From Pseudarthrobacter sp. PS3-L1 (lineage in GTDB: Bacteria > Actinomycetota > Actinomycetes > Actinomycetales > Micrococcaceae): a DNA stretch of 64,000 nucleotides. The notes beneath the pieces were generated by a model. The model did not search any database and was not told where the DNA came from. It worked only from the letters and a program-made list of their open reading frames with translations. The first letter of the stretch is position 1. Each line of letters opens with the position of its first letter. Positions 1 through 64,000 of this stretch are shown piece by piece. The stretch covers positions 310,001 through 374,000 of the forward strand of contig NZ_JASISU010000002.1 in the NCBI RefSeq assembly GCF_030063285.1, written 5' to 3'. A program made the translations under genes and the position numbers.

Positions 1-27
1 AGTCCAGCCCAGCAAGGAGACCACCCG

Positions 28-1389
28 ATGAGTACGCCCACCGGCACCTATCTGATCAGGGGTGCGGCCATCCTTGGCGGCGCCACCGAAGACCTTCTCA
101 TCCGCGACGGCATCATTGCGGCCAGGGGAATCGACCTGCAGCAGTCCGCTGCCACAGGGACCGCGGAATCTCTTGATGCGGGGCTCACAGTGATCGACGG
201 CACCGGGCTTGTGGCGCTTCCTGGCATGGTGGATATCCATACACACCTTCGCGAGCCGGGCCGTGAGGATGCTGAGACAGTGGAAACGGGAACACGCGCT
301 GCTGCGCTCGGCGGGTATACGGCAGTCCACGCCATGGCCAACAGCAACCCTGTCGCCGACACTGCAGGCGTTGTTGAACAGGTCCACAGCCTGGGCATAT
401 CTGCCGGGTGGGTGGACGTGCGTCCCGTAGGCGCAGTGACAGTGGGACTGGCCGGAAAACAGCTTGCCGAACTTGGTGCCATGGCCGACTCCCGCGCTGG
501 CGTGCGGGTTTTCTCCGACGACGGGATTTGTGTCCACGATCCGGTGCTGATGCGCCGGGCCCTTGAATACGTCAAGGCGTTCGACGGCGTCGTAGCCCAG
601 CATGCGCAGGAACCTCGGCTTACCGAGGGCGCGCAGATGAACGAGGGCGAGGTTTCCTCGGTCCTTGGACTGGCAGGGTGGCCTGCAGTCGCGGAAGAGA
701 GCATCATTGCCCGCGATGTCCTGCTGGCACAGCATGTAGGCTCCCGCCTGCATATCTGCCATGTGTCTACAGCGGGATCCGTGGAGCTCATCCGCTGGGC
801 CAAGGAACGCGGCATCAACGTCACTGCGGAGGTCACACCCCACCATCTCCTCCTCACGGACGACCTGGTCCGCAGCTACGATCCCGTCTACAAGGTGAAC
901 CCACCGTTGCGCACGGACGCCGACGTCCAGGCACTCCGCGCGGGTCTTGCCGACGGCACCATCGACGTCATTGGCACAGACCACGCGCCGCATCCCAGCG
1001 AGCACAAGGAGTGCGAGTGGGCCCAGGCGGCCATGGGCATGACAGGACTGGAGACAGCCCTGTCGGTAGTGCAGGAGACAATGATTGAAACGGGCCTCAT
1101 GACGTGGGCAGATTTCGCACGCGTCACCTCCACGGTTCCGGCCCAGATTGGTCGCGTGGCAGACCAGGGTCGCCCGCTTGAGGTAGGCGAGCCTGCCAAT
1201 ATTGTGCTGGTCGATCCGGCAGCGCGCTGGATCGTTGACCCCGCAGCCATGGCCACCATGGGACGCAATTCGCCGTTCAGGGGACTGGAACTCCCTGGCC
1301 GTGTGATTGCAACGTTCTTCCACGGTCACCCCACAGTGCTGGCGGGTGCACTGAATACACCCCGGCGCATTCTGGGAGGGGACGCCTGA
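28..1389 (+). CDS. pyrC: Dihydroorotase
   Basis: Cytosolic zinc enzyme of de novo pyrimidine synthesis; it closes N-carbamoyl-aspartate to dihydroorotate. The 453-residue protein has the amidohydrolase signature DIHTHLREPG near residues 69-78 (metal-binding HxH), a DDG segment near 163-165, and GTDHAPH near 318-324, which carries the catalytic aspartate. Length fits class I dihydroorotases. The ATG follows AAGGAGA by 9 bases. Its stop overlaps the next ATG (TGATG), so it is translationally coupled to the PH-like gene and then carA. pyrB is expected just upstream, outside the window. Identification is firm. Confidence 0.97.
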   Translation: MSTPTGTYLIRGAAILGGATEDLLIRDGIIAARGIDLQQSAATGTAESLDAGLTVIDGTGLVALPGMVDIHTHLREPGREDAETVETGTRAAALGGYTAVHAMANSNPVADTAGVVEQVHSLGISAGWVDVRPVGAVTVGLAGKQLAELGAMADSRAGVRVFSDDGICVHDPVLMRRALEYVKAFDGVVAQHAQEPRLTEGAQMNEGEVSSVLGLAGWPAVAEESIIARDVLLAQHVGSRLHICHVSTAGSVELIRWAKERGINVTAEVTPHHLLLTDDLVRSYDPVYKVNPPLRTDADVQALRAGLADGTIDVIGTDHAPHPSEHKECEWAQAAMGMTGLETALSVVQETMIETGLMTWADFARVTSTVPAQIGRVADQGRPLEVGEPANIVLVDPAARWIVDPAAMATMGRNSPFRGLELPGRVIATFFHGHPTVLAGALNTPRRILGGDA

Positions 1390-1907
1390 TGGATACCCGT
1401 CTCGTCTCAGGCCTCTTCACCCTGGTGCTGGTAGTTGTTGCCCTTGGGCTGATCTGGCTTGGCTGGCGTAACCGGCTCAAGCGACAGTCAGACGTCGCGG
1501 CCCTGCCAGCACTTCCGGAAGATCCCGGGACCGCTATGGCCAGCTCCGAAGGCCAGTATGTCTCCTCCACAACTGCAGGGGACTGGCTGGACAGGATTGC
1601 TGTCCACAGCCTCGGGATCCGCACCAACGCAACCCTTTCGGTCCACCCCGACGGTGTCCTGTACCTCCGGTCAGGTGCGCCGGACATCTTCATTCCTGCC
1701 AGCCAGCTGACAGGAGTCCGCAAGGACAGCGGCATGACAGGCAAATTTGTTGAAAAAGACGGACTCGTCATTGTGAGTTGGATCCTGGGCACCCACGAAC
1801 TCGACACCGGGTTCCGCAGCCGTTCCAGTACGGACCGTGACTCCATCTTTGACGCCCTCCAGGAATTGATCGCGGCAGCATCGGCCGATCCCGCTAGTGG
1901 AAAGTAA
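1389..1907 (+). CDS. PH-like membrane-anchored protein of the pyr operon
   Basis: Small protein of 172 residues with one N-terminal membrane helix (about residues 7-24, [17 protein letters not shown]) and a cytoplasmic remainder. From about residue 60 the pattern of short beta strands ([25 protein letters not shown]) resembles the PH-like domain often annotated in actinobacterial pyrimidine operons between pyrC and carA. No catalytic motif is visible. It is sandwiched without gaps between pyrC (1-base overlap) and carA, so it is co-transcribed with the pyrimidine genes. Its role is unknown; a scaffold or membrane tether is only a guess. Confidence 0.85.
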
Positions 1908-1911
1908 CGCA

Positions 1912-3126
1912 GTGACAGACTCAGCAGTGACAGAAACAGGCACCACGGCGCCGGCCATCCTGATCCTCGAGGACGGCCGGGTGTTCCGCGGTCGAAGCTA
2001 CGGCGCCCTCGGCACCACGGTCGGCGAAGCAGTGTTTTCCACCGGCATGACCGGCTACCAGGAGACCATAACGGACCCCTCCTATGCCCGCCAGATAGTG
2101 GTCCAGACAGCACCGCACATAGGCAATACGGGAGTAAATACCGACGACGCCGAATCCCGCCAAATCTGGGTTGCCGGCTATGTGGTCCGTGACGCTGCCC
2201 GCCGACCTTCCAACTGGCGCTCCGAGAGATCCCTCGACGAGGAGCTCGTGGAACAGGGAATTGTGGGCATCCAGGGCGTTGATACCCGTGCCATCACGCG
2301 CCACCTGCGCGAGCACCGGACCATGCGGGCGGGTATCTTCTCCGGTCCGGCAGCCGAGGTACCAGTGAAGGAACTTCTCTCAACGGTTCTTTCCAGTGCC
2401 CCTATGGAAGGCGCCCAGCTCGCCGAAGAGGTCAGTATTGACACAGCGTACGTTGTGGAGCCTGCCGATCACGGGTGGACTGGTGCGGCCCGCCTCACTG
2501 TGGCTGCCGTTGACCTTGGCATCAAGGCAATGACTCCCATCCGCTTGGCTGAGCGCGGGGTTCGCGTGCATGTCCTCCCGGCGAGCAGCACTCTTGCTGA
2601 AGTCCAGGCAGTCAACCCGGACGGATTCTTCATGTCCAACGGCCCCGGCGACCCTGCCACCGCAGATGCGCAGGTTACCCTGCTGCAGTCCGTCCTGGAT
2701 GTAAAACTGCCCTATTTCGGGATCTGTTTCGGTAACCAGATCCTTGGCCGGGCCCTTGGCTTTGGCACCTACAAGCTCAAGTACGGCCACCGCGGAATCA
2801 ACCAGCCCGTCCTGGACCGACGCACCGGCAAGGTGGAAATCACGTCCCAGAACCACGGATTCGCCGTCGATGCCCCCCTTGACGGTTCCCCGGAAGCTCC
2901 CGAAGCCCGCTATGGCCGCGTCGAGGTCAGCCACATCAGCCTCAACGATCACGTGGTGGAGGGCCTTGCCTGCCTCGATATTCCCGCGTTTTCGGTCCAG
3001 TACCACCCTGAGGCGGCTGCCGGACCCCACGATGCTGCATACCTGTTCGATCGGTTCATCGACCTGATGGAAGCAAACCAGAACGGCCAGCGCCCCACCA
3101 CCACCAACACTGAGGACACCAAGTAA
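1912..3126 (+). CDS. carA: Carbamoyl-phosphate synthase small subunit
   Basis: Glutaminase subunit that supplies ammonia to CarB for carbamoyl phosphate, used for pyrimidines and arginine. The 404-residue protein has an N-terminal CarA domain and a C-terminal class I amidotransferase domain. The nucleophile cysteine lies in [12 protein letters not shown] and the catalytic His/Glu in QYHPEA. I chose GTG 1912 because GGAAAG lies 7 bases upstream and it begins just after the preceding stop. GTG 1897 is an in-frame alternative inside the previous gene. The stop overlaps the carB ATG (TAATG), implying coupled synthesis of the two subunits. Confidence 0.96.
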
Positions 3127-6100
3127 TGCCCAAGAGAACTGACCTCAAGAGCGTCCTGGTCATCGGCTCCGGGCCGATCGTCATCGGCCAGGCGGCAGAA
3201 TTCGATTACTCCGGTACCCAGGCACTGCGAGTCCTTAAGGAAGAGGGCCTGCGGGTCATCCTGGTCAACTCCAACCCGGCCACCATCATGACCGACCCCG
3301 AGTTTGCTGATGCGACCTACATTGAACCCATTACCCCCGAGGTGGTGGAAAAAATCATCGCCAAGGAGCGTCCCGACGCCATCCTGCCTACCCTCGGCGG
3401 CCAGACCGCACTCAACACGGCCATTGCGCTGGACAAGAACGGCGTGCTGGACAAGTACAACGTGGAGCTGATTGGCGCAAACATTGCCGCCATTGAGCTC
3501 GGCGAAGACCGTGAAAAGTTCAAGGGCGTGGTGGAGCGCTGCGGTGCCGAATCTGCACGCAGCCACATCATCCACACCCTTGACGAGGCCTTTGCCGCAG
3601 CGGAGGACCTGGGGTACCCCATGGTTGTCCGCCCGTCTTTCACCATGGGCGGGCTGGGGTCCGGACTTGCGTATGACGAGTCCGATCTGCGCCGCATTGT
3701 GGGCCAGGGACTGCAGTACAGCCCCACCAGCGAGGTCCTGCTCGAAGAGAGCATCCTGGGCTGGAAAGAATACGAGCTCGAAATGATGCGGGACAAGAAC
3801 GACAACGTCGTGGTGGTCTGCTCCATCGAGAACTTCGATCCGGTGGGCGTCCACACGGGCGATTCCATCACCGTTGCTCCGGCGCTGACACTGACGGACC
3901 GCGAATACCAGCGCCTCCGTGACATCTCCATTGCCGTGATCCGCGAGGTAGGCGTCGATACCGGTGGCTGCAACATCCAGTTCGCCGTAGAGCCCGACAC
4001 GGGACGCGTTGTCGTCATTGAGATGAACCCCCGCGTATCCCGTTCCTCCGCACTGGCGTCAAAGGCGACGGGATTCGCGATCGCCAAGATCGCCACCAAG
4101 CTGTCCCTTGGCTACACCTTGGACGAGATCCCCAACGACATCACGCAGAAAACGCCCGCTTCTTTTGAACCGACGCTCGACTACGTGGTGGTCAAGGTTC
4201 CGCGCTTTGCCTTTGAGAAGTTCCCGGCAGCCGATGACACGCTGACCACCACCATGAAGTCCGTGGGTGAGGCGATGGCCATGGGCCGAAACTTTACTGA
4301 AGCCCTCCAGAAAGCACTGCGCTCCCTGGAGCAGAAGGGCTCGCAGCTTGATTTCACTCCCGTCCCCGCGGGGGAGGTTGCGGAGCTGATCGAGAAAGCC
4401 AAGCGGCCCACCACTGAACGCCTGCACCAGGTCCAGCGTGCCCTCCTGGGCGGCGCCACCCTGGAACAGCTCTTCGAGGCGACCAAAATCGATCCATGGT
4501 ACCTGGACCAGTTGCAGCTGTTGAACGAGATTTCCAACGAAATCCGCCAGTCCTCAGCCCTGACCCAGGCAATGCTTGAGCGGGCCAAACGGCACGGTTT
4601 CTCCGATGAACAGATCGGTTCCCTGACGCATAACTCTGAGGCAGTGGTGCGGGGAGTGCGCCAGGCCCTGGGTATCCGCCCCGTCTACAAGACAGTGGAC
4701 ACCTGTGCTGCAGAGTTTGCGGCCTACACGCCCTACCACTACTCCTCCTATGACGAGGAAGATGAAGTGGCGATGCACGACAAGCCCTCCATCCTGATCC
4801 TGGGCTCCGGGCCCAACCGGATTGGACAGGGAATCGAGTTCGACTACTCCTGCGTCCACGCCTCCATGGCACTCCGTGAGGCCGGCTACGAAACAGTCAT
4901 GGTCAACTGCAATCCGGAGACAGTGTCTACTGACTACGACGTCTCCACCCGCCTGTACTTCGAGCCGCTGACCCTTGAGGACGTCCTTGAGGTCATCGCT
5001 GCCGAGGAACGCACCGGCGGAGTTATGGGGGTCTTTGTGCAGTTGGGCGGACAGACGCCACTCAAGCTCGCCCAGCAGTTGGCCGACGCCGGTGTCCCCA
5101 TCCTGGGCACCTCACCCGAAGCCATCGACCTGGCAGAACACCGGGGAGCTTTTGCCCGCGTGCTGGACGAAGCTGGCCTGGTGTCCCCGAAGAACGGCAC
5201 GGCCGTGTCCTTCGATGACGCAAAGACCATAGCGGACGAGATTGGCTACCCTGTGCTGGTGCGCCCCTCCTACGTCCTGGGTGGACGCGGTATGGAAATC
5301 GTCTATGACGAAGCCAACCTCTCGCGGTACATCGCCAATGCCACCGAGATCACCCAGGCGCACCCGGTCCTGATCGACAGGTTCCTCGAGGATGCCGTTG
5401 AGATCGACGTTGATGCACTCTTTGACGGCACCGACATGTACCTGGGCGGCATCATGGAACACATCGAAGAAGCGGGCATCCACTCCGGTGACTCCGCGTG
5501 CGTGTTGCCCCCGATCACGCTGGCTGGCAACGTCCTGGACCGCGTCCGAACCGCCACCCGGGCCATCGCAGAAGGTGTGGGTGTGCGCGGCCTGATCAAC
5601 ATCCAGTTCGCTCTTGCCTCGGATGTCCTGTACGTGCTGGAAGCTAACCCGCGTGCTTCCCGGACGGTTCCTTTTGTCTCCAAGGCAACGGGCGTCCAAA
5701 TGGCCAAGGCTGCAGCGCTGATCGGCACCGGCGTCACAGTGCAGCAGTTGCGCACCGAGTACGCCATGCTCCCTGAGACGGGGGATGGTTCTACGCTGCC
5801 CATCGACGCGCCGGTCTCCGTCAAGGAAGCGGTGCTGCCGTTCAGCAGGTTCCGCACGCCCGAAGGCACGGTAGTGGACTCGCTCCTTGGGCCGGAGATG
5901 CGTTCCACAGGTGAGGTCATGGGTATTGACAAGCACTTCGACACAGCTTTCGCAAAGAGCCAGGCTGCTGCGAACAACGCACTGCCCACCGAGGGTAAAA
6001 TCTTCGTCTCCGTTGCGAACCGGGACAAGCGCTCGGTCATCATGGGTGTCAAGCGGCTCTCCGATCTCGGTTTTGAGATTGTTTCCACCGGAGGTACCGC

Positions 6101-6440
6101 CGATGTGCTGCGCCGCAACGGCATTGCGGCAAGCCCAGTCCGCAAGGTCGCAGAAGGTTCGTCCGCAGAGGGTGAGGGCACCATCGCCGACCTCGTCATT
6201 GCCGGAGAAATTGATATGGTCTTCAACACACCCTCGGGTGGGGAGGCCCGCAGTGACGGCTATCAGCTGCGTGCAGCTGCAACGTCGATCGGCATTCCCT
6301 GCATCACCACCGTGGCTGAATTTAATGCCGCGGTGCAGGCTATTGAGGCACTCCGCACGTATGAGTGGTCGGTGACGAGCCTGCAGGAGCATGCGGCTGC
6401 CCTTGCCGCATCACAGAAGGCTGCCGCACTCCATGCCTGA
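3126..6440 (+). CDS. carB: Carbamoyl-phosphate synthase large subunit
   Basis: Synthetase subunit of carbamoyl-phosphate synthase: it phosphorylates bicarbonate, adds ammonia to give carbamate, and phosphorylates again. The 1104 residues show the duplicated ATP-grasp layout. Each half begins with a related segment ([20 protein letters not shown] near residue 11; [20 protein letters not shown] near 556), and each contains a glycine-rich loop ([15 protein letters not shown]). A C-terminal MGS-like allosteric domain begins near residue 955 ([10 protein letters not shown]). Full length and intact. The last 8 bases overlap pyrF. Confidence 0.98.
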
Positions 6441-7326
6441 TTCGGTGATTCCTGTACCAACCCCCAGCCGGGAGTCCTTTGGCTCCCGGCTCGGGTTGGC
6501 CATGACCCAGCGTGGGCCCCTGTGTGTCGGAGTTGATCCCCACCCCGGGCTCCTGGCCGCCTGGGGACTGAATGACGACGTCGAGGGGTTGCGGACATTC
6601 TCACTGACGGTCCTTGAAGCTGTGGGGCAGCTTGCTGCAGCGCTAAAACCACAGGTGGCGCTGTACGAGCGCCACGGCTCCAGGGGGATGGCTGTCCTTG
6701 AGGAGTTCCTCCAGGCTGCCAGATCGGCGTCGGTCCTCACCATCGCCGATGCCAAGCGGGGGGATATCGGATCGACCATGGCCGCATATTCGGATGCCTG
6801 GCTTCGCGATGGGTCGGCATTGGCAGCGGACGCCGTCACGCTGAGCCCCTATCTAGGTTTCGAGTCGCTGCGTCCTGCCCTGGACCAGGCTGCCGAGTCG
6901 GACAGGGGTGTGTTTGTGCTCGCGCTGACGTCCAACCCTGAGGGCGCTTCGGTCCAGCACGTGGGCGGGACTGACTCGGTTGCTGGCCGGATAGTCAGTG
7001 CCGCAGGGGAGGAGAACAGACGAAACCGCACGGCGCCATCCCAACGGGAAACATCCGGCCACGCGCTGGGTTCTGTGGGCCTTGTCGTCGGTGCCACGGT
7101 GGGCTCTGCGCTGACAGATCTGGCCCTGGACCTGAGTGGGCTCAACGGGCCTATTCTTGCCCCCGGGCTGGGTGCACAGGGTGGAACTGCAGCTGATCTC
7201 CGGAAGACCTTCGGATCTGCGTACTCCCAGGTTCTGGCAACCTCCAGCAGGGATATCCTCAGTGCCGGTCCACACGCAGCAGCGTTGAAGGCAGCGACAC
7301 AGCGCACCCTCGACCCCCTCACCTGA
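6433..7326 (+). CDS. pyrF: Orotidine 5'-phosphate decarboxylase
   Basis: Final step of UMP synthesis, decarboxylating OMP. The 297-residue form matches the long actinobacterial type. The catalytic [10 protein letters not shown] motif is present around residues 107-116, with [11 protein letters not shown] near the N terminus. I take ATG 6433 rather than the earlier in-frame start at 6391, which would add 14 residues of carB-overlapping sequence. With ATG 6433 the overlap with carB is 8 bases. It closes the pyrC-carA-carB-pyrF run. An insertion near residues 190-215 ([14 protein letters not shown]) looks like a surface loop. Confidence 0.95.
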
Positions 7327-7425
7327 TTCACCGGTGGCCTGCCCCGCCGGGCACCTGACGGCGGGTGTGGGAACCCCACCTGCAGGAACTGTGGTTTGGT
7401 GGCACGACTGATTGTCACTGAGCCA

Positions 7426-7454
7426 TTGATTTGCAGGCATCCCGGGAGTAGGTT
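7426..7454 (+). promoter_or_regulatory. Candidate promoter for mihF
   Basis: TTGATT (7426-7431) and TAGGTT (7449-7454) are separated by 17 bases and lie 54 bases before the mihF ATG, in a 181-base gap after pyrF. This fits a housekeeping sigma promoter that would let mihF-gmk-rpoZ be transcribed independently of the pyrimidine genes. Visual match only. Confidence 0.35.
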
Positions 7455-7507
7455 CAACGAAAGACCGCAAGGGGAGCGGACCCTACGACGATGCGGGAGA
7501 TGGACCC

Positions 7508-7825
7508 ATGACCCTCCGGCCCCTGACCACCGAGGAACGCAGTGCCGCTCTTACAAAGGCTGCCGCCGCCAGGGCAACCCGCGCGGCACTGAAGGAGCGG
7601 CTCAAGAGTGGCGAATTGAGTATCACCGAGATGCTTGATCTCTCGGCAACTGATGACGCCCTGGCACGGCTGCGCGTTGTGGAACTCCTTGAGGCCCTTC
7701 CTGGCATTGGGAAGGTCCGTGCCAGCGCCATTATGGAGCAGTTGGGAATCGCGAGGTCCCGACGGCTCCGGGGCTTGGGCATTCACCAACGCCGAGCGCT
7801 GGTAGATTTTATAGACGCAAAGTAG
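7508..7825 (+). CDS. mihF: Integration host factor, actinobacterial type (mIHF)
   Basis: Nucleoid-associated DNA-binding protein of 105 residues, structurally unrelated to HU/IHF of enterobacteria. The N-terminal helix region (TTEERSAALTKAAAARATRAALKERL) leads into a helix-two-turn-helix segment, LLEALPGIGKVRASAIMEQLGI near residues 60-81, which is the diagnostic motif of this family. It binds and bends duplex DNA with little sequence preference. Position between pyrF and gmk is conserved in actinobacteria. The start is ATG 7508, with GGGAGA upstream. Confidence 0.94.
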   Translation: MTLRPLTTEERSAALTKAAAARATRAALKERLKSGELSITEMLDLSATDDALARLRVVELLEALPGIGKVRASAIMEQLGIARSRRLRGLGIHQRRALVDFIDAK

Positions 7826-7870
7826 GGCCGCCGCAATTCTGGCCCGGCATCCGTCGCTGCAAAGGAATAC

Positions 7871-8443
7871 GTGAGCAAGAATCCCGGACTGACAGTCCTC
7901 GCTGGCCCCACCGCAGTAGGTAAGGGCACCGTTTCCACCTACATCCGTGACAATTATCCTGAGGTGTGGCTCTCTGTGTCGGCCACCACCAGGGCGCCAC
8001 GTCCGGGCGAGGAGGACGGCGTCCACTACTTTTTCAAGGGTCGTGAAGAATTCGAATCGCTGGTTGCCGAGGGAGACTTCCTGGAGTGGGCAGTTGTTCA
8101 CGGCCAGAACACGTATGGGACGCTGAGAAGTACTGTCAACCAGGCCATCGCCGACGGTCGCTCGGTCCTTTTGGAAATTGACCTGCAGGGTGCCCGCCAG
8201 GTCAAGGAAGCGCTGCCTGACGCCAATTTTGTCTTCCTGGCGCCACCGTCCTGGGACGAATTGGTCCGTCGGCTTGTGGGCCGCGGCACGGAAAGTGCCG
8301 AAGAGCAGCAGCGGCGGCTGGAAACCGCTAAACTGGAACTTGCCGCTGAACCGGAGTTCGATCACACAGTCGTTAATGACGACATTCGCCGGGCGGCAGA
8401 CGAACTTGTTTCACTCATGGGGCTGATTCCTCACCCACGCTAG
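7871..8443 (+). CDS. gmk: Guanylate kinase
   Basis: Phosphorylates GMP to GDP with ATP. The 190-residue protein has the P-loop [13 protein letters not shown] near residues 10-22 and the GMP-binding segment [19 protein letters not shown] near 35-53. Length is normal. GTG 7871 follows AAAGGA at good spacing. It sits 45 bases after mihF and 40 before rpoZ, so one transcript is likely. Confidence 0.96.
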
Positions 8444-8483
8444 CGCGTGGCCCGGGACTGCCCGCTAGAACTTTGGAGAATTC

Positions 8484-8744
8484 GTGTCTACGAACCTTGA
8501 AGGCATCATCAACCCGCCGATCGATTCGCTGCTTGAGGCAGCCGATTCTAAGTACGGACTGGTGATCTTTGGTGCCAAGCGCGCACGCCAGATCAACGCC
8601 TACTACGCGCAGCTGCACGAGGGCCTCTTTGAGTACGTCGGACCCCTGGTCGACACCAAGCTGAACGAGAAGTCCCTTTCCATCGCGCTGCGTGAAATCA
8701 ACGAGGGCAAGTTGGTCTCGACGCCTATCGAGTCCGCAGAGTAG
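8484..8744 (+). CDS. rpoZ: DNA-directed RNA polymerase omega subunit
   Basis: Small assembly subunit (86 residues) that supports folding of the beta-prime subunit. The sequence has the omega core ([34 protein letters not shown]). The [12 protein letters not shown] stretch is the conserved helix that contacts beta-prime. The start is GTG 8484, with a GGAGA-like site 5 bases upstream. The gmk-rpoZ-coaBC order is the standard arrangement. Confidence 0.96.
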
Positions 8745-8784
8745 TCAAAGCCGCACATTGACGATTGTTGCTGACGGAGCCTAA

Positions 8785-10035
8785 GTGCGAATAGTCCTCG
8801 GAGTCGGGGGAGGGATAGCTGCCTACAAAGTGGCGTCCCTCCTCCGACTTTTTACTGAATCCGGCCATGACGTCTCCGTCATTCCCACGGAGGCGTCCAC
8901 GCGCTTCGTCGGAACGGCCACCTGGGAGGCCCTCTCCGGCAATCCTGTGACCAACAGCGTGTTTGACGCTATCCCACAGGTCAACCACGTCCGGTTGGGG
9001 CACGAAGCCGATCTGATAGTGGTCGCGCCGGCAACGGCTGACATTATGGCCCGGGCTGCTTCCGGCCAGGCCAACGACCTCCTGACGACCACCCTGCTGA
9101 TGGCACACGGGCCTGTCCTCTTTGCTCCGGCAATGCATACGGAAATGTGGCAGCATGCGGCCACGCAGGCGAACGTTGACACGCTCCGCAGGCGGGGCAT
9201 CCATGTGCTCGAGCCGGCCGTAGGAAGGCTGACAGGCTCTGATTCCGGTCCGGGCCGCCTTCCGGAGGTAGCAGACATTTTCGCAGCTGCCATGGCGCTC
9301 GTCGAGCCTGACGCGATGGCGACACAAACACTGGCAGGCGTGCGGGTTACCATCAGCGCCGGCGGTACCCGGGAGCCGCTGGACCCGGTCCGTTTCCTAG
9401 GAAACCGGTCGTCCGGGAAACAGGGTGTTGCACTGGCCCAGGCAGCCCTGGCGGCCGGTGCAACCGTTCGCCTCCTGGCGGCGCACCTTGATGTAGCACC
9501 CCCCGCCGGCGTCGAGGTTGTCCCGGTGGAAACTGCCCTTGAACTTCGGGACGCCGCACGTGCTGCATCCCGGGAATCCGATGTTGTCATCATGGCGGCA
9601 GCCGTCGCTGATTTCAGGCCGTCAGCTGTCTCGGAGCGCAAGATCAAAAAGCGCGACGATATTGCGGACCCCACCATCACCCTGGTCCGTAATCCGGACA
9701 TCCTCCAGGAACTGGTCCAGTTGCGCAGTGAGACCAACCGGCGCCAGCTGATTGTCGGATTTGCTGCCGAAACCGGTGATGCGGACGCGGATGTCCTGAC
9801 CTATGCACGGGCCAAACTCCAACGCAAAGGCTGCGACCTCCTCGTGGTCAACCACGTGGGGCCGAATCGCGTCTTTGGCCAGGACACCACAGCCGTAGTC
9901 ATCCTTGCAGCCTCCGGCTCCGAACCTCAGGAGGCAACGGGCACCAAGAAGGACGTCTCAACGGTGATCATCAATCGCATCGTGGACGAACTTCGCAGTG
10001 TTCCACCTCGTCATCAGCCTGACCAGGAGCCCTGA
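8785..10035 (+). CDS. coaBC: Bifunctional phosphopantothenoylcysteine decarboxylase / phosphopantothenate-cysteine ligase
   Basis: Two consecutive steps of coenzyme A synthesis in one polypeptide of 416 residues. The N-terminal flavin-dependent CoaC half shows GVGGGIAAYK at the start and the AP-MH loop (FAPAMHTEMW near residues 113-122). The C-terminal CoaB half begins near residue 185 (VRVTISAGGTREPLDPVRF) and contains NRSSGKQG and the KIKK segment near 289. GTG 8785 is preceded by CGGAG. Full length. Confidence 0.96.
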   Translation: MRIVLGVGGGIAAYKVASLLRLFTESGHDVSVIPTEASTRFVGTATWEALSGNPVTNSVFDAIPQVNHVRLGHEADLIVVAPATADIMARAASGQANDLLTTTLLMAHGPVLFAPAMHTEMWQHAATQANVDTLRRRGIHVLEPAVGRLTGSDSGPGRLPEVADIFAAAMALVEPDAMATQTLAGVRVTISAGGTREPLDPVRFLGNRSSGKQGVALAQAALAAGATVRLLAAHLDVAPPAGVEVVPVETALELRDAARAASRESDVVIMAAAVADFRPSAVSERKIKKRDDIADPTITLVRNPDILQELVQLRSETNRRQLIVGFAAETGDADADVLTYARAKLQRKGCDLLVVNHVGPNRVFGQDTTAVVILAASGSEPQEATGTKKDVSTVIINRIVDELRSVPPRHQPDQEP

Positions 10036-10110
10036 GCACCTCCTCCGGCATGTCTCGACGCGAGAAGAAACATCCCGCAGACTCCAATTTCCAACCAGTA
10101 AGGTAGTTGA

Positions 10111-11343
10111 GTGACTTCACCGCTGCACACCCCCGCGTCCCAAGCAGTTTCGCCAGCCCTCAGGCTCTTCACCTCGGAGTCTGTCACAGAAGGCCATCCT
10201 GACAAGATCTGCGACCAGATTAGCGATGCCATCCTAGATGCGCTGCTCGCAGCGGACCCAGATTCACGCGTCGCTGTGGAAACGATGGCAACAACAGGCT
10301 TGGTCCATGTCGCAGGCGAGGTCACCACCAACGCCTATGTCGAGATTCCCCAGATCGTCAGGGACACCATCCTGGGCATCGGCTACGACTCCTCAGCCAA
10401 CGGGTTCGACGGCGCCCGGTGCGGTGTCTCGGTGTCGATTGGGCAGCAGTCCAATGACATCTCCGGCGGAGTGTTCAATTCCCTCGAGTCCCGTGAGGGG
10501 CGCAACGTGGACGCCTACGACCTGCAGGGAGCAGGCGATCAGGGCATCATGTTTGGCTACGCCAGCGACGAGACCCCCACATACATGCCTACCCCAATCT
10601 GGCTTGCGCACCGCCTGTCAGAGCGGCTGACGAAGGTAAGGAAAAACGGCCATCTTGCCTACCTGCGTCCTGATGGAAAGACGCAGGTCACCATCGGCTA
10701 CGACGGGGACAGGCCCATTTCCGTCGAGACCGTTGTGATTTCCAGCCAGCACGCCGAAGGCACTAGCCTGGACCAGCTCCGGGCCGATCTCGCCTCCGAG
10801 GTCATCGATCCCGTGATGGCCGAGTCCAACCTGGATCTTTCGCGCACTGCCAACATCCTCAACCCTGCAGGCGAGTTCGTCATTGGCGGGCCAGTGGGCG
10901 ACGCAGGGCTCACCGGACGCAAGATCATTGTCGATACCTACGGTGGCTTTGCCCGCCACGGCGGAGGCGCCTTCTCCGGCAAGGATCCCTCAAAGGTGGA
11001 CCGGTCTGCTGCCTACGCCATGCGCTGGGTTGCCAAAAACGTTGTGGCAGCAGGTCTGGCAAAGCGAGCGGAAATCCAGATTGCGTACGCCATTGGCCAG
11101 GCCCGTCCGGTGGGGACCTATGTCGAGACGTTTGGTACCGAAACGGTTGATCCTGCAAAGATCAGTGCTGCAATCGCGGAGATCTTCGATCTGCGCCCAC
11201 GGGCCATCATTGACGCCCTGGACCTCCGCCGTCCCATTTACTCCCGGACCGCCGCACACGGCCACTTCGGCCGCGAGGAGCCAGATTTCACCTGGGAGCG
11301 CCTTGACCGCGTTGATGCGTTCAAGGCCTTCTTCAACGCCTAG
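10111..11343 (+). CDS. metK: S-adenosylmethionine synthetase
   Basis: Makes S-adenosylmethionine from methionine and ATP; tetrameric cytosolic enzyme of 410 residues. Visible family blocks are [20 protein letters not shown] near residues 16-35 (ATP and Mg binding), [12 protein letters not shown] near 143-154, and the phosphate loop [19 protein letters not shown] near 290-308. The start is GTG 10111 after an AAGGT site. The 75-base gap upstream is too short for a SAM riboswitch and shows none. Confidence 0.97.
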
Positions 11344-11411
11344 GACCGTGCGTCAGGAAAACTGACATACCCTGGCAGCTGTGTCAGGGGTGTGTGATTG
11401 GCTTGCAGTTG

Positions 11412-11440
11412 AGGGGCCGGCTGACCCGCCGGTCCCTTTT
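11412..11440 (+). terminator. Rho-independent terminator after metK
   Basis: A 10-pair stem (11412-11421 with 11428-11437, one G-U pair) and a 6-base loop, followed by a short run of T (11437-11440). It lies between metK and the chosen priA start, which argues against starting priA upstream of it. Confidence 0.7.
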
Positions 11441-11521
11441 GCCATTAACGGTTTTTCCTCCAAGCGTTTCAGTGGCTCACGGTCTCCCAGGGCCCAGATT
11501 TTTATCGCACGGAAGGCAGGC

Positions 11522-13771
11522 ATGGACGTTACCCCACAGCCCAGAGAGGGTGCGGAAAGTGCTGCCGACGAGCCCAGGAGTGCTCCGTTCGGCAATCTGG
11601 GATCCGCACCGCAGGCCAAGGCAGCAGAGCCGGTGCAGTTGTCCCTGCTCCATGGTTTTCCCGACCGTGCACCGATGGTGGCCGGCAAGGAGCTCGCTGC
11701 TGCCAACCCTGTTGCGCAGGTCAGGATCGAATCAGGTCTTCCACACCTTGATAGGCCCTTTGACTACAGCGTTCCCACAGGGTTGGACGATCTCGCGCAA
11801 CCCGGGGTGCGGGTAAAGGTCAAATTTAATGGACAGGAACTGCCAGGCTACCTCGTGGGGCGCTCCGATACGTCGACGTCCGGGCAGCCCCTGGTGGCGC
11901 TGCACAAGGTGATCTCCGGCGTTCCGGTCCTCGCCCCCCAGATCCTCCAGCTCGCGGAGTCCGTCGCAGCACGCTACGCGGGAACCCTCAGCGACGTCCT
12001 GAGGGTCGCGGTACCACCACGAGTGGCCCGCTTGGACAAGGAATATCTTGCTGCCCAGGCGGCCGCCAGCACTCAGACTGCGGGGCCCTCGACGACGCGT
12101 CCCGAAGCGGCTGTTTCACGGGAGACGCCTGGCGTTTTCCAGGCCGCGGACGCGCACCAACCTGCTCATCCGTGGGCCGGTTACGTTCATGGTGCGGCCT
12201 TCCTCCGTCATCTGGCAGCAGGAGAATCACCGCGGGCGGCCGTGAGTATCCTGCAGGGCTACGGCACCTCGGGGTGGGCCGCAGCCCTCGCTGCGGCAGT
12301 AGCCGCCGTCAGGACCTCAGGACGGGGTGCCGTCGTCGTCGTCCCTGACTATCGCGACCTCGATCAGCTGGAGAAGGCCCTGTTGGAGGTGTTGCCCGCA
12401 GCAGATATCGCCCGGCTCAACGCCGACGACGGCCCGTCAGTACGGTACGGAAACTTTTTGCGTCTGCGCTCCGGGCAGGCAAGGGTTGCGATCGGTACCA
12501 GGGGCGCGTCGTATGCTCCAGTCAAGAATTTGGGCTTCGTTGCCTGCTGGGACGACGGTGATGATCTCCATACGGAACAGCGTGCACCGTACGCCCACAC
12601 CCGGGAAGTCCTGCTCCTGAGGGCAGAGCAGGAGCAGGTCGCCTGCCTGTTCGCCGCGCACTCTCGCAGCACTGAGGTCCAGCGCCTTGTTGACGCTGGG
12701 TGGCTCCAGTCCGTGGCTGCTGATCGCCAGAGCATGCGGCGCTCGGTCCCTCGCGTCCTGAACACCGCCGACAGTTTTGAACTGGAACGAGACCCGCTGG
12801 CGAGGATGGCACGGCTACCGGGTGCCGCCTGGCGTGCGGCACAGGATGGCCTCAGGCACGGACCTGTCCTGATCCAGGTGGCTCGGGCCGGATACGCGCC
12901 CTCGCTTCTCTGCGAGAACTGTCGCGAACCGGCCCGGTGTCTGCGCTGTCAGGGACCGCTGGCCATTGCTGGTGGTGCAGCTGTCGCCGAGTGCCGTTGG
13001 TGTTCAACGCCAGAACCGCACTGGCAGTGTGCGCACTGCAGCGGCCGCCATCTCCGGCGCGGTGCCACGGGGGTCATCAGAACCGCAGAGGAACTCGGCA
13101 GGGCGTTTCCGGGGGCCACCGTCGTGACCTCAACAGGTGACGCGGTCAAGGCGTCGGTGGGGTCGTCTTCCGCGTTGGTGGTTGCGACTGTAGGTGCAGA
13201 ACCCATCGCCGCTGGTGGCTACGCCGCCGCTTTGTTGCTCGACGGTGACTCCCTACTGCGGCGGGAAAATCTCCGGGCTGCAGAAGACACAGTCCGTCGC
13301 TGGTTTAATGCAGCCTCGCTGGTGCGGCCGCAGTCCGAAGGTGGCTTGGTCGTCATCACTGCAGAGGACGCAGCGTCAGTGGGAGCTTTGCTTCGCTGGG
13401 ACCCGGCTGGTTTTGCTGGCCGAGAATTGGCTCTGCGCCGCGAGCTTCAGCTTCCGCCAGCTGTGCGCCTGGCGTCCCTGACAGGCACTAGCGCCGCCGT
13501 CGAACAATACACGGTTGCCATTACGGGAAGGCTCGAATCAGCTGGGGTTCATCTTCGGACAGCGGGACCAGCCCCGGTGGTGCTGCGGAACCGTGCGGTG
13601 CGCCACAGCGCTGCAGAAGAATCTTCCGACGATGTCCGAACCCTGTTCTTTATTCCGTTCGTCCATGCAAAAGAGGTCACGGCAATCATGCGGGCCATCC
13701 GCTCGGCGCAAGCTGCCAAAAGGACAAGCGAGCCGGTGCAGATCCGCCTGGACGGGAGCGACGTCCTCTAG
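11522..13771 (+). CDS. priA: Primosomal protein N', probably helicase-inactive
   Basis: Replication restart protein of 749 residues. The N-terminal DNA-binding domain is recognisable (VRIESGLPHLDRPFDYSVP near residues 68-86). The zinc region keeps eight cysteines in four pairs (CENC, CLRC, CRWC, CAHC near 463-510). The helicase core is degenerate: the Walker A position reads GYGTSGW with no GKT, and the DEAH position reads WDDGDD. Such PriA proteins are usual in actinobacteria and probably act as structural loaders rather than helicases. ATG 11522 has GGAAGG 5 bases upstream; the longer in-frame start at 11381 would include the terminator stem. The last four bases (CTAG) are shared with the stop of the opposing glycosyltransferase. 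Confidence 0.9.
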   Translation: MDVTPQPREGAESAADEPRSAPFGNLGSAPQAKAAEPVQLSLLHGFPDRAPMVAGKELAAANPVAQVRIESGLPHLDRPFDYSVPTGLDDLAQPGVRVKVKFNGQELPGYLVGRSDTSTSGQPLVALHKVISGVPVLAPQILQLAESVAARYAGTLSDVLRVAVPPRVARLDKEYLAAQAAASTQTAGPSTTRPEAAVSRETPGVFQAADAHQPAHPWAGYVHGAAFLRHLAAGESPRAAVSILQGYGTSGWAAALAAAVAAVRTSGRGAVVVVPDYRDLDQLEKALLEVLPAADIARLNADDGPSVRYGNFLRLRSGQARVAIGTRGASYAPVKNLGFVACWDDGDDLHTEQRAPYAHTREVLLLRAEQEQVACLFAAHSRSTEVQRLVDAGWLQSVAADRQSMRRSVPRVLNTADSFELERDPLARMARLPGAAWRAAQDGLRHGPVLIQVARAGYAPSLLCENCREPARCLRCQGPLAIAGGAAVAECRWCSTPEPHWQCAHCSGRHLRRGATGVIRTAEELGRAFPGATVVTSTGDAVKASVGSSSALVVATVGAEPIAAGGYAAALLLDGDSLLRRENLRAAEDTVRRWFNAASLVRPQSEGGLVVITAEDAASVGALLRWDPAGFAGRELALRRELQLPPAVRLASLTGTSAAVEQYTVAITGRLESAGVHLRTAGPAPVVLRNRAVRHSAAEESSDDVRTLFFIPFVHAKEVTAIMRAIRSAQAAKRTSEPVQIRLDGSDVL

Positions 13772-14847
13772 CCTGCCTCGTGCAGGCTGCGAGCTTCCTG
13801 TGCGGCGGAAACAAGTTGGCGCGCAGACTCAGCCCAGCTGAAATCGGCGGCCCGCTGCACGGTACGTCGGGATGCGTTCGCCCAGACGTCATTATCATCG
13901 AATTCCCTGACGGCAGCGGCGAACTGCGCAGCAGATTCGGCAGGAACATACCGGACGGCGTCAGCACCCACCTCCCGGAAGATGGGCGTATCGCTGGCAA
14001 TGACAGGTGTGCCCAGGGCCATGGCTTCGACCAGCGGCAACCCGTAGCCTTCTGCCCTGGACAGGCTGACAAGTGCCGTGGCGCGCAGCAGGAGCTGATC
14101 ATAGGCCTCATCCGTTACGCCGTTGTGAAAAACCACCTGTCGGCCAGGCGGGACGAGGAACTCCAGCTCCTCGCGGCGCGCAGGACTGATCTTGCTCAAA
14201 AGATGCAGCGTGTAGCCATCCAGCTCAGCCATCCCGGCGATCAGCGTCTCGACATTCTTGTACGGCATGAAGGAACCCATGTAGACAAGTGACCTGTCGG
14301 AACCCTCGGCAGGATCGCGCACATGACGGGCGCCCTGAGGTGCGTTGCCTACGATTCGGACAGGTCGTCGTGTAAGTCGGTGCCGAGACATCAGAGACCT
14401 GGTGGTGGTACTGATGGTCGCGACGACGTCAGCACGATTCAACAGGAACCGCTGCGGCCAATACGCCTTGTGATATAGCCTCCACAGGAGACGAACGGGC
14501 GCTGGGAGGAATCCTGGGGGAGCCGGGTGCTCATAGTAGATCAGGTCATGCAGTGTCAGGATCAGCGGGTATTTTCGGCCCCAGCTGCCCATGGTCTGCA
14601 TGGGGCACACCACCACGTCGGCGCCCAGCGTATTGATTTTCCGCGCCACAAAGACTTCGCGGGGCGAGAGCGGACTGTTGATCTGGGTATAGGGCACGTC
14701 GGGCAGAAGCTTCAGCTGGCGCTGATCGCTGATCAGCATGGAGACTTCTGCGATCTTCGCGGTTGCCTCGATGAGGCTCGCGCCGTAGCGGCTGATGCCG
14801 TCGTGGTGGTCCGTTCTGGTGAAACGGGCATCGATGATGATTTTCAC
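13768..14847 (-). CDS. Glycosyltransferase family 4 (GT-B fold)
   Basis: Predicted retaining sugar transferase of 359 residues with no membrane helix. The N-terminal half has the acceptor-domain start KIIIDAR. The C-terminal half has the nucleotide-sugar signature EGYGLPLVEAMALGTPVIASD (E-x7-E type) near residues 275-295, and LVYMGSFMPYKNVETLI near 196-212. Donor and acceptor cannot be told from sequence. The start overlaps the stop of the upstream hydrolase by 4 bases, so the two are co-translated. The 3' end meets priA on the other strand. Confidence 0.85.
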   Translation of the reverse strand: MKIIIDARFTRTDHHDGISRYGASLIEATAKIAEVSMLISDQRQLKLLPDVPYTQINSPLSPREVFVARKINTLGADVVVCPMQTMGSWGRKYPLILTLHDLIYYEHPAPPGFLPAPVRLLWRLYHKAYWPQRFLLNRADVVATISTTTRSLMSRHRLTRRPVRIVGNAPQGARHVRDPAEGSDRSLVYMGSFMPYKNVETLIAGMAELDGYTLHLLSKISPARREELEFLVPPGRQVVFHNGVTDEAYDQLLLRATALVSLSRAEGYGLPLVEAMALGTPVIASDTPIFREVGADAVRYVPAESAAQFAAAVREFDDNDVWANASRRTVQRAADFSWAESARQLVSAAQEARSLHEAG

Positions 14848-15779
14848 GCGGGAGGTTCCTCAAGGAAGGTGCGGATGGCAGCGGCTGCCGGTTCGGGAGT
14901 TTCGTAGTGAATGAGATGCCCGACGTCGGGGATCACGCAGAGCGTGCCGTGCGGTAGTTCGCTCAGCAGCAGGTGCTGGTCCTTCAGGACTGCAATCTCG
15001 TCTTTCTCACCGGCAACCAAGAGCACCGGAAGTGCAAGACGCGTGGCCACCTCGCGGACATTTGAGCCCACGGAGGCCCGGAACGATTCCTGGAGTGCAT
15101 CGCGGTTGGCGAAGGCGCTGAAATAGGAGTGGTGCTGGCCATGGATGAATCTACGCAACTGCGGATCGCGGGTTTTGGCCATTGTGATGCTCATAAGCCG
15201 GACAATCAGCGGGCTCCGGAGCACGGCCAGGCCAAGTCTCTCCGGCAGCCGTGCGGAAACCTGGTAATAGATAACGGCCAGCCTGGTGAGCAGGCCCTTC
15301 GGCCCTTCCAGGGCCGGGGCTGCGATGGGATTGATCAGGATGAGTTTGAGGACCGCGTCGGGATCTGCTGCCACAAAGTGTGAGGCGATGATCGACCCGA
15401 AAGAATGCCCCAGAAGTACTGTGTCCGCGCCCAGGCCTGTTGCAGCCATAAAGCCGTGAAGGAATTCTACGTAGCTGTCAACGGTATGGGGTTCTGATTC
15501 GAAGGCCGCAGACCTGCCGAATCCCGGTAAATCGGGCATGACGAGCCGCATTCCCGGAAGGTGGTCCGCAATGCGCAACAGGCCGTGGTGGTCACCGCGG
15601 AATCCGTGGACCGCAAGAACTGTGGGAGCGTCCGCCGGGGCTTCCACTGGTTCGTAGACCCAGTAGCCCACGGAGGATCCCATGACGGAGATCTTGGCCA
15701 TCCGTGTTCGCCCCGGGAGGCTCGGGGTGAACCACTGATGGGCTTCTGCGCTCACGGGCTTTTTCACCTTCACCTTCAC
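14844..15779 (-). CDS. Alpha/beta-fold hydrolase
   Basis: Serine hydrolase-like protein of about 311 residues. The oxyanion strand VLAVHGFRGDHHG lies near residues 54-66, the nucleophile elbow LLGHSFGSIIA near 121-131, and a late DVGHLIHYE segment near 287-295 supplies the catalytic histidine, with GEKDE supplying the acid. The start is uncertain: GTG 15779 and GTG 15773 both lie behind AGGAG in a GTGAAG repeat. It lies between an aldo/keto reductase (2-base gap) and a glycosyltransferase (4-base overlap). Substrate unknown. Confidence 0.85.
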   Translation of the reverse strand: MKVKVKKPVSAEAHQWFTPSLPGRTRMAKISVMGSSVGYWVYEPVEAPADAPTVLAVHGFRGDHHGLLRIADHLPGMRLVMPDLPGFGRSAAFESEPHTVDSYVEFLHGFMAATGLGADTVLLGHSFGSIIASHFVAADPDAVLKLILINPIAAPALEGPKGLLTRLAVIYYQVSARLPERLGLAVLRSPLIVRLMSITMAKTRDPQLRRFIHGQHHSYFSAFANRDALQESFRASVGSNVREVATRLALPVLLVAGEKDEIAVLKDQHLLLSELPHGTLCVIPDVGHLIHYETPEPAAAAIRTFLEEPPA

Positions 15780-15781
15780 TC

Positions 15782-16657
15782 CTAGTTCACGCTGTCCGGG
15801 TGGGAGCCAGTTCGTTGATCACGGTCCAGGGCATCGATGGCAGCCATGGATTCACTGCTGAGGTGAAAGTCGAAGATTCGGTGGTTCTCGCGGATCCGGG
15901 CCTCGGAGCTTGCCTTCGGAATCACAACGTTGCCGTGCTGAATATGCCAGCGAAGAATGACCTGGGCAGGTGTGCGCCCGTAGTCCGCGGCCATCGCCAC
16001 GAGAACTGGGTCGGCGAGGACCTGCCCCCGTCCCAGGGGGCTCCAGGCTTCTGTCCTGATGCCCAGGGCGTCATGCTTTAGGCGCAGTTCTCGCTGCTGC
16101 AGCCATGGATGGAGTTCAATCTGGTTTACGGCCGGCACCACGTCCGCCGAGGCGAGAAGTCGATCCAGATGCCTTGCCTGGAAGTTGGATACTCCAATGG
16201 CCCGCACCCTGCCTTCCGCATACAGGGTCTCCAGGGCACGCCACGTTTCCCGGTACAGGTCCCGCTCGGGGCAAGGCCAGTGGATCAGGTACAGGTCCAG
16301 GTATTCAAGGCCCAAATTGCTCATGGACGAATCAAAGGCACGCAGCGTTGCGTCGTAGCCGTGATCGTCATTCCACACCTTCGTGGTGACAAACAGATCG
16401 CCCCGCGAAAGGCGCGGGTGCTGTTCACCCGAGCCGCCGACGTCGGACGTTGACGTAAAGGGACCAAGCCCACCGATGGCACGTCCAACACCGGCTTCGT
16501 TGCCATACATGGCAGCTGTGTCCAGGTGCCGGTATCCAGCATCCAGCGCCGTGCTGGCAAGGTCCTGGGCATCAGGCGCAGGCACCTTATAGAACCCAAA
16601 ACCGAGCTGGTCCATCAGTACTCCGTTATTGAGGCGCAGTTGCGGTTCAATTCTCAT
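15782..16657 (-). CDS. Aldo/keto reductase
   Basis: NADPH-dependent carbonyl reductase of 291 residues with the AKR TIM-barrel pattern. LDAGYRHLDTAAMYGNEAGVG (broken here as LDAGYRHLDTA and AMYGNEAGVG) holds the catalytic Asp and Tyr. A lysine follows in VTTKVW and the histidine in LIHWPCP. The cofactor motif GNVVIPKASSEARIREN is near residues 246-262. A roughly 20-residue insertion after GRAIGG, before the catalytic lysine, is longer than in most AKR5-type enzymes. First gene of a three-gene minus-strand run. Confidence 0.9.
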   Translation of the reverse strand: MRIEPQLRLNNGVLMDQLGFGFYKVPAPDAQDLASTALDAGYRHLDTAAMYGNEAGVGRAIGGLGPFTSTSDVGGSGEQHPRLSRGDLFVTTKVWNDDHGYDATLRAFDSSMSNLGLEYLDLYLIHWPCPERDLYRETWRALETLYAEGRVRAIGVSNFQARHLDRLLASADVVPAVNQIELHPWLQQRELRLKHDALGIRTEAWSPLGRGQVLADPVLVAMAADYGRTPAQVILRWHIQHGNVVIPKASSEARIRENHRIFDFHLSSESMAAIDALDRDQRTGSHPDSVN

Positions 16658-16666
16658 ACCCCGACT

Positions 16667-17641
16667 CTACCGAGACTGCTGGGGCATGCTGTCCAGGCTC
16701 ACCAGGCGTCGCGCTGTTCCTTCATCAAGGATCAGGTCAGTGGCAAGGCCAGCAGCAAGGGCCCCCCGGAGGCCATTGATCTTTGATGCCCCTGATACAA
16801 CGCAAATCCGGCGGCGCACCTGACGCAGCTCCGCCAACGACGGACCTGTCGAGCGTTCGTTGAGCGTGATGCCATCAGAGGAGCCATCGGAGCGGAAAAA
16901 CACCGTTGCGACGTCACCGACGACGTCAGAGGAGGAAAGCACCTTGAGGTCTTCTTCCGCAAGGTAGCCACCGGCGTAGACATGGCTGGGGTAGCTGGAG
17001 TCGACAGATCCAACGCCAAAGATCGCGATACTCATCCGTGACTGCAGATCGAGGATGCGCTGGACGCTCCGCTCATTCCACATGGCCCTTTTTGTGTCGG
17101 CGTGGTCAAAGAACGCTGGCACGGGAAACTGTTCCACCTGCGCGCCGTAGGCACTTCCAAATCTACGCATGATGTCGCTGGCGTAGGTCAGCCCTGTTGT
17201 ATGCATGTTGCCGGCACCGTTGAGCTGCACAATGACGCTGTCGTGGGTTATTTTCCGGGTCAGATGCCTGCTGACGGCGCTCAGGGTCGATCCCCAGGCA
17301 ACACCGATGGTCGCGTTGGAGTCAACGAGTGGACCAATTGTCCGGGCCGCCTGCATGGCCACGCGGTCCAGTGTCTCGGCCTCGTTGAGTGTCTCCAGGA
17401 CGGGAACTACGTGGACGTCGACGGCGTAGCGCATCCGGATGCGCCCCTCAAGTTCTGGTCCAGTATCCAGGGGGTTGCGAATTTGGATCTGGACCAGGCC
17501 GGAGTCCCTTGCCGAGGAGAGTAGCCGCGAAACGGTTGACCGGGAGGTCCGCAGTTCACGGGCAATTGCATCCATGGTCAGATCCTGCAAATAGTACATT
17601 TGTGCAGCTCGGAGGGCATCCGAGTCTTTTGAGCGGGTCAT
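16667..17641 (-). CDS. SorC/DeoR-type sugar-binding transcriptional regulator, probable glycerol regulator
   Basis: DNA-binding repressor or activator of 324 residues. An N-terminal helix-turn-helix occupies about residues 10-50 (LTMDAIARELRTSRSTVSRLL). It is followed by a SorC-type effector domain with NAGD-like fold features (IGVAWGSTLSAV near 111-122, FGVGSVD near 207-213). ATG 17641 is chosen; the reading frame stays open further upstream but that stretch overlaps the divergent glpD region. It reads away from glpD-glpF-glpK, so sensing of a glycerol-derived phosphate is inferred. The ligand is not visible from sequence. Confidence 0.88.
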   Translation of the reverse strand: MTRSKDSDALRAAQMYYLQDLTMDAIARELRTSRSTVSRLLSSARDSGLVQIQIRNPLDTGPELEGRIRMRYAVDVHVVPVLETLNEAETLDRVAMQAARTIGPLVDSNATIGVAWGSTLSAVSRHLTRKITHDSVIVQLNGAGNMHTTGLTYASDIMRRFGSAYGAQVEQFPVPAFFDHADTKRAMWNERSVQRILDLQSRMSIAIFGVGSVDSSYPSHVYAGGYLAEEDLKVLSSSDVVGDVATVFFRSDGSSDGITLNERSTGPSLAELRQVRRRICVVSGASKINGLRGALAAGLATDLILDEGTARRLVSLDSMPQQSR

Positions 17642-17654
17642 TGCCCTTCCCTTC

Positions 17655-17668
17655 TGCACGTTTGTGCA
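17655..17668. promoter_or_regulatory. Candidate operator between the SorC regulator and glpD
   Basis: Perfect inverted repeat TGCAC-gttt-GTGCA, 14 bases before the regulator ATG on one side and just upstream of a glpD promoter-like pair (TTGACT 17675-17680, AAGAAT 17699-17704, spacer 18) on the other. Further TGTGC words lie at 17600-17604 (inside the regulator gene) and 17670-17674. The position suits autoregulation plus control of glpD. Binding is inferred. Confidence 0.45.
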
Positions 17669-17818
17669 TTGTGCTTGACTCCATTTTCCATTGTTTCCAA
17701 GAATAGGAGAAGAGCCGCGCCACGCAGCACGTGCGTGCCGCGCAGGACCAAACCCGAGGGAGTTGTTTTGGGACCCAAAGAACCACATGGCCACGGCACA
17801 GAGGCGCAGGAGCCAGCA

Positions 17819-19549
17819 GTGACCCGGACCGCAGTATCCAATATCCGGAACCGCCCCAAGGCCCAGGTTCTTGTTGTCGGCGGAGGCATCAATGGTGTCG
17901 GTACGTTCCGCGATCTGGCCCTTCAAGGGGTCGACGTCGTTCTCGTCGAGCGTGGCGACTACTGCCAGGGCGCCAGCGGTGCGTCCTCCCACATGATCCA
18001 TGGTGGCATCCGCTACCTGGAGAATGGTGAATTCCGACTGGTCCAGGAATCAGTCGTCGAGCGTAACCGCCTCCTGCGGATTGCCCCGCACTACGTGAAG
18101 CCGCTGCAGACAACAATCCCCATCTACAGCACGTTCTCCGGCATCCTGTCAGCGCCTGCGCGATTCCTGACGCACAAGCAGGGAAAGCCCAAGGAACGCG
18201 GCGCCTTCCTGATCAAAATCGGTCTGACCATTTACGACTTCTTCTCTCGTGACGGCGGTTCAGTTCCGCGGCACAAGTTCCATGGCCGCAAGAAGGCACT
18301 GGCAGAGATGCCGCAGCTTCCCGCCAACCTGAAGTACGCAGCGACATATTTTGACGCTTCAGTGCACAACCCTGAGCGCCTGACGCTCGACGTACTGCAG
18401 GACGGCGAAAAAGCCGGCGTTAACGGCGGCGGGGCTACCTCGAGGGCCAGCAACTACCTATCCCTCGCCAGCATGGACGCCGGAAACGGCGGCACAGTCA
18501 CGTTGCGCGACGAACTCACAGGCGAGACTTTTGACTTCTCCGCAGACGTGATCGTCAACACCACCGGCGCGTGGGTGGACTTCACGAACGAGGCAATGGG
18601 AGCAGTCTCCTCCTACATGGGCGGCACGAAGGGCTCGCACATCGTGCTGGACCACCCTGAGCTGTTGGCAGCATGTAACGGGGGCGAGCTCTTCTTCGAG
18701 CACACTGACGGCCGTATTGTGCTGATCTACCCGATGGAAGACCGCGTATTGGTTGGCACCACGGATATCGATGCCAACATGAACGAGGATGCAGTCTGCA
18801 CGGACGAGGAAATCGAGTACTTCTTCGACCTCATAGGCCACGTCTTCCCCAATATCAAGGTCACCAACGACCAGATCGTCTACACCTTCTCGGGCGTGCG
18901 TCCATTGCCCCGGCACGACGCCACGGCTCCCGGCTTCGTCTCCCGCGACTACCGCATCGAACGTCGCCAGCTGCCTGCATCCGACGGTGGCCCAAGTGCA
19001 GTGCTGAGCCTGGTGGGCGGCAAATGGACCACATTCCGCGCACTCGCCGAGCACATGACCAACGATGTCCTCAAGGAACTCGGGGTAGAGCGTAAGGTGT
19101 CCACAGCGAAGCTCGCAATCGGCGGCGGTGCCGGATTCCCCGACACCGAGTCTGGCGTGCAGATGTGGATCAAGTCACACATGAGTTCTACCCGAGATGC
19201 AGATCGTACGGCAGTCCTGTTGACCCGCTATGGCACCAGGGCTGAAGATGTGATGCGGTACCTCGATGGTGGTTCGGACAGGCTGCTGCACTCGTCCCGT
19301 GAACTCTCGGTGCGCGAGCTGGAATTCATGGCCGAGAACGAACAGATTGGACACCTGGTGGACGTTCTGATCCGCAGGACATCCCTGGCGTTCCGCGGTT
19401 TGGTCACCGGTGAACTTCTTAACGAGATTGCTGATGTACTGGCGGGTCCGTTGGGATGGAGCGCTGCTGTACGCAGCGAGGAGATCAAGCACGCGCAGAA
19501 TGTGCTGGATCGCTTCCACAGGGTGCAGGTCCACAGCTTGGTTGCCTAG
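17819..19549 (+). CDS. glpD: Glycerol-3-phosphate dehydrogenase, FAD-dependent
   Basis: Oxidises glycerol 3-phosphate to dihydroxyacetone phosphate at the membrane, passing electrons to quinone. The 576-residue protein opens with the Rossmann FAD motif VLVVGGGINGVGTFRD. It has GASGASSHMIHGGIRYLE near residues 52-69, GTTDID near the middle, and a C-terminal helical domain. I prefer GTG 17819 (AGGAG 7 bases upstream). TTG 17768 behind GAGGG is a second reasonable start that would add 17 residues. It is followed by glpF and glpK, with a SorC-type regulator upstream in divergent orientation. Confidence 0.93.
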   Translation: MTRTAVSNIRNRPKAQVLVVGGGINGVGTFRDLALQGVDVVLVERGDYCQGASGASSHMIHGGIRYLENGEFRLVQESVVERNRLLRIAPHYVKPLQTTIPIYSTFSGILSAPARFLTHKQGKPKERGAFLIKIGLTIYDFFSRDGGSVPRHKFHGRKKALAEMPQLPANLKYAATYFDASVHNPERLTLDVLQDGEKAGVNGGGATSRASNYLSLASMDAGNGGTVTLRDELTGETFDFSADVIVNTTGAWVDFTNEAMGAVSSYMGGTKGSHIVLDHPELLAACNGGELFFEHTDGRIVLIYPMEDRVLVGTTDIDANMNEDAVCTDEEIEYFFDLIGHVFPNIKVTNDQIVYTFSGVRPLPRHDATAPGFVSRDYRIERRQLPASDGGPSAVLSLVGGKWTTFRALAEHMTNDVLKELGVERKVSTAKLAIGGGAGFPDTESGVQMWIKSHMSSTRDADRTAVLLTRYGTRAEDVMRYLDGGSDRLLHSSRELSVRELEFMAENEQIGHLVDVLIRRTSLAFRGLVTGELLNEIADVLAGPLGWSAAVRSEEIKHAQNVLDRFHRVQVHSLVA

Positions 19550-19562
19550 GCAACCACGGTTC

Positions 19563-19591
19563 GGCCGGAGGGTAGTCACTACCCTCCGGCC
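19563..19591 (+). terminator. First hairpin between glpD and glpF
   Basis: Near-perfect palindrome: GGCCGGAGGGTAGT (19563-19576) pairs with 19578-19591. In practice this is 12 pairs with a 5-base loop. It has no T-run, so it is more likely an mRNA-stability or processing element than a simple terminator. Confidence 0.6.
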
Positions 19592-19594
19592 CCA

Positions 19595-19617
19595 CAGCCC
19601 CTGATGACCAGGGGCTG
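19595..19617 (+). terminator. Second hairpin between glpD and glpF
   Basis: CAGCCCCTG (19595-19603) pairs exactly with 19609-19617 around a 5-base loop. It starts 3 bases after the first hairpin and ends 13 bases before the glpF ribosome binding site. No T-run follows. Confidence 0.55.
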
Positions 19618-19642
19618 ATAACAGAAAATGGAGGAGTCAACG

Positions 19643-20392
19643 ATGTCTCTTGGAATAGTGTTTTTATCCGAACTTTTCGGAACGGCCATGCTCACACTGC
19701 TTGGCTGTGGCGTAGTCGCCAACGTGGCCCTCAAGGGCACTAAAGGCTACAACGCAGGATTCTTGATGGTCACATGGGGCTGGGGCCTGGCAGTCTTCGC
19801 CGGCGTCTTCGTCGCTGCCAAGTCTGGCGCACACCTCAACCCTGCAGTCACGATCGGTCTTCTCGCCAATGGTGGCGGGACGTATGCAACCGATGTTCCC
19901 ATTACTTTCGCTTCGACAGTGACCTACCTTGGTGCCGAACTCTTGGGCGCATTCCTGGGTGCGGTTGTTTGCTGGCTCGCCTACAAGCAGCACTTCGATG
20001 CTGAGCCTGAGGCCCCCGCCAAACTCGGTGTTTTCTCAACCGGTCCCGCAATCCGCTCCACCCCATGGAACCTGGCTACCGAAATCATCGGCACCTTTGT
20101 CCTCGTCTTCGTGATCCTTGCTTTCGGTGGGACTCCTTCGGGACTTGGCCCGCTGGCCGTTGCACTGCTCGTAGTTGGTATCGGCGTTTCACTCGGTGGA
20201 CCCACCGGCTACGCCATCAACCCGGCACGTGACCTCGGTCCCCGTATTGCCCACGCACTGCTTCCCATCAAGGGCAAGGGTTCCAGCGACTGGAGCTACT
20301 CCTGGATCCCCGTTGTAGGACCCCTCGTTGGTGGTGCGCTGGCTGGCGTAGCCGCCAATGTGCTGCCGATCATTTTCGTAGCAGCAAGCTGA
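19643..20392 (+). CDS. glpF: Glycerol uptake facilitator (aquaglyceroporin)
   Basis: Membrane channel of the MIP family, 249 residues with six helices and two half-helices. The two NPA boxes are intact: HLNPAVTIG near residues 66-74 and [11 protein letters not shown] near 197-207. The Asp after the second NPAR is characteristic of glycerol-conducting members rather than strict water channels. ATG 19643 is chosen because GGAGGAG lies 6 bases upstream; an earlier ATG at 19628 overlaps that ribosome site. It supplies glycerol to GlpK encoded 70 bases downstream. Confidence 0.95.
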
Positions 20393-20462
20393 TCCACCGA
20401 CGAACCCTCCGTTCGTCCATCCGTTCACATCATTCGTCGATCATCAAGACAAGGACGTCACA

Positions 20463-21977
20463 ATGAACCAGTACGTAATCGCCATCGACCAGGGCACCAC
20501 CAGCAGCCGCGCCATCGTGTTTGATCACAGCGGCAACATCGTGTCCACCGGCCAGATGGAGCACGAGCAGATCTTCCCGAAGGCAGGCTGGGTTGAGCAC
20601 AACCCCGCTGAAATCTGGAACAACACCCGCGAGGTCATCGCCTCGGCGCTGTCCAAGGCCAACCTGACGCGCCACGACATCGCAGCCGTGGGTATCACCA
20701 ACCAGCGTGAGACCGCTGTGGTCTGGGACAAAAACACTGGCGAAGCTGTTTACAACGCCATCGTCTGGCAGGACACCCGCACGCAGTCAATTGTGGATGA
20801 ACTTGCCAAGGATGGCGGCGCCGACCGCTTCAAAGCCACTGTTGGCCTGCCTCTCGCCACCTATTTCTCGGGCACGAAAATCAAATGGATTCTCGACAAC
20901 GTCGATGGTGCGCGGGAAAAAGCAGAAGCTGGCGACCTGATCTTCGGCAACACGGATGCCTGGGTACTGTGGAACCTTACCGGCGGCACCGATGGTGGCG
21001 TCCATGTCACAGATGTCACGAACGCCTCACGCACACTCTTCATGGATCTTGAAACCCTGCAGTGGGATGAAGAGATCCTCGGTATCTTCGGGGTTCCCCT
21101 GTCGATGATGCCGACCATCAAGTCCTCCTCCGAGGTTTATGGCACAGTGCACACGTCGCAGCTGCTGCGCGAGACCCCTGTGGCCGGTATCCTCGGCGAC
21201 CAGCAGGCGGCCACCTTTGGCCAGGCTGCCTTCGCCCAGGGCGAGGCCAAGAACACCTATGGCACCGGTTGCTTCCTCATCTTCAACACGGGTGAGGAGA
21301 TTGTGCACTCCAAGAACGGCCTTCTGACGACGGTTGGCTACAAGCTTGGCGACGCGGCACCGCACTACGCCCTGGAAGGCTCCATTGCGGTGACCGGTTC
21401 ACTGATTCAGTGGCTGCGCGATAACTTGGGCATGATCAGTTCTGCCCCTGAGGTTGAGACACTTGCCGCACAGGTCAAGGACAACGGTGGGGTCTACATT
21501 GTGCCTGCATTCTCCGGTCTGTTTGCGCCTTACTGGCGCTCCGATGCCCGTGGTGCGATTGTGGGCCTGACGCGTTTTGTGAACAAGAACCACATTGCCC
21601 GTGCTGCGCTGGAGGCCACGGCTTTCCAGACCCGCGAGGTTCTTGACGCCGTCAATGCCGACTCGGGAGTACCCCTGACGGAGCTGAAGGTCGACGGCGG
21701 TATGGTCGCCAACGATGAACTGATGCAGTTCCAGGCCGATATCCTTGGCGTGCCCGTGATTCGCCCCAAGGTGGTCGAGACCACCGCACTTGGTGCGGCC
21801 TACGCTGCAGGTCTCGCCGTTGGCTTCTGGAAGGACCTTGGCGAACTCTCAACGAACTGGTCCGAAGACAAGCGGTGGGAACCGTCCATGGAGCAGGCCG
21901 AGCAGGACCGCCAGATGCGGATGTGGAAGAAGGCAGTCACCAAGTCCATGGACTGGGTTGACGACGACGTAAAGTAG
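20463..21977 (+). CDS. glpK: Glycerol kinase
   Basis: Phosphorylates glycerol with ATP, trapping it as glycerol 3-phosphate for GlpD. The 504-residue FGGY-family protein starts with the phosphate-1 motif [14 protein letters not shown]. It has the glycerol-contacting NQRET near residues 80-84, [10 protein letters not shown] near 246-255, and [16 protein letters not shown] near 416-431. Length is typical. AAGGAC precedes the ATG. Last gene of glpD-glpF-glpK. Confidence 0.97.
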
Positions 21978-21999
21978 GCATTCCACGCCTGATGCCTTC

Positions 22000-22063
22000 G
22001 CTGTGAAGGGGGCCCCGCCCGTTTTGTGGGCACCCAAAGATGTTCCCGGGCCCCCTTCACAGC
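22000..22063 (+). terminator. Large hairpin after glpK
   Basis: Perfect 16-pair stem: GCTGTGAAGGGGGCCC (22000-22015) pairs with 22048-22063, enclosing a 32-base loop. No T-run follows. It probably ends or protects the 3' end of the glp transcript; the long loop is unusual. Confidence 0.55.
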
Positions 22064-22125
22064 TCAGCGTCAGCAGGGCGGCAGTACCGACGTCCGCGGC
22101 GAATGGTTTGTTTTCCTTCGTGCGG

Positions 22126-22131
22126 TAAAGT
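22126..22131 (+). promoter_or_regulatory. Candidate -10 element of leuS
   Basis: TAAAGT lies 6 bases before the ATG of the leucine-rich leader ORF. Transcription would begin about at that ATG, giving a leaderless message. A weak TGGTTT lies at 22104-22109 (spacer 16). The same distance is seen at leuA. Confidence 0.45.
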
Positions 22132-22137
22132 TGTTTC

Positions 22138-22191
22138 ATGCGTGCGATCCTTCTGCTTAGCCAGCCGCCAAGTGTCCGGACCAACGGATAG
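22138..22191 (+). CDS. leuS leader peptide (leucine-rich, 17 aa)
   Basis: Short ORF encoding MRAILLLSQPPSVRTNG. Codons 4-7 are Ile-Leu-Leu-Leu (ATC CTT CTG CTT). It lies 120 bases before leuS and is followed by a terminator, the layout of a ribosome-mediated attenuator. No clear Shine-Dalgarno site is present, and a -10-like hexamer ends 6 bases before ATG, so translation may be leaderless. A Leu-tRNA shortage would stall the ribosome at 22150-22158 and alter folding downstream. The leuA leader in this window has the same plan (M-R-A-x-Leu run-S). The peptide itself probably has no function. Confidence 0.7.
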   Translation: MRAILLLSQPPSVRTNG

Positions 22192-22200
22192 TTGAGCGGC
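22164..22200 (+). promoter_or_regulatory. leuS leader stem 1 (anti-antiterminator)
   Basis: GCCGC (22164-22168, inside the leader ORF) can pair with GCGGC (22196-22200), enclosing an inner stem of 22173-22178 with 22185-22190 (one G-U pair). The right side can instead pair with the terminator's left arm: TGAG (22193-22196) with CTCA (22206-22209), plus GG (22198-22199) with CC (22203-22204). A ribosome stalled on the Leu codons would cover the left side and favour that alternative. Hand-drawn structure. Confidence 0.45.
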
Positions 22201-22230
22201 AGCCCCTCACCTGTGAGGGGCTTTTGTGTG
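22201..22230 (+). terminator. Attenuator terminator of leuS
   Basis: AGCCCCTCA (22201-22209) pairs with TGAGGGGCT (22214-22222), loop CCTG, then TTTTGTGTGT. This is a canonical intrinsic terminator only 10 bases after the leader stop codon and about 80 bases before leuS. It is placed to abort transcription when leucine is plentiful. Confidence 0.75.
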
Positions 22231-22311
22231 TCCGGGCGGAACTCGGGCCAGCAGTAGAAGGGCAGGAGTCGCGGCAGTACCCATGTCGCGACAGGACAGA
22301 AAAGGGCAGCA

Positions 22312-24834
22312 GTGACCGTTCACCCGGATACCACCGGAACATCAGCAGAGGGCGTAGTGGAGCCCACTGAAGGCATCTACAGCTTCCCCGCGATCGAGGC
22401 TAAATGGCAACAGGTGTGGGAGGAACTTAATGTCTTCGCGCCACTCGACGATGGTTCGCGCGAGCGGCGGTATGTCCTGGACATGTTCCCCTACCCTTCC
22501 GGTGACCTGCACATGGGCCACGCTGAGGCGTTCGCCATGGGCGATGTGGTCTCCAGGTACCTTCGCCAGCAGGGATTTGACGTGTTGCACCCCATTGGGT
22601 GGGACTCCTTCGGGCTCCCGGCAGAAAACGCGGCCATTAAACGCAATGCGCATCCCAGCGAGTGGACCTACGCCAATATCGATACCCAGGCCGCCTCGTT
22701 TCGTCGGTACGCCATTTCAGCCGACTGGTCCCGCCGGATCCATACCTCTGATCCTGAGTACTATCGATGGACCCAGTGGCTCTTCAAACGGTTCCACGAA
22801 CGGGGCTTGGCGTACCGCAAGAATTCTCCGGTCAACTGGTGTCCCAAGGACCAGACTGTGCTCGCCAATGAACAGGTAGTTAACGGGGCCTGCGATCGAT
22901 GCGGCACCATCGTGACCAAAAAACTCCTGAACCAGTGGTACTTCAAGATCACGGACTACGCCGACCGCCTCCTGGATGACATGGAGCAGCTCAAGGGTCA
23001 CTGGCCCGAGCGCGTTCTGGCGATGCAAAAGAACTGGATCGGCCGCTCTGAGGGAGCCCACGTCAGCTTCGTCATCGAAGCCGCAGGAAACCGCGGACAG
23101 CAGGACGTCACGGTCTTTACCACCCGCCCAGATACCCTGCACGGCGCTACGTTCTTTGTTGTTGCCGCTGATGCGGAGATTGCCCGTGAGCTAACCACGG
23201 AGGACAGGCTTCCGGCACTCGAGGAGTACCGCGAACGGGTGAAGGCCCTGTCGGATATTGAGCGTCAGTCCACTGAACGAGCCAAGACCGGAGTCTTCAC
23301 CGGCCGCTACGCTGTCAACCCACTCAATGGCGAAAAGCTTCCCGTCTGGGCAGCCGACTACGTCCTGGCTGACTACGGCACGGGTGCGATCATGGCGGTT
23401 CCCGCGCATGACCAGCGCGACCTCGACTTTGCCAAAGCATTTGACCTGCCGGTGCGTGCTGTCCTGGATACCGGGGCAGAGGACCCTGCGGTATCCGGTA
23501 CGGCGACAACCGGCGAAGGTACCCTGATCAATTCAGGGGAACTTGACGGTTTGCCCAAGGCTGAGGCAATCCCCGCTGCCATTGCCCTGCTGGAACGCCA
23601 GGGAACAGGCAAGAAATTTGTGAACTTCCGGCTCCGGGACTGGCTGCTGAGCCGGCAGCGCTTCTGGGGTGCTCCGATCCCCATCATCCATTGCCCCACG
23701 TGCGGCGAGGTGCCGGTCCCCGACGACCAGCTTCCCGTCCGTTTACCCGATGACCTGCGGGGTGAGGACCTGGCACCCAAGGGAACCTCGCCGTTGGCAG
23801 CAGTCAGCGACTGGGTCAATGTCGAGTGCCCCTCCTGCGGGGGTCCCGCAACCCGGGATACAGACACCATGGATACCTTTGTGGATTCTTCCTGGTACTT
23901 CCTGCGTTTTGTCTCGCCGGACTACACAGAGGGGCCTTTCGATCCAGAGAAGGTTAACGCCTGGATGCCGGTAGGGCAGTACGTAGGCGGTGTTGAACAC
24001 GCCATCCTCCACCTGCTCTACGCGCGTTTCTTCACAAAGGTCATCCACGACATGGGGATGATCGAAGCGAACGAACCGTTCCGCGCCTTGCTGAATCAGG
24101 GCCAGGTGCTCAACGGTGGCAAAGCGATGTCCAAATCCCTGGGAAACGGAGTCGACCTCGGTCAGCAGTTGGACAAATTCGGTGTGGACGCCGTGCGACT
24201 GACCATGATTTTTGCCTCCCCTCCGGAAGATGACGTCGACTGGGCGGATGTCTCGCCGTCGGGCTCTGCGAAATTCCTTGCCAGGGCGTGGCGCCTTGCC
24301 CAGGACGTCACCAGCGCACCGGGCGTTGAGCCTACTTCCGGTGAGCGTGCCCTGCGGACCGTGACGCACCGGACTGTCTCGGACGCTGCGGAGCTGCTGG
24401 ACAACAACAAGTTCAATGTTGTTGTTGCCAAACTCATGGAATTGGTTAATGCCACCCGCAAGGTAATCGACACCGGTGCCGGGGGAGCGGATCCAGCCGT
24501 CCGGGAAGCAGCTGAGGCAGTTGCCGTCATTCTGAGCCTCTTTGCCCCCTACACGGCCGAAGACATGTGGCAGTCGCTGGGACACGAACCTTCTGTGGCC
24601 AACGCGGGCTGGCCCGTGGTGGACAGCGCACTGCTGGTCCAGGAGAGCGTCACCGCCGTTGTCCAGGTGCAGGGCAAGGTCCGTGACAGGCTTGAGGTGG
24701 CGCCGTCGATTACCGAGAACGAGCTGCGGGAACTGGCCCTTGCCTCTGAGGCTGTCCAGCGGGCCCTTGCCGGCCGGGACATCCGGACTGTTATCGTGCG
24801 GGCCCCTAAACTGGTGAATATCGTCCCGGCGTAG
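22312..24834 (+). CDS. leuS: Leucyl-tRNA synthetase
   Basis: Class Ia synthetase that charges tRNA-Leu. The 840-residue protein has the HIGH-type motif [14 protein letters not shown] near residues 62-75, a CP1 editing domain with [12 protein letters not shown] near 271-282 and AVPAHDQRD near 362-370, and [10 protein letters not shown] near 604-613 (KMSKS equivalent). The tRNA-binding C-terminal region ends with [18 protein letters not shown] 22312 starts the gene. Expression is probably set by the leader peptide and terminator upstream. A 13-pair hairpin (24842-24870) follows the stop. Confidence 0.97.
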
Positions 24835-24841
24835 CCGGTGT

Positions 24842-24870
24842 GACGGCCGCCGGATTTTCCGGTGGCCGTC
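24842..24870 (+). terminator. Hairpin between leuS and degV
   Basis: 13-pair stem with one G-U pair (24842-24854 with 24858-24870) around a 3-base loop of T. There is no T-run after it, so termination may be partial. Confidence 0.5.
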
Positions 24871-24889
24871 CGATGCCCAGGAAGGGACC

Positions 24890-25864
24890 ATGCCTAACCA
24901 AGATCCAGGACGTTGGCCGTGGTTCAGGGACCGATTGGGGAGTGGCCGTAGGCCACCAGCCACGCCTGCAAAACGTGGGACGGTTGCCATTGTGACTGAC
25001 TCCGCTGCGGCGCTCCCGCGGGAGTGGCTGGCAGAGTGCTCGACGGCGGGGCTGCTGACCGTAGTCACCATGTCCGTGATGGTCGCTGACCACGTCCACG
25101 CGGAAGACGAGGAAGACATAGCGGCCGTCATCTCGGTGGCCATGGCATCCGGAGCTCCCGTTAAGACCTCCCGTCCATCGCCTGGGCAGTTTGAACAGGC
25201 ATACCGGGCAGCGCAGGCAGCGGGGTTCGACGCCGTAGTGTCGATCCATCTTTCTGGGGAACTTTCGGGGACGGTTGAGGCTGCCCGGCTGGCAGCTGGC
25301 AGGGTCAGCCTGCCTGTCCAGGTGGTTGATTCCAGGACCGTCGGTATGGCCATGGGCATGGCTGTCCAGGCGGCAGTGGTGGACTCAGCGAACGGTGGCG
25401 ACAGCCGGTCTGTCGCTGCGGCTGCACGCGGGGCCCTTGCCCGCACGAGGGTCTATTTCTACGTTCCCAGCCTTGAGCAGCTGCGCCGCGGCGGTCGGAT
25501 TGGTGCTGCTGCTTCCCTCGTGGGTACCGTGCTGGCTATCAAGCCGATCCTGTCCGTCGAGGATGGCAGGATCGTCCCGCTCGAAAAAGTGCGGTCTGCA
25601 GCCCGGGCCGTGGCGCGACTTGAGGAACTGGTGGTGCAGGATGCCTGCACCAGACCTGCTGGCACAGCAGCCCTGGCAGTGCATCACTTTGGGAATCCAG
25701 CAGAAGCGGCACACTTGGCGGAACGCCTGGCCCTGGCCCTTCCGCTCTGCCCACCGGCCTCGACGAGTGCGCTGCCAACGGTGCTGGCCGCTCATGCTGG
25801 ACTTGGTGTCCTGGCTGTCATAGTAGGTGAGCAGCCACGTCCAGGGACCGCTTTGTCCACATAG
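24890..25864 (+). CDS. DegV family protein (fatty-acid binding)
   Basis: Cytosolic protein of 324 residues of the DegV/FakB fold, which binds a fatty acid and often presents it to a kinase. Family marks are VAIVTDSAAALP near residues 31-42, VKTSRPSPGQFEQAY near 92-106, IHLSGELSGT near 122-131, and a late LRRGGRIGAAA near 199-209. No FakA-like kinase is adjacent. The N-terminal 28 residues before the first strand are longer than usual. ATG follows AGGAAGGG. Confidence 0.88.
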   Translation: MPNQDPGRWPWFRDRLGSGRRPPATPAKRGTVAIVTDSAAALPREWLAECSTAGLLTVVTMSVMVADHVHAEDEEDIAAVISVAMASGAPVKTSRPSPGQFEQAYRAAQAAGFDAVVSIHLSGELSGTVEAARLAAGRVSLPVQVVDSRTVGMAMGMAVQAAVVDSANGGDSRSVAAAARGALARTRVYFYVPSLEQLRRGGRIGAAASLVGTVLAIKPILSVEDGRIVPLEKVRSAARAVARLEELVVQDACTRPAGTAALAVHHFGNPAEAAHLAERLALALPLCPPASTSALPTVLAAHAGLGVLAVIVGEQPRPGTALST

Positions 25865-25913
25865 CGCTGACCTGATCTGGAACGGCCGATCATTGCGGCA
25901 TAGCGTGAACGCC

Positions 25914-26834
25914 ATGACGTCCCATGGTGCCCGCGGCCCCCGCCCGGAATCGCCGCGCCATGTCCGCGACAGGCTGCACGCCAGCCTTGGATCCGCACCG
26001 GGCCTGCTGGAACCGGTGCAGGGTGGCCGGAGTGAAACATTGCGTCCGCTCTCCCTGAAAGTAGGGGACGAGCCAGCCGGGCCCCTGGCGGGAGACGATG
26101 TCCCAGCTGTCCGGATCCGCTTTCGACTCGGTGTTCTTCCGGTGGCCCTTGCCGCTCTCCTGTGCTCCGCCCTCGCTGCGTTTCTGTTCTGGCAGTCCGC
26201 CACCTCCGAGACCAGCATCCAGGCAATCAACGACATGGAGTCCCAGACACAGGGCAAAGCCGTGGGTCCTTCATCCATGCCCGGTGGTGAATCCGCAAGC
26301 CCGCTGTCCGGTCCGGGATCAACCGGTACCGGTTCGTTCAGTAGCGCTCTACCCGAGCCTGATGGCACCGGCCACGCCGGACAGGTAGTTGTGGTTCATG
26401 TAGCTGGCGCTGTTCTCCACCCCGGCATCGTGGTCCTCCCTGCGGGGAGTCGGGTCCACCAGGCGCTCGACGCGGCCGGCGGAGCAGCACCGGATGGCTT
26501 GCCTGATGAGCTCAACCTCGCTGAAGTACTGACAGATGGCCAAAAAATCCGGGTTCGCGTGCTCGGCGAGGATCTTCCGGTTGAAGCAGTAGGCCAACCC
26601 CCGGTCACAGGATCTCGTGCGGGACCAACTGCCGGGGGTATTTTGGTGAACCTGAATACCGCGACCCTCGAAGAGTTGGGAACACTGCCTCGGGTGGGAC
26701 CTGTTCTGGCCCAGCGCATCATCGACTGGCGGACCGCGCACGGCGTATTCGGCAGTGTGGAGGAGCTTGACGCAGTGGAGGGCGTTGGCCCAAAAATGCT
26801 GGAGTCACTGCTGCCCCTCGTGAGGGTGTCATGA
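25914..26834 (+). CDS. comEA: Competence protein ComEA
   Basis: Membrane-anchored DNA-binding protein of 306 residues, part of a DNA-uptake apparatus. One transmembrane helix (LPVALAALLCSALAAFLFW near residues 75-93) is followed by a low-complexity Ser/Gly/Pro linker. A SLBB-like domain follows (VVVHVAGAVLHPGIVVLP near 160-177), then a helix-hairpin-helix pair (VNLNTATLEELGTLPRVGP near 245-263; VEGVGPKMLESL near 290-301). ATG 25914 is preferred; GTG 25905 is possible. Its stop overlaps the comEC ATG (ATGA). Confidence 0.9.
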   Translation: MTSHGARGPRPESPRHVRDRLHASLGSAPGLLEPVQGGRSETLRPLSLKVGDEPAGPLAGDDVPAVRIRFRLGVLPVALAALLCSALAAFLFWQSATSETSIQAINDMESQTQGKAVGPSSMPGGESASPLSGPGSTGTGSFSSALPEPDGTGHAGQVVVVHVAGAVLHPGIVVLPAGSRVHQALDAAGGAAPDGLPDELNLAEVLTDGQKIRVRVLGEDLPVEAVGQPPVTGSRAGPTAGGILVNLNTATLEELGTLPRVGPVLAQRIIDWRTAHGVFGSVEELDAVEGVGPKMLESLLPLVRVS

Positions 26835-28888
26835 ATGCGACAGGGAGGAACAGCGACCACTGGCACGACACTCCGGTTCAGCGTGATGCGGAGAGTCAGA
26901 TGGGGACCGGCCAGGGATGGCATCGTTTCGTTCAGTCGGCGTTGGCACCTCCTCCCTCAGCTGGTGGAACGCAGCCATCTGCAGGAATCGTGGTTCACAG
27001 GCCGCAGCCCCGAGCCCTGTGCAAAAGCATCTACCCGGCCGGAAAGGCGTGGTGGTCCACACTTGTGCATCGCGCATTCGATCCGAAGCACCCGTCCACC
27101 ATCGACCGGCACACCAGCAGGCTCGACATTCGTTTGGTACCTGCTGCCAGCCTTGTCTGGCTGAGTGCCGTGGGCGGTGTCTGGCTGGCTGGTCCTAACC
27201 TGGCAGCCCTCAGTGTCGGACTGCTCAGCGGTGCAGTGCTGTGTGCCGTTCCGGTCCGGAGACCGGCACGTATAAGACCGCTCACAGTTACGGCGTTTAT
27301 TGCGTTCACCTGGAAGCACCAGTCGGGCAGGGGTGGAAGTACTCTTGGCCGGTTCTTTCCACGAAGCACGCGCCTCACTGCATCCTTGGCGCTGCTTCTG
27401 GGCGGAGTCATGGCCGGGTTGGGTGGAAGCTCAGCCGTCGCCCGGGCCGAAGGACCCTTTGCTGATTTAGTGGAAAGGAACGCTGGCGTGGTTGCAGAAG
27501 TCACTGTCACTGGATCCGCCCGTGAGGTGAGGGCGGCACACACCGGCGCTGGAACCCAGTGGCTGATCCCCATCAGTGCCCAGTCGATGACTGATGCTGG
27601 CCGCGTGATATCCGGTACCGGAACGTTTCTTGCCGTGGGAAATGGCGAGTGGGCCACGGCGGGTCCCGGCGCCAGGTTGCGTGTCACGGGGACGCTGGCA
27701 CCACCATGGCCCGGGCTAGACACCGATGGGGTGCTGACGGTCTCGAGTTCGTCTCGGCACCCGGCAGCCCTGCCATCACTCAGCCAGGTGGCACTCTTCC
27801 TGCGGCGAGACTTTGCCACAGCGGCAGGGTTTCTGCCGCCGGACGCAAGGGGACTACTGCCCGGCATGATCACGGGGGATACCTCCGCGCTCGACGAGTC
27901 GCTGGAACAGGCGATGAAAATTACGGGTATGACGCATCTGACAGCCGTCAGCGGAGCAAACTGCAGCCTCGTCCTGACAGCGCTCCTGCTCGGGGCACGT
28001 AGCCTGCGGCTCAACAGGGGAGTCGCGGCAGCCGCAGCGCTTGCGGGCCTAAGCCTCTTTGTTGTCGTTGTAGGCCCGGACCCATCGGTCCTGCGGGCTG
28101 GCGTGATGGGAGCCGTCGGCGTTTCTGCCATTGCCGGCGGGCGCCGCGGACGTGCACTGACAACATTGTGCCTGGCAGTCATGTGCCTTCTCTTCATCAG
28201 TCCCAGCCTTGGATCAACCATCGGCTTTCTCTTGTCCGTCACAGCAACGCTAGGCATCATTCTGCTGGCCAACAGAATCATGGCACTGCTTCCGCACCGC
28301 ACCCCACCCCTGGTGGCTGCAGTCATTGCCGTCCCACTGTCTGCGCAGCTGATGTGCGGCCCCATCATTGTTCTGTTGCAACCAACACTCTCTCCCTATG
28401 CACTCCCGGCGAATGTCCTGTCAGCAGTGGTCGTGACGCCTGTAACCCTGGCCGGGACAGCGGCGCTTGCCCTGTTGTGGCCGGTACCTTTCGCAGCAAG
28501 CGCCCTGTTGGCTGTGGCTGGATGGTGCAGCCAGGTCGTTGCCGGTTTGGCCCGCTTCTTTGCGGGTCTGCCCGGCAATTCGATGCCATGGCCGGAAGGA
28601 CCTCCTGGTGCCTGCACCATGGCACTGCTTTCGACCCTCACGTTGGCTACCCTGATTCTTGCAGCCAACCCTGCCATCCTGATCCGGGCTGCAGTAAGGC
28701 TCCACACAAGGGTTGAAGCGTTACTCGCCACCACCGAGACGATGGCTGCTTCGCTGTACTTGGCCCGACAACAGCGGCGTGGGAAACTGGGACACACACT
28801 GCACAATTCTCGGAAGGATCCAGCGTGGCCTCGGCACCCCCCAAGAGCAGCAGGACCTCGGTCAACACAGTCACCTGGCGGGACGTAA
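26831..28888 (+). CDS. comEC: ComEC/Rec2-type DNA channel, without metallo-beta-lactamase domain
   Basis: Polytopic membrane protein of 685 residues, the predicted channel for single-stranded DNA entry. Two N-terminal membrane segments precede a DUF4131-like extracellular domain (about 180-320). The competence core follows, with GLLPGMITGDTSALDESL near 339-356, the diagnostic MTHLTAVSGANCSLV near 370-384, and about seven helices. The C-terminal nuclease-like metallo-beta-lactamase domain found in many ComEC proteins is absent; after the last helix only a basic tail remains. Start coupled to comEA. The 3' end overlaps holA by 64 bases. Confidence 0.88.
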   Translation: MNATGRNSDHWHDTPVQRDAESQMGTGQGWHRFVQSALAPPPSAGGTQPSAGIVVHRPQPRALCKSIYPAGKAWWSTLVHRAFDPKHPSTIDRHTSRLDIRLVPAASLVWLSAVGGVWLAGPNLAALSVGLLSGAVLCAVPVRRPARIRPLTVTAFIAFTWKHQSGRGGSTLGRFFPRSTRLTASLALLLGGVMAGLGGSSAVARAEGPFADLVERNAGVVAEVTVTGSAREVRAAHTGAGTQWLIPISAQSMTDAGRVISGTGTFLAVGNGEWATAGPGARLRVTGTLAPPWPGLDTDGVLTVSSSSRHPAALPSLSQVALFLRRDFATAAGFLPPDARGLLPGMITGDTSALDESLEQAMKITGMTHLTAVSGANCSLVLTALLLGARSLRLNRGVAAAAALAGLSLFVVVVGPDPSVLRAGVMGAVGVSAIAGGRRGRALTTLCLAVMCLLFISPSLGSTIGFLLSVTATLGIILLANRIMALLPHRTPPLVAAVIAVPLSAQLMCGPIIVLLQPTLSPYALPANVLSAVVVTPVTLAGTAALALLWPVPFAASALLAVAGWCSQVVAGLARFFAGLPGNSMPWPEGPPGACTMALLSTLTLATLILAANPAILIRAAVRLHTRVEALLATTETMAASLYLARQQRRGKLGHTLHNSRKDPAWPRHPPRAAGPRSTQSPGGT

Positions 28889-29838
28889 AGCCAGCAGCCG
28901 TCATCCTGGTAGGTGGCCCCGAAGAGTACCTTGGAATCCGTGCCATCGACCACATCAGGGCACAGGTCCGCGCGGGAGATCCTGACGTTGAACTCAGCAG
29001 ACTCAACGCAGCCGCCTACGAACCCGGTTTCCTTCGCATGGTGGTGAGTCCATCCCTGTTCGGTGAACGCAAGCTCATCGAGGTGGAGGGCGTCGAATCA
29101 ATGAATGATGCCTTCCTGACGGATGCTCTCACGTATCTAAAGCAACCCGAGGATGACGCGGTCCTGGTGCTCCGCCATGGGGGCGGTGTTCGAGGAAAGA
29201 AGCTGCTGGATGCTATCAAGGCTGCCGGGTGGCCAGTCGTGGACTGTCAGCCGCTGAAAAAGGATGCCGACAAGGCCGCCTTCGTTACTGCTGAATTCAA
29301 GGCTGGCGGCCGGAGAATTGAATCTTCAGCCGTCCAGGCCTTGGTCAACGCAACAGGTGCCAACCTGTCCGAACTTGCCGCAGCATGTAACCAATTGATA
29401 GCTGATGCCACCTCAACGGTCGACGCCGAACTCGTTGACAGGTACTACGGGGGACGGATTGAAGCAACGGCTTTTAAAGTCGCGGACGCCGCCATGGCCG
29501 GTAATGGGCCAGTAGCATTGTCAACTCTTCGCCATGCACTTGCCACCGGCGCCGATCCGGTGCCCCTGGTAGCGGCGCTTGCTGCCAAACTGCGGACAAT
29601 TGCCAAAGTGGCAGGCGCTCAAGGATCTTCTCATCAGGTCGCCCGGGACTTGGGAATGCAGCCATGGCTTGTGGAACAGGCCCAACGCGATGTTCGCCGA
29701 TGGACTCCTGACGGTCTGATCAGGTCAATTCAGGCCACCGCCGAGGCAGATGCGCAAGTCAAGGGTCTTTCGAGGGATCCTGTCTACGCTGTGGAGCACG
29801 CAGTCACCGTGATCTCCATGTCTGTACAGCCACGCTGA
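28825..29838 (+). CDS. holA: DNA polymerase III delta subunit
   Basis: Clamp-loader subunit that opens the beta sliding clamp; 337 residues. The AAA-like N-terminal part (PAAVILVGGPEEYLGIRAIDHI near residues 20-41) lacks a functional P-loop, as usual for delta. The middle has the family strand DDAVLVLRHGGG near 110-121, and the C-terminal collar domain ends with the VISMS segment. GTG 28825 has GGAAGGA upstream and lies inside comEC in another frame. The comEA-comEC-holA order is common in actinobacteria. Confidence 0.92.
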   Translation: MASAPPKSSRTSVNTVTWRDVKPAAVILVGGPEEYLGIRAIDHIRAQVRAGDPDVELSRLNAAAYEPGFLRMVVSPSLFGERKLIEVEGVESMNDAFLTDALTYLKQPEDDAVLVLRHGGGVRGKKLLDAIKAAGWPVVDCQPLKKDADKAAFVTAEFKAGGRRIESSAVQALVNATGANLSELAAACNQLIADATSTVDAELVDRYYGGRIEATAFKVADAAMAGNGPVALSTLRHALATGADPVPLVAALAAKLRTIAKVAGAQGSSHQVARDLGMQPWLVEQAQRDVRRWTPDGLIRSIQATAEADAQVKGLSRDPVYAVEHAVTVISMSVQPR

Positions 29839-30008
29839 AGCACGGACCTGTCGGAGGCCTCGCTGTGAGGCTGGACTGCCCGCGCTGCCATGCCAGCAGC
29901 TCTGCTCAACCACTGTGTGGTCCCTGAAGCGCGTTGAATCGTACCGACAGGTACAGATACTCCCCAGTTGCTGGCTTTAGGCATCCGTGCTCAGGGCGTC
30001 TTAAACGC

Positions 30009-30039
30009 TTATGGCCGGCTCCGAGGGAGCCGGCCATAA
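30009..30039. terminator. Terminator between holA and rpsT
   Basis: Perfect 14-pair stem, TTATGGCCGGCTCC (30009-30022) with 30026-30039, loop GAG. It lies between convergent genes and could serve both; T-runs on either side are weak. Confidence 0.65.
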
Positions 30040-30064
30040 TGATCAGTTCAGGGAACTGTAAACC

Positions 30065-30325
30065 TTAGAGTGCGTTGACCTTCTTGGAGATCGCCGACTT
30101 GCGGTTCGCTGCGTTGTTCTTGTGCAGAACACCCTTGCTGACAGCCTTGTCCAACTTACGGCCGGCAGTTGCCAAGGCAGCAGCAGCAGCATCCTTATCC
30201 GAGGAATCAACGGCGGTGTTGACGGCGCGGATGGCCGTCTTCAGCTCAGACTTGACGGCGTTGTTACGCAGACGAGCCTTTTCGTTGGTGAGGATGCGCT
30301 TCTTCTGGGACTTGATATTAGCCAC
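30065..30325 (-). CDS. rpsT: 30S ribosomal protein S20
   Basis: Small basic ribosomal protein of 86 residues that binds 16S rRNA. The start [19 protein letters not shown] and the Lys/Ala-rich helices ([20 protein letters not shown]) are typical. The start is GTG 30325. Single gene on the minus strand, facing holA across a strong hairpin. Confidence 0.97.
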
Positions 30326-30482
30326 GTGTGAACTCTCTTTTTATTGCGGAAATGGTCTAGAGGGCTTTCAGACTGGCCATTGACTGAGCGGCGTGGGGAT
30401 ACCTATGGCGGCCAGCCATCAGTGGCCGTCGACCTGCACGGACACACAGCTATAAAGGATACCAGAGGTGCCCTTGCCACGA

Positions 30483-31079
30483 CTAACCGCGCTGCTTCCA
30501 CCCATAGTGCCGGTGGATGGCCTCTGCTACGTCGTCGAATTGCTGCCGGGGGAGGATTGCCCCTTCACGTCGAATACCTGACGCCTCCAGCTGGAGGATC
30601 CGGCCCACGTTTGCTTCACTGGGCCGGCCCTTGCTGTCCCAGGAGCCGCTGCCAATATCAACATATTGGCCGCCGCGCGGACTTCCGTCATGGTCTTTGC
30701 TTGTCAGCATGACAGCCAGCAGGTAGCGGCCAGCGTTTCCTACCAAAAGCACAGGCCTGTCTTTGCCTTTGGTGAAGTCCTCTTCGTAGGGAACCCACGC
30801 CCACACCACTTCACCAGGGTCCGGGTCGCCGTCCGGTGCCGGTGAATACCTGATGGCAGCCTGCCCCCGGAAATCTCCCGGATAGCCGCTGCCAATTGTC
30901 TCGCCGGACACAGTGTTCGACGATTTGGCTCGGCGCTGTGCGGGCTCGCCGGCACGATTGGCTGCCGACGTCCTTGGATGTGGTGGGGTGTTGGTGGGCG
31001 ATGCGTTGGAACTGATCTTCTCCAACAACCGCAGTGAGTCCCTGAGGAAGTTTCCCAGGGCGCGAAGATTCAAGGCCAT
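30483..31079 (-). CDS. PemK/MazF-like protein with N-terminal extension
   Basis: Protein of 198 residues. The C-terminal half (about residues 70-198) resembles PemK/MazF endoribonucleases: GEVVWAWVPYEEDFTKGKDRP is a long form of the family's GD-V-W-PY-E---KGRP loop, followed by VLLVG and TSKDHDG strands. The N-terminal 70 residues are Ala/Arg-rich and unlike a classical toxin. No antitoxin gene is next to it. The gene sits between rpsT and lepA, a place where actinobacteria often carry this family, so a housekeeping role is as likely as toxin activity. ATG 31079 is chosen over an in-frame start at 31205. Confidence 0.75.
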   Translation of the reverse strand: MALNLRALGNFLRDSLRLLEKISSNASPTNTPPHPRTSAANRAGEPAQRRAKSSNTVSGETIGSGYPGDFRGQAAIRYSPAPDGDPDPGEVVWAWVPYEEDFTKGKDRPVLLVGNAGRYLLAVMLTSKDHDGSPRGGQYVDIGSGSWDSKGRPSEANVGRILQLEASGIRREGAILPRQQFDDVAEAIHRHYGWKQRG

Positions 31080-31145
31080 GGACAGTAGCCTACCGCTTGG
31101 GCCGCTGCGCTTTGGGGGGACAGTGCGTAGACGGCTGGCAGCTAT

Positions 31146-31169
31146 GCCCCCGGTGAAGGCACCGGGGGC
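31146..31169. repeat. Perfect hairpin in the pemK-lepA divergent region
   Basis: GCCCCCGGTG (31146-31155) pairs with 31160-31169 around AAGG. No T-run is present on either strand and no gene ends next to it, so it is not an obvious terminator. Possible operator or small-RNA stem. Confidence 0.5.
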
Positions 31170-31332
31170 TCTGGTCAACAAATGCGCCTGGGAGCCCGAG
31201 CTCATGGGACAATGAAAACCCAGACGCGCGGCCGTGAGCGGGAAAAACTGGCATTAGTCCAGCTCCACCACACGCCGCACCTGCGTACCAAGCAGGACCG
31301 TCACACGTGTAAGCCAACAGTAAGGACCCCGC

Positions 31333-33186
31333 GTGTCTCCCATGGCCCGCACCGCCCCGGTGCCCGCCGCGACAGATCCGGCCATCATTCGGAACTTCTG
31401 TATCATCGCGCATATTGACCACGGCAAATCGACCCTGGCGGACCGCATGTTGCAGTTCACCGGTGTGGTCCAGTCCCGCGACATGAAGGCACAGTATCTG
31501 GACCGCATGGACATCGAGCGCGAACGGGGCATTACCATCAAGTCCCAGGCCGTTCGCATGCCCTGGGAACGTGACGGGGTCAGTTACGCGCTGAACATGA
31601 TTGATACGCCGGGGCACGTTGACTTCACCTATGAGGTGTCCCGGTCCCTCGCGGCCTGTGAGGGCGCAATCCTGCTTGTTGACGCTGCGCAGGGCATCGA
31701 GGCCCAGACACTGGCTAATCTCTACTTGGCCATGGAGAACAACCTCACGATCATTCCCGTACTGAACAAGATCGACCTGCCGGCCGCGCAGCCCGATAAG
31801 TACGCTGCCGAGCTGGCAAGCCTGATTGGCGGCGAACCGGAGGACGTCCTGCGCGTTTCGGGTAAAACCGGAGACGGCGTGGAAGCGCTGTTGGATAAAA
31901 TCGTCCACGACCTGCCAGCGCCAATCGGGGACCCGAACGCTCCAGCGCGCGCCATGATCTTTGATTCGGTCTACGACACCTATCGCGGTGTGGTGACCTA
32001 CGTCCGCGTAGTGGACGGCATGCTGCATCCACGTGAACGAATTCAAATGATGTCCACGCGTGCCACGCACGAACTTCTGGAGATTGGTGTCAGTTCCCCT
32101 GAACCCACGCCTTCTAAGGGCCTAGGCGTCGGAGAAGTGGGATACCTGATCACTGGCGTCAAAGACGTGCGCCAGTCGAAGGTAGGGGACACTGTCACAA
32201 ACTTGGCCAAACCCGCCGCCACTTCATTGCCGGGATACGCCGACGCCAAGCCGATGGTGTTTTCGGGTCTCTACCCCTTGGACGGAGCAGACTATCCTGT
32301 GCTCCGCGATGCGCTCGAAAAGCTCATGCTTAATGACGCCGCACTTGTCTACGAGCCGGAAACCTCAGCAGCACTGGGCTTCGGCTTCAGGGTTGGTTTC
32401 CTGGGCCTCCTGCACCTGGAGATCACACGGGAGCGTTTGGAACGCGAATATAAGCTCGATCTCATCTCAACGGCCCCGAACGTGGAGTATGAGGTCACCC
32501 TGGAAGACAAGAAGATCGTCCAGGTCACCAATCCGAGCGAATACCCCACGGGCAAGGTCGCTGAGGTCCGTGAGCCCATGGTGTCCGCCACTATCTTGGC
32601 GCCCAATGAATTCGTTGGGGCCATCATGGAGCTGTGCCAGAGCCGGCGTGGAGTCATGGGCGGCATGGACTACCTCTCCGAGGATCGGGTCGAGATCCGC
32701 TACCGGCTTCCGCTGGCAGAGATCGTCTTTGATTTTTTTGACATCCTCAAGTCCCGGACCCGGGGTTACGGCTCCCTCGACTGGAAGGCCGACGGCGAAC
32801 AGGTAGCTGACCTTGTCAAGGTAGACATTATGCTGCAGGGCGAACAGGTTGACGCCTTTAGCGCCATCACGCACCGCGAGAAGGCCTACGCCTACGGCGT
32901 CATGATGACCGGGAAACTGCGCGAACTTATTCCACGACAGCAGTTTGAAGTACCGATCCAGGCCGCTATCGGGTCTCGCATCATTGCACGTGAGAGCATC
33001 CGCGCCATCCGCAAGGACGTTCTTGCTAAGTGTTACGGCGGTGACATTACCCGCAAGCGGAAGCTGCTCGAAAAGCAGAAGGAGGGCAAGAAGCGAATGA
33101 AGATGGTGGGCCGTGTTGAGGTCCCGCAGGAAGCGTTTATTGCTGCCCTCACCACCGATGAGTCGAAGGACAAGGCAAAAAAGTAG
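31333..33186 (+). CDS. lepA: Elongation factor 4 (LepA)
   Basis: Ribosome-associated GTPase of 617 residues that acts on stalled or mis-translocated ribosomes. G motifs are present: [15 protein letters not shown] near residues 27-41, DTPGHVDF near 91-98, and LNKIDLP near 145-151. The LepA-specific C-terminal domain ends with KGGDI-like [23 protein letters not shown]. The start may be GTG 31333 or ATG 31342; AAGGA lies upstream. 36 bases before hemW. Confidence 0.97.
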
Positions 33187-33222
33187 TGTTCCGTAGCTCG
33201 CAACACACGAGTGGGGGAAGGC

Positions 33223-34449
33223 ATGCCTAGTGTCCTTCCGCTGGGGGATCCGGCGCCGGCAAACGGCCAGCTTCCAGCACAGGTGCTTGAGGGTGTGGCA
33301 GACAGGGCTTTTGGGCTCTATGTCCATATTCCCTTCTGCGCCGTTCGGTGTGGATACTGCGATTTTAATACCTACACAGCGACTGAGCTTGGTGGCGGCG
33401 CATCGCAGGATGCCTATGGCGGCACGGCAGAGTCTGAAATAGCCTTTGCAGCCCGGGCCCTCACCGAGTCAGGTCTTCCCCCACGCCGCCTCGGCACGGT
33501 CTTTTTTGGTGGCGGAACTCCTACGCTTCTCCCCGCCGAGGACCTCGCTGGGATCCTTGCTGCGGCCGTCCAGGCTTGGGGACTAGAACCCGGTGCTGAG
33601 GTAAGCACCGAGGCCAACCCCGATTCGGTCACGGCAGAATCTCTCCGTGTGCTCAAAGATGCAGGGTTTACCAGGGTGTCCTTCGGTATGCAGTCAGCGG
33701 TTCCCCATGTACTCAAGGTGTTGGACCGCACGCACCGGCCCGAGCGTGTTCCCCAAGCTGTGCAGTGGGCTAGGGAAGCGGGTCTCGCAGTTAGTCTCGA
33801 CCTGATCTACGGGACGCCCGGCGAGTCCATGGCGGACTGGGAAGAGTCCGTGCGGACGGCACTATCCTATGAGCCCGATCACATCAGTGCTTACGCCCTG
33901 ATCATTGAGGACGGGACCAAACTTGCTGCCCAGATGCGACGAGGCGAAGTTCCCCCGATCGACGACGATGATCACGCTGCGAAGTACAAACTTGCTGACC
34001 AGCTCATATCAGAGGCGGGCTTTGCCTGGTATGAAGTAAGCAACTGGTCCCGCGGCGAAAATCAGGAGTGTCGGCATAACCTCGCCTATTGGCGCGGAGA
34101 CGACTGGTGGGGGATCGGCCCCGGTGCGCACTCGCATGTTGGCGGCGTCCGGTGGTGGAATGTTAAGCATCCGAGCGCCTACGCGGGCCGGTTGGCCGCG
34201 GGGGACTCACCTGCCGCTGGTAGAGAAACGCTCGACCCTGAGACCCGCAATGTGGAGCGGGTTCTCCTTGAATCGAGGCTGTCATCCGGAATCGCGATCG
34301 GGACACTGGGATCTGGGAGAACAGCGATCGCTGGGTTGATAGCCGACGGACTCATAGAACCGGCGTCAGCTTTTGCTGGACAGCTGGTTCTGACGCTCAG
34401 GGGCAGGCTGCTCGCTGATGCGGTTGTCCGCAGGATCTTGCCGGACTGA
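33223..34449 (+). CDS. hemW: Radical SAM heme chaperone HemW
   Basis: Related to oxygen-independent coproporphyrinogen oxidase (HemN) but of the HemW group, which handles heme for respiratory enzymes. 408 residues. The radical-SAM cluster motif is C-AVR-C-GY-C (CX3CX2C) near residues 43-50, as is FFGGGTPTLL near 95-104. The fourth cysteine of true HemN (CX2CXC type) is missing, supporting HemW. ATG 33223 is chosen for its GGGGGAAGG upstream. Linked to lepA, as in many bacteria. Confidence 0.93.
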   Translation: MPSVLPLGDPAPANGQLPAQVLEGVADRAFGLYVHIPFCAVRCGYCDFNTYTATELGGGASQDAYGGTAESEIAFAARALTESGLPPRRLGTVFFGGGTPTLLPAEDLAGILAAAVQAWGLEPGAEVSTEANPDSVTAESLRVLKDAGFTRVSFGMQSAVPHVLKVLDRTHRPERVPQAVQWAREAGLAVSLDLIYGTPGESMADWEESVRTALSYEPDHISAYALIIEDGTKLAAQMRRGEVPPIDDDDHAAKYKLADQLISEAGFAWYEVSNWSRGENQECRHNLAYWRGDDWWGIGPGAHSHVGGVRWWNVKHPSAYAGRLAAGDSPAAGRETLDPETRNVERVLLESRLSSGIAIGTLGSGRTAIAGLIADGLIEPASAFAGQLVLTLRGRLLADAVVRRILPD

Positions 34450-34548
34450 GGCAACGTCCGTGGGTCTCCGCCCGGCTCCCTGTGTGATCGCGTACGCCGG
34501 CTGATCTGCACACAAGACGTCACGTCGCACGTGGAAGAGGCTGCAGGC

Positions 34549-34965
34549 CTACTTGATCAGGCGAAGGTTGAAACGGTAGCGGTGCGGCTGGCCACGATTG
34601 ACGTGGATTCCTGCGGCCACGGAAAAAATGGTGATAATGATCCAGATGACGGTGGCCGCAATAGCGAAGGCATTTCCCACCACCGGAACGAGCACCAGCA
34701 GGTTGGCCAAGAGCGCAAGTACTGTTGGCGGAAGGGTGAAGTTCAGTGCTTCTTTTGATTCCTGCGCTGTGAATGGCCCCCGGTCCTTGAATACCAAGTA
34801 GATCAGCACCGATGGAATACAGCCCAGGATTCCGCCGAAGTGTGCGAGCGTGGCCCACTGGCGGTCCTGGTTGGCCGTCAGGGGCAGGGCGTTTGCTGGG
34901 ACGCCGTGGTAGTCAGGATTGCCCTGGGACGGCCGTTCCCTGTCGTCACGCGTATTCTCTGCCAC
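34549..34965 (-). CDS. DUF4870 domain-containing membrane protein
   Basis: Small membrane protein of 138 residues. A polar N-terminal 35 residues lead into three helices: WATLAHFGGILGCIPSVLIYLVF near residues 37-59, the LPPTVLALLANLLVLVPVV region, and FAIAATVIWIIITIFSVAAGI near 100-120. The LAHFGGILG and EALNF segments are typical of DUF4870. Function unknown. The start is GTG 34965. Confidence 0.85.
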   Translation of the reverse strand: MAENTRDDRERPSQGNPDYHGVPANALPLTANQDRQWATLAHFGGILGCIPSVLIYLVFKDRGPFTAQESKEALNFTLPPTVLALLANLLVLVPVVGNAFAIAATVIWIIITIFSVAAGIHVNRGQPHRYRFNLRLIK

Positions 34966-35135
34966 GGTAAGCCCTTCGAAGGTGAAGCGATGTTCTGTGA
35001 AGCTGATGTTGCCTGCATTTCAGGTAAGCACACCAACTCTAAGAATAAGGGGTCTGGGTCGATTCGTTGTCCAACCCAACGGGCTGGTGATGTTCCGCGT
35101 TCTCGTGGCGACCAGCCAGGGCACTGCGGTTGGCT

Positions 35136-35996
35136 CTAGTCCACGGTAAGAAAATCGATGACCTCTTCAACGCGCCCCAACAAGGACGGTTCAAGATCTG
35201 CGTAGTTGCGGACGGCGCCGAGAAGTTTCTGCCAGCCAAGCCCGACGTCTTCCTTGGTGGCGTGCGGCCAGCCAAATGCTGTCAGGATTCCGGTTTTCCA
35301 GTCTTGTCCCCGTGGAACAACAGGCCACTTCTCTATGCCAAGCACTGAGGGTTTGATGGCCTGCCAGACGTCGATGTAGGGGTGCCCCACAATGATGACG
35401 TTGCCGGCAGCCCCAGGGCCTCGCATCACCTGTTCGGCTATCCGGGACTCTTTGGAATGTGCCACCAGGTGGTCGACAAGAATGCCGAGGCGCCTCTGTG
35501 GTCCTGGGCCAAATGCAGCAATGGCACCTGGAAGGTCGTCGATGCCGTGGAGGGGTTCGACAACGATGCCTTCAATCCTGAGGTCATCGCCCCACACCTT
35601 CTCCACCAACTCCGCGTCGTGTTTTCCCTCAACCCAGATTCGGCTGGCTTTGGCGACCTGTGCGCGCTGTCCGCTGAGCTTCACGGAACCGGACGCAGTA
35701 CGGGCGGCTGGGACTGGTGCCTGTGAACGCGGAGCCGGCGGCATCAGGCGAATCGGAGCGCCGTCCAGCAGGAAGCCATATCCGAGGGGGAAGGACCGCG
35801 ACTTGCCACGTCGGTCCTCCAGTGCCACCAGGTGCATGCCTCCGGATTTTTCAATCCTCGTCACGGCACCAACCCAGCCTGACTGGACTTCTTCAAGAAC
35901 CATTGCGCGTTCCGCGTGAACTTCGGGGAGTTCCTTTCGCGCTGGCGCGGTCAGGTCCTGTGGACCCCAAGAGTTGTACTGCAATTCGTGCACCAC
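35136..35996 (-). CDS. DUF3097 family protein
   Basis: Actinobacterial protein of about 286 residues, function unknown. It contains the family strand LVALEDRRGKSRSFPLGYGFLLDG (given here in part) near residues 55-80, and WVEGKHDAELVEKVWGDDLR near 119-138. The latter resembles a TOPRIM-like acidic motif (VEGxxD), so a nucleic-acid enzyme is possible. GVVVEPLHG and IVGHPYIDVWQAIKP follow. The frame is open back to 36206, but that would cover the hrcA promoter, so GTG 35996 or 35993 is chosen. The ribosome site is weak. Confidence 0.8.
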   Translation of the reverse strand: MVHELQYNSWGPQDLTAPARKELPEVHAERAMVLEEVQSGWVGAVTRIEKSGGMHLVALEDRRGKSRSFPLGYGFLLDGAPIRLMPPAPRSQAPVPAARTASGSVKLSGQRAQVAKASRIWVEGKHDAELVEKVWGDDLRIEGIVVEPLHGIDDLPGAIAAFGPGPQRRLGILVDHLVAHSKESRIAEQVMRGPGAAGNVIIVGHPYIDVWQAIKPSVLGIEKWPVVPRGQDWKTGILTAFGWPHATKEDVGLGWQKLLGAVRNYADLEPSLLGRVEEVIDFLTVD

Positions 35997-36082
35997 CTGC
36001 TGCTGGTCGTCCGGAGCGGATCTCGTCCGGTGCCGTTCCAATGCTAGCAACGCGCGCGGACGTATCCGTTGGTAATAGACTG

Positions 36083-36109
36083 TTAGCACTGCGGCATGTC
36101 GAGTGCTAA
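36083..36109. promoter_or_regulatory. CIRCE element (HrcA operator)
   Basis: TTAGCACT at 36083-36090 and GAGTGCTAA at 36101-36109 form the two arms around a nine-base spacer, with one departure from the consensus left arm (G instead of C at 36091). It lies 60 bases before hrcA, just downstream of a TAATAG -10-like hexamer (36073-36078), and would let HrcA repress its own operon. It may also influence the divergent DUF3097 gene. Confidence 0.9.
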
Positions 36110-36168
36110 CACGCCAGGACGTGAGCCGCGTTCGGATCGGTCCCGCATTACTGGAAGGAGGGTGACTG

Positions 36169-37182
36169 GTGAGTGAACCCAGACGGCTGGAAGTCCTCCG
36201 TGCCATAGTCGAAGACTACGTACATTCCCGGGAGCCCGTCGGCTCCAAGGCACTTGTCGAACGGCACCACCTCGGAGTTTCCAGTGCCACGATCCGAAAT
36301 GACATGGCGGCGCTTGAGGACGATGGGCTGATCACGGCGCCGCATACCAGCGCGGGCCGAATCCCGACGGACAAGGGCTATCGGCTTTTTGTGGACCAGA
36401 TCCAGGCGGTCAAGTCACTTTCACAGGCCGAGCGGCGGGCCATTACTGCCCTTCTTCAGGGATCCGATGACCTCGACGATGTCCTGGACCGCACGGTTCG
36501 GACGCTTTCCCAGCTGACGAACCAGGTTGCCGTTGTCCAGTATCCGCTGGTGAGCCGGGCCCAGGTCCGGCATATCGAGTTCGTACTGCTCGCGCCTCGC
36601 AGGGTCCTGGTGGTGCTGATTGCGACAAGTGGCAAGGTAGAGCAGCGAGTTACGGACGTTGGGGCGGAGATCAGCGAAGAGTCGCTCGGTGCGTTACGCG
36701 CAACTTTCCTGGGCGCCTCGGCTGGAACCACCCTGGGCGCCTTCGGGTCTACACTGCCCGGCGTCCTGGCGGGATTAAATCCAGCACTTCGTCCGGTCGC
36801 AGAGGTCCTGGCCCGAGTCCTCGAGTCGCTGGCACTGAGCACACGCGAGGAGCGGATGGTCATGGCAGGCACTGCCAACTTGGCACGCTCCACCGTCGAC
36901 TTCCCGCTGAGTATCGGACCAGTGCTTGAAGCACTTGAGGAACAAGTTGTGATGCTCCGGTTGTTAGGCGATATGGGAGAAGATCCCCGCGGCGTGACAG
37001 TGAGTATCGGTCGTGAAAACCCTTACGACGGACTGGCGGAGGCCTCAGTCGTGGCGACGGCCTATGGTGCCGAAGGTTCGGCCAAGGTCGGAATCCTTGG
37101 CCCTACTCGGATGGACTACCCCACCACCATGGCGGCAGTGCGGGCCGTTGCACGGTACCTCTCAAGGATTCTGGAACCCTAG
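36169..37182 (+). CDS. hrcA: Heat-inducible transcription repressor HrcA
   Basis: Repressor of 337 residues that binds CIRCE operators and is kept active by the GroEL chaperonin. The winged helix is near residues 1-75 ([35 protein letters not shown]). The remainder is a GAF-like dimerisation region ([16 protein letters not shown]). GTG 36169 is preceded by GGAGGGTG. A CIRCE site stands in its promoter. dnaJ follows at 57 bases. Confidence 0.96.
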
Positions 37183-37239
37183 GCAGCTTTACTACTTGCC
37201 TGACTATATTTTTGTGAACGAAAAGGAAGAGAAACGAAC

Positions 37240-38367
37240 TTGAGCAGCCACTACGACGTTCTTGGAGTCTCCCCGGAAGCGACCGGAGAAGAGATTAAAA
37301 AGGCCTACCGGAAGCTGGCCCGAAATCTGCACCCGGACATGAATCCGGGTCCAGATGCATCGGACCGGTTCAAGGCGGTCACCCATGCGTACGAGGTTCT
37401 TTCGGATCCTCAGAAACGCCGTGTCTATGACACCACTGGCAATGAGAATGGCAACGACAGTGGCTTCGGCGGAGCCGGACACGCGGGGCAGGGTTTTGCG
37501 TTCCAGGACATTTTTGACACTTTCTTTGGTGCTGGCGGTTCCAGCGGGCCCGCCTCACGGGTACGTCGGGGCCAAGATGCCCTGATCAGCGTCCGTGTTG
37601 AGCTCAAGGATGCAGTCTTCGGTGTCAACAAGAAGCTCGATGTTGATACTGCTGTTACGTGCCCCACGTGTGAGGGCTCCTGTTGCAGGGGAAACAGTCA
37701 GCCTGAACGCTGCGACATCTGTGGCGGCAGCGGCCAGGTCCAGCGAGCAGTCAGGTCCATCCTTGGTCAGGTGATGACTGCCGCACCGTGCGGCAGTTGC
37801 GAGGGTTTCGGGACCGTCATCAAAGATCCCTGCAACGAGTGCAACGGTCAGGGACGCATCCGGAGTCGTCGTTCCATGACCATCAAGGTCCCTGCCGGAG
37901 TGGCCACCGGAACCCGTATTCAGCTCGGTGGCCAGGGCGAGGCAGGTCCTGCAGGCGGTCCAGCCGGCGATCTCTACGTTGAAATCCGGGTCAATAATGA
38001 CGCTACCTATGTCAGGGATGGCGATGATCTGCATGCAACGCTGAACATCCCCATGACTGCCGCTGCGCTGGGAACCGAGGTTAGCCTTGAGACCTTCGAC
38101 GGAGGTCAGCAGATTGACGTGAAGGCAGGCACGCAGTCCGGCGAGATCATCACTCTCAAGGGACTCGGAGTAACCCACCTGCGTGGGTACGGCCGCGGCG
38201 ACCTGAAAGTCCATTTGCAGGTCGAGACCCCGGTGCGGATGGATCAGGCTCAGGAGGACCTGCTGCGCCAGCTCGCCAAACTTCGCAGCGAGCAGTACAC
38301 CGAAGGCAAGCTCGCGGCAAGCGGCGGCATGTTCGCGAAGCTCCGTGACAGGTTGGGAAACTTCTAA
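37240..38367 (+). CDS. dnaJ: Chaperone DnaJ (DnaJ2 type)
   Basis: Hsp70 co-chaperone of 375 residues. The J domain is at residues 3-68, with HPD in NLHPDMNPG. A short Gly-rich segment follows, then four CxxC zinc repeats near 147-205 (CPTCEG, CDICGG, CGSCEG, CNECNG), and the C-terminal peptide-binding domains. TTG 37240 starts the gene after GGAAGAG. Pairing with hrcA marks it as the second actinobacterial DnaJ, distinct from the copy usually found with dnaK-grpE. Confidence 0.96.
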   Translation: MSSHYDVLGVSPEATGEEIKKAYRKLARNLHPDMNPGPDASDRFKAVTHAYEVLSDPQKRRVYDTTGNENGNDSGFGGAGHAGQGFAFQDIFDTFFGAGGSSGPASRVRRGQDALISVRVELKDAVFGVNKKLDVDTAVTCPTCEGSCCRGNSQPERCDICGGSGQVQRAVRSILGQVMTAAPCGSCEGFGTVIKDPCNECNGQGRIRSRRSMTIKVPAGVATGTRIQLGGQGEAGPAGGPAGDLYVEIRVNNDATYVRDGDDLHATLNIPMTAAALGTEVSLETFDGGQQIDVKAGTQSGEIITLKGLGVTHLRGYGRGDLKVHLQVETPVRMDQAQEDLLRQLAKLRSEQYTEGKLAASGGMFAKLRDRLGNF

Positions 38368-38369
38368 CG

Positions 38370-39161
38370 GTGAGCAACCCGATCTTCTTCACAGCGGCCG
38401 GCTCCCTGGACCTGGTCCATCATGGTGCCACTTTCGTGTTGACGGGCCAGGAGGCCAGGCACGCCGTCACGGTGAAGAGATTGGCGGTTGGCGAACCAGT
38501 AGACATCGCAGATGGCCACGGTCGTCGGATGACCGGAGTGATAACCGTCGCTGATCCCACGGGCGTGGAAATTGAGTGCGTTACGGTGTCCTTTGAGGCG
38601 CCACCTGCTGTCCGGTTGATCCTTGTGCAGGCTCTGGCAAAGGGTGACCGCGATCAGCTGGCCATTGAGACTGCCACCGAGCTGGGCATCAGTGCGGTTG
38701 TTCCGTGGCAGTCTGAGCGTTCAATCGTGCGGTGGAAAGCCGACCGCGCCGTCAAAGCTCACGCGAAGTGGGAATCTGTGGTGACGGCAGCGGCCAAACA
38801 GGCTCGGAGATCGGTGATCCCGCCCGTGGGCGAACTCTTGGACACCGGGGGACTGGCCTCCCTGGTCCGCGATAGCAGCCTCGCCGTTGTTTTGCATGAG
38901 GACGCCGTGCGTCCCCTGCGCTCTGTCTTGGAATCGTGGTTGGCTGAGAGCGAATCGTCTTCTCCAGTTGCGCACGAAGAAGAAGGGGCCCAGATTCTCC
39001 TCATCGTTGGCCCCGAAGGCGGCATCAGTCCACGCGAAGTGACGCGTCTCTGCGACGCAGGGGCCGTGACAGCACTGATCGGACATCATGTGCTCCGATC
39101 GTCCACAGCAGGTCCGGCTGCTGCAGTCCTGGCAAATGATGTCCTGAAACTCTGGAACTAA
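38370..39161 (+). CDS. rsmE: 16S rRNA (uracil-1498-N3)-methyltransferase
   Basis: SPOUT-class methyltransferase of 263 residues that modifies U1498 in the small subunit. The SAM-binding knot is visible as LLIVGPEGGISPREVTRL near residues 209-226 and HHVLRSSTAGPAA near 238-250. The N-terminal PUA-like part is present. GTG 38370 begins 2 bases after the dnaJ stop, so the two are co-translated. Confidence 0.94.
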   Translation: MSNPIFFTAAGSLDLVHHGATFVLTGQEARHAVTVKRLAVGEPVDIADGHGRRMTGVITVADPTGVEIECVTVSFEAPPAVRLILVQALAKGDRDQLAIETATELGISAVVPWQSERSIVRWKADRAVKAHAKWESVVTAAAKQARRSVIPPVGELLDTGGLASLVRDSSLAVVLHEDAVRPLRSVLESWLAESESSSPVAHEEEGAQILLIVGPEGGISPREVTRLCDAGAVTALIGHHVLRSSTAGPAAAVLANDVLKLWN

Positions 39162-39301
39162 GGCCACGCCTGGGAAGCTGGATACACCGGTTCGCATGCC
39201 ACTAACGTCCATGGGCTGGCCGAAAAGAGTGGGGGATGAAGGATAGAAGTCCTGCCTTCACGTCACCGGGTCGCCGGATCCGCTGACTACCCGATGGTAG
39301 G

Positions 39302-40264
39302 TCAGTCGGAGACGGTGAACTTCCTGGTATCCGAGTGGAGCTGCCTGCCGCTGTCCTCAGGGTCGACATCTGATACCCGGAGGTCGTAGCTGCCAGGTTC
39401 CAGGGACAGCGAAAGCGAGAAAAGCCCAGGATTCTCACTGGTATTGGCAGCAAGGGTCTCGCCACTGAGGTAGGTGGTGGATTCCCCGCCTTCATCCTTC
39501 CGCAGGAGCTGCCAGCTCAGGAGCCCACCTGGGGTAGTGCTCCGCCCACTGATCTTGACGCTGCCATTGGGCAGGGCACTGCCCTCCTGTGGATCAATAA
39601 TCCAGACCGGCGCTACCAATGCGGCGTTCCTGGACATCGGCTCACCGAGTTTCACGTGGTCAAAGGCCATGAAGTCCGTGTGCCCGTCAACGAGGACAAC
39701 CACCTGGATCGCAACTCCTGCGTCAATGAGTCCTGAGCTGGCTCCGGCTGCCGACGCTGTGTAGACGAGTTGCTGGACGGCCCGGGCAGCCATATCGGCA
39801 TCAAGGGTGCTGTTGAAGGCATCATCAGAAACGTCCACGGTGATGACATTGCGTCCTGAGATTGAGGTTGCAAGCTTTTTTGGATTCTGCCACGGCGTAA
39901 AAAAGTCCGGGTCAAGGGGAGATTCGGACATCATGGCCCGCAGTGCGCGAGTTACCTGGTTTTCCTCCTCGGGGACGTCCCTGAACTCGCGGTACAGAAA
40001 AGTGTTGTCATCGCTCCGTCCAATCCAGTAAACAGGAGCCTGCGTTGCGGATTCAGTGGTTTCAAGCGGTGCGCTGGTGGCCTGAACCTGAGGAGAAGTC
40101 ATGGCGATCGATGGGCCGGAAATGGACTCGGCGCTCTGCGTATCAGCAACACAGCCGGTCATGACCAATGAAAGCGGGGCTGCGAGCAGGACCAAAGCCC
40201 ACCGGGTACGCAGCGGAATATCATGAAGAACGTAACGTGGCTTGGCGCCGAAACTACTGCCCAT
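39302..40264 (-). CDS. GerMN / Gmad2 domain lipoprotein
   Basis: Predicted exported lipoprotein of 320 residues. A signal peptide (WALVLLAAPLSLVMTGC) ends with the lipobox cysteine at residue 38. A GerMN-type domain covers about residues 75-190 (ITVDVSDDAFNSTLDADMAARAVQQLV given in part: VDVSDDAFNS, AARAVQQLVYTA). It is followed by a Gmad2-type immunoglobulin-like domain (VWIIDPQEGSALPNGSVKISG near 210-230). Such proteins bind cell-wall or outer-surface partners, but no specific role is established. ATG 40264 has AAAGGA upstream; the frame extends to 40282. Confidence 0.85.
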   Translation of the reverse strand: MGSSFGAKPRYVLHDIPLRTRWALVLLAAPLSLVMTGCVADTQSAESISGPSIAMTSPQVQATSAPLETTESATQAPVYWIGRSDDNTFLYREFRDVPEEENQVTRALRAMMSESPLDPDFFTPWQNPKKLATSISGRNVITVDVSDDAFNSTLDADMAARAVQQLVYTASAAGASSGLIDAGVAIQVVVLVDGHTDFMAFDHVKLGEPMSRNAALVAPVWIIDPQEGSALPNGSVKISGRSTTPGGLLSWQLLRKDEGGESTTYLSGETLAANTSENPGLFSLSLSLEPGSYDLRVSDVDPEDSGRQLHSDTRKFTVSD

Positions 40265-40282
40265 CGTGATGATCCTTTCCAT

Positions 40283-40708
40283 TAGCTGCAGTCCTATAGC
40301 GGCCCTCGTGTTTGCGCACGTCGGGGTGCTTATCTGACGGTTTTCACCGGGGATCGCGTCCGGCTAACCAATTCCCACATTCCAGCATTGCACAGACCAG
40401 GGGCACGGCACCCTGCTGATCAACCGGTTGTGCAGAACTGCAACTGGAACGATATATGGCCGAGACATAGCTGATACACAACAGGCACTGCTGGGCTTCG
40501 AATGGAGTTCGGGCCGGGCCCGGTCCACCCACCGGTCGGGGACATGCTGCTTGCCGTAGAATGGGAACGAGTTGCGGCCTGCTGAAGCAGCCGAACGGGC
40601 CAACCGGATTACGTACGTCCCGGGGACGCCACGCACGGGGCCAATCCCGGCGAAGCATCGACCAGACTGAGCTACCCGGAGGGAACCACAGGCCATCAGG
40701 CCGGCACC
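40283..40708. other. 426-base intergenic region before phoH
   Basis: Divergent gap between the lipoprotein and phoH. TAGAAT at 40557-40562 could be a -10 element, giving a phoH 5' leader of about 140 bases. GGAGGG at 40678-40683 is a strong ribosome-site-like sequence, but it lies 25 bases before the phoH ATG with a short GGCC-atca-GGCC stem between. I see no RNA gene or credible ORF. Confidence 0.5.
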
Positions 40709-41797
40709 ATGACTGATTCAGCAAGCAGCAAGCGGCGGTCCACCCAGTCGGGTGGCAAGGGCAGCGAATTCCCGCACAGCCTTCCAGGTCTTCGCACCGA
40801 AGTGGTTGTGTTCGACAATTCGGACCAGATGGTGCAGTCTCTTGGGAGCCAAGATGAGGCCCTGCGGTTCATTGAAAGCCAATTTCCGGGCGTCGATTTC
40901 CATGCCCGAGGCAATGAACTGTCCCTGACGGGTCCCGCGGGCGACATTCCCCGCATCATGCGGCTGCTCCAGGAGGTACGGGGCCTCGTGGCCAGGGGAA
41001 CAGTGATCAGCCCTGCCGTCCTTGAGCAGCTTGTTGCACTGCTGCGCACACAGTCCGTGCAGAACCCAGTGGACGTGCTCACCCATGACATCCTCTCCAG
41101 CAGGGGCCGGACTATCCGCCCCAAGACGCTGAACCAGAAGACCTATGTTGATTCGATTGATGAAAACACCATCATTTTCGGAATCGGTCCCGCGGGCACC
41201 GGGAAAACGTATCTTGCGGTCGCAAAAGCCGTGCAGGCGCTGCAGCAGAAGGAAGTCAGCCGCATCATCCTGACTCGGCCAGCCGTCGAGGCGGGAGAAC
41301 GGCTTGGCTTCCTGCCCGGTACGCTGAGCGACAAGATCGATCCGTACCTGCGGCCGCTCTACGATGCGCTGCACGACATGATGGATCCTGAAACCATCCC
41401 TCGGCTGATGGCAGCGGGCACCATTGAGGTGGCTCCGCTTGCCTATATGCGAGGACGGACCCTGAACGACGCCTTCATCATTCTTGATGAGGCACAGAAC
41501 ACGACGCCGGAGCAGATGAAGATGTTCCTCACCCGGTTGGGCTTTGGGTCCAAGATGGTCGTCACTGGGGACGTCACCCAGGTGGATCTTCCGGTTGGAA
41601 CCAAGTCGGGGCTCCGGATTGTCGAAGACATTCTCTCGGGCGTCAACGACATCAGTTTTTCGGTCCTTGATTCTGCAGACGTTGTCAGGCACAGGCTCGT
41701 GGGCGACATTGTCAACGCTTACAGTTCGTGGGACGACGTCCAGCGCCGACGAGCCGAAAAACACCGATCCACCACCACGGGAGCACCTCCGGCATGA
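40709..41797 (+). CDS. phoH: PhoH-like ATPase
   Basis: Cytosolic P-loop ATPase of 362 residues, linked to RNA metabolism by its constant pairing with ybeY. The Walker A GIGPAGTGKTYLA lies near residues 156-168 and Walker B FIILDEAQNTTPEQM near 256-270. LGFGSKMVVTGD near 277-288 completes the core. An N-terminal KH-like region (VVVFDNSDQMVQSLGSQDEA given in part: DNSDQMVQSLG) precedes it. The stop overlaps the ybeY ATG (ATGA). Confidence 0.95.
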   Translation: MTDSASSKRRSTQSGGKGSEFPHSLPGLRTEVVVFDNSDQMVQSLGSQDEALRFIESQFPGVDFHARGNELSLTGPAGDIPRIMRLLQEVRGLVARGTVISPAVLEQLVALLRTQSVQNPVDVLTHDILSSRGRTIRPKTLNQKTYVDSIDENTIIFGIGPAGTGKTYLAVAKAVQALQQKEVSRIILTRPAVEAGERLGFLPGTLSDKIDPYLRPLYDALHDMMDPETIPRLMAAGTIEVAPLAYMRGRTLNDAFIILDEAQNTTPEQMKMFLTRLGFGSKMVVTGDVTQVDLPVGTKSGLRIVEDILSGVNDISFSVLDSADVVRHRLVGDIVNAYSSWDDVQRRRAEKHRSTTTGAPPA

Positions 41798-42267
41798 GCA
41801 TCGAAGTCAACAACGAATCTGGCGTTAGCGTGGATGAGGCAGAACTGGTTAGCCTGTCCCGCTACGTCCTGGAGCAGCTGTATATCCACCCCCAGGCGGA
41901 GCTGTCGATCCTGCTCGTCGATGAAACGGCCATGGAAAAGCTCCATGTAGAACTCATGGACGAACCCGGTGCAACGGATGTCCTCTCCGTCCCCATGGAT
42001 GAGCTCATCCCCGGTACCCCGGGACGGCCAACGCCACAGGGCATCCTTGGCGATATTGCTGTTTGCCCGCAGGTTGCAGAGGTCCAGGCGAAGGCTGCAG
42101 GCCACGGGTTGCAGGACGAGATGCTCCTACTGACCACTCATGGTCTCCTCCACCTGCTTGGCTACGACCACGCAGAACCGGCCGAAAAGGACGAAATGTT
42201 CGCCCTGCAGCGTGAACTCCTCACGGGTTTCACCGGTAAAGAGGCGCCTGCTGAGACCATCCAGTGA
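41794..42267 (+). CDS. ybeY: Endoribonuclease YbeY (rRNA maturation)
   Basis: Single-strand endoribonuclease of 157 residues acting in 16S rRNA 3' maturation and ribosome quality control. The zinc signature H-x3-H-x5-H is intact in THGLLHLLGYDH near residues 115-126. ATG 41794 overlaps the phoH stop and is preferred over the in-frame start at 41728. Its own stop overlaps the next GTG (GTGA). phoH-ybeY-corC-era is the conserved order. Confidence 0.95.
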   Translation: MSIEVNNESGVSVDEAELVSLSRYVLEQLYIHPQAELSILLVDETAMEKLHVELMDEPGATDVLSVPMDELIPGTPGRPTPQGILGDIAVCPQVAEVQAKAAGHGLQDEMLLLTTHGLLHLLGYDHAEPAEKDEMFALQRELLTGFTGKEAPAETIQ

Positions 42268-43595
42268 CCTCAGCTGTTCTTGTCTGCATGGCGTTGGCTT
42301 TCCTGGCCACAGCCGCTGTGCTCACGGCTGCTGAGGCGGCGTTCAACTTCCTGCCGCGCCATGACGCCGTTGACGCAGCGGCTGGGGCCCGGGGCAAAGC
42401 GATGCGACGCATCCTTGCAGAGCCCGTCGCCCATATCCGCGCGCTTCGTTTTTGGCGCGTCTGGTTCGAAATGGCTTCCGCTGTTGCGGTTGCAGTCCTG
42501 TTGCACAGCCTTCTGGATAGCGTGTGGCTTGCAGGTCTGGCCGCAACGGGCATCATGGCCGTGGTGGGTTTTGTCATTGTGGGAGTTTCTCCACGCCAGT
42601 TCGGTCGTCTCCACTCGACCGGCGTCGTCCGCTTCACCGCACCGCTGTTGAGTTCGCTGACCCTCATCCTTGGACCGGTTCCCCGTTGGCTTGTGGCACT
42701 GGGAAGTGCAGTGGCTCCGGGTGCACCGGTAGGGGACGACGCGTTTTTCAGCGAGCAGGAGTTCCGGGAATTTGTTGACCGGGCGTCAGAATCAGATGTC
42801 CTTGAGGACAATGAGGCAGAGATGATCCAGTCTGTCTTCGACTTCGGCGATACATTGGTTCGCGCGGTTATGGTTCCACGAACAGATATTGTCAGCATCG
42901 ATTCGGGATCAAGCCTCTCGGACGCAATGTCCCTCTTTCTTCGGTCGGGGTATTCGCGGATCCCTGTGATCGGCGAGAACACGGACCACATCCTTGGCAT
43001 TGTCTACCTGAAAGATGTCGCAGCAGTCATTCACGGCATGGCCCCGGGCGGCACTGCACCCGCTGTCGATCCACTGGCGCGTGAGGTTCGGTACGTCCCC
43101 GAATCAAAACCGGTCAGCGACCTCCTCAAGGAACTACAGAAGGAGTCAACCCATGTGGCGATAGTCATCGATGAATATGGTGGCACTGCCGGGTTGGTCA
43201 CGCTTGAGGATCTGATTGAGGAAATCGTCGGTGAGATCGTGGATGAATACGATACAGAGAGTGCCGAGGCGGTAGCGCTCGACGGCGGAAGTTTCCGGGT
43301 CAGTGCCCGGATGAGTATCGACGATCTTGGTGAGTTGTTCGACGTCGAACTCGACGATGACGAGGTGGACACCGTTGGTGGACTGCTTGCGAAGTCGTTG
43401 GGACGAGTGCCGATTGTAGGGAGCGCCGTTGAGGTCGATGGCATCAGCCTCCGCGCCGAACGCCTTGAGGGACGCAGAAACAGGGTCAGCCATATTATTG
43501 CGGCGCCCCTCGCAAAGACAGACACTGACATAGACGGCCTTATCGAAAAGCCAGCATCAACCCAGCAGGGAGTTCCACGTGAGCAAGAAGTCTAA
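42264..43595 (+). CDS. CNNM/CorC-type transporter protein (hemolysin family)
   Basis: Membrane protein of 443 residues. A CNNM-like N-terminal region has three to four helices (AVLVCMALAFLATAAVLTAA at residues 4-23; WFEMASAVAVAVLLHSLL near 67-84; LAGLAATGIMAVVGFVIVGV near 89-108). Two CBS domains follow near 205-330 (VMVPRTDIVSID; VAIVIDEYGGTAGLVTLEDL), then a CorC/HlyC C-terminal domain. Family members are implicated in magnesium or cobalt efflux. It overlaps era by 17 bases. Confidence 0.92.
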   Translation: MTSAVLVCMALAFLATAAVLTAAEAAFNFLPRHDAVDAAAGARGKAMRRILAEPVAHIRALRFWRVWFEMASAVAVAVLLHSLLDSVWLAGLAATGIMAVVGFVIVGVSPRQFGRLHSTGVVRFTAPLLSSLTLILGPVPRWLVALGSAVAPGAPVGDDAFFSEQEFREFVDRASESDVLEDNEAEMIQSVFDFGDTLVRAVMVPRTDIVSIDSGSSLSDAMSLFLRSGYSRIPVIGENTDHILGIVYLKDVAAVIHGMAPGGTAPAVDPLAREVRYVPESKPVSDLLKELQKESTHVAIVIDEYGGTAGLVTLEDLIEEIVGEIVDEYDTESAEAVALDGGSFRVSARMSIDDLGELFDVELDDDEVDTVGGLLAKSLGRVPIVGSAVEVDGISLRAERLEGRRNRVSHIIAAPLAKTDTDIDGLIEKPASTQQGVPREQEV

Positions 43596-44538
43596 ATCAT
43601 CGGCACCGGAAGATTTTGGCGGGTATCGCGCCGGGTTCGCCAGCCTTGTGGGCCGACCCAACGCCGGCAAATCCACGTTGACCAACGCGTTGGTGGGCAA
43701 AAAAGTCGCGATCACGTCGGCCAAGCCGCAAACAACGCGACATACCATTCGTGGCATTGTGCACCGTGATGACGCCCAGTTGATCCTGGTAGACACCCCG
43801 GGGCTGCACCGGCCGCGGACCCTTCTGGGAAAGCGCCTCAACGATCTTGTAGCTGACACTCTGGCAGGGGTTGATGCGATTGGATTCTGCCTCCCGGCCA
43901 ACGAGAAAATCGGTCCCGGAGACAAATTCATCGCTGCCCAGCTGGCTGCAGTCGGCAACAAGCCGATCATTGCGATCGTCACCAAGACAGACCTTGTGGA
44001 TCGGCAGGCACTGACCGAACAGTTGCTGGCTGTTGCGGCGCTTGGCCGCGATGTTCTCGGTGAGGAAGGCTGGCGCGACATTGTGCCAGTCTCCGCCGCG
44101 GACGGTTTCCAGGTCACCACTGTGGCCGACGTGCTGATCAGCCACATGCCGCCGTCGCCAGTCCTCTACCCGGATGGCGAACTGACTGATGAGCCGGAGG
44201 CAATCATGGTTGCTGAACTCATCAGGGAAGCGGCCCTGGAGGGTGTCCGGGATGAGCTGCCCCACTCACTGGCAGTAGTTGTTGATGAAATGGTGCCGAG
44301 GGCTGGCAGGCCGGATGACAATCCGCTGCTTGATGTCCGGGTCAACCTTTACGTAGAACGGCCCTCCCAGAAAGCCATCATCATTGGCAAGGGCGGCAGC
44401 CGACTCCGTGATGTGGGGACCACAGCCAGGATCGGGATAGAGGCGCTGCTCGGAACCAGGGTTTACCTGGATCTCCACGTCAAGGTTGCGAAGGACTGGC
44501 AGCGAGATCCGAAACAGCTGGTCAAGCTGGGTTTCTAG
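43579..44538 (+). CDS. era: GTPase Era
   Basis: Essential GTPase of 319 residues that binds 16S rRNA and assists 30S assembly. The G1 motif GRPNAGKSTLTN lies near residues 22-33, G3 DTPGL near 73-77, and G4 TKTD near 135-138. A C-terminal KH domain contains IIIGKGGSRLRDVG near 270-283. GTG 43579 lies inside the corC 3' end. Together with YbeY and RsmE encoded nearby it forms a ribosome-maturation group. Confidence 0.97.
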   Translation: MSKKSKSSAPEDFGGYRAGFASLVGRPNAGKSTLTNALVGKKVAITSAKPQTTRHTIRGIVHRDDAQLILVDTPGLHRPRTLLGKRLNDLVADTLAGVDAIGFCLPANEKIGPGDKFIAAQLAAVGNKPIIAIVTKTDLVDRQALTEQLLAVAALGRDVLGEEGWRDIVPVSAADGFQVTTVADVLISHMPPSPVLYPDGELTDEPEAIMVAELIREAALEGVRDELPHSLAVVVDEMVPRAGRPDDNPLLDVRVNLYVERPSQKAIIIGKGGSRLRDVGTTARIGIEALLGTRVYLDLHVKVAKDWQRDPKQLVKLGF

Positions 44539-44631
44539 GCGGTTCGCTGGCCCTGCCATGAGGTTGTGGGGCAATTTCCCAGCCAACGCATCTATGCTGG
44601 TCCGGATTTATTTTTAGAGGAAGGCACACAC

Positions 44632-46191
44632 GTGGGGCAAGGCCGCGACGACAACGCACAGGAGAACCGTCAGGTTCATCCGCAGGGCACTGCTGCCAGG
44701 CACACGGACACCACCGCAGTAGGCGGTGCGCGGCACCTTGGATCGCAGCGCCGGTTTCCACGGTGGGCGAAGGTGGTCTCGCTTGCGTTAGCTGTGGTTC
44801 TCGTTGGGGGTTTCGGCGTCGCTGGATACTGGGTCCTCAGGCTCCAGGGCAACATCACGACTGCGCCCCTCAGCGCCGGGAACGGAAACAAGGGTGGCGG
44901 AGCAAACGATTCCTCAGACAGGATGCAGATCTTGATCCTGGGGTCGGATACCCGCGACGGAAAAAACTCCGAATACGGCGGTGATGAGTCAACTGGTTAT
45001 GGCCAGTCGGATGTCATGATGCTGATGGACATCTCAGCGGACAACAAGCGCGTCAGCGTCGTCAGCTTCCCCCGTGACCTGCTGGTCGATGTTCCGGCCT
45101 GCACGGATGCTGCCACAGGGCAGCAGTTTCCGGCTCGATCTGGTGCAATGATCAATTCAGCCATGGCCGAAGCCGGGATTGGGTGTGCGGTGGACACCGT
45201 GAATGCCCTCACCGGACTGGAAGTGGACCACTTCATGATGGCTGACTTTAATGCCGTCAAGGAATTGTCCAGCGCTGTCGGTGGCGTGGACGTGTGTGTC
45301 AGCGACGCCGTCTATGACCCGGATTCCCGTTTGCGCCTTCCCAAGGGAACATCGGCCGTCCAGGGTGAGACGGCACTTGCTTTCCTTCGCACCCGCCACG
45401 CCTTTGAAGACGGCGGCGACCTGGGGCGCATCAAGGCGCAGCAGGGTTTCCTCTCATCCCTGACGCGTAAAATCAAGGATGACGGCACACTGTCCAATCC
45501 GGCAAAGGTCCTGAACATTGCCGACGTCGTTACGCGCAACCTGACCCTGGATGAGGGCTTCGCGTCGGTACCTTCCCTGGTAACGGTAGGCAACAGACTC
45601 AAGGATATTGATGTCAGCAAGGTTGCCTTCGTGGCAGTCCCGACACAGGCAGCCGTGAGCGATCCCAACCGGCTGGAGCTGGCGCAGCCGGCGGCTGGCC
45701 AGCTGTTTTCGGCACTTCGGTCCGATCTTGATCTGACGAATCCCTCCGCAGAACCCACAGGTGCACCCGAACCCTCCGCGGCTCCGAGTACCCCAGCGGC
45801 AGCACCGTACGACAAGTCATTACAGCCAGTTTCGGTCGCCAATGGAACAGGTGTACCAGGCCGTGCCGAGGAGATCATCGCGGCATTGGCCGGTGGCGGC
45901 TTTGTGCAGGCCAGTGTGCTGCAAGCAGCGCCGGTCGAGCAGACATTTGTGTATTACGGCCCCGAGTTCGCCGATGTTGCGGCCGATGTTGCGGCCCAGC
46001 TTGGTGTCCCCGCAACACAGGTTGCCCAAGCAACCGGAGTGGTGGGCGTCCAGGTGTACCTCGGTACTGATTTTGTCTCCGGAACCACCTATGGAGCTAC
46101 CAGCGTGCCGCCGGACGTGGTCAACCAGACAGCCGAGGACTCCACGTGTCAAAACGTGAACCCCCTGTATATCGACACCGGTGGGAACTAG
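44632..46191 (+). CDS. LytR-CpsA-Psr family cell-wall glycopolymer ligase
   Basis: Membrane-anchored enzyme of 519 residues predicted to transfer glycopolymers to peptidoglycan. One N-terminal helix (VVSLALAVVLVGGFGVAGYWVL near residues 46-67) is followed by the LCP domain, with ILILGSDTRD near 101-110, VVSFPRDLLVDVP near 143-155, and FLRTRH near 250-255 (catalytic Arg/Asp set). A Pro/Ala-rich linker then leads to a LytR_C domain (PVSVANGTGVPGRAEEI near 401-417). GTG 44632 has GAGGAAGG upstream; the earlier GTG 44566 is less likely. Confidence 0.92.
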   Translation: MGQGRDDNAQENRQVHPQGTAARHTDTTAVGGARHLGSQRRFPRWAKVVSLALAVVLVGGFGVAGYWVLRLQGNITTAPLSAGNGNKGGGANDSSDRMQILILGSDTRDGKNSEYGGDESTGYGQSDVMMLMDISADNKRVSVVSFPRDLLVDVPACTDAATGQQFPARSGAMINSAMAEAGIGCAVDTVNALTGLEVDHFMMADFNAVKELSSAVGGVDVCVSDAVYDPDSRLRLPKGTSAVQGETALAFLRTRHAFEDGGDLGRIKAQQGFLSSLTRKIKDDGTLSNPAKVLNIADVVTRNLTLDEGFASVPSLVTVGNRLKDIDVSKVAFVAVPTQAAVSDPNRLELAQPAAGQLFSALRSDLDLTNPSAEPTGAPEPSAAPSTPAAAPYDKSLQPVSVANGTGVPGRAEEIIAALAGGGFVQASVLQAAPVEQTFVYYGPEFADVAADVAAQLGVPATQVAQATGVVGVQVYLGTDFVSGTTYGATSVPPDVVNQTAEDSTCQNVNPLYIDTGGN

Positions 46192-46206
46192 GCCAAAAAA
46201 CTAAGC

Positions 46207-46239
46207 GGCGGCGCCGGGCATGGTGTGCCCGGCGCCGCC
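46207..46239 (-). terminator. Terminator between the LCP gene and pepO
   Basis: 14-pair GC-rich stem (46207-46220 with 46226-46239), loop TGGTG. A run of six A at 46195-46200 becomes a T-run on the minus strand, so it best terminates pepO. It may also serve the LCP gene. Confidence 0.75.
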
Positions 46240-46266
46240 TAGTCATCTAGGGTGCTGCGCCTCCTG

Positions 46267-48219
46267 CTACCAGATACTGACGCGTTCCTCCGGAGAGAGC
46301 CACATGGCGTCATTCTCAGAGACGTCGAAGGCAGCGTGGAAGGCATCCAGGTTCTTGGCTATGGCATTGGTACGGAACTCATTGGGGGAGTGCGGGTCGG
46401 TAGCCAAACGGCGGATCGCTTCTTCGCCACGGATGACCTGGCGCCAGCCAGCTGCCCATGAGGCAAAGAACCGCTGTTTGCCTGAGAGGCCGTCAAGGAT
46501 CTCTGGCTCGCTTCCCTCCAGACTCAGCTGATATGCCTTGTAACTGATGGTCAGTCCACCGAGGTCACCAATGTTTTCTCCCAGCGTCAACTCGCCATTA
46601 ACAGTGTGCCCGGGGGCAGCAGAGGGAGAGAGCTGGTTAAATTGGGACACGAGGCGGGCAGTTAAGGCGTCAAAGGCTTGTCGGTCACTGCTTGTCCACC
46701 AGTTGCGAAGAGCCCCGCTGCCATCAAACTGTGAGCCCTTGTCATCAAAGCCGTGGCCAATTTCATGGCCAATAACCGCGCCAATTCCGCCGTAGTTCAC
46801 GGCATCGTCTGCGTCTGCGGTGAAGAAGGGCGGTTGGAGAATGGCAGCCGGAAAGACAATCTCATTCAGCATGGGGTGGTAGTAGGCGTTGACCGTCTGC
46901 GGTGTCATCAGCCATTTGTTGCGGTCTACCGGCTTGCCAATCTCTGCCAGGCTCCTGTTGACGTCCGCATTGTGCGCACGTTCAACATTTCCGATCAGGT
47001 CTGTGGGGTCCATCATGACATCGGAGTAGTCAATCCACTCATCCGGGAAGCCAATCTTCGGCCGGAAGGCATCAAGCTTGCGCAACGCTTCGACCTTGGT
47101 CTCGGCGCTCATCCACTCCAGTCCAGAGATACTTTCGCGATACGCTTCGATCAGGTTGCCAACCAGTGACTGCATGCGGTCGCGATGGGATGCGGGGAAG
47201 TGCTCTGCGACGTAGATCTGACCCACGGCTTCGCCCAACGCGTCCTCGACGATTGCTACACCGCGCTTCCAGCGGTCCTTGTTTTTGGGAGTGCCGCTGA
47301 GCGTCGTTCCATAGAAAGCGAAGTGCCTGTCAACAAATTGTGAACTCAGGTATGGAGCAGCGGAAGCAACAACCCTTAGGGCCAGCCACTCACGCCAGGT
47401 GGACAGGGGCTCGGATGCGAGGAGCTGTGCGAGGCCGCTGAAGAAGTCCGGAGTGCTGACCACAACATCCCCACGCAGTTCAGCATCGATCGAAGCGGCA
47501 GTGAACCACTGTTCAAAGAGCGGGAATAGTGCCGCGAGCTCGTCTGAGCTTTTCAGGTTGTACGTTTTCTGGGGGTCACGCATGCTGACCTTGTCCCAGT
47601 GCTTGCCCGCGAGGGAGATTTCAAGTTCCACAATTCGGCTGGCGGCGCCCGCTGCATCGGCTAGGCCAGCCAACTCCAGAATGTCAGCGATGTAGGTACG
47701 GTAGGCGCTCAGAATGTCCGAGAATTTTTCGTCCCGATAATAGGACTCATCAGGCAGCCCCAGACCGCCCTGGCCAACATAGAGCAGGACTCGCTCGGGG
47801 TTGCCGGCGTCAGGTGCGGGGTAGACGCTGAAAAGACCGGCAACGCCAGATCTGAAGAAACGTCCCGTCAGGGCAACCAGTGCATTGATGTCAGCAGCAG
47901 CAGCCACGTCCGCCAGACGTCCTTGGATGGGATCGAGTCCCAGCTCCTGGACCCTTTCTTCATCCATGAAGCTGGTGAACAGGTCTCCGATTTTCCGCTC
48001 AATCACTGTTCCGGAGGCGCCCCGCTGCGCTGACTCGGTAATGATGTCGCGGACTGCGGCCTCTGAGGCGTCGCGCAGTGTGGTGAATGTTCCCTCAAGG
48101 GCCCTGTCATCCGGTATGACTGTTGCATCCAGCCACGTCCCGTTGACATGCTTGTAGAGATCATCCTGGGGCCGTACCCCGTGGTCGAAAGTGGAGAGAT
48201 CGATTCCCGATGTGGTCAC
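46267..48219 (-). CDS. pepO: M13 family metallopeptidase (neprilysin/PepO-like)
   Basis: Zinc endopeptidase of 650 residues acting on short peptides. The zinc site HEIGH lies at residues 485-489 in VIGHEIGHGFDD, and the third ligand region ENIGDLGG starts near 548. N-terminal M13 segments are present (ENL-like FMDEERV; LNEIVFPAAILQPPFF near 451-466). No signal peptide or membrane helix is seen, so it is probably cytosolic, as in other actinobacteria. GTG 48219 follows AAGGAGC. Divergent from the leuA leader region. Confidence 0.93.
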   Translation of the reverse strand: MTTSGIDLSTFDHGVRPQDDLYKHVNGTWLDATVIPDDRALEGTFTTLRDASEAAVRDIITESAQRGASGTVIERKIGDLFTSFMDEERVQELGLDPIQGRLADVAAAADINALVALTGRFFRSGVAGLFSVYPAPDAGNPERVLLYVGQGGLGLPDESYYRDEKFSDILSAYRTYIADILELAGLADAAGAASRIVELEISLAGKHWDKVSMRDPQKTYNLKSSDELAALFPLFEQWFTAASIDAELRGDVVVSTPDFFSGLAQLLASEPLSTWREWLALRVVASAAPYLSSQFVDRHFAFYGTTLSGTPKNKDRWKRGVAIVEDALGEAVGQIYVAEHFPASHRDRMQSLVGNLIEAYRESISGLEWMSAETKVEALRKLDAFRPKIGFPDEWIDYSDVMMDPTDLIGNVERAHNADVNRSLAEIGKPVDRNKWLMTPQTVNAYYHPMLNEIVFPAAILQPPFFTADADDAVNYGGIGAVIGHEIGHGFDDKGSQFDGSGALRNWWTSSDRQAFDALTARLVSQFNQLSPSAAPGHTVNGELTLGENIGDLGGLTISYKAYQLSLEGSEPEILDGLSGKQRFFASWAAGWRQVIRGEEAIRRLATDPHSPNEFRTNAIAKNLDAFHAAFDVSENDAMWLSPEERVSIW

Positions 48220-48334
48220 TGGTGCTCCTTGACTCGTTGGCAGACCATGCCTATCGACGCTGGGGAGCTCCGCGGGCCATGTCTGCCTGGTGGACAGTGC
48301 GGGATTGCCGCCCTTTCATCTTACGCACGCGTGC

Positions 48335-48340
48335 TACTCT
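48335..48340 (+). promoter_or_regulatory. Candidate -10 element of leuA
   Basis: TACTCT ends 6 bases before the GTG of the leucine-rich leader ORF, placing the transcription start at about that GTG (leaderless). No convincing -35 is seen. Spacing is identical to that at leuS. Confidence 0.45.
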
Positions 48341-48346
48341 CAAACT

Positions 48347-48400
48347 GTGCGCGCAGAACTGCTTCTTCTTAGTTGCCGCGGCGAGGCCACAGACGCTTAA
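48347..48400 (+). CDS. leuA leader peptide (leucine-rich, 17 aa)
   Basis: Short ORF with sequence MRAELLLLSCRGEATDA, four Leu codons in a row (CTG CTT CTT CTT, 48359-48370), starting at GTG 48347. Leucine-rich leader ORFs before leuA are known in actinobacteria. The codons just after the Leu run (48376-48386) form one arm of an 11-pair stem with 48415-48425, so ribosome position controls folding. It has no Shine-Dalgarno site and is probably translated from a leaderless transcript. Confidence 0.75.
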   Translation: MRAELLLLSCRGEATDA

Positions 48401-48439
48401 CAGCTCAGGCCGCCCCTCGCTGCGGAGTTTGTGTTGCCC
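48376..48439 (+). promoter_or_regulatory. leuA attenuator stem and T-rich tract
   Basis: CCGCGGCGAGG (48376-48386, inside the leader ORF) pairs with CCTCGCTGCGG (48415-48425), one G-U pair, closing a 28-base loop. TTTGTGTTG follows at 48428-48436, close to the TTTTGTGTGT after the leuS terminator. A ribosome stalled at the Leu codons would mask the left arm. Whether the output is termination or masking of the leuA ribosome site cannot be decided from sequence. Confidence 0.55.
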
Positions 48440-48464
48440 GGCCACCTTTCCCTAATGAACCTAG

Positions 48465-50219
<1,755 letters not shown>

Positions 50220-50229
50220 GCGACGTTTC

Positions 50230-50260
50230 GTTGTGCCGTCGGAATGTCCGGCGGCACAAC
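50230..50260 (+). terminator. Hairpin after leuA
   Basis: 13-pair stem with one G-U pair (50230-50242 with 50248-50260), loop AATGT. Only GGTGTTTAA follows, so the T-run is weak. Confidence 0.6.
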
Positions 50261-50321
50261 GGTGTTTAACACGTGAATCGTCAGTGACAAGAGTGCTGGT
50301 TGAAGATGGGAAGATGAACAG

Positions 50322-51074
50322 GTGGCCCAACAGTCTTTCGCTTCCCGGGCATATCGGGACGACGCCGTGGTGCTCCGTACCCACAAATTGGGGGAAGCTG
50401 ACAGGATTATCACGCTCCTGAGCAAGCACCACGGACAAATCCGCGCAGTGGCTAAGGGCGTACGTCGCACGAGCAGCAGGTTCGGGGCCCGGCTTGAGCC
50501 CTTCATGGTGGTTGACCTGCAACTGGTCGCAGGACGCAACCTTGACATCATTACGCAGGCCGAGTCCAAGGGCGCGTATGGCGGAAATATTGCTGCTGAC
50601 TACGGGCGCTATACCGTGGCGGCAGCCATGACCGAAACTGCGGAGAAACTGACGGACGTTGACGGCGAATCAGGGACGTCGCAGTACAACCTCTTGGTGG
50701 GTGCGCTGGCGTCGTTGAGCCGGGGTGACCACACCCCTGAGCTGATCCTCGATTCATATTTGCTCCGTGCACTGGCAACCGGAGGCTGGGCTCCTAGTTT
50801 TACGGCCTGCGCAAGGTGTGGAGTGGTGGGCCCCCACGCGGCTTTCTCCGCGCCACTGGGCGGGATGGTCTGCCACGACTGCCGCCCACCAGGCTCGGCG
50901 GCCCCTGCTCCCGAAACAGTCACCCTGCTGGGGGCGCTCCTGACAGGGAACTGGACGATTGCCGATACCTCGGCAAGCCAGCATCGCCGCGAAGCTGCCG
51001 GCCTGGTTGCCGTCTACCTGCAGTGGCACCTGGAACGGGTGCTGAAATCTCTCAAACACGTGGAGCGGACCTAG
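50322..51074 (+). CDS. recO: DNA repair protein RecO
   Basis: Recombination mediator of 250 residues that loads RecA with RecR. The N-terminal OB fold is visible ([21 protein letters not shown] near residues 13-33, split as [14 protein letters not shown]). A zinc ribbon with two cysteine pairs lies near 162-190 (CARC and CHDC). The usual actinobacterial neighbour uppS begins 2 bases downstream. Confidence 0.94.
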
Positions 51075-51076
51075 AT

Positions 51077-51901
51077 ATGGCGATGGGTAAGAAATCTGGC
51101 AAGGGACGTCTGCGCACTCAACCGCAATTACCGCACCCGCATCCGTCAGGTGCCGTGGCGCCGGTCATCCCGGACGAACTTATTCCCCGCCACGTCGCCA
51201 TCGTCATGGATGGAAATGGCAGGTGGGCAAACCAGCGAGGGCTGCCGAGGATTGAAGGCCACCGTGCCGGCGAGCCAGCCCTCTTGGATGTGGTGGCCGG
51301 AGCCATTGAAATGGGTATCGAATACGTGAGTGTTTATGCCTTTTCCACGGAGAACTGGCGCCGTTCACCGGAGGAAATCAGATTCCTGATGGGATTTAAC
51401 AAGGATGTGCTTCGTCGGCAGCGCAATACCCTAGATGCCTGGGGCGTGCGCATTCGGTGGTCAGGGCGACGCCCCAAGCTGTGGGGCTCGGTGATCCGCG
51501 AGCTGGAGGAGGCTGAGGAGTACACCATCTCCAACAGCACTTGCACGTTGACCATGTGTGTTAACTACGGTGGGCGCGCAGAGATCGCCGATGCTGTCTC
51601 TGCCATTGCCGCGGAGGTTGCTGCCGGTCGGCTCAAGCCCAGTGCCATCACTGAACGCACCATCCAAAAGTATCTTGATGAACCGGATCTTCCGGACGTT
51701 GACCTTTTCCTGCGCAGCAGCGGCGAACAGCGGCTATCAAACTTCATGCTGTGGCAATCTGCCTATGCAGAATTCGTCTTCATGGACGTTCTCTGGCCAG
51801 ATGTGGACAGGCGAACCCTGTGGGAGGCTGTCGAAATCTACGCCCGCCGCGACAGGCGTTACGGCGCAGCTGTTGACGGCGCACCTGCTGGGGGAGCATA
51901 A
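51077..51901 (+). CDS. uppS: Isoprenyl transferase (undecaprenyl/decaprenyl diphosphate synthase)
   Basis: cis-Prenyltransferase of 274 residues making the lipid carrier for cell-wall precursors. The active-site motif [17 protein letters not shown] lies near residues 36-52, [11 protein letters not shown] near 86-96, and the product-site motif [19 protein letters not shown] near 210-228. ATG 51077 is used. Its last 43 bases overlap the end of the opposing hydrolase gene. Confidence 0.94.
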
Positions 51902-52902
51902 CCCCCCAACCAGCGCGAGAGTCGGAAGTAGGCTTCTACCCGGACGTCCTCCCTTGACAGGAAGACGTCGTGCAGAGCACCAGAAACCCTTTCAACGGTG
52001 ACGCTCTGCCCCAGTGCCAGCGACCGGGCGGCCATGGTGTTCACATCCAGAACAGCGTCAGCGGTGCGCATGTTCTCCGTCCAGGCCATACCCGTCTGAC
52101 TCGAAGCGGACATCAGGACCAGGACGGGAACATCGATGTCTAGTCCTTTCGCCACCTGGTCCTGTCCAGACAGCACCGCGCTGAGCCAGCCAGCGCGGAC
52201 GGGAAATGCATAGGGGGGCCGGAATGATCTGTCCAAGGTCCACTCCCCGTCGGCCTCATCGCTGATACTGCGCCAGTAGTATCCCCGCTGTGGGAGCTTC
52301 ATCACCGCTTCGGGCCGCAGGTAACTTATCGGGGAGAGCATGGTTCCCAGGACCCTGCGGACCAGGGAACTGCCGTGCATCTCCAGCCATGGGCTGTTCA
52401 GGACCAGCCGGGCTACTCGGCCAGGGTTCCTGCTGAGCCATAGGGTGGCCACAAGGCCTCCGGTGGAGTGGCCCATCAGGGTAACCTCCGTCGGATCGCT
52501 GTCGGAGGCGCCCGTCGAGTCGTTCAGGAGCTGCAATGCCTGATCAATCTCGGCGTCATAGTGCTCAAGGTCGGCGACGTAGCCGTTGGGGCTGTCTGTC
52601 TGGATGCTTCGTCCATGATTATGCAGGTCGAGTGCAAAAAAAGAGTAGCCCGATTCAGCCCAGAAAGTCGCCAGCTCGGTATTAAAAAAGTAGTCACTCC
52701 AGCCGTGAAGGAACAACACTGCCCTCCGGTGCGGAGCGACTGGACCGGCTTCGAGTGCTGCGCCGGACCGCAGTGATCCCGCCGGACCATCTGGGGTAAT
52801 GTGCCGGACAAGCGTGGCCCTCCTGGCCTGTCCGGAGCTGTCACTGACAGTGAAGGCATACGCCTCAAAACCATCGCCGAGTACATCCGCTGTCCATGTC
52901 AT
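51859..52902 (-). CDS. Alpha/beta hydrolase (serine aminopeptidase/lysophospholipase type)
   Basis: 347-residue hydrolase of the S33/Hydrolase_4 group. The oxyanion strand is [13 protein letters not shown] near residues 62-74, the nucleophile elbow [14 protein letters not shown] near 142-155, and catalytic Asp and His are supplied late ([25 protein letters not shown]). The long [21 protein letters not shown] run (split here) is typical of monoglyceride-lipase-like proteins. Substrate unknown. The 3' end overlaps uppS on the other strand. Confidence 0.85.
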
Positions 52903-53001
52903 TGCCCCAGCGTAGCCAGAATGGACTGTGGTGTCCGCACGCCGTCTGACACGATCTCGTCAGGGTTTGGTGATGGGCCCTGGACACGGAAAAATGGAGG
53001 T

Positions 53002-54075
53002 ATGCGCCTATATCCCACCTTCTTCCGGTTTGCCTTCTCCTGGATGGACGCCGAAAAGGCCCACAAGATCGGCTTTTCCGGCATCCGGCTCGCCCACACC
53101 TCAGGTGCTGGCCGGCTCCTAAAGCGGATCTGCGCGCCGGCGGACATCCTGCAGACTGACGCTCTGGGACTCACTTTTCCCTCTCCTTTTGGACTCGCTG
53201 CCGGATTCGACAAAGAGGGGCACGGCATCGAAGCACTGTCTGAATTGGGCTTTGGCCATATTGAGGTCGGGACAATCACGGGTTTGGCCCAGCCTGGCAA
53301 TGACAAGCCGCGGCTCTTCCGCCTGGTGGAGGATCGTGCCGTGATTAATAGAATGGGCTTCAACAATTCTGGCGCCAGTGCAGTGGCGCCCCGCCTGAAA
53401 GCTGCCAGGGCAGCCCTGCAACGGAAGCACCCGGCAGTCAGGCCCGTCATTGGTGTGAACATCGGGAAGAGCAAGGTAGTGGAACTCGGCGACGCCGTGG
53501 CCGACTACCTTGTCAGTGCCCGCGATCTTGCGCCCGCAGCAGACTATCTTGTGGTCAATGTGAGTTCCCCCAACACTCCTGGCCTGCGCCTCCTGCAGGA
53601 CATAGAGTCACTGCGCCCGCTTCTGACCGAAGTTGGGGCTGCAGCTGATGAGGCGGCTGGCCGGCATGTGCCCCTGTTGGTGAAGATCGCCCCTGACCTG
53701 AGCAACGAAGATATTGACGGCGTCGCAGCACTGGCCCTCGATCTGGGCTTGGACGGCATCATCGCCACCAACACCACCATTTCGCGTTCGGGATTGCGGA
53801 CCGGGGATCAGAAGGTCGAGGAATGTGGCGCTGGTGGCCTTTCGGGAGCTCCGCTGAAGCAACGTTCCCTTGACGTGCTGCACCGGCTCAAGTCGGTCGT
53901 GGGGGATCAACTGACACTCGTTTCCGTCGGGGGCGTCGAAACCGCAAATGACGTCCAACAGCGACTGGATGCCGGTGCCACTCTTGTTCAGGGCTATACG
54001 GCATTCCTCTACGAAGGACCCTTCTGGGCCGCGCGCATCAACCGCCAGCTGGCCCGGAACCGACAGTCGGCGTAG
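53002..54075 (+). CDS. pyrD: Dihydroorotate dehydrogenase, quinone-dependent (class 2)
   Basis: Membrane-associated flavoprotein of 357 residues oxidising dihydroorotate with quinone. The class 2 N-terminal helix is present ([20 protein letters not shown], residues 4-23). FMN loop [14 protein letters not shown] is near 67-80, the catalytic serine segment [14 protein letters not shown] near 187-200, and [10 protein letters not shown] near 256-265. ATG 53002 has GGAGG upstream. It lies far from the main pyr operon, as usual for class 2. Confidence 0.95.
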
Positions 54076-54118
54076 TCCACTGCGGGAGTGCCGCTGGCTC
54101 CTGCGCTGGGGCCAAAAA

Positions 54119-54150
54119 AATGCCCGGTCGGATCACTCCGACCGGGCATT
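54119..54150 (-). terminator. Terminator between pyrD and the DUF3043 gene
   Basis: Perfect 14-pair stem (54119-54132 with 54137-54150), loop TCAC. A run of seven A at 54114-54120 gives a T-run on the minus strand, so it terminates the DUF3043 gene best; it probably also serves pyrD. Confidence 0.8.
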
Positions 54151-54161
54151 ATGTGAAGGTC

Positions 54162-54749
54162 TCAGTCCGGGTATTCGCGCCGTGCAACTTGCGGCTTGGG
54201 TAGGCGGAGGCGACGGAACTGCAGGGAGCGCATGGAGCCGTACCAGACGGTGCCTCGTTCAACCTCGCCGAAGCGCTCCGTCAGTTTGCGACGAAGGCGG
54301 CGGGACAGCAGGAAAACATCAACGAAGACGGCTACAAACATGAGCCAGAACCCACCCAGGACGTAAATCATCTGGTCGCTGGTACTGGGGATCACCAGGG
54401 AGAACACAACGAAGACCAGAGCACCAAACATGAGGTACTCGCCAAGGCTGAAGCGGGCATCCACAAAGTCACGAACGTAGCGTTTCTGCGGGCCTTTGTC
54501 ACGAAGGGGCAGGAATCGCTCGTCGCCGGTATCAAGTGCTCGCCGCATCTTCTGACGCTGGTCGGCGATGGCTACCTTCTCGGCCGACTTGGAGGCTTTG
54601 CGGTCCTCTGGCACCAGCGGTTTCCGTCGCGCAGCCTCCTGGGCTTTACGGGTGGGCGTGGGGGCACCTTTGCCCACAAAAGTGGTCTCGGCAGCCTGTT
54701 GGTCTACTATCTCCTGCGCCGTAGGCGCTTCCTTTTTACGTCCAAACAC
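54162..54749 (-). CDS. DUF3043 domain-containing membrane protein
   Basis: Actinobacterial protein of 195 residues, function unknown. A charged N-terminal 90 residues (FGRKKEAPTAQEI, RRKPLVPEDRKASKS) lead to two helices (YLMFGALVFVVFSLVIP near 106-122; MIYVLGGFWLMFVAVFVDVFLL near 128-149), then a basic tail. GTG 54749 is taken; an in-frame start at 54923 would overlap the dipeptidase start region. Confidence 0.85.
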   Translation of the reverse strand: MFGRKKEAPTAQEIVDQQAAETTFVGKGAPTPTRKAQEAARRKPLVPEDRKASKSAEKVAIADQRQKMRRALDTGDERFLPLRDKGPQKRYVRDFVDARFSLGEYLMFGALVFVVFSLVIPSTSDQMIYVLGGFWLMFVAVFVDVFLLSRRLRRKLTERFGEVERGTVWYGSMRSLQFRRLRLPKPQVARREYPD

Positions 54750-54913
54750 CCCATCAGAATACCTTGCGCCGAGCCTGCACCTGTCTTTCGGAGACTGCCT
54801 CTGGAAGGGCCGGGACTTCTTTTGCGAAAACCGCCGCCTGACGGTGGAGCCGGACGTGTGCGCTGACAGTCCGGAAGGCAGCCTCACTGCTTGCTGCGGG
54901 TATCGTTTTGCCC

Positions 54914-56401
54914 ATGAGCTCACCTACTTCCGCGCAGACCCCGCGCGGGGACGACCACACAAAGACCCACGACTCCGAGACATCATCGGACACTGCTACT
55001 GATGCGTTACGCGCAGCCGTAGGACAAAGCTTTCCAACCACCGTCGAGAATCTCAAGGGCCTGGTCGCCATTCCAGGCATCGCATGGCCCAGCTTCGATC
55101 CGAAAGAACTGGATCGCAGTGCCGAAGCGGTCGCCGAACTCGTCCGCAATACCGGGATCGACGATGTGCAGATCCTTCGCTGTGACAAGGAAGACGGCAC
55201 ACCTGGCGGACCTGCAGTCGTGGCACGCCGCGTGGCTAAACCCGGCCAGCCCACCATCCTTCTCTATGCGCACCATGATGTGCAGCCCCCCGGTGATGTC
55301 TCCCTATGGGACAGCGAGCCTTTCGTAGCCCAGGAACGCTCTGGCCGGCTGTACGGCCGTGGAGCTGCCGATGACAAAGCGGGGATCATGGCTCATCTAT
55401 CTGCCTACGCCGCCACGGCAAAAGTCCTGGGAGATGATTTCGGCCTTGGTGTGACGTTTTTCTTCGAAGGCGAGGAGGAAGCGGGCTCGCCCACCTTCCG
55501 CCCATTCCTTGAAGCCCACCGTGATCTGCTTCAGGCAGACGTTATTGTGGTGGCCGACTCCAGTAACTGGAAGGTTGGCGTGCCCGCACTGACCACCAGC
55601 CTTCGGGGACTGGTGGACGGCACCATCGAGGTTCAGGTCCTGGACCACGCAGTTCACTCGGGAATGTTCGGTGGCCCGGTTCTGGATGCTCCCACCCTCC
55701 TGTCCCGCCTCATTGCAACCCTGCATGATGAGAATGGGAGCGTCGCCATCAAGGGGCTGCTGTCCCGCGACGAAGTGGCCGTGGATCTCAGCGAGGCCGA
55801 ATACCGTGCCGACGCCTCAGTCCTTGACGGAGTCCGGCTTGCAGGCACCGGAACCATAGCGTCCCGGCTCTGGACCAAACCGGCGTTGTCCATTATTGGA
55901 TTCGATGCTCCCGCTGTGGATGTTGCATCAAATACCCTGCTGCCGCGGGCCAAGGCGAAGTTCAGTCTTCGGCTTGCCCCCGGACAGGACCCTGCTGAGG
56001 CGATGGAGGCAGTTCGACACCATGTGGAAGAGCATGCACCGTTCGGCGCCAGAGTACTCTTCACCCCGGGTGAAAGCGGGGAGCCTTTTCAGACTGATAC
56101 AACATCGGCGGCGGCCACCGCAGCAATGTCAGCTTTGGGGGAGGCCTGGGGTGTGCCAGCCGTCGAGATGGGAATTGGTGGTTCCATTCCCTTTATTGCC
56201 GACCTTACGCAGGTCTACCCTGACGTCCAGATTCTGGTGACAGGCGTGGAAGACCCGGACTCTAGAGCTCACAGCGCAAACGAGTCCCTTCATCTGGCGG
56301 ACTTCCAAAACGCGATCCTGGCCGAGGCGCTCCTGCTTTCCAAGCTGAACGCTGGCGCACTGGAGGGTGGCCACAAGGGTGGCCGCGGAACCCTGGGGTG
56401 A
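54914..56401 (+). CDS. M20 family dipeptidase
   Basis: Zinc exopeptidase of 495 residues. Metal-site motifs are LLYAHHDVQPPGD near residues 116-128 (His and Asp), GRGAADDKAGIMAHL near 147-161 (bridging Asp) and FEGEEEAGSP near 181-190 (catalytic Glu pair). A dimerisation domain follows near 225-370. Predicted cytosolic. ATG 54914 is preferred over TTG 54908; the ribosome site is weak. Divergent from the DUF3043 gene. Confidence 0.92.
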   Translation: MSSPTSAQTPRGDDHTKTHDSETSSDTATDALRAAVGQSFPTTVENLKGLVAIPGIAWPSFDPKELDRSAEAVAELVRNTGIDDVQILRCDKEDGTPGGPAVVARRVAKPGQPTILLYAHHDVQPPGDVSLWDSEPFVAQERSGRLYGRGAADDKAGIMAHLSAYAATAKVLGDDFGLGVTFFFEGEEEAGSPTFRPFLEAHRDLLQADVIVVADSSNWKVGVPALTTSLRGLVDGTIEVQVLDHAVHSGMFGGPVLDAPTLLSRLIATLHDENGSVAIKGLLSRDEVAVDLSEAEYRADASVLDGVRLAGTGTIASRLWTKPALSIIGFDAPAVDVASNTLLPRAKAKFSLRLAPGQDPAEAMEAVRHHVEEHAPFGARVLFTPGESGEPFQTDTTSAAATAAMSALGEAWGVPAVEMGIGGSIPFIADLTQVYPDVQILVTGVEDPDSRAHSANESLHLADFQNAILAEALLLSKLNAGALEGGHKGGRGTLG

Positions 56402-56585
56402 CGTGCCGCCGTCGGCTGTTCCTGCCCACGATGTTCCGGGAACACCGAGACGACGTTCAGGGTTACATCAGGAGTTAGAGCTAGGCGCCTGTGCGTCGTA
56501 GCATGGAGGTATGGCCCCTATCGTATTAGTAGGGGCCGGCGCCGCTAAGCCGGTGCCGCCAGGACCACCCCAGGAAGGTAGGCCA

Positions 56586-56975
56586 ATGAGCACTGTAACT
56601 AATGAGAACAGCACTGAGACCACCAGCGCAGTCACCGATGCGGCCGCAGCCCACGAGGTTGAATTGACCGACGTCGCAGCTGGCAAAGTCCGCAGCCTGC
56701 TCGAACAGGAAGGCCGCACAGATCTTCGCCTCCGGGTAGCTGTCCAGCCGGGTGGCTGTTCGGGCCTTATTTACCAGCTGTACTTCGATGAGAGACTCCT
56801 GGACGGAGACGCCGTACGCAACTACGACGGTGTCGAAGTTGTTGTTGACAAGATGAGCGTTCCGTACCTCACCGGCGCCAGCATCGACTTCGAAGACACC
56901 ATTGCCAAACAGGGTTTCACCATCGACAACCCCAACGCAGGTGGGTCCTGTGCCTGTGGAGATTCCTTCCACTAA
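56586..56975 (+). CDS. erpA: Iron-sulfur cluster carrier, IscA/ErpA type
   Basis: A-type carrier of 129 residues that delivers Fe-S clusters. The three cysteines are present: one in GGCSGLIYQ near residue 58 and two in GGSCACGDSFH near 120-130. The extra N-terminal 25 residues before VELTDVAA are typical of actinobacteria. ATG 56586 follows AGGAAGG. It lies just before the ctaC-ctaD-ctaF operon, and the nearby qcrA Rieske protein is one possible client. The symbol could equally be iscA. Confidence 0.9.
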   Translation: MSTVTNENSTETTSAVTDAAAAHEVELTDVAAGKVRSLLEQEGRTDLRLRVAVQPGGCSGLIYQLYFDERLLDGDAVRNYDGVEVVVDKMSVPYLTGASIDFEDTIAKQGFTIDNPNAGGSCACGDSFH

Positions 56976-57092
56976 GCCGGACTCTTCGCCCGATGCCGGC
57001 ACCGCCCGTGTCCAGCCCGAAAAGAGCTGGAACCCGCGGTGCCGACATGTGGGCGAAACGCCCGGGAGAGCGGTAAGCTCTACACCAAGTAG

Positions 57093-57103
57093 TAAAACTT
57101 TTA
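57093..57103. promoter_or_regulatory. AT-rich palindrome upstream of ctaC
   Basis: TAAAA-C-TTTTA, an island of A/T in a GC-rich 184-base gap, 57 bases before ctaC. It may belong to the ctaC promoter or be an operator. I cannot assign -10 and -35 with confidence. Confidence 0.3.
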
Positions 57104-57159
57104 GTGTGCCCGACGTCCTCACGGTGGCGGGTGACAGCAACAAGTAGGAAGGGCCGTCT

Positions 57160-58032
57160 GTGAGTTCGCAGATCCGTACCGGCACCCGACGCAAAACGAT
57201 TACGACCATCTCCGGATTGGCAGTAGCGGGCGCGTTGGTCTTGACCGGATGTTCGCCAGAGGTAGAGAAGGGGTGGCTGCCCACTGAGCGGGGCACCACC
57301 AATCACACCGACCGGATCATGGACCTCTGGGTCAACTCATGGATCGCTGCCCTTGTGGTCGGCATCATCACCTGGGGATTGATCATTTGGTGCCTGGTTG
57401 CCTACCGTCGCCGTAAGGGCACGAAGGGCTTCCCCAAGCAGACCAGCTTCAACCTCCCGCTTGAGGTGTTCTACCTCACCGTCCCGCTCTTCATGGTCCT
57501 GGTGTTCTTCTACTTCACCGACCGCGACCAGCAGGCCATTGATGACAGGTCCCAGCCAGCCGACGTCGTTGTTGACGTTCGTGGCAAGCAGTGGGCGTGG
57601 GACTTCAACTACAAGTCCGGCGATGTCATCAACCAGGATGTCTATGAGGCTGGGGTCCAGACGAACCTGGATGGCCAGGCCATCGACAAGGAAAAGCTTC
57701 CCACCCTGTACCTTCCGGTGAACAAATCGGTCGAGCTGGAACTGAACTCTCGTGACGTCATTCACTCATTCTGGGTTCCCGCATTCCTGCAGAAGCGAGA
57801 CATGATTCCCGGGAAAACGAACTACATCCGCTTCGAACCGACGAAGGAGGGTACCTACGACGGCAAATGCGCTGAGCTTTGCGGTGAGTACCACTCCGAA
57901 ATGCTCTTCCGGGTCAAAGTTGTCTCCGAGGCTGAATTCCAGTCCCACATGGAGGAACTAAGCCAGGCAGGCAACACCGGTCAACTCGGTGAAGAGTATG
58001 ACCGTAACCCCAACCTGAACGAATCTAAGTAA
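57160..58032 (+). CDS. ctaC: Cytochrome c oxidase subunit II
   Basis: CuA-bearing subunit of the aa3 oxidase, 290 residues, membrane-bound and facing outside. A lipoprotein signal ends at Cys31 (VAGALVLTGC). Two helices follow (IAALVVGIITWGLIIWCLVAY; FYLTVPLFMVLVFFYF). The cupredoxin domain has VIHSFWVPAF near 204-213 and the CuA ligands in CAELCGEYHSEM near 240-251. GTG 57160. 12 bases before ctaD. Confidence 0.96.
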   Translation: MSSQIRTGTRRKTITTISGLAVAGALVLTGCSPEVEKGWLPTERGTTNHTDRIMDLWVNSWIAALVVGIITWGLIIWCLVAYRRRKGTKGFPKQTSFNLPLEVFYLTVPLFMVLVFFYFTDRDQQAIDDRSQPADVVVDVRGKQWAWDFNYKSGDVINQDVYEAGVQTNLDGQAIDKEKLPTLYLPVNKSVELELNSRDVIHSFWVPAFLQKRDMIPGKTNYIRFEPTKEGTYDGKCAELCGEYHSEMLFRVKVVSEAEFQSHMEELSQAGNTGQLGEEYDRNPNLNESK

Positions 58033-58044
58033 GGGGCCGGAGAC

Positions 58045-59769
58045 GTGGCTACGACTTACGCTCAACCTACGGAAACCTACGGGGTTCCCGTAGTACCCCG
58101 GTCCAAGGGCCGCATTGTCGTCAACTGGATTACGTCCACTGACCACAAAACGATTGGGTACATGTACCTGATCGCATCCTTCATCTTCTTCTGCCTGGGC
58201 GGCGTCATGGCCCTCCTGATCAGGGCCGAGCTGTTTGAACCCGGTATGCAGATCCTGCAGACCAAAGAACAGTACAACCAGCTGTTCACCATGCACGGCA
58301 CCGTCATGCTCCTGATGTTCGCAACGCCACTCTTCGCAGGCTTCGCAAACGTCATCATGCCCCTCCAGATTGGTGCACCCGACGTTGCGTTTCCGCGACT
58401 GAACGCACTGGCATTCTGGTTCTTCCTCTTTGGCTCCACCATCGCAGTCTCGGGCTTCATCACGCCACAGGGTGCTGCATCATTCGGCTGGTTTGCCTAT
58501 GCACCACTGTCCAACACCACCTTCAGCCCAGGCATTGGCGGTGACCTGTGGGTCTTCGGCTTGGCGCTCTCGGGCTTTGGAACCATTCTCGGTGCAGTCA
58601 ACTTCATCACCACCGTCATCTGCATGCGTGCCCCGGGAATGACGATGTGGCGTATGCCGATCTTCACGTGGAACATCCTGGTTACGGCCATTCTTGTCCT
58701 GATGGCATTCCCGCCGCTCGCTGCGGCACTGTTTGCACTTGGTGCGGACCGCCGGTTTGGCGCCCACATCTTCGATCCGGAAAATGGCGGAGCAGTCCTC
58801 TGGCAGCACCTCTTCTGGTTCTTCGGCCACCCTGAGGTCTACATCATCGCGCTGCCGTTCTTCGGTATCGTGTCCGAAATCTTCCCTGTCTTCAGCCGGA
58901 AGCCGATCTTCGGCTACAAGGGGCTGGTGTACGCCACCATTTCCATTGCAGCACTCTCCGTGACGGTATGGGCGCACCACATGTACGTCACAGGTTCCGT
59001 GCTTCTGCCGTTCTTCTCGTTCATGACCATGCTGATCGCAGTGCCAACGGGCGTAAAGTTCTTCAACTGGATTGGCACCATGTGGCGGGGATCGCTAACG
59101 TTCGAAACCCCGATGCTGTGGAGCATCGGCTTCCTCATCACGTTCCTTTTCGGTGGACTCACCGGTATTATCCTGGCGTCACCTCCGCTTGACTTCCACG
59201 TATCGGACTCCTACTTTGTGGTTGCTCACTTCCACTACGTTGTGTTCGGAACAGTTGTATTCGCAATGTTCGCTGGCTTCTACTTCTGGTGGCCCAAGTT
59301 CACCGGCAAGATGCTTAATGAACGTCTGGGCAAGATCCACTTCTGGCTCCTGTTCCTCGGGTTCCACGGCACATTCCTGATCCAGCACTGGCTCGGAGTC
59401 GAGGGCATGCCTCGCCGGTACGCGGATTACCTGGTGGAAGACAACTTCACGTGGATGAACCAGTTCTCCACAGTCTCCTCATTTGTCCTGGGAGCTTCAC
59501 TGATTCCGTTCTTCTGGAATGTCTACGTGACCTGGCGTAGTGGAGAAAAGGTCACCGTTGATGATCCGTGGGGCTTCGGTGCATCCCTTGAATGGGCCAC
59601 ATCGTGCCCGCCGCCGCGCCACAACTTCACGTCCCTTCCCCGCATTCGCTCGGAACGTCCGGCGCTCGACCTGCACCACCCGGAACTTGCGCAGCAGCAC
59701 ACCGTTCAGTCCCCGGACCCGCTTTCCAGCGTCCTGGGTAACGCCGACCAGAAGGACACCGCCAAGTGA
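58045..59769 (+). CDS. ctaD: Cytochrome c oxidase subunit I
   Basis: Catalytic subunit of 574 residues with about 12 helices, heme a, heme a3 and CuB. The CuB/proton-channel motif [15 protein letters not shown] lies near residues 253-267, with CuB histidines in VWAHHMYV near 309-316. Heme ligands are in [12 protein letters not shown] near 391-402 and an early MHGTVM near 92-97. GTG 58045. The C-terminal tail beyond the last helix is about 50 residues. Overlaps ctaF by 4 bases. Confidence 0.97.
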
Positions 59770-60167
59770 AAGTTGAATCACGGATATTTACCGTTGGCGT
59801 CTTCTTCTTCGTTCCCGTTGCACTCATCTACGGATACCTGACCAACTGGAACGAATGGGTTGGCACCTTGGGCATCCTCCTTGTGGGTGGGCTGTCAGGA
59901 ATGATTGGCGGCTACCTCAGCTTCACGGCCAAGCGCATTGGTATGCGGCCTGAGGACCGTAATGATGCGGAAGTCCATGAAGGTTCAGGCGAACAGGGTC
60001 ACTTCAGTCCCTGGAGCTGGTGGCCCCTGGTGCTCGGTCTCTCAGCAGCCACAGGTTTCCTCGGAATGGCAGTTGGCTTCTGGATCGTTTTCATAGCCGG
60101 TGGCATGGCCGTAGTAGCCCTTGTTGGTTGGGTTTACGAGTACAGCCGCGGAGACCACGCACACTAG
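59766..60167 (+). CDS. ctaF: Cytochrome c oxidase subunit IV, actinobacterial type
   Basis: Small membrane subunit of 133 residues with four helices ([77 protein letters not shown]). This is the actinobacteria-specific subunit IV. It has GTG 59766 inside the ctaD stop. A strong terminator follows, closing the operon. Confidence 0.94.
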
Positions 60168-60180
60168 GTCAACCAAAATG

Positions 60181-60216
60181 GCGGACAACACCCACGAGGG
60201 TGTTGTCCGCTTTTTT
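60181..60216 (+). terminator. Terminator of the cta operon
   Basis: GCGGACAACACCC (60181-60193) pairs perfectly with 60198-60210, loop ACGA, then six T. A textbook intrinsic terminator. Confidence 0.92.
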
Positions 60217-61094
60217 GTGTCCTGTGAACCTTTTTGCGCCCCTTCGCGTGGCACGCTACCGGCCGATTCCTGGCAAAGGGCCTTCAGGAAACAACCATCT
60301 GCGGGGTGCCGTGTCCAGCATGCCGGCCGTATCCATTCAGATGAGGAGGGCTTTTGGCGCTCCCCTGGATTAAGGACGATTCGGGGCTGACCCGGAATGA
60401 GGTGCCACATTACCCACGCGGAGGGATGGATACAACAGATCTCCATAGCCAGCCTTCCTCCCTGCTGGCACCTTTACCGCAGCAGGGGAGTTTGACGGGC
60501 GTTGCGTTACTATCGCAAGGGCTCAGGGCTCAGGGCCCAGGGCCCAGGGCCCAGGGCCCAGGGCTTCTCAGGAAGGGCGCCTTACCGGGGCATGCGCGTC
60601 GAAGACTTGCTACGGCCAAGCGCTCCGGCGCTGGCCGCCTACTTCGTCCAGTGTGTAGATCGCGACCACACAATACAGCGGACATGCTCCCAGGGGCAGT
60701 GTTGGTGCTCTGGAAGGGGCCGCGACCCTCCCAGTCAGAGATACAGGGGGAAGGCCTTGTGTATGGCCGGTGGTTGCCGCAGCGGGCCGCTGCGCTAGCA
60801 CCAGCGACTGCTCCGGTACCAGGCGATCCCTGACAAGCAGTGGATTCATCGAGGGAGCAATCGTGGGTCCAGGCTTCGCCGAGGCCACCTGACGCAACTA
60901 CCTTCACGGCTCTATCGCGACACGGCACCGCGGAGCCCTCCTTCCAAAGACTGCACACAGCTCATGAGGTCTCACGAGCTACAGAGCCAGGGCAGGAATC
61001 CGGAAGGGATGAGCGGCCGGGGGAGCGGTGCAGCCGAGGACAAAGTGCCCACCGTAAACTGGGACTGTGACAACCAGGACAGCAGGCCGAGACC
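60217..61094. other. Long stretch with no recognisable gene
   Basis: Between the cta terminator and gntR. Open frames exist on both strands, for example 60354-60833 on plus and 60530-60958 on minus. None has a recognisable domain, and the apparent repeats in their products come from the heptamer repeat at 60519. It may hold a small RNA, a degraded gene, or long regulatory DNA for gntR. I see no transposase remnant or terminal repeats. Confidence 0.6.
60519..60560. repeat. Tandem heptamer repeat
   Basis: Six head-to-tail 7-base units: two GGGCTCA, then four GGGCCCA, followed by a degenerate GGGCTTC. GGGCCC is self-complementary. It sits in the gene-free gap before gntR. The tract length could vary by slippage. 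Confidence 0.9.
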
Positions 61095-61886
61095 ATGCCC
61101 TCTGACGCACACCAGATTCCGGGTGAGATTGACCGCAGCGGGGGTACGGCCATCCACGTGCAGCTCCGTGAAATTCTTCGCAGATATATAACAGCATCGA
61201 ACATGCCCGGCGCAGCACTGCCATCGGAACGAATATTGGCCGAGCGGTTCGGCCTCGCGAGAATGACTGTCCGGCAGGCAATTGATGCCCTGGTAGGAGA
61301 GGAAATCCTCGAACGCGTTGTGGGGCTTGGCACGTTTGTCCGCAAGCCAAAACTCGACCTCCAAGTGAAGCTGACGTCATACAGCGAGGAGATGCAGCGC
61401 CGTGGGATGGTCCCCGCTGCCAAAGTCCTGAGCTTTGAACAAATCGCCGCCAGTGCCTTCCTGGCGCGTGAACTGCAGCTTGAGGAGGGAACGCCACTGG
61501 TGCGTTTCCGACGCCTCCTGCTTGCCGATGGGGAACCGATGAGCGTGGATGAGAACTTCATCCCTGCACACCGTGTACCCGGCCTCCTGGATGGTGAGCC
61601 GCCTACATCCCTCTATAACGTCTTGCGAGACAATTATGGATTGGTCATGGAATGGGGCGAGGACATGATCGAGGCTACGGCTGCTTCTCCATCAACTGCC
61701 CGGCTGCTCAATGTCGAGGTGGGTATGCCGCTGCTCAAAATCCAGCGACATGCCTTTGTTTCGCGCACCATGGCAGACTATTCCGTGTCGTACTACAGGG
61801 CGGACAGGTACAAACTATGGGTACCCCTGCAGCGCCCTGGCGGTCGTCCCGGACGTCAACCTGGTGCCACCTATCGCGGAGTGTGA
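61095..61886 (+). CDS. GntR family regulator, HutC/UTRA type
   Basis: Transcription regulator of 263 residues. The N-terminal winged helix covers about residues 15-80 (LPSERILAERFGLARMTVRQAI, split as LPSERILAERF and RMTVRQAID; VVGLGTFV). It is followed by a UTRA effector domain (LTSYSEEMQRRGMVPAAKVLS near 93-113; VSYYRADRYKLWVPL near 233-247). The pattern resembles DasR-like sugar-phosphate sensors, but its ligand and targets are unknown. It stands alone between the cta and qcr genes. ATG 61095. Confidence 0.88.
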   Translation: MPSDAHQIPGEIDRSGGTAIHVQLREILRRYITASNMPGAALPSERILAERFGLARMTVRQAIDALVGEEILERVVGLGTFVRKPKLDLQVKLTSYSEEMQRRGMVPAAKVLSFEQIAASAFLARELQLEEGTPLVRFRRLLLADGEPMSVDENFIPAHRVPGLLDGEPPTSLYNVLRDNYGLVMEWGEDMIEATAASPSTARLLNVEVGMPLLKIQRHAFVSRTMADYSVSYYRADRYKLWVPLQRPGGRPGRQPGATYRGV

Positions 61887-61946
61887 GTCACCTGCGACTG
61901 GGCTACATGCCAGGGTATCGCCGGAGCTCACGGCGCAAGAGATATA

Positions 61947-61986
61947 AGTATGGCCCCGGTTCAAGGAACCGGGGCCATACTCATTT
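61947..61986. terminator. Terminator between gntR and qcrB
   Basis: Perfect 16-pair stem (61947-61962 with 61966-61981), 3-base loop, T-rich CATTTTT after it on plus. It serves convergent gntR and qcrB. Confidence 0.88.
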
Positions 61987-62000
61987 TTCACCTACGTGGA

Positions 62001-63680
62001 TCAGCGGCTGATGCTCTTGTTATCGGCGGAAGAATCAATCGCCTCATGGTCGCCGTGGTGACCATGAGCCGCCTCCAGCTCAGAGGGAGTAGCAGGAGCC
62101 ACCCGGTCTTCAAAGAACCACTTCGAGAGCAGAGCACGACGCTTCTCACTGCCATCCACTACGCCGTTTTCATTGGGCTGGGCGGGCAACGGTTCAGGCG
62201 ATTCGAAACCAACCAGCTTGTAGCGCTTGTACTCATCCACCGGAGCATGAACTTCAATGAACTCGCCATGGGGAAGGCGGACGATTCGTCCGGTCTCCCG
62301 ACCGTGAAGGGCAATCTCACGGTCCTTGCGCTGCAACGCCAACGCGATCCGCTTGGTCACGATGAACGCAATGATCGGGCCAATGAAGAAGAGAGCACGA
62401 AGCCAGTACAGAACATCATTGAGCGATACATGGAAGTGGGTCGCAATGAGGTCCGATGCGGCAGCAGCCCACATGACGCAGTACCAGACGAACCCGGCCA
62501 TACCAATGGCGGTACGGGTAGGAGCGTTGCGCGGACGGTCAAGTACGTGGTGTTCGCGCTTGTCCTTGGTGATCCACTGCTCGATCCAGGGGTAAGTGAA
62601 CATCACCGAGAACAGGATGCCTGCAGGTATAAGTGCCGGCAGCAGAACATTGAGCGAAAGCACGAATCCGAAAATAACGAATTCGAAGTGGAAGTCACCT
62701 ATGACACCTGGCATGAGGCGCAACGCCCCATCAACGAATCCGATGTACCAGTCAGGCTGCGTACCAGCGGATACCGGGGAGGGATCGTAGGGTCCGTAGT
62801 TCCAAATGGGGTTGATGGTGAACAAGCCTGCGATCAAGGCGATCACACCGAACACAATGAAGAAGAAGCCGCCGGCTTTGGCTGCATATACAGGACCCAG
62901 CGGGTAACCAACGACGTTGCCGTCATTGCGTCCCGGGCCTGGGTACTGCGTGTGCTTGTGTACTACGACCATAAAGAGGTGGGCGACGATCATCAGGAGG
63001 ATGAGCGCTGGAACCAACAGGATGTGGAGAACATAGAGACGACCGATAACGGCTGTCCCGGGGAACTCTCCGCCGAAGAGGAAGAACGAGATGAAGGTAC
63101 CGACAACCGGGATCGACTTGATGACACCGTCAATAATCCGCAGACCGTTACCGGAGAGCAGGTCATCGGGAAGGGAGTAACCGGTAAAACCGGCGGCCAT
63201 GGCGAGGATCAGCAGTGTGGAGCCAACTACCCAGTTCATCTCGCGCGGCTTGCGGAATGCACCCGTGAAAAACACGCGAAGCATGTGCACGGCTACTGAA
63301 GCAACGAAGAGCAGTGCGGCCCAGTGGTGAACCTGCCGCATGAACAGGCCACCACGAATATCGAAGGAGATGTTCAGGGAGGAACTGTACGCAACAGACA
63401 TTTCAACGTTCTGCAGCGGGATATAGGAACCGGTGTAGTGCGTCTCGGCCATTGACGGGTCGTAGAAGAAAGTCAGGAACGTTCCAGACATCAACAGGAT
63501 GACGAAGGAGTAGAGCGCTACTTCACCAAACATGAAGGACCAGTGGTCAGGGAAGACTTTCCGGCCAAATTCGCGAAGGATTCCAGATCCGCCAACACGT
63601 TCATCGACGAAGTTGGTGATCTGCCCGCCCTTGGTCTTCGCGACGAAAGCGGGTTCAGCTGTTGTTGTTGCTGCGCTCAT
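62001..63680 (-). CDS. qcrB: Cytochrome b subunit of the bc1 complex
   Basis: Core quinol-oxidising subunit of 559 residues with eight or nine helices. Heme-ligand histidines lie in RQVHHWAALLFVASVAVHML and in the VLHILLVPALILL to HLFMVVVHKH region. The Qo-site motif reads PDWY (near residue 319), where many other bacteria have PEWY. An extended C-terminal tail ends in a His-rich AHGHHGDHEA. ATG 63680 is chosen. It overlaps the end of qcrA by 26 bases. In actinobacteria this complex forms a supercomplex with the cta oxidase. Confidence 0.95.
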   Translation of the reverse strand: MSAATTTAEPAFVAKTKGGQITNFVDERVGGSGILREFGRKVFPDHWSFMFGEVALYSFVILLMSGTFLTFFYDPSMAETHYTGSYIPLQNVEMSVAYSSSLNISFDIRGGLFMRQVHHWAALLFVASVAVHMLRVFFTGAFRKPREMNWVVGSTLLILAMAAGFTGYSLPDDLLSGNGLRIIDGVIKSIPVVGTFISFFLFGGEFPGTAVIGRLYVLHILLVPALILLMIVAHLFMVVVHKHTQYPGPGRNDGNVVGYPLGPVYAAKAGGFFFIVFGVIALIAGLFTINPIWNYGPYDPSPVSAGTQPDWYIGFVDGALRLMPGVIGDFHFEFVIFGFVLSLNVLLPALIPAGILFSVMFTYPWIEQWITKDKREHHVLDRPRNAPTRTAIGMAGFVWYCVMWAAAASDLIATHFHVSLNDVLYWLRALFFIGPIIAFIVTKRIALALQRKDREIALHGRETGRIVRLPHGEFIEVHAPVDEYKRYKLVGFESPEPLPAQPNENGVVDGSEKRRALLSKWFFEDRVAPATPSELEAAHGHHGDHEAIDSSADNKSISR

Positions 63681-64000
63681 GCATATCACGCTCCCAGTAA
63701 CTCGGTCCTACGGGTTCTTTGAAGTCGCTGGTGGCGACCAGGTAACCCTCGTCATCTACCGCAATGGGCAGCTGGGGAAGAGGGCGGCTGGCGGGGCCGA
63801 AGATCACTTTGCACTCACGCGTGAGGTCAAAAGTGGACTGGTGGCACGGGCACAGCAGGTGGTGCGTCTGCTGCTCGTAAAGAGCAACCGGGCAACCGAC
63901 GTGGGTGCAGATTTTCGAGTAGGCAACAATGCCGTTGTAGGCCCAATCCTCACGGCCTGGACTCGGGTTCAGCGAGGCAGGATCAAGACGCATGAGCAGG
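63655..64000 (-). CDS. qcrA: Rieske iron-sulfur subunit of the bc1 complex, C-terminal part
   Basis: The C-terminal 115 or so residues of the actinobacterial Rieske protein; the reading frame stays open past the window edge. The 2Fe-2S motifs CTHVGCPVALYE and LLCPCHQSTFDL supply two Cys and two His ligands, and the GPASRPLPQLPI proline loop follows. It passes electrons from quinol to cytochrome c (QcrC). qcrC and ctaE are expected upstream, outside the window. Confidence 0.93.
   Translation of the reverse strand, partial: LLMRLDPASLNPSPGREDWAYNGIVAYSKICTHVGCPVALYEQQTHHLLCPCHQSTFDLTRECKVIFGPASRPLPQLPIAVDDEGYLVATSDFKEPVGPSYWERDMHERSNNNS

Follow-up and report, generated by a model that had tools for sequence, protein, structure and literature searches.

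In 2005, Seliverstov et al. predicted classical attenuators, each comprising a leader peptide, an antiterminator and a terminator, before the leuS genes of Streptomyces avermitilis and S. coelicolor (PMC1262725), and an RNA-seq-based reannotation of S. lividans in 2021 reported leuL2 (peptide MRAVRLLLSEPR) as a leaderless ORF before leuS, accompanied by a hairpin and a U-stretch (PMC8079986). The leader described here, upstream of leuS in Pseudarthrobacter sp. PS3-L1, has in common with the Streptomyces attenuator a Leu-run leader peptide, leaderless spacing, a hairpin and a Rho-independent terminator before leuS. Given this earlier Streptomyces work, attenuation of leuS has good support yet is no novelty, contrary to the original prediction, which did not count such a mechanism as established for actinobacterial leuS; the literature searched contained no description of a leuS leader in Arthrobacter relatives.

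Other described systems share part of this layout. The LEU element before actinobacterial leuA also has a short Leu-run leader peptide, and is a pseudoknot with base pairing between the Leu run and the Shine-Dalgarno sequence of leuA and no terminator described (PMC1262725). We rejected identity with this element, since the leader studied here has a terminator and is followed by leuS, which starts ~90 nt past that terminator. T-box leaders likewise respond to the charging of tRNA and thereby control synthetase genes; no match to a T-box or other Rfam family was found in the window (the whole 64,000-nt stretch of DNA analyzed) or near the leader. With the trp, his and leu attenuators of the E. 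coli type, the leuS leader shares a regulatory codon run, a hairpin, an intrinsic terminator and a presumed ribosome-position signal, but it differs from them in lacking a detectable mutually exclusive antiterminator, in being probably leaderless with an ORF of 6–17 codons, and in its putative control of a synthetase.

The leuS leader of the window

All parts of the leader lie on the + strand, where positions 22126-22232 read TAAAGT-N6-ATGCGTGCGATCCTTCTGCTTAGCCAGCCGCC...GCGGCAGCCCCTCACCTGTGAGGGGCTTTTGTGTGTC. The −10-like promoter element TAAAGT (22126..22131) ends 6 nt 5′ of the leader ATG, and the same arrangement, T[AG]nnnT separated from the ATG by 6 nt, is present in almost all extracted leaders. 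Because the −10 box stands 6 nt from the ATG, the window leader mRNA is probably leaderless, with transcription starting at or next to this codon. The ORF, MRAILLLSQPPSVRTNG, comprises 17 codons (22138..22191; ATG at 22138, TAG at 22189-22191) and includes the putative regulatory Leu codons CTT CTG CTT (22150..22158), followed by a CAG codon (22162..22164) that, by comparison of leaders, occupies the site of the TAG stop in most relatives. A hairpin, H1 (22164..22200), begins 5 nt past the last Leu codon and adjoins an intrinsic terminator stem-loop, AGCCCCTCA-CCTG-TGAGGGGCT (22201..22222), identified by folding, a terminator scan and conservation, after which comes an imperfect U-tract, TTTGTGTGTC (22223..22232; TTTTGTGTGT when the last stem base is included). 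The gene presumed to be controlled, leuS, encodes leucyl-tRNA synthetase from a GTG start (22312..24834), and its protein was matched in 245 of 245 family genomes.

The window leader folded with a minimum free energy (MFE) of −44.4 kcal/mol, compared with a shuffle mean of −30.2 (z = −3.8; 0 of 200 shuffles as good), and the MFE structure contains H1 and the terminator together. Both the stem at 22164-22200 and the terminator of the original prediction are thus borne out, folding as described and far better than shuffles. A separate long hairpin at ~22000-22063 lies right after the upstream gene, glpK (20463-21977), so that glpK does not depend on the leuS terminator for its termination. The stem of this hairpin is perfect over 16 bp and its loop is long, the region folds at −49.8 kcal/mol, and no T run follows.

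Conservation of the leader among relatives

Every one of the 77 genomes sampled from the window's genus had the leader, H1 and the terminator (63 found by pattern, the others with a covariance model or by reading the sequence directly). Within the family, a pattern made up of a Leu codon, TAG, a hairpin region and the terminator matched 161 of 395 genomes, with zero reversed-pattern controls among the matches listed, so that the layout exceeds chance; a strict pattern applied phylum-wide returned 5 matches only, because it was too specific. A covariance model, R1, built from leaders of the Micrococcaceae (the window's family) only, detected leaders in 34 of the 149 genomes of the order and 88 of the 247 of the class, with rarely more than one in a genome. 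The gene after the leader was leuS in 21 of 23 order matches and 17 of 18 class matches checked; of the three other cases, one, in the order, was a cimA leader, and two were misread because a contig end truncated the locus and moved the match from its expected offset. In named genomes, R1 matched Arthrobacter, Pseudarthrobacter, Nocardioides, Marmoricola, Actinomadura, Nonomuraea, Thermoactinospora, Microlunatus and others, and gave no match in Glutamicibacter, Kocuria rhizophila, Microbacterium or Curtobacterium, which may reflect loss or divergence. One genome with two leuS-like genes (G1084) has its own leader of this kind before each (L152 and L153).

The same Micrococcaceae-only model detected the Streptomyces leuS leaders with E about 1e-8 to 5e-7, the Streptomyces genomes being recognized by the published LeuL2 peptide MRAVRLLLSEPR. 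Judged by sequence and structure, the window leader is homologous to the Streptomyces leuS leader, from which it and its relatives differ in the terminator tail and in ORF length: the Streptomyces ORF has 12 codons and a TGA inside H1, whereas that of Micrococcaceae mostly ends with TAG at the H1 base (MRAILLLS) and that of the window's subclade has 17 codons. The leader is conserved across much of Actinomycetes, in many actinobacterial families.

The part of the peptide that these leaders keep is the Leu run. Across 61 distinct leaders, Leu occupied the three run positions in 92, 95 and 100%, while CTT, CTC, CTG, CTA and TTG all occurred as synonymous codons and the residues flanking the run, including N-terminal ones, varied. 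Since Leu is kept despite synonymous variation and the flanks are variable, selection acts on the amino acid. The third Leu codon was CTT in 54 of the 61 leaders, whereas CTG dominates neighboring genes, and CTT made up 47% of Leu codons in leaders versus 16.5% in seven neighboring genes, although counts of this kind are inflated by relatedness; this third-codon preference possibly reflects demand on one tRNA-Leu isoacceptor. The middle Leu of the run can be lost, as in two genomes from the window's genus with LVL or LQL instead of LLL (L117 and L118, hit at 1501).

We read the leuS upstream regions of 50 family genomes. Most of the leaders consist of TAAAGT-N6-ATG, a 6–8-codon ORF ending LLL-x-TAG, and H1 beginning from the G of this TAG, with GCCCCT...AGGGGC-TTTTGTGTGTC after H1. 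The TAG stop occurs in nearly all Micrococcaceae leaders, but the window's subclade has CAG or AAG there, a change that extends the ORF to 17 codons, with its end on the 3′ side of H1. This form was found in 10 of the 77 genomes of the genus, the window included, so that the ORF of the element mostly falls short of 17 codons: the one originally predicted does exist, with its three Leu codons, but its length is lineage-specific, most relatives having 8 codons that end LLLS-TAG. Outside Micrococcaceae, the peptide often runs on as LLL-[TS]-[EG]-PR-TGA, and in these TGA-form leaders CCGCGC both encodes PR and forms the 5′ arm of H1; TAG-form leaders occur in Micrococcaceae and some other families.

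Two distances are conserved through these changes, that from the Leu run to H1 and that from H1 to the terminator. Among 68 leaders, the first was 5 nt in 56, though ORF length and stop codon differ, and H1, itself 19 to 58 nt long, ended 0–3 nt from the terminator base. H1 also covaries. In an alignment of 35 sequences that was not fitted to the structure, 6 of 9 H1 pairs had changed on both sides; in one of 79 distinct sequences that was so fitted, and hence leans towards the structure, 8 of 9 pairs had done so, and every whole-structure covariation measure lay above all 500 shuffles (0/500) and all slid controls. Alignment of the leuS upstream regions across Micrococcaceae, the check named with the original prediction, thus returned both conserved Leu codons and a covarying hairpin.

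The terminator arms, GCCCCT/AGGGGC, were nearly invariant, with 99.4% of cells paired in the 79 sequences, and the tail was conserved in the family alignment as TTTTG[TC][GA]TGT. At 22222-22232, the tail TTTTGTGTGT is kept in the family (alternate TTTTGCATGT) beyond what a plain U-tract needs; its GG at −10/−11 and a Y-G step resemble a pause consensus of RNA polymerase. A second ORF starting in the tail (GAGGGG-CTTTT-GTG/ATG) was rejected because some relatives have an immediate stop (GTG TAA).

Leaders with other codon runs before cimA and ilvB

Among the lower-score matches of R1, which lay before other branched-chain genes, were leaders ..VIIIR and VAHPALLIT before cimA, and VHRILVVSEHVV and MFTQTIVVVLTGRAPAAV before ilvB (acetolactate synthase), each closed by a stop codon and the latter two with the same hairpin-terminator layout; both gene names were assigned by reading translated sequences. 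The ilvB leaders lie at L154/L159 and L163 (hit at 1501). A further order match (G825:C1:2155221-2155306) adjoins a cimA gene on its upstream side, and the regions upstream of 30 cimA genes yielded further Ile-run leaders with a hairpin and terminator (e.g., MTHQVIIIT and MPITVLIIC, each followed by a stop), most of the 30 having no such leader under strict rules. Short leaders with an Ile or Leu-Ile codon run, a hairpin and an abutting terminator precede cimA, the citramalate synthase gene, in several Micrococcales and one genome from beyond that order (L105, hit at 1501; L150/L160, L173, L175, L189, L192, L193 and L196). Leaders before ilvB are known in kind (PMC1262725). Nothing relevant to the cimA leaders was found in the literature searched, in which they appear to be undescribed. 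The codon run matches the downstream gene (Leu for leuS, Ile for cimA, and Ile/Val/Leu for ilvB), which supports amino-acid sensing.

Ribosome position, H1 and the proposed antiterminator

We propose, with a probability of roughly 0.83, that the leader controls leuS by ribosome-mediated transcription attenuation, sensing the supply of charged tRNA-Leu. The Leu-codon leader with a terminator before leuS, as first proposed, is confirmed and is best read in this way. Transcription would start at or next to the ATG, as the −10 spacing and Streptomyces suggest, and a ribosome would translate the leader peptide while RNA polymerase nears the terminator. With ample Leu-tRNA, the ribosome would pass the Leu codons to the stop and cover the 5′ arm of H1, and the terminator would end transcription; with Leu-tRNA scarce, it would wait at the first Leu codon, its front edge not quite reaching H1, and transcription would read through into leuS. 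The expected outcome is that more synthetase is made when charged leucine-tRNA is low.

Counted from the first base of the codon in the A site, a ribosome protects ~12 nt downstream. On this measure, a ribosome waiting at the first Leu codon leaves H1 only just uncovered, and one that has reached the stop covers the 5′ arm of H1 in the TAG and TGA forms or its 3′ arm in the 17-codon form. Since H1 would be open with a ribosome at the stop in every form, induction by starvation would then require that intact H1 oppose termination. H1 might do so sterically; a steric effect is plausible because closure of the terminator base has to occur within the RNA exit channel and H1 sits on that base, so that intact H1 would have to enter the channel. 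Within the attenuation reading, we put this forward tentatively as the best guess.

The reverse role for H1, in which it helps termination as a protector or pause hairpin and is opened by a ribosome stalled on the third Leu, so that control would consist in the loss of H1, seems unlikely to us. H1 and the terminator can coexist and stack, as in the MFE structure that holds both, and with the third Leu in its A site a ribosome would extend to the H1 base. The first hungry codon, however, is the first Leu, from which the footprint (~12 nt) ends just before H1. Moreover, H1 would be opened further by a ribosome at the stop than by one at any of the Leu codons, so that the response would have the wrong sign.

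Strictly classical trp-type attenuation, in which the 3′ arm of H1 pairs with the 5′ arm of the terminator as a 2:3 antiterminator, we consider improbable. The pairing originally proposed for this role, TGAG (22193-22196) with CTCA (22206-22209), exists in the window, and in many leaders a GG...CC pairing is possible across a three-base loop. We computed the antiterminator gain as the free energy from pairing the 5′ arm of the terminator with leader RNA outside the stalled ribosome. In the window it came to −2.7 kcal/mol, versus −15.6 kcal/mol for the terminator, and over 68 leaders it averaged about −1.2 kcal/mol, versus −2.9 in dinucleotide shuffles and ~−15 for the terminator. Only 17–18% of these leaders beat their own shuffles, and with stalling at the first Leu codon 0 of 68 did, in part owing to competition from H1 itself. 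Even inside the window's genus, the GAG that precedes CGG is not conserved, and no upstream pairing of the terminator rose above chance among the 68 leaders. The proposed antiterminator is accordingly weak and not conserved, and the original description of the locus as a complete classical layout was too strong: a regulatory codon run matching the controlled gene is present, but a mutually exclusive antiterminator sharing bases of the terminator 5′ arm was searched for and not found. As no conserved pairing competes with the terminator, the classical switch misses a part. A further candidate that emerged from the folds, pairing of CGGC in the 3′ arm of H1 with GUCG of the terminator loop, fails in leaders whose loop ends GACG.

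A constitutive terminator behind an unregulated small ORF, with partial termination setting the leuS level or yielding a short RNA, is very improbable, for although the imperfect U-tract could allow constant partial read-through, the Leu run is kept through synonymous changes in the 61 distinct leaders and the codon run becomes Ile or Val before cimA and ilvB.

The leuS leader, then, is real, is functional as judged by its conservation, and is most likely an attenuator. We can imagine, as a somewhat doubtful extension, that it belongs to a modular class of actinobacterial attenuators without an overlapping antiterminator, in which a ribosome-gated hairpin, set at a constant 5 nt from three regulatory codons and abutting the terminator, decides sterically on termination and a swap of the codon run changes specificity. 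What these leaders hold at a fixed distance from the hairpin is the codon run, and not the stop codon or the ORF length, and this exposes a puzzle, namely a hairpin that would be gated by the ribosome and oppose the terminator without sharing bases with it. The missing antiterminator and the modular architecture are worth following, and two predictions from Streptomyces become a widely conserved element with covariation support.
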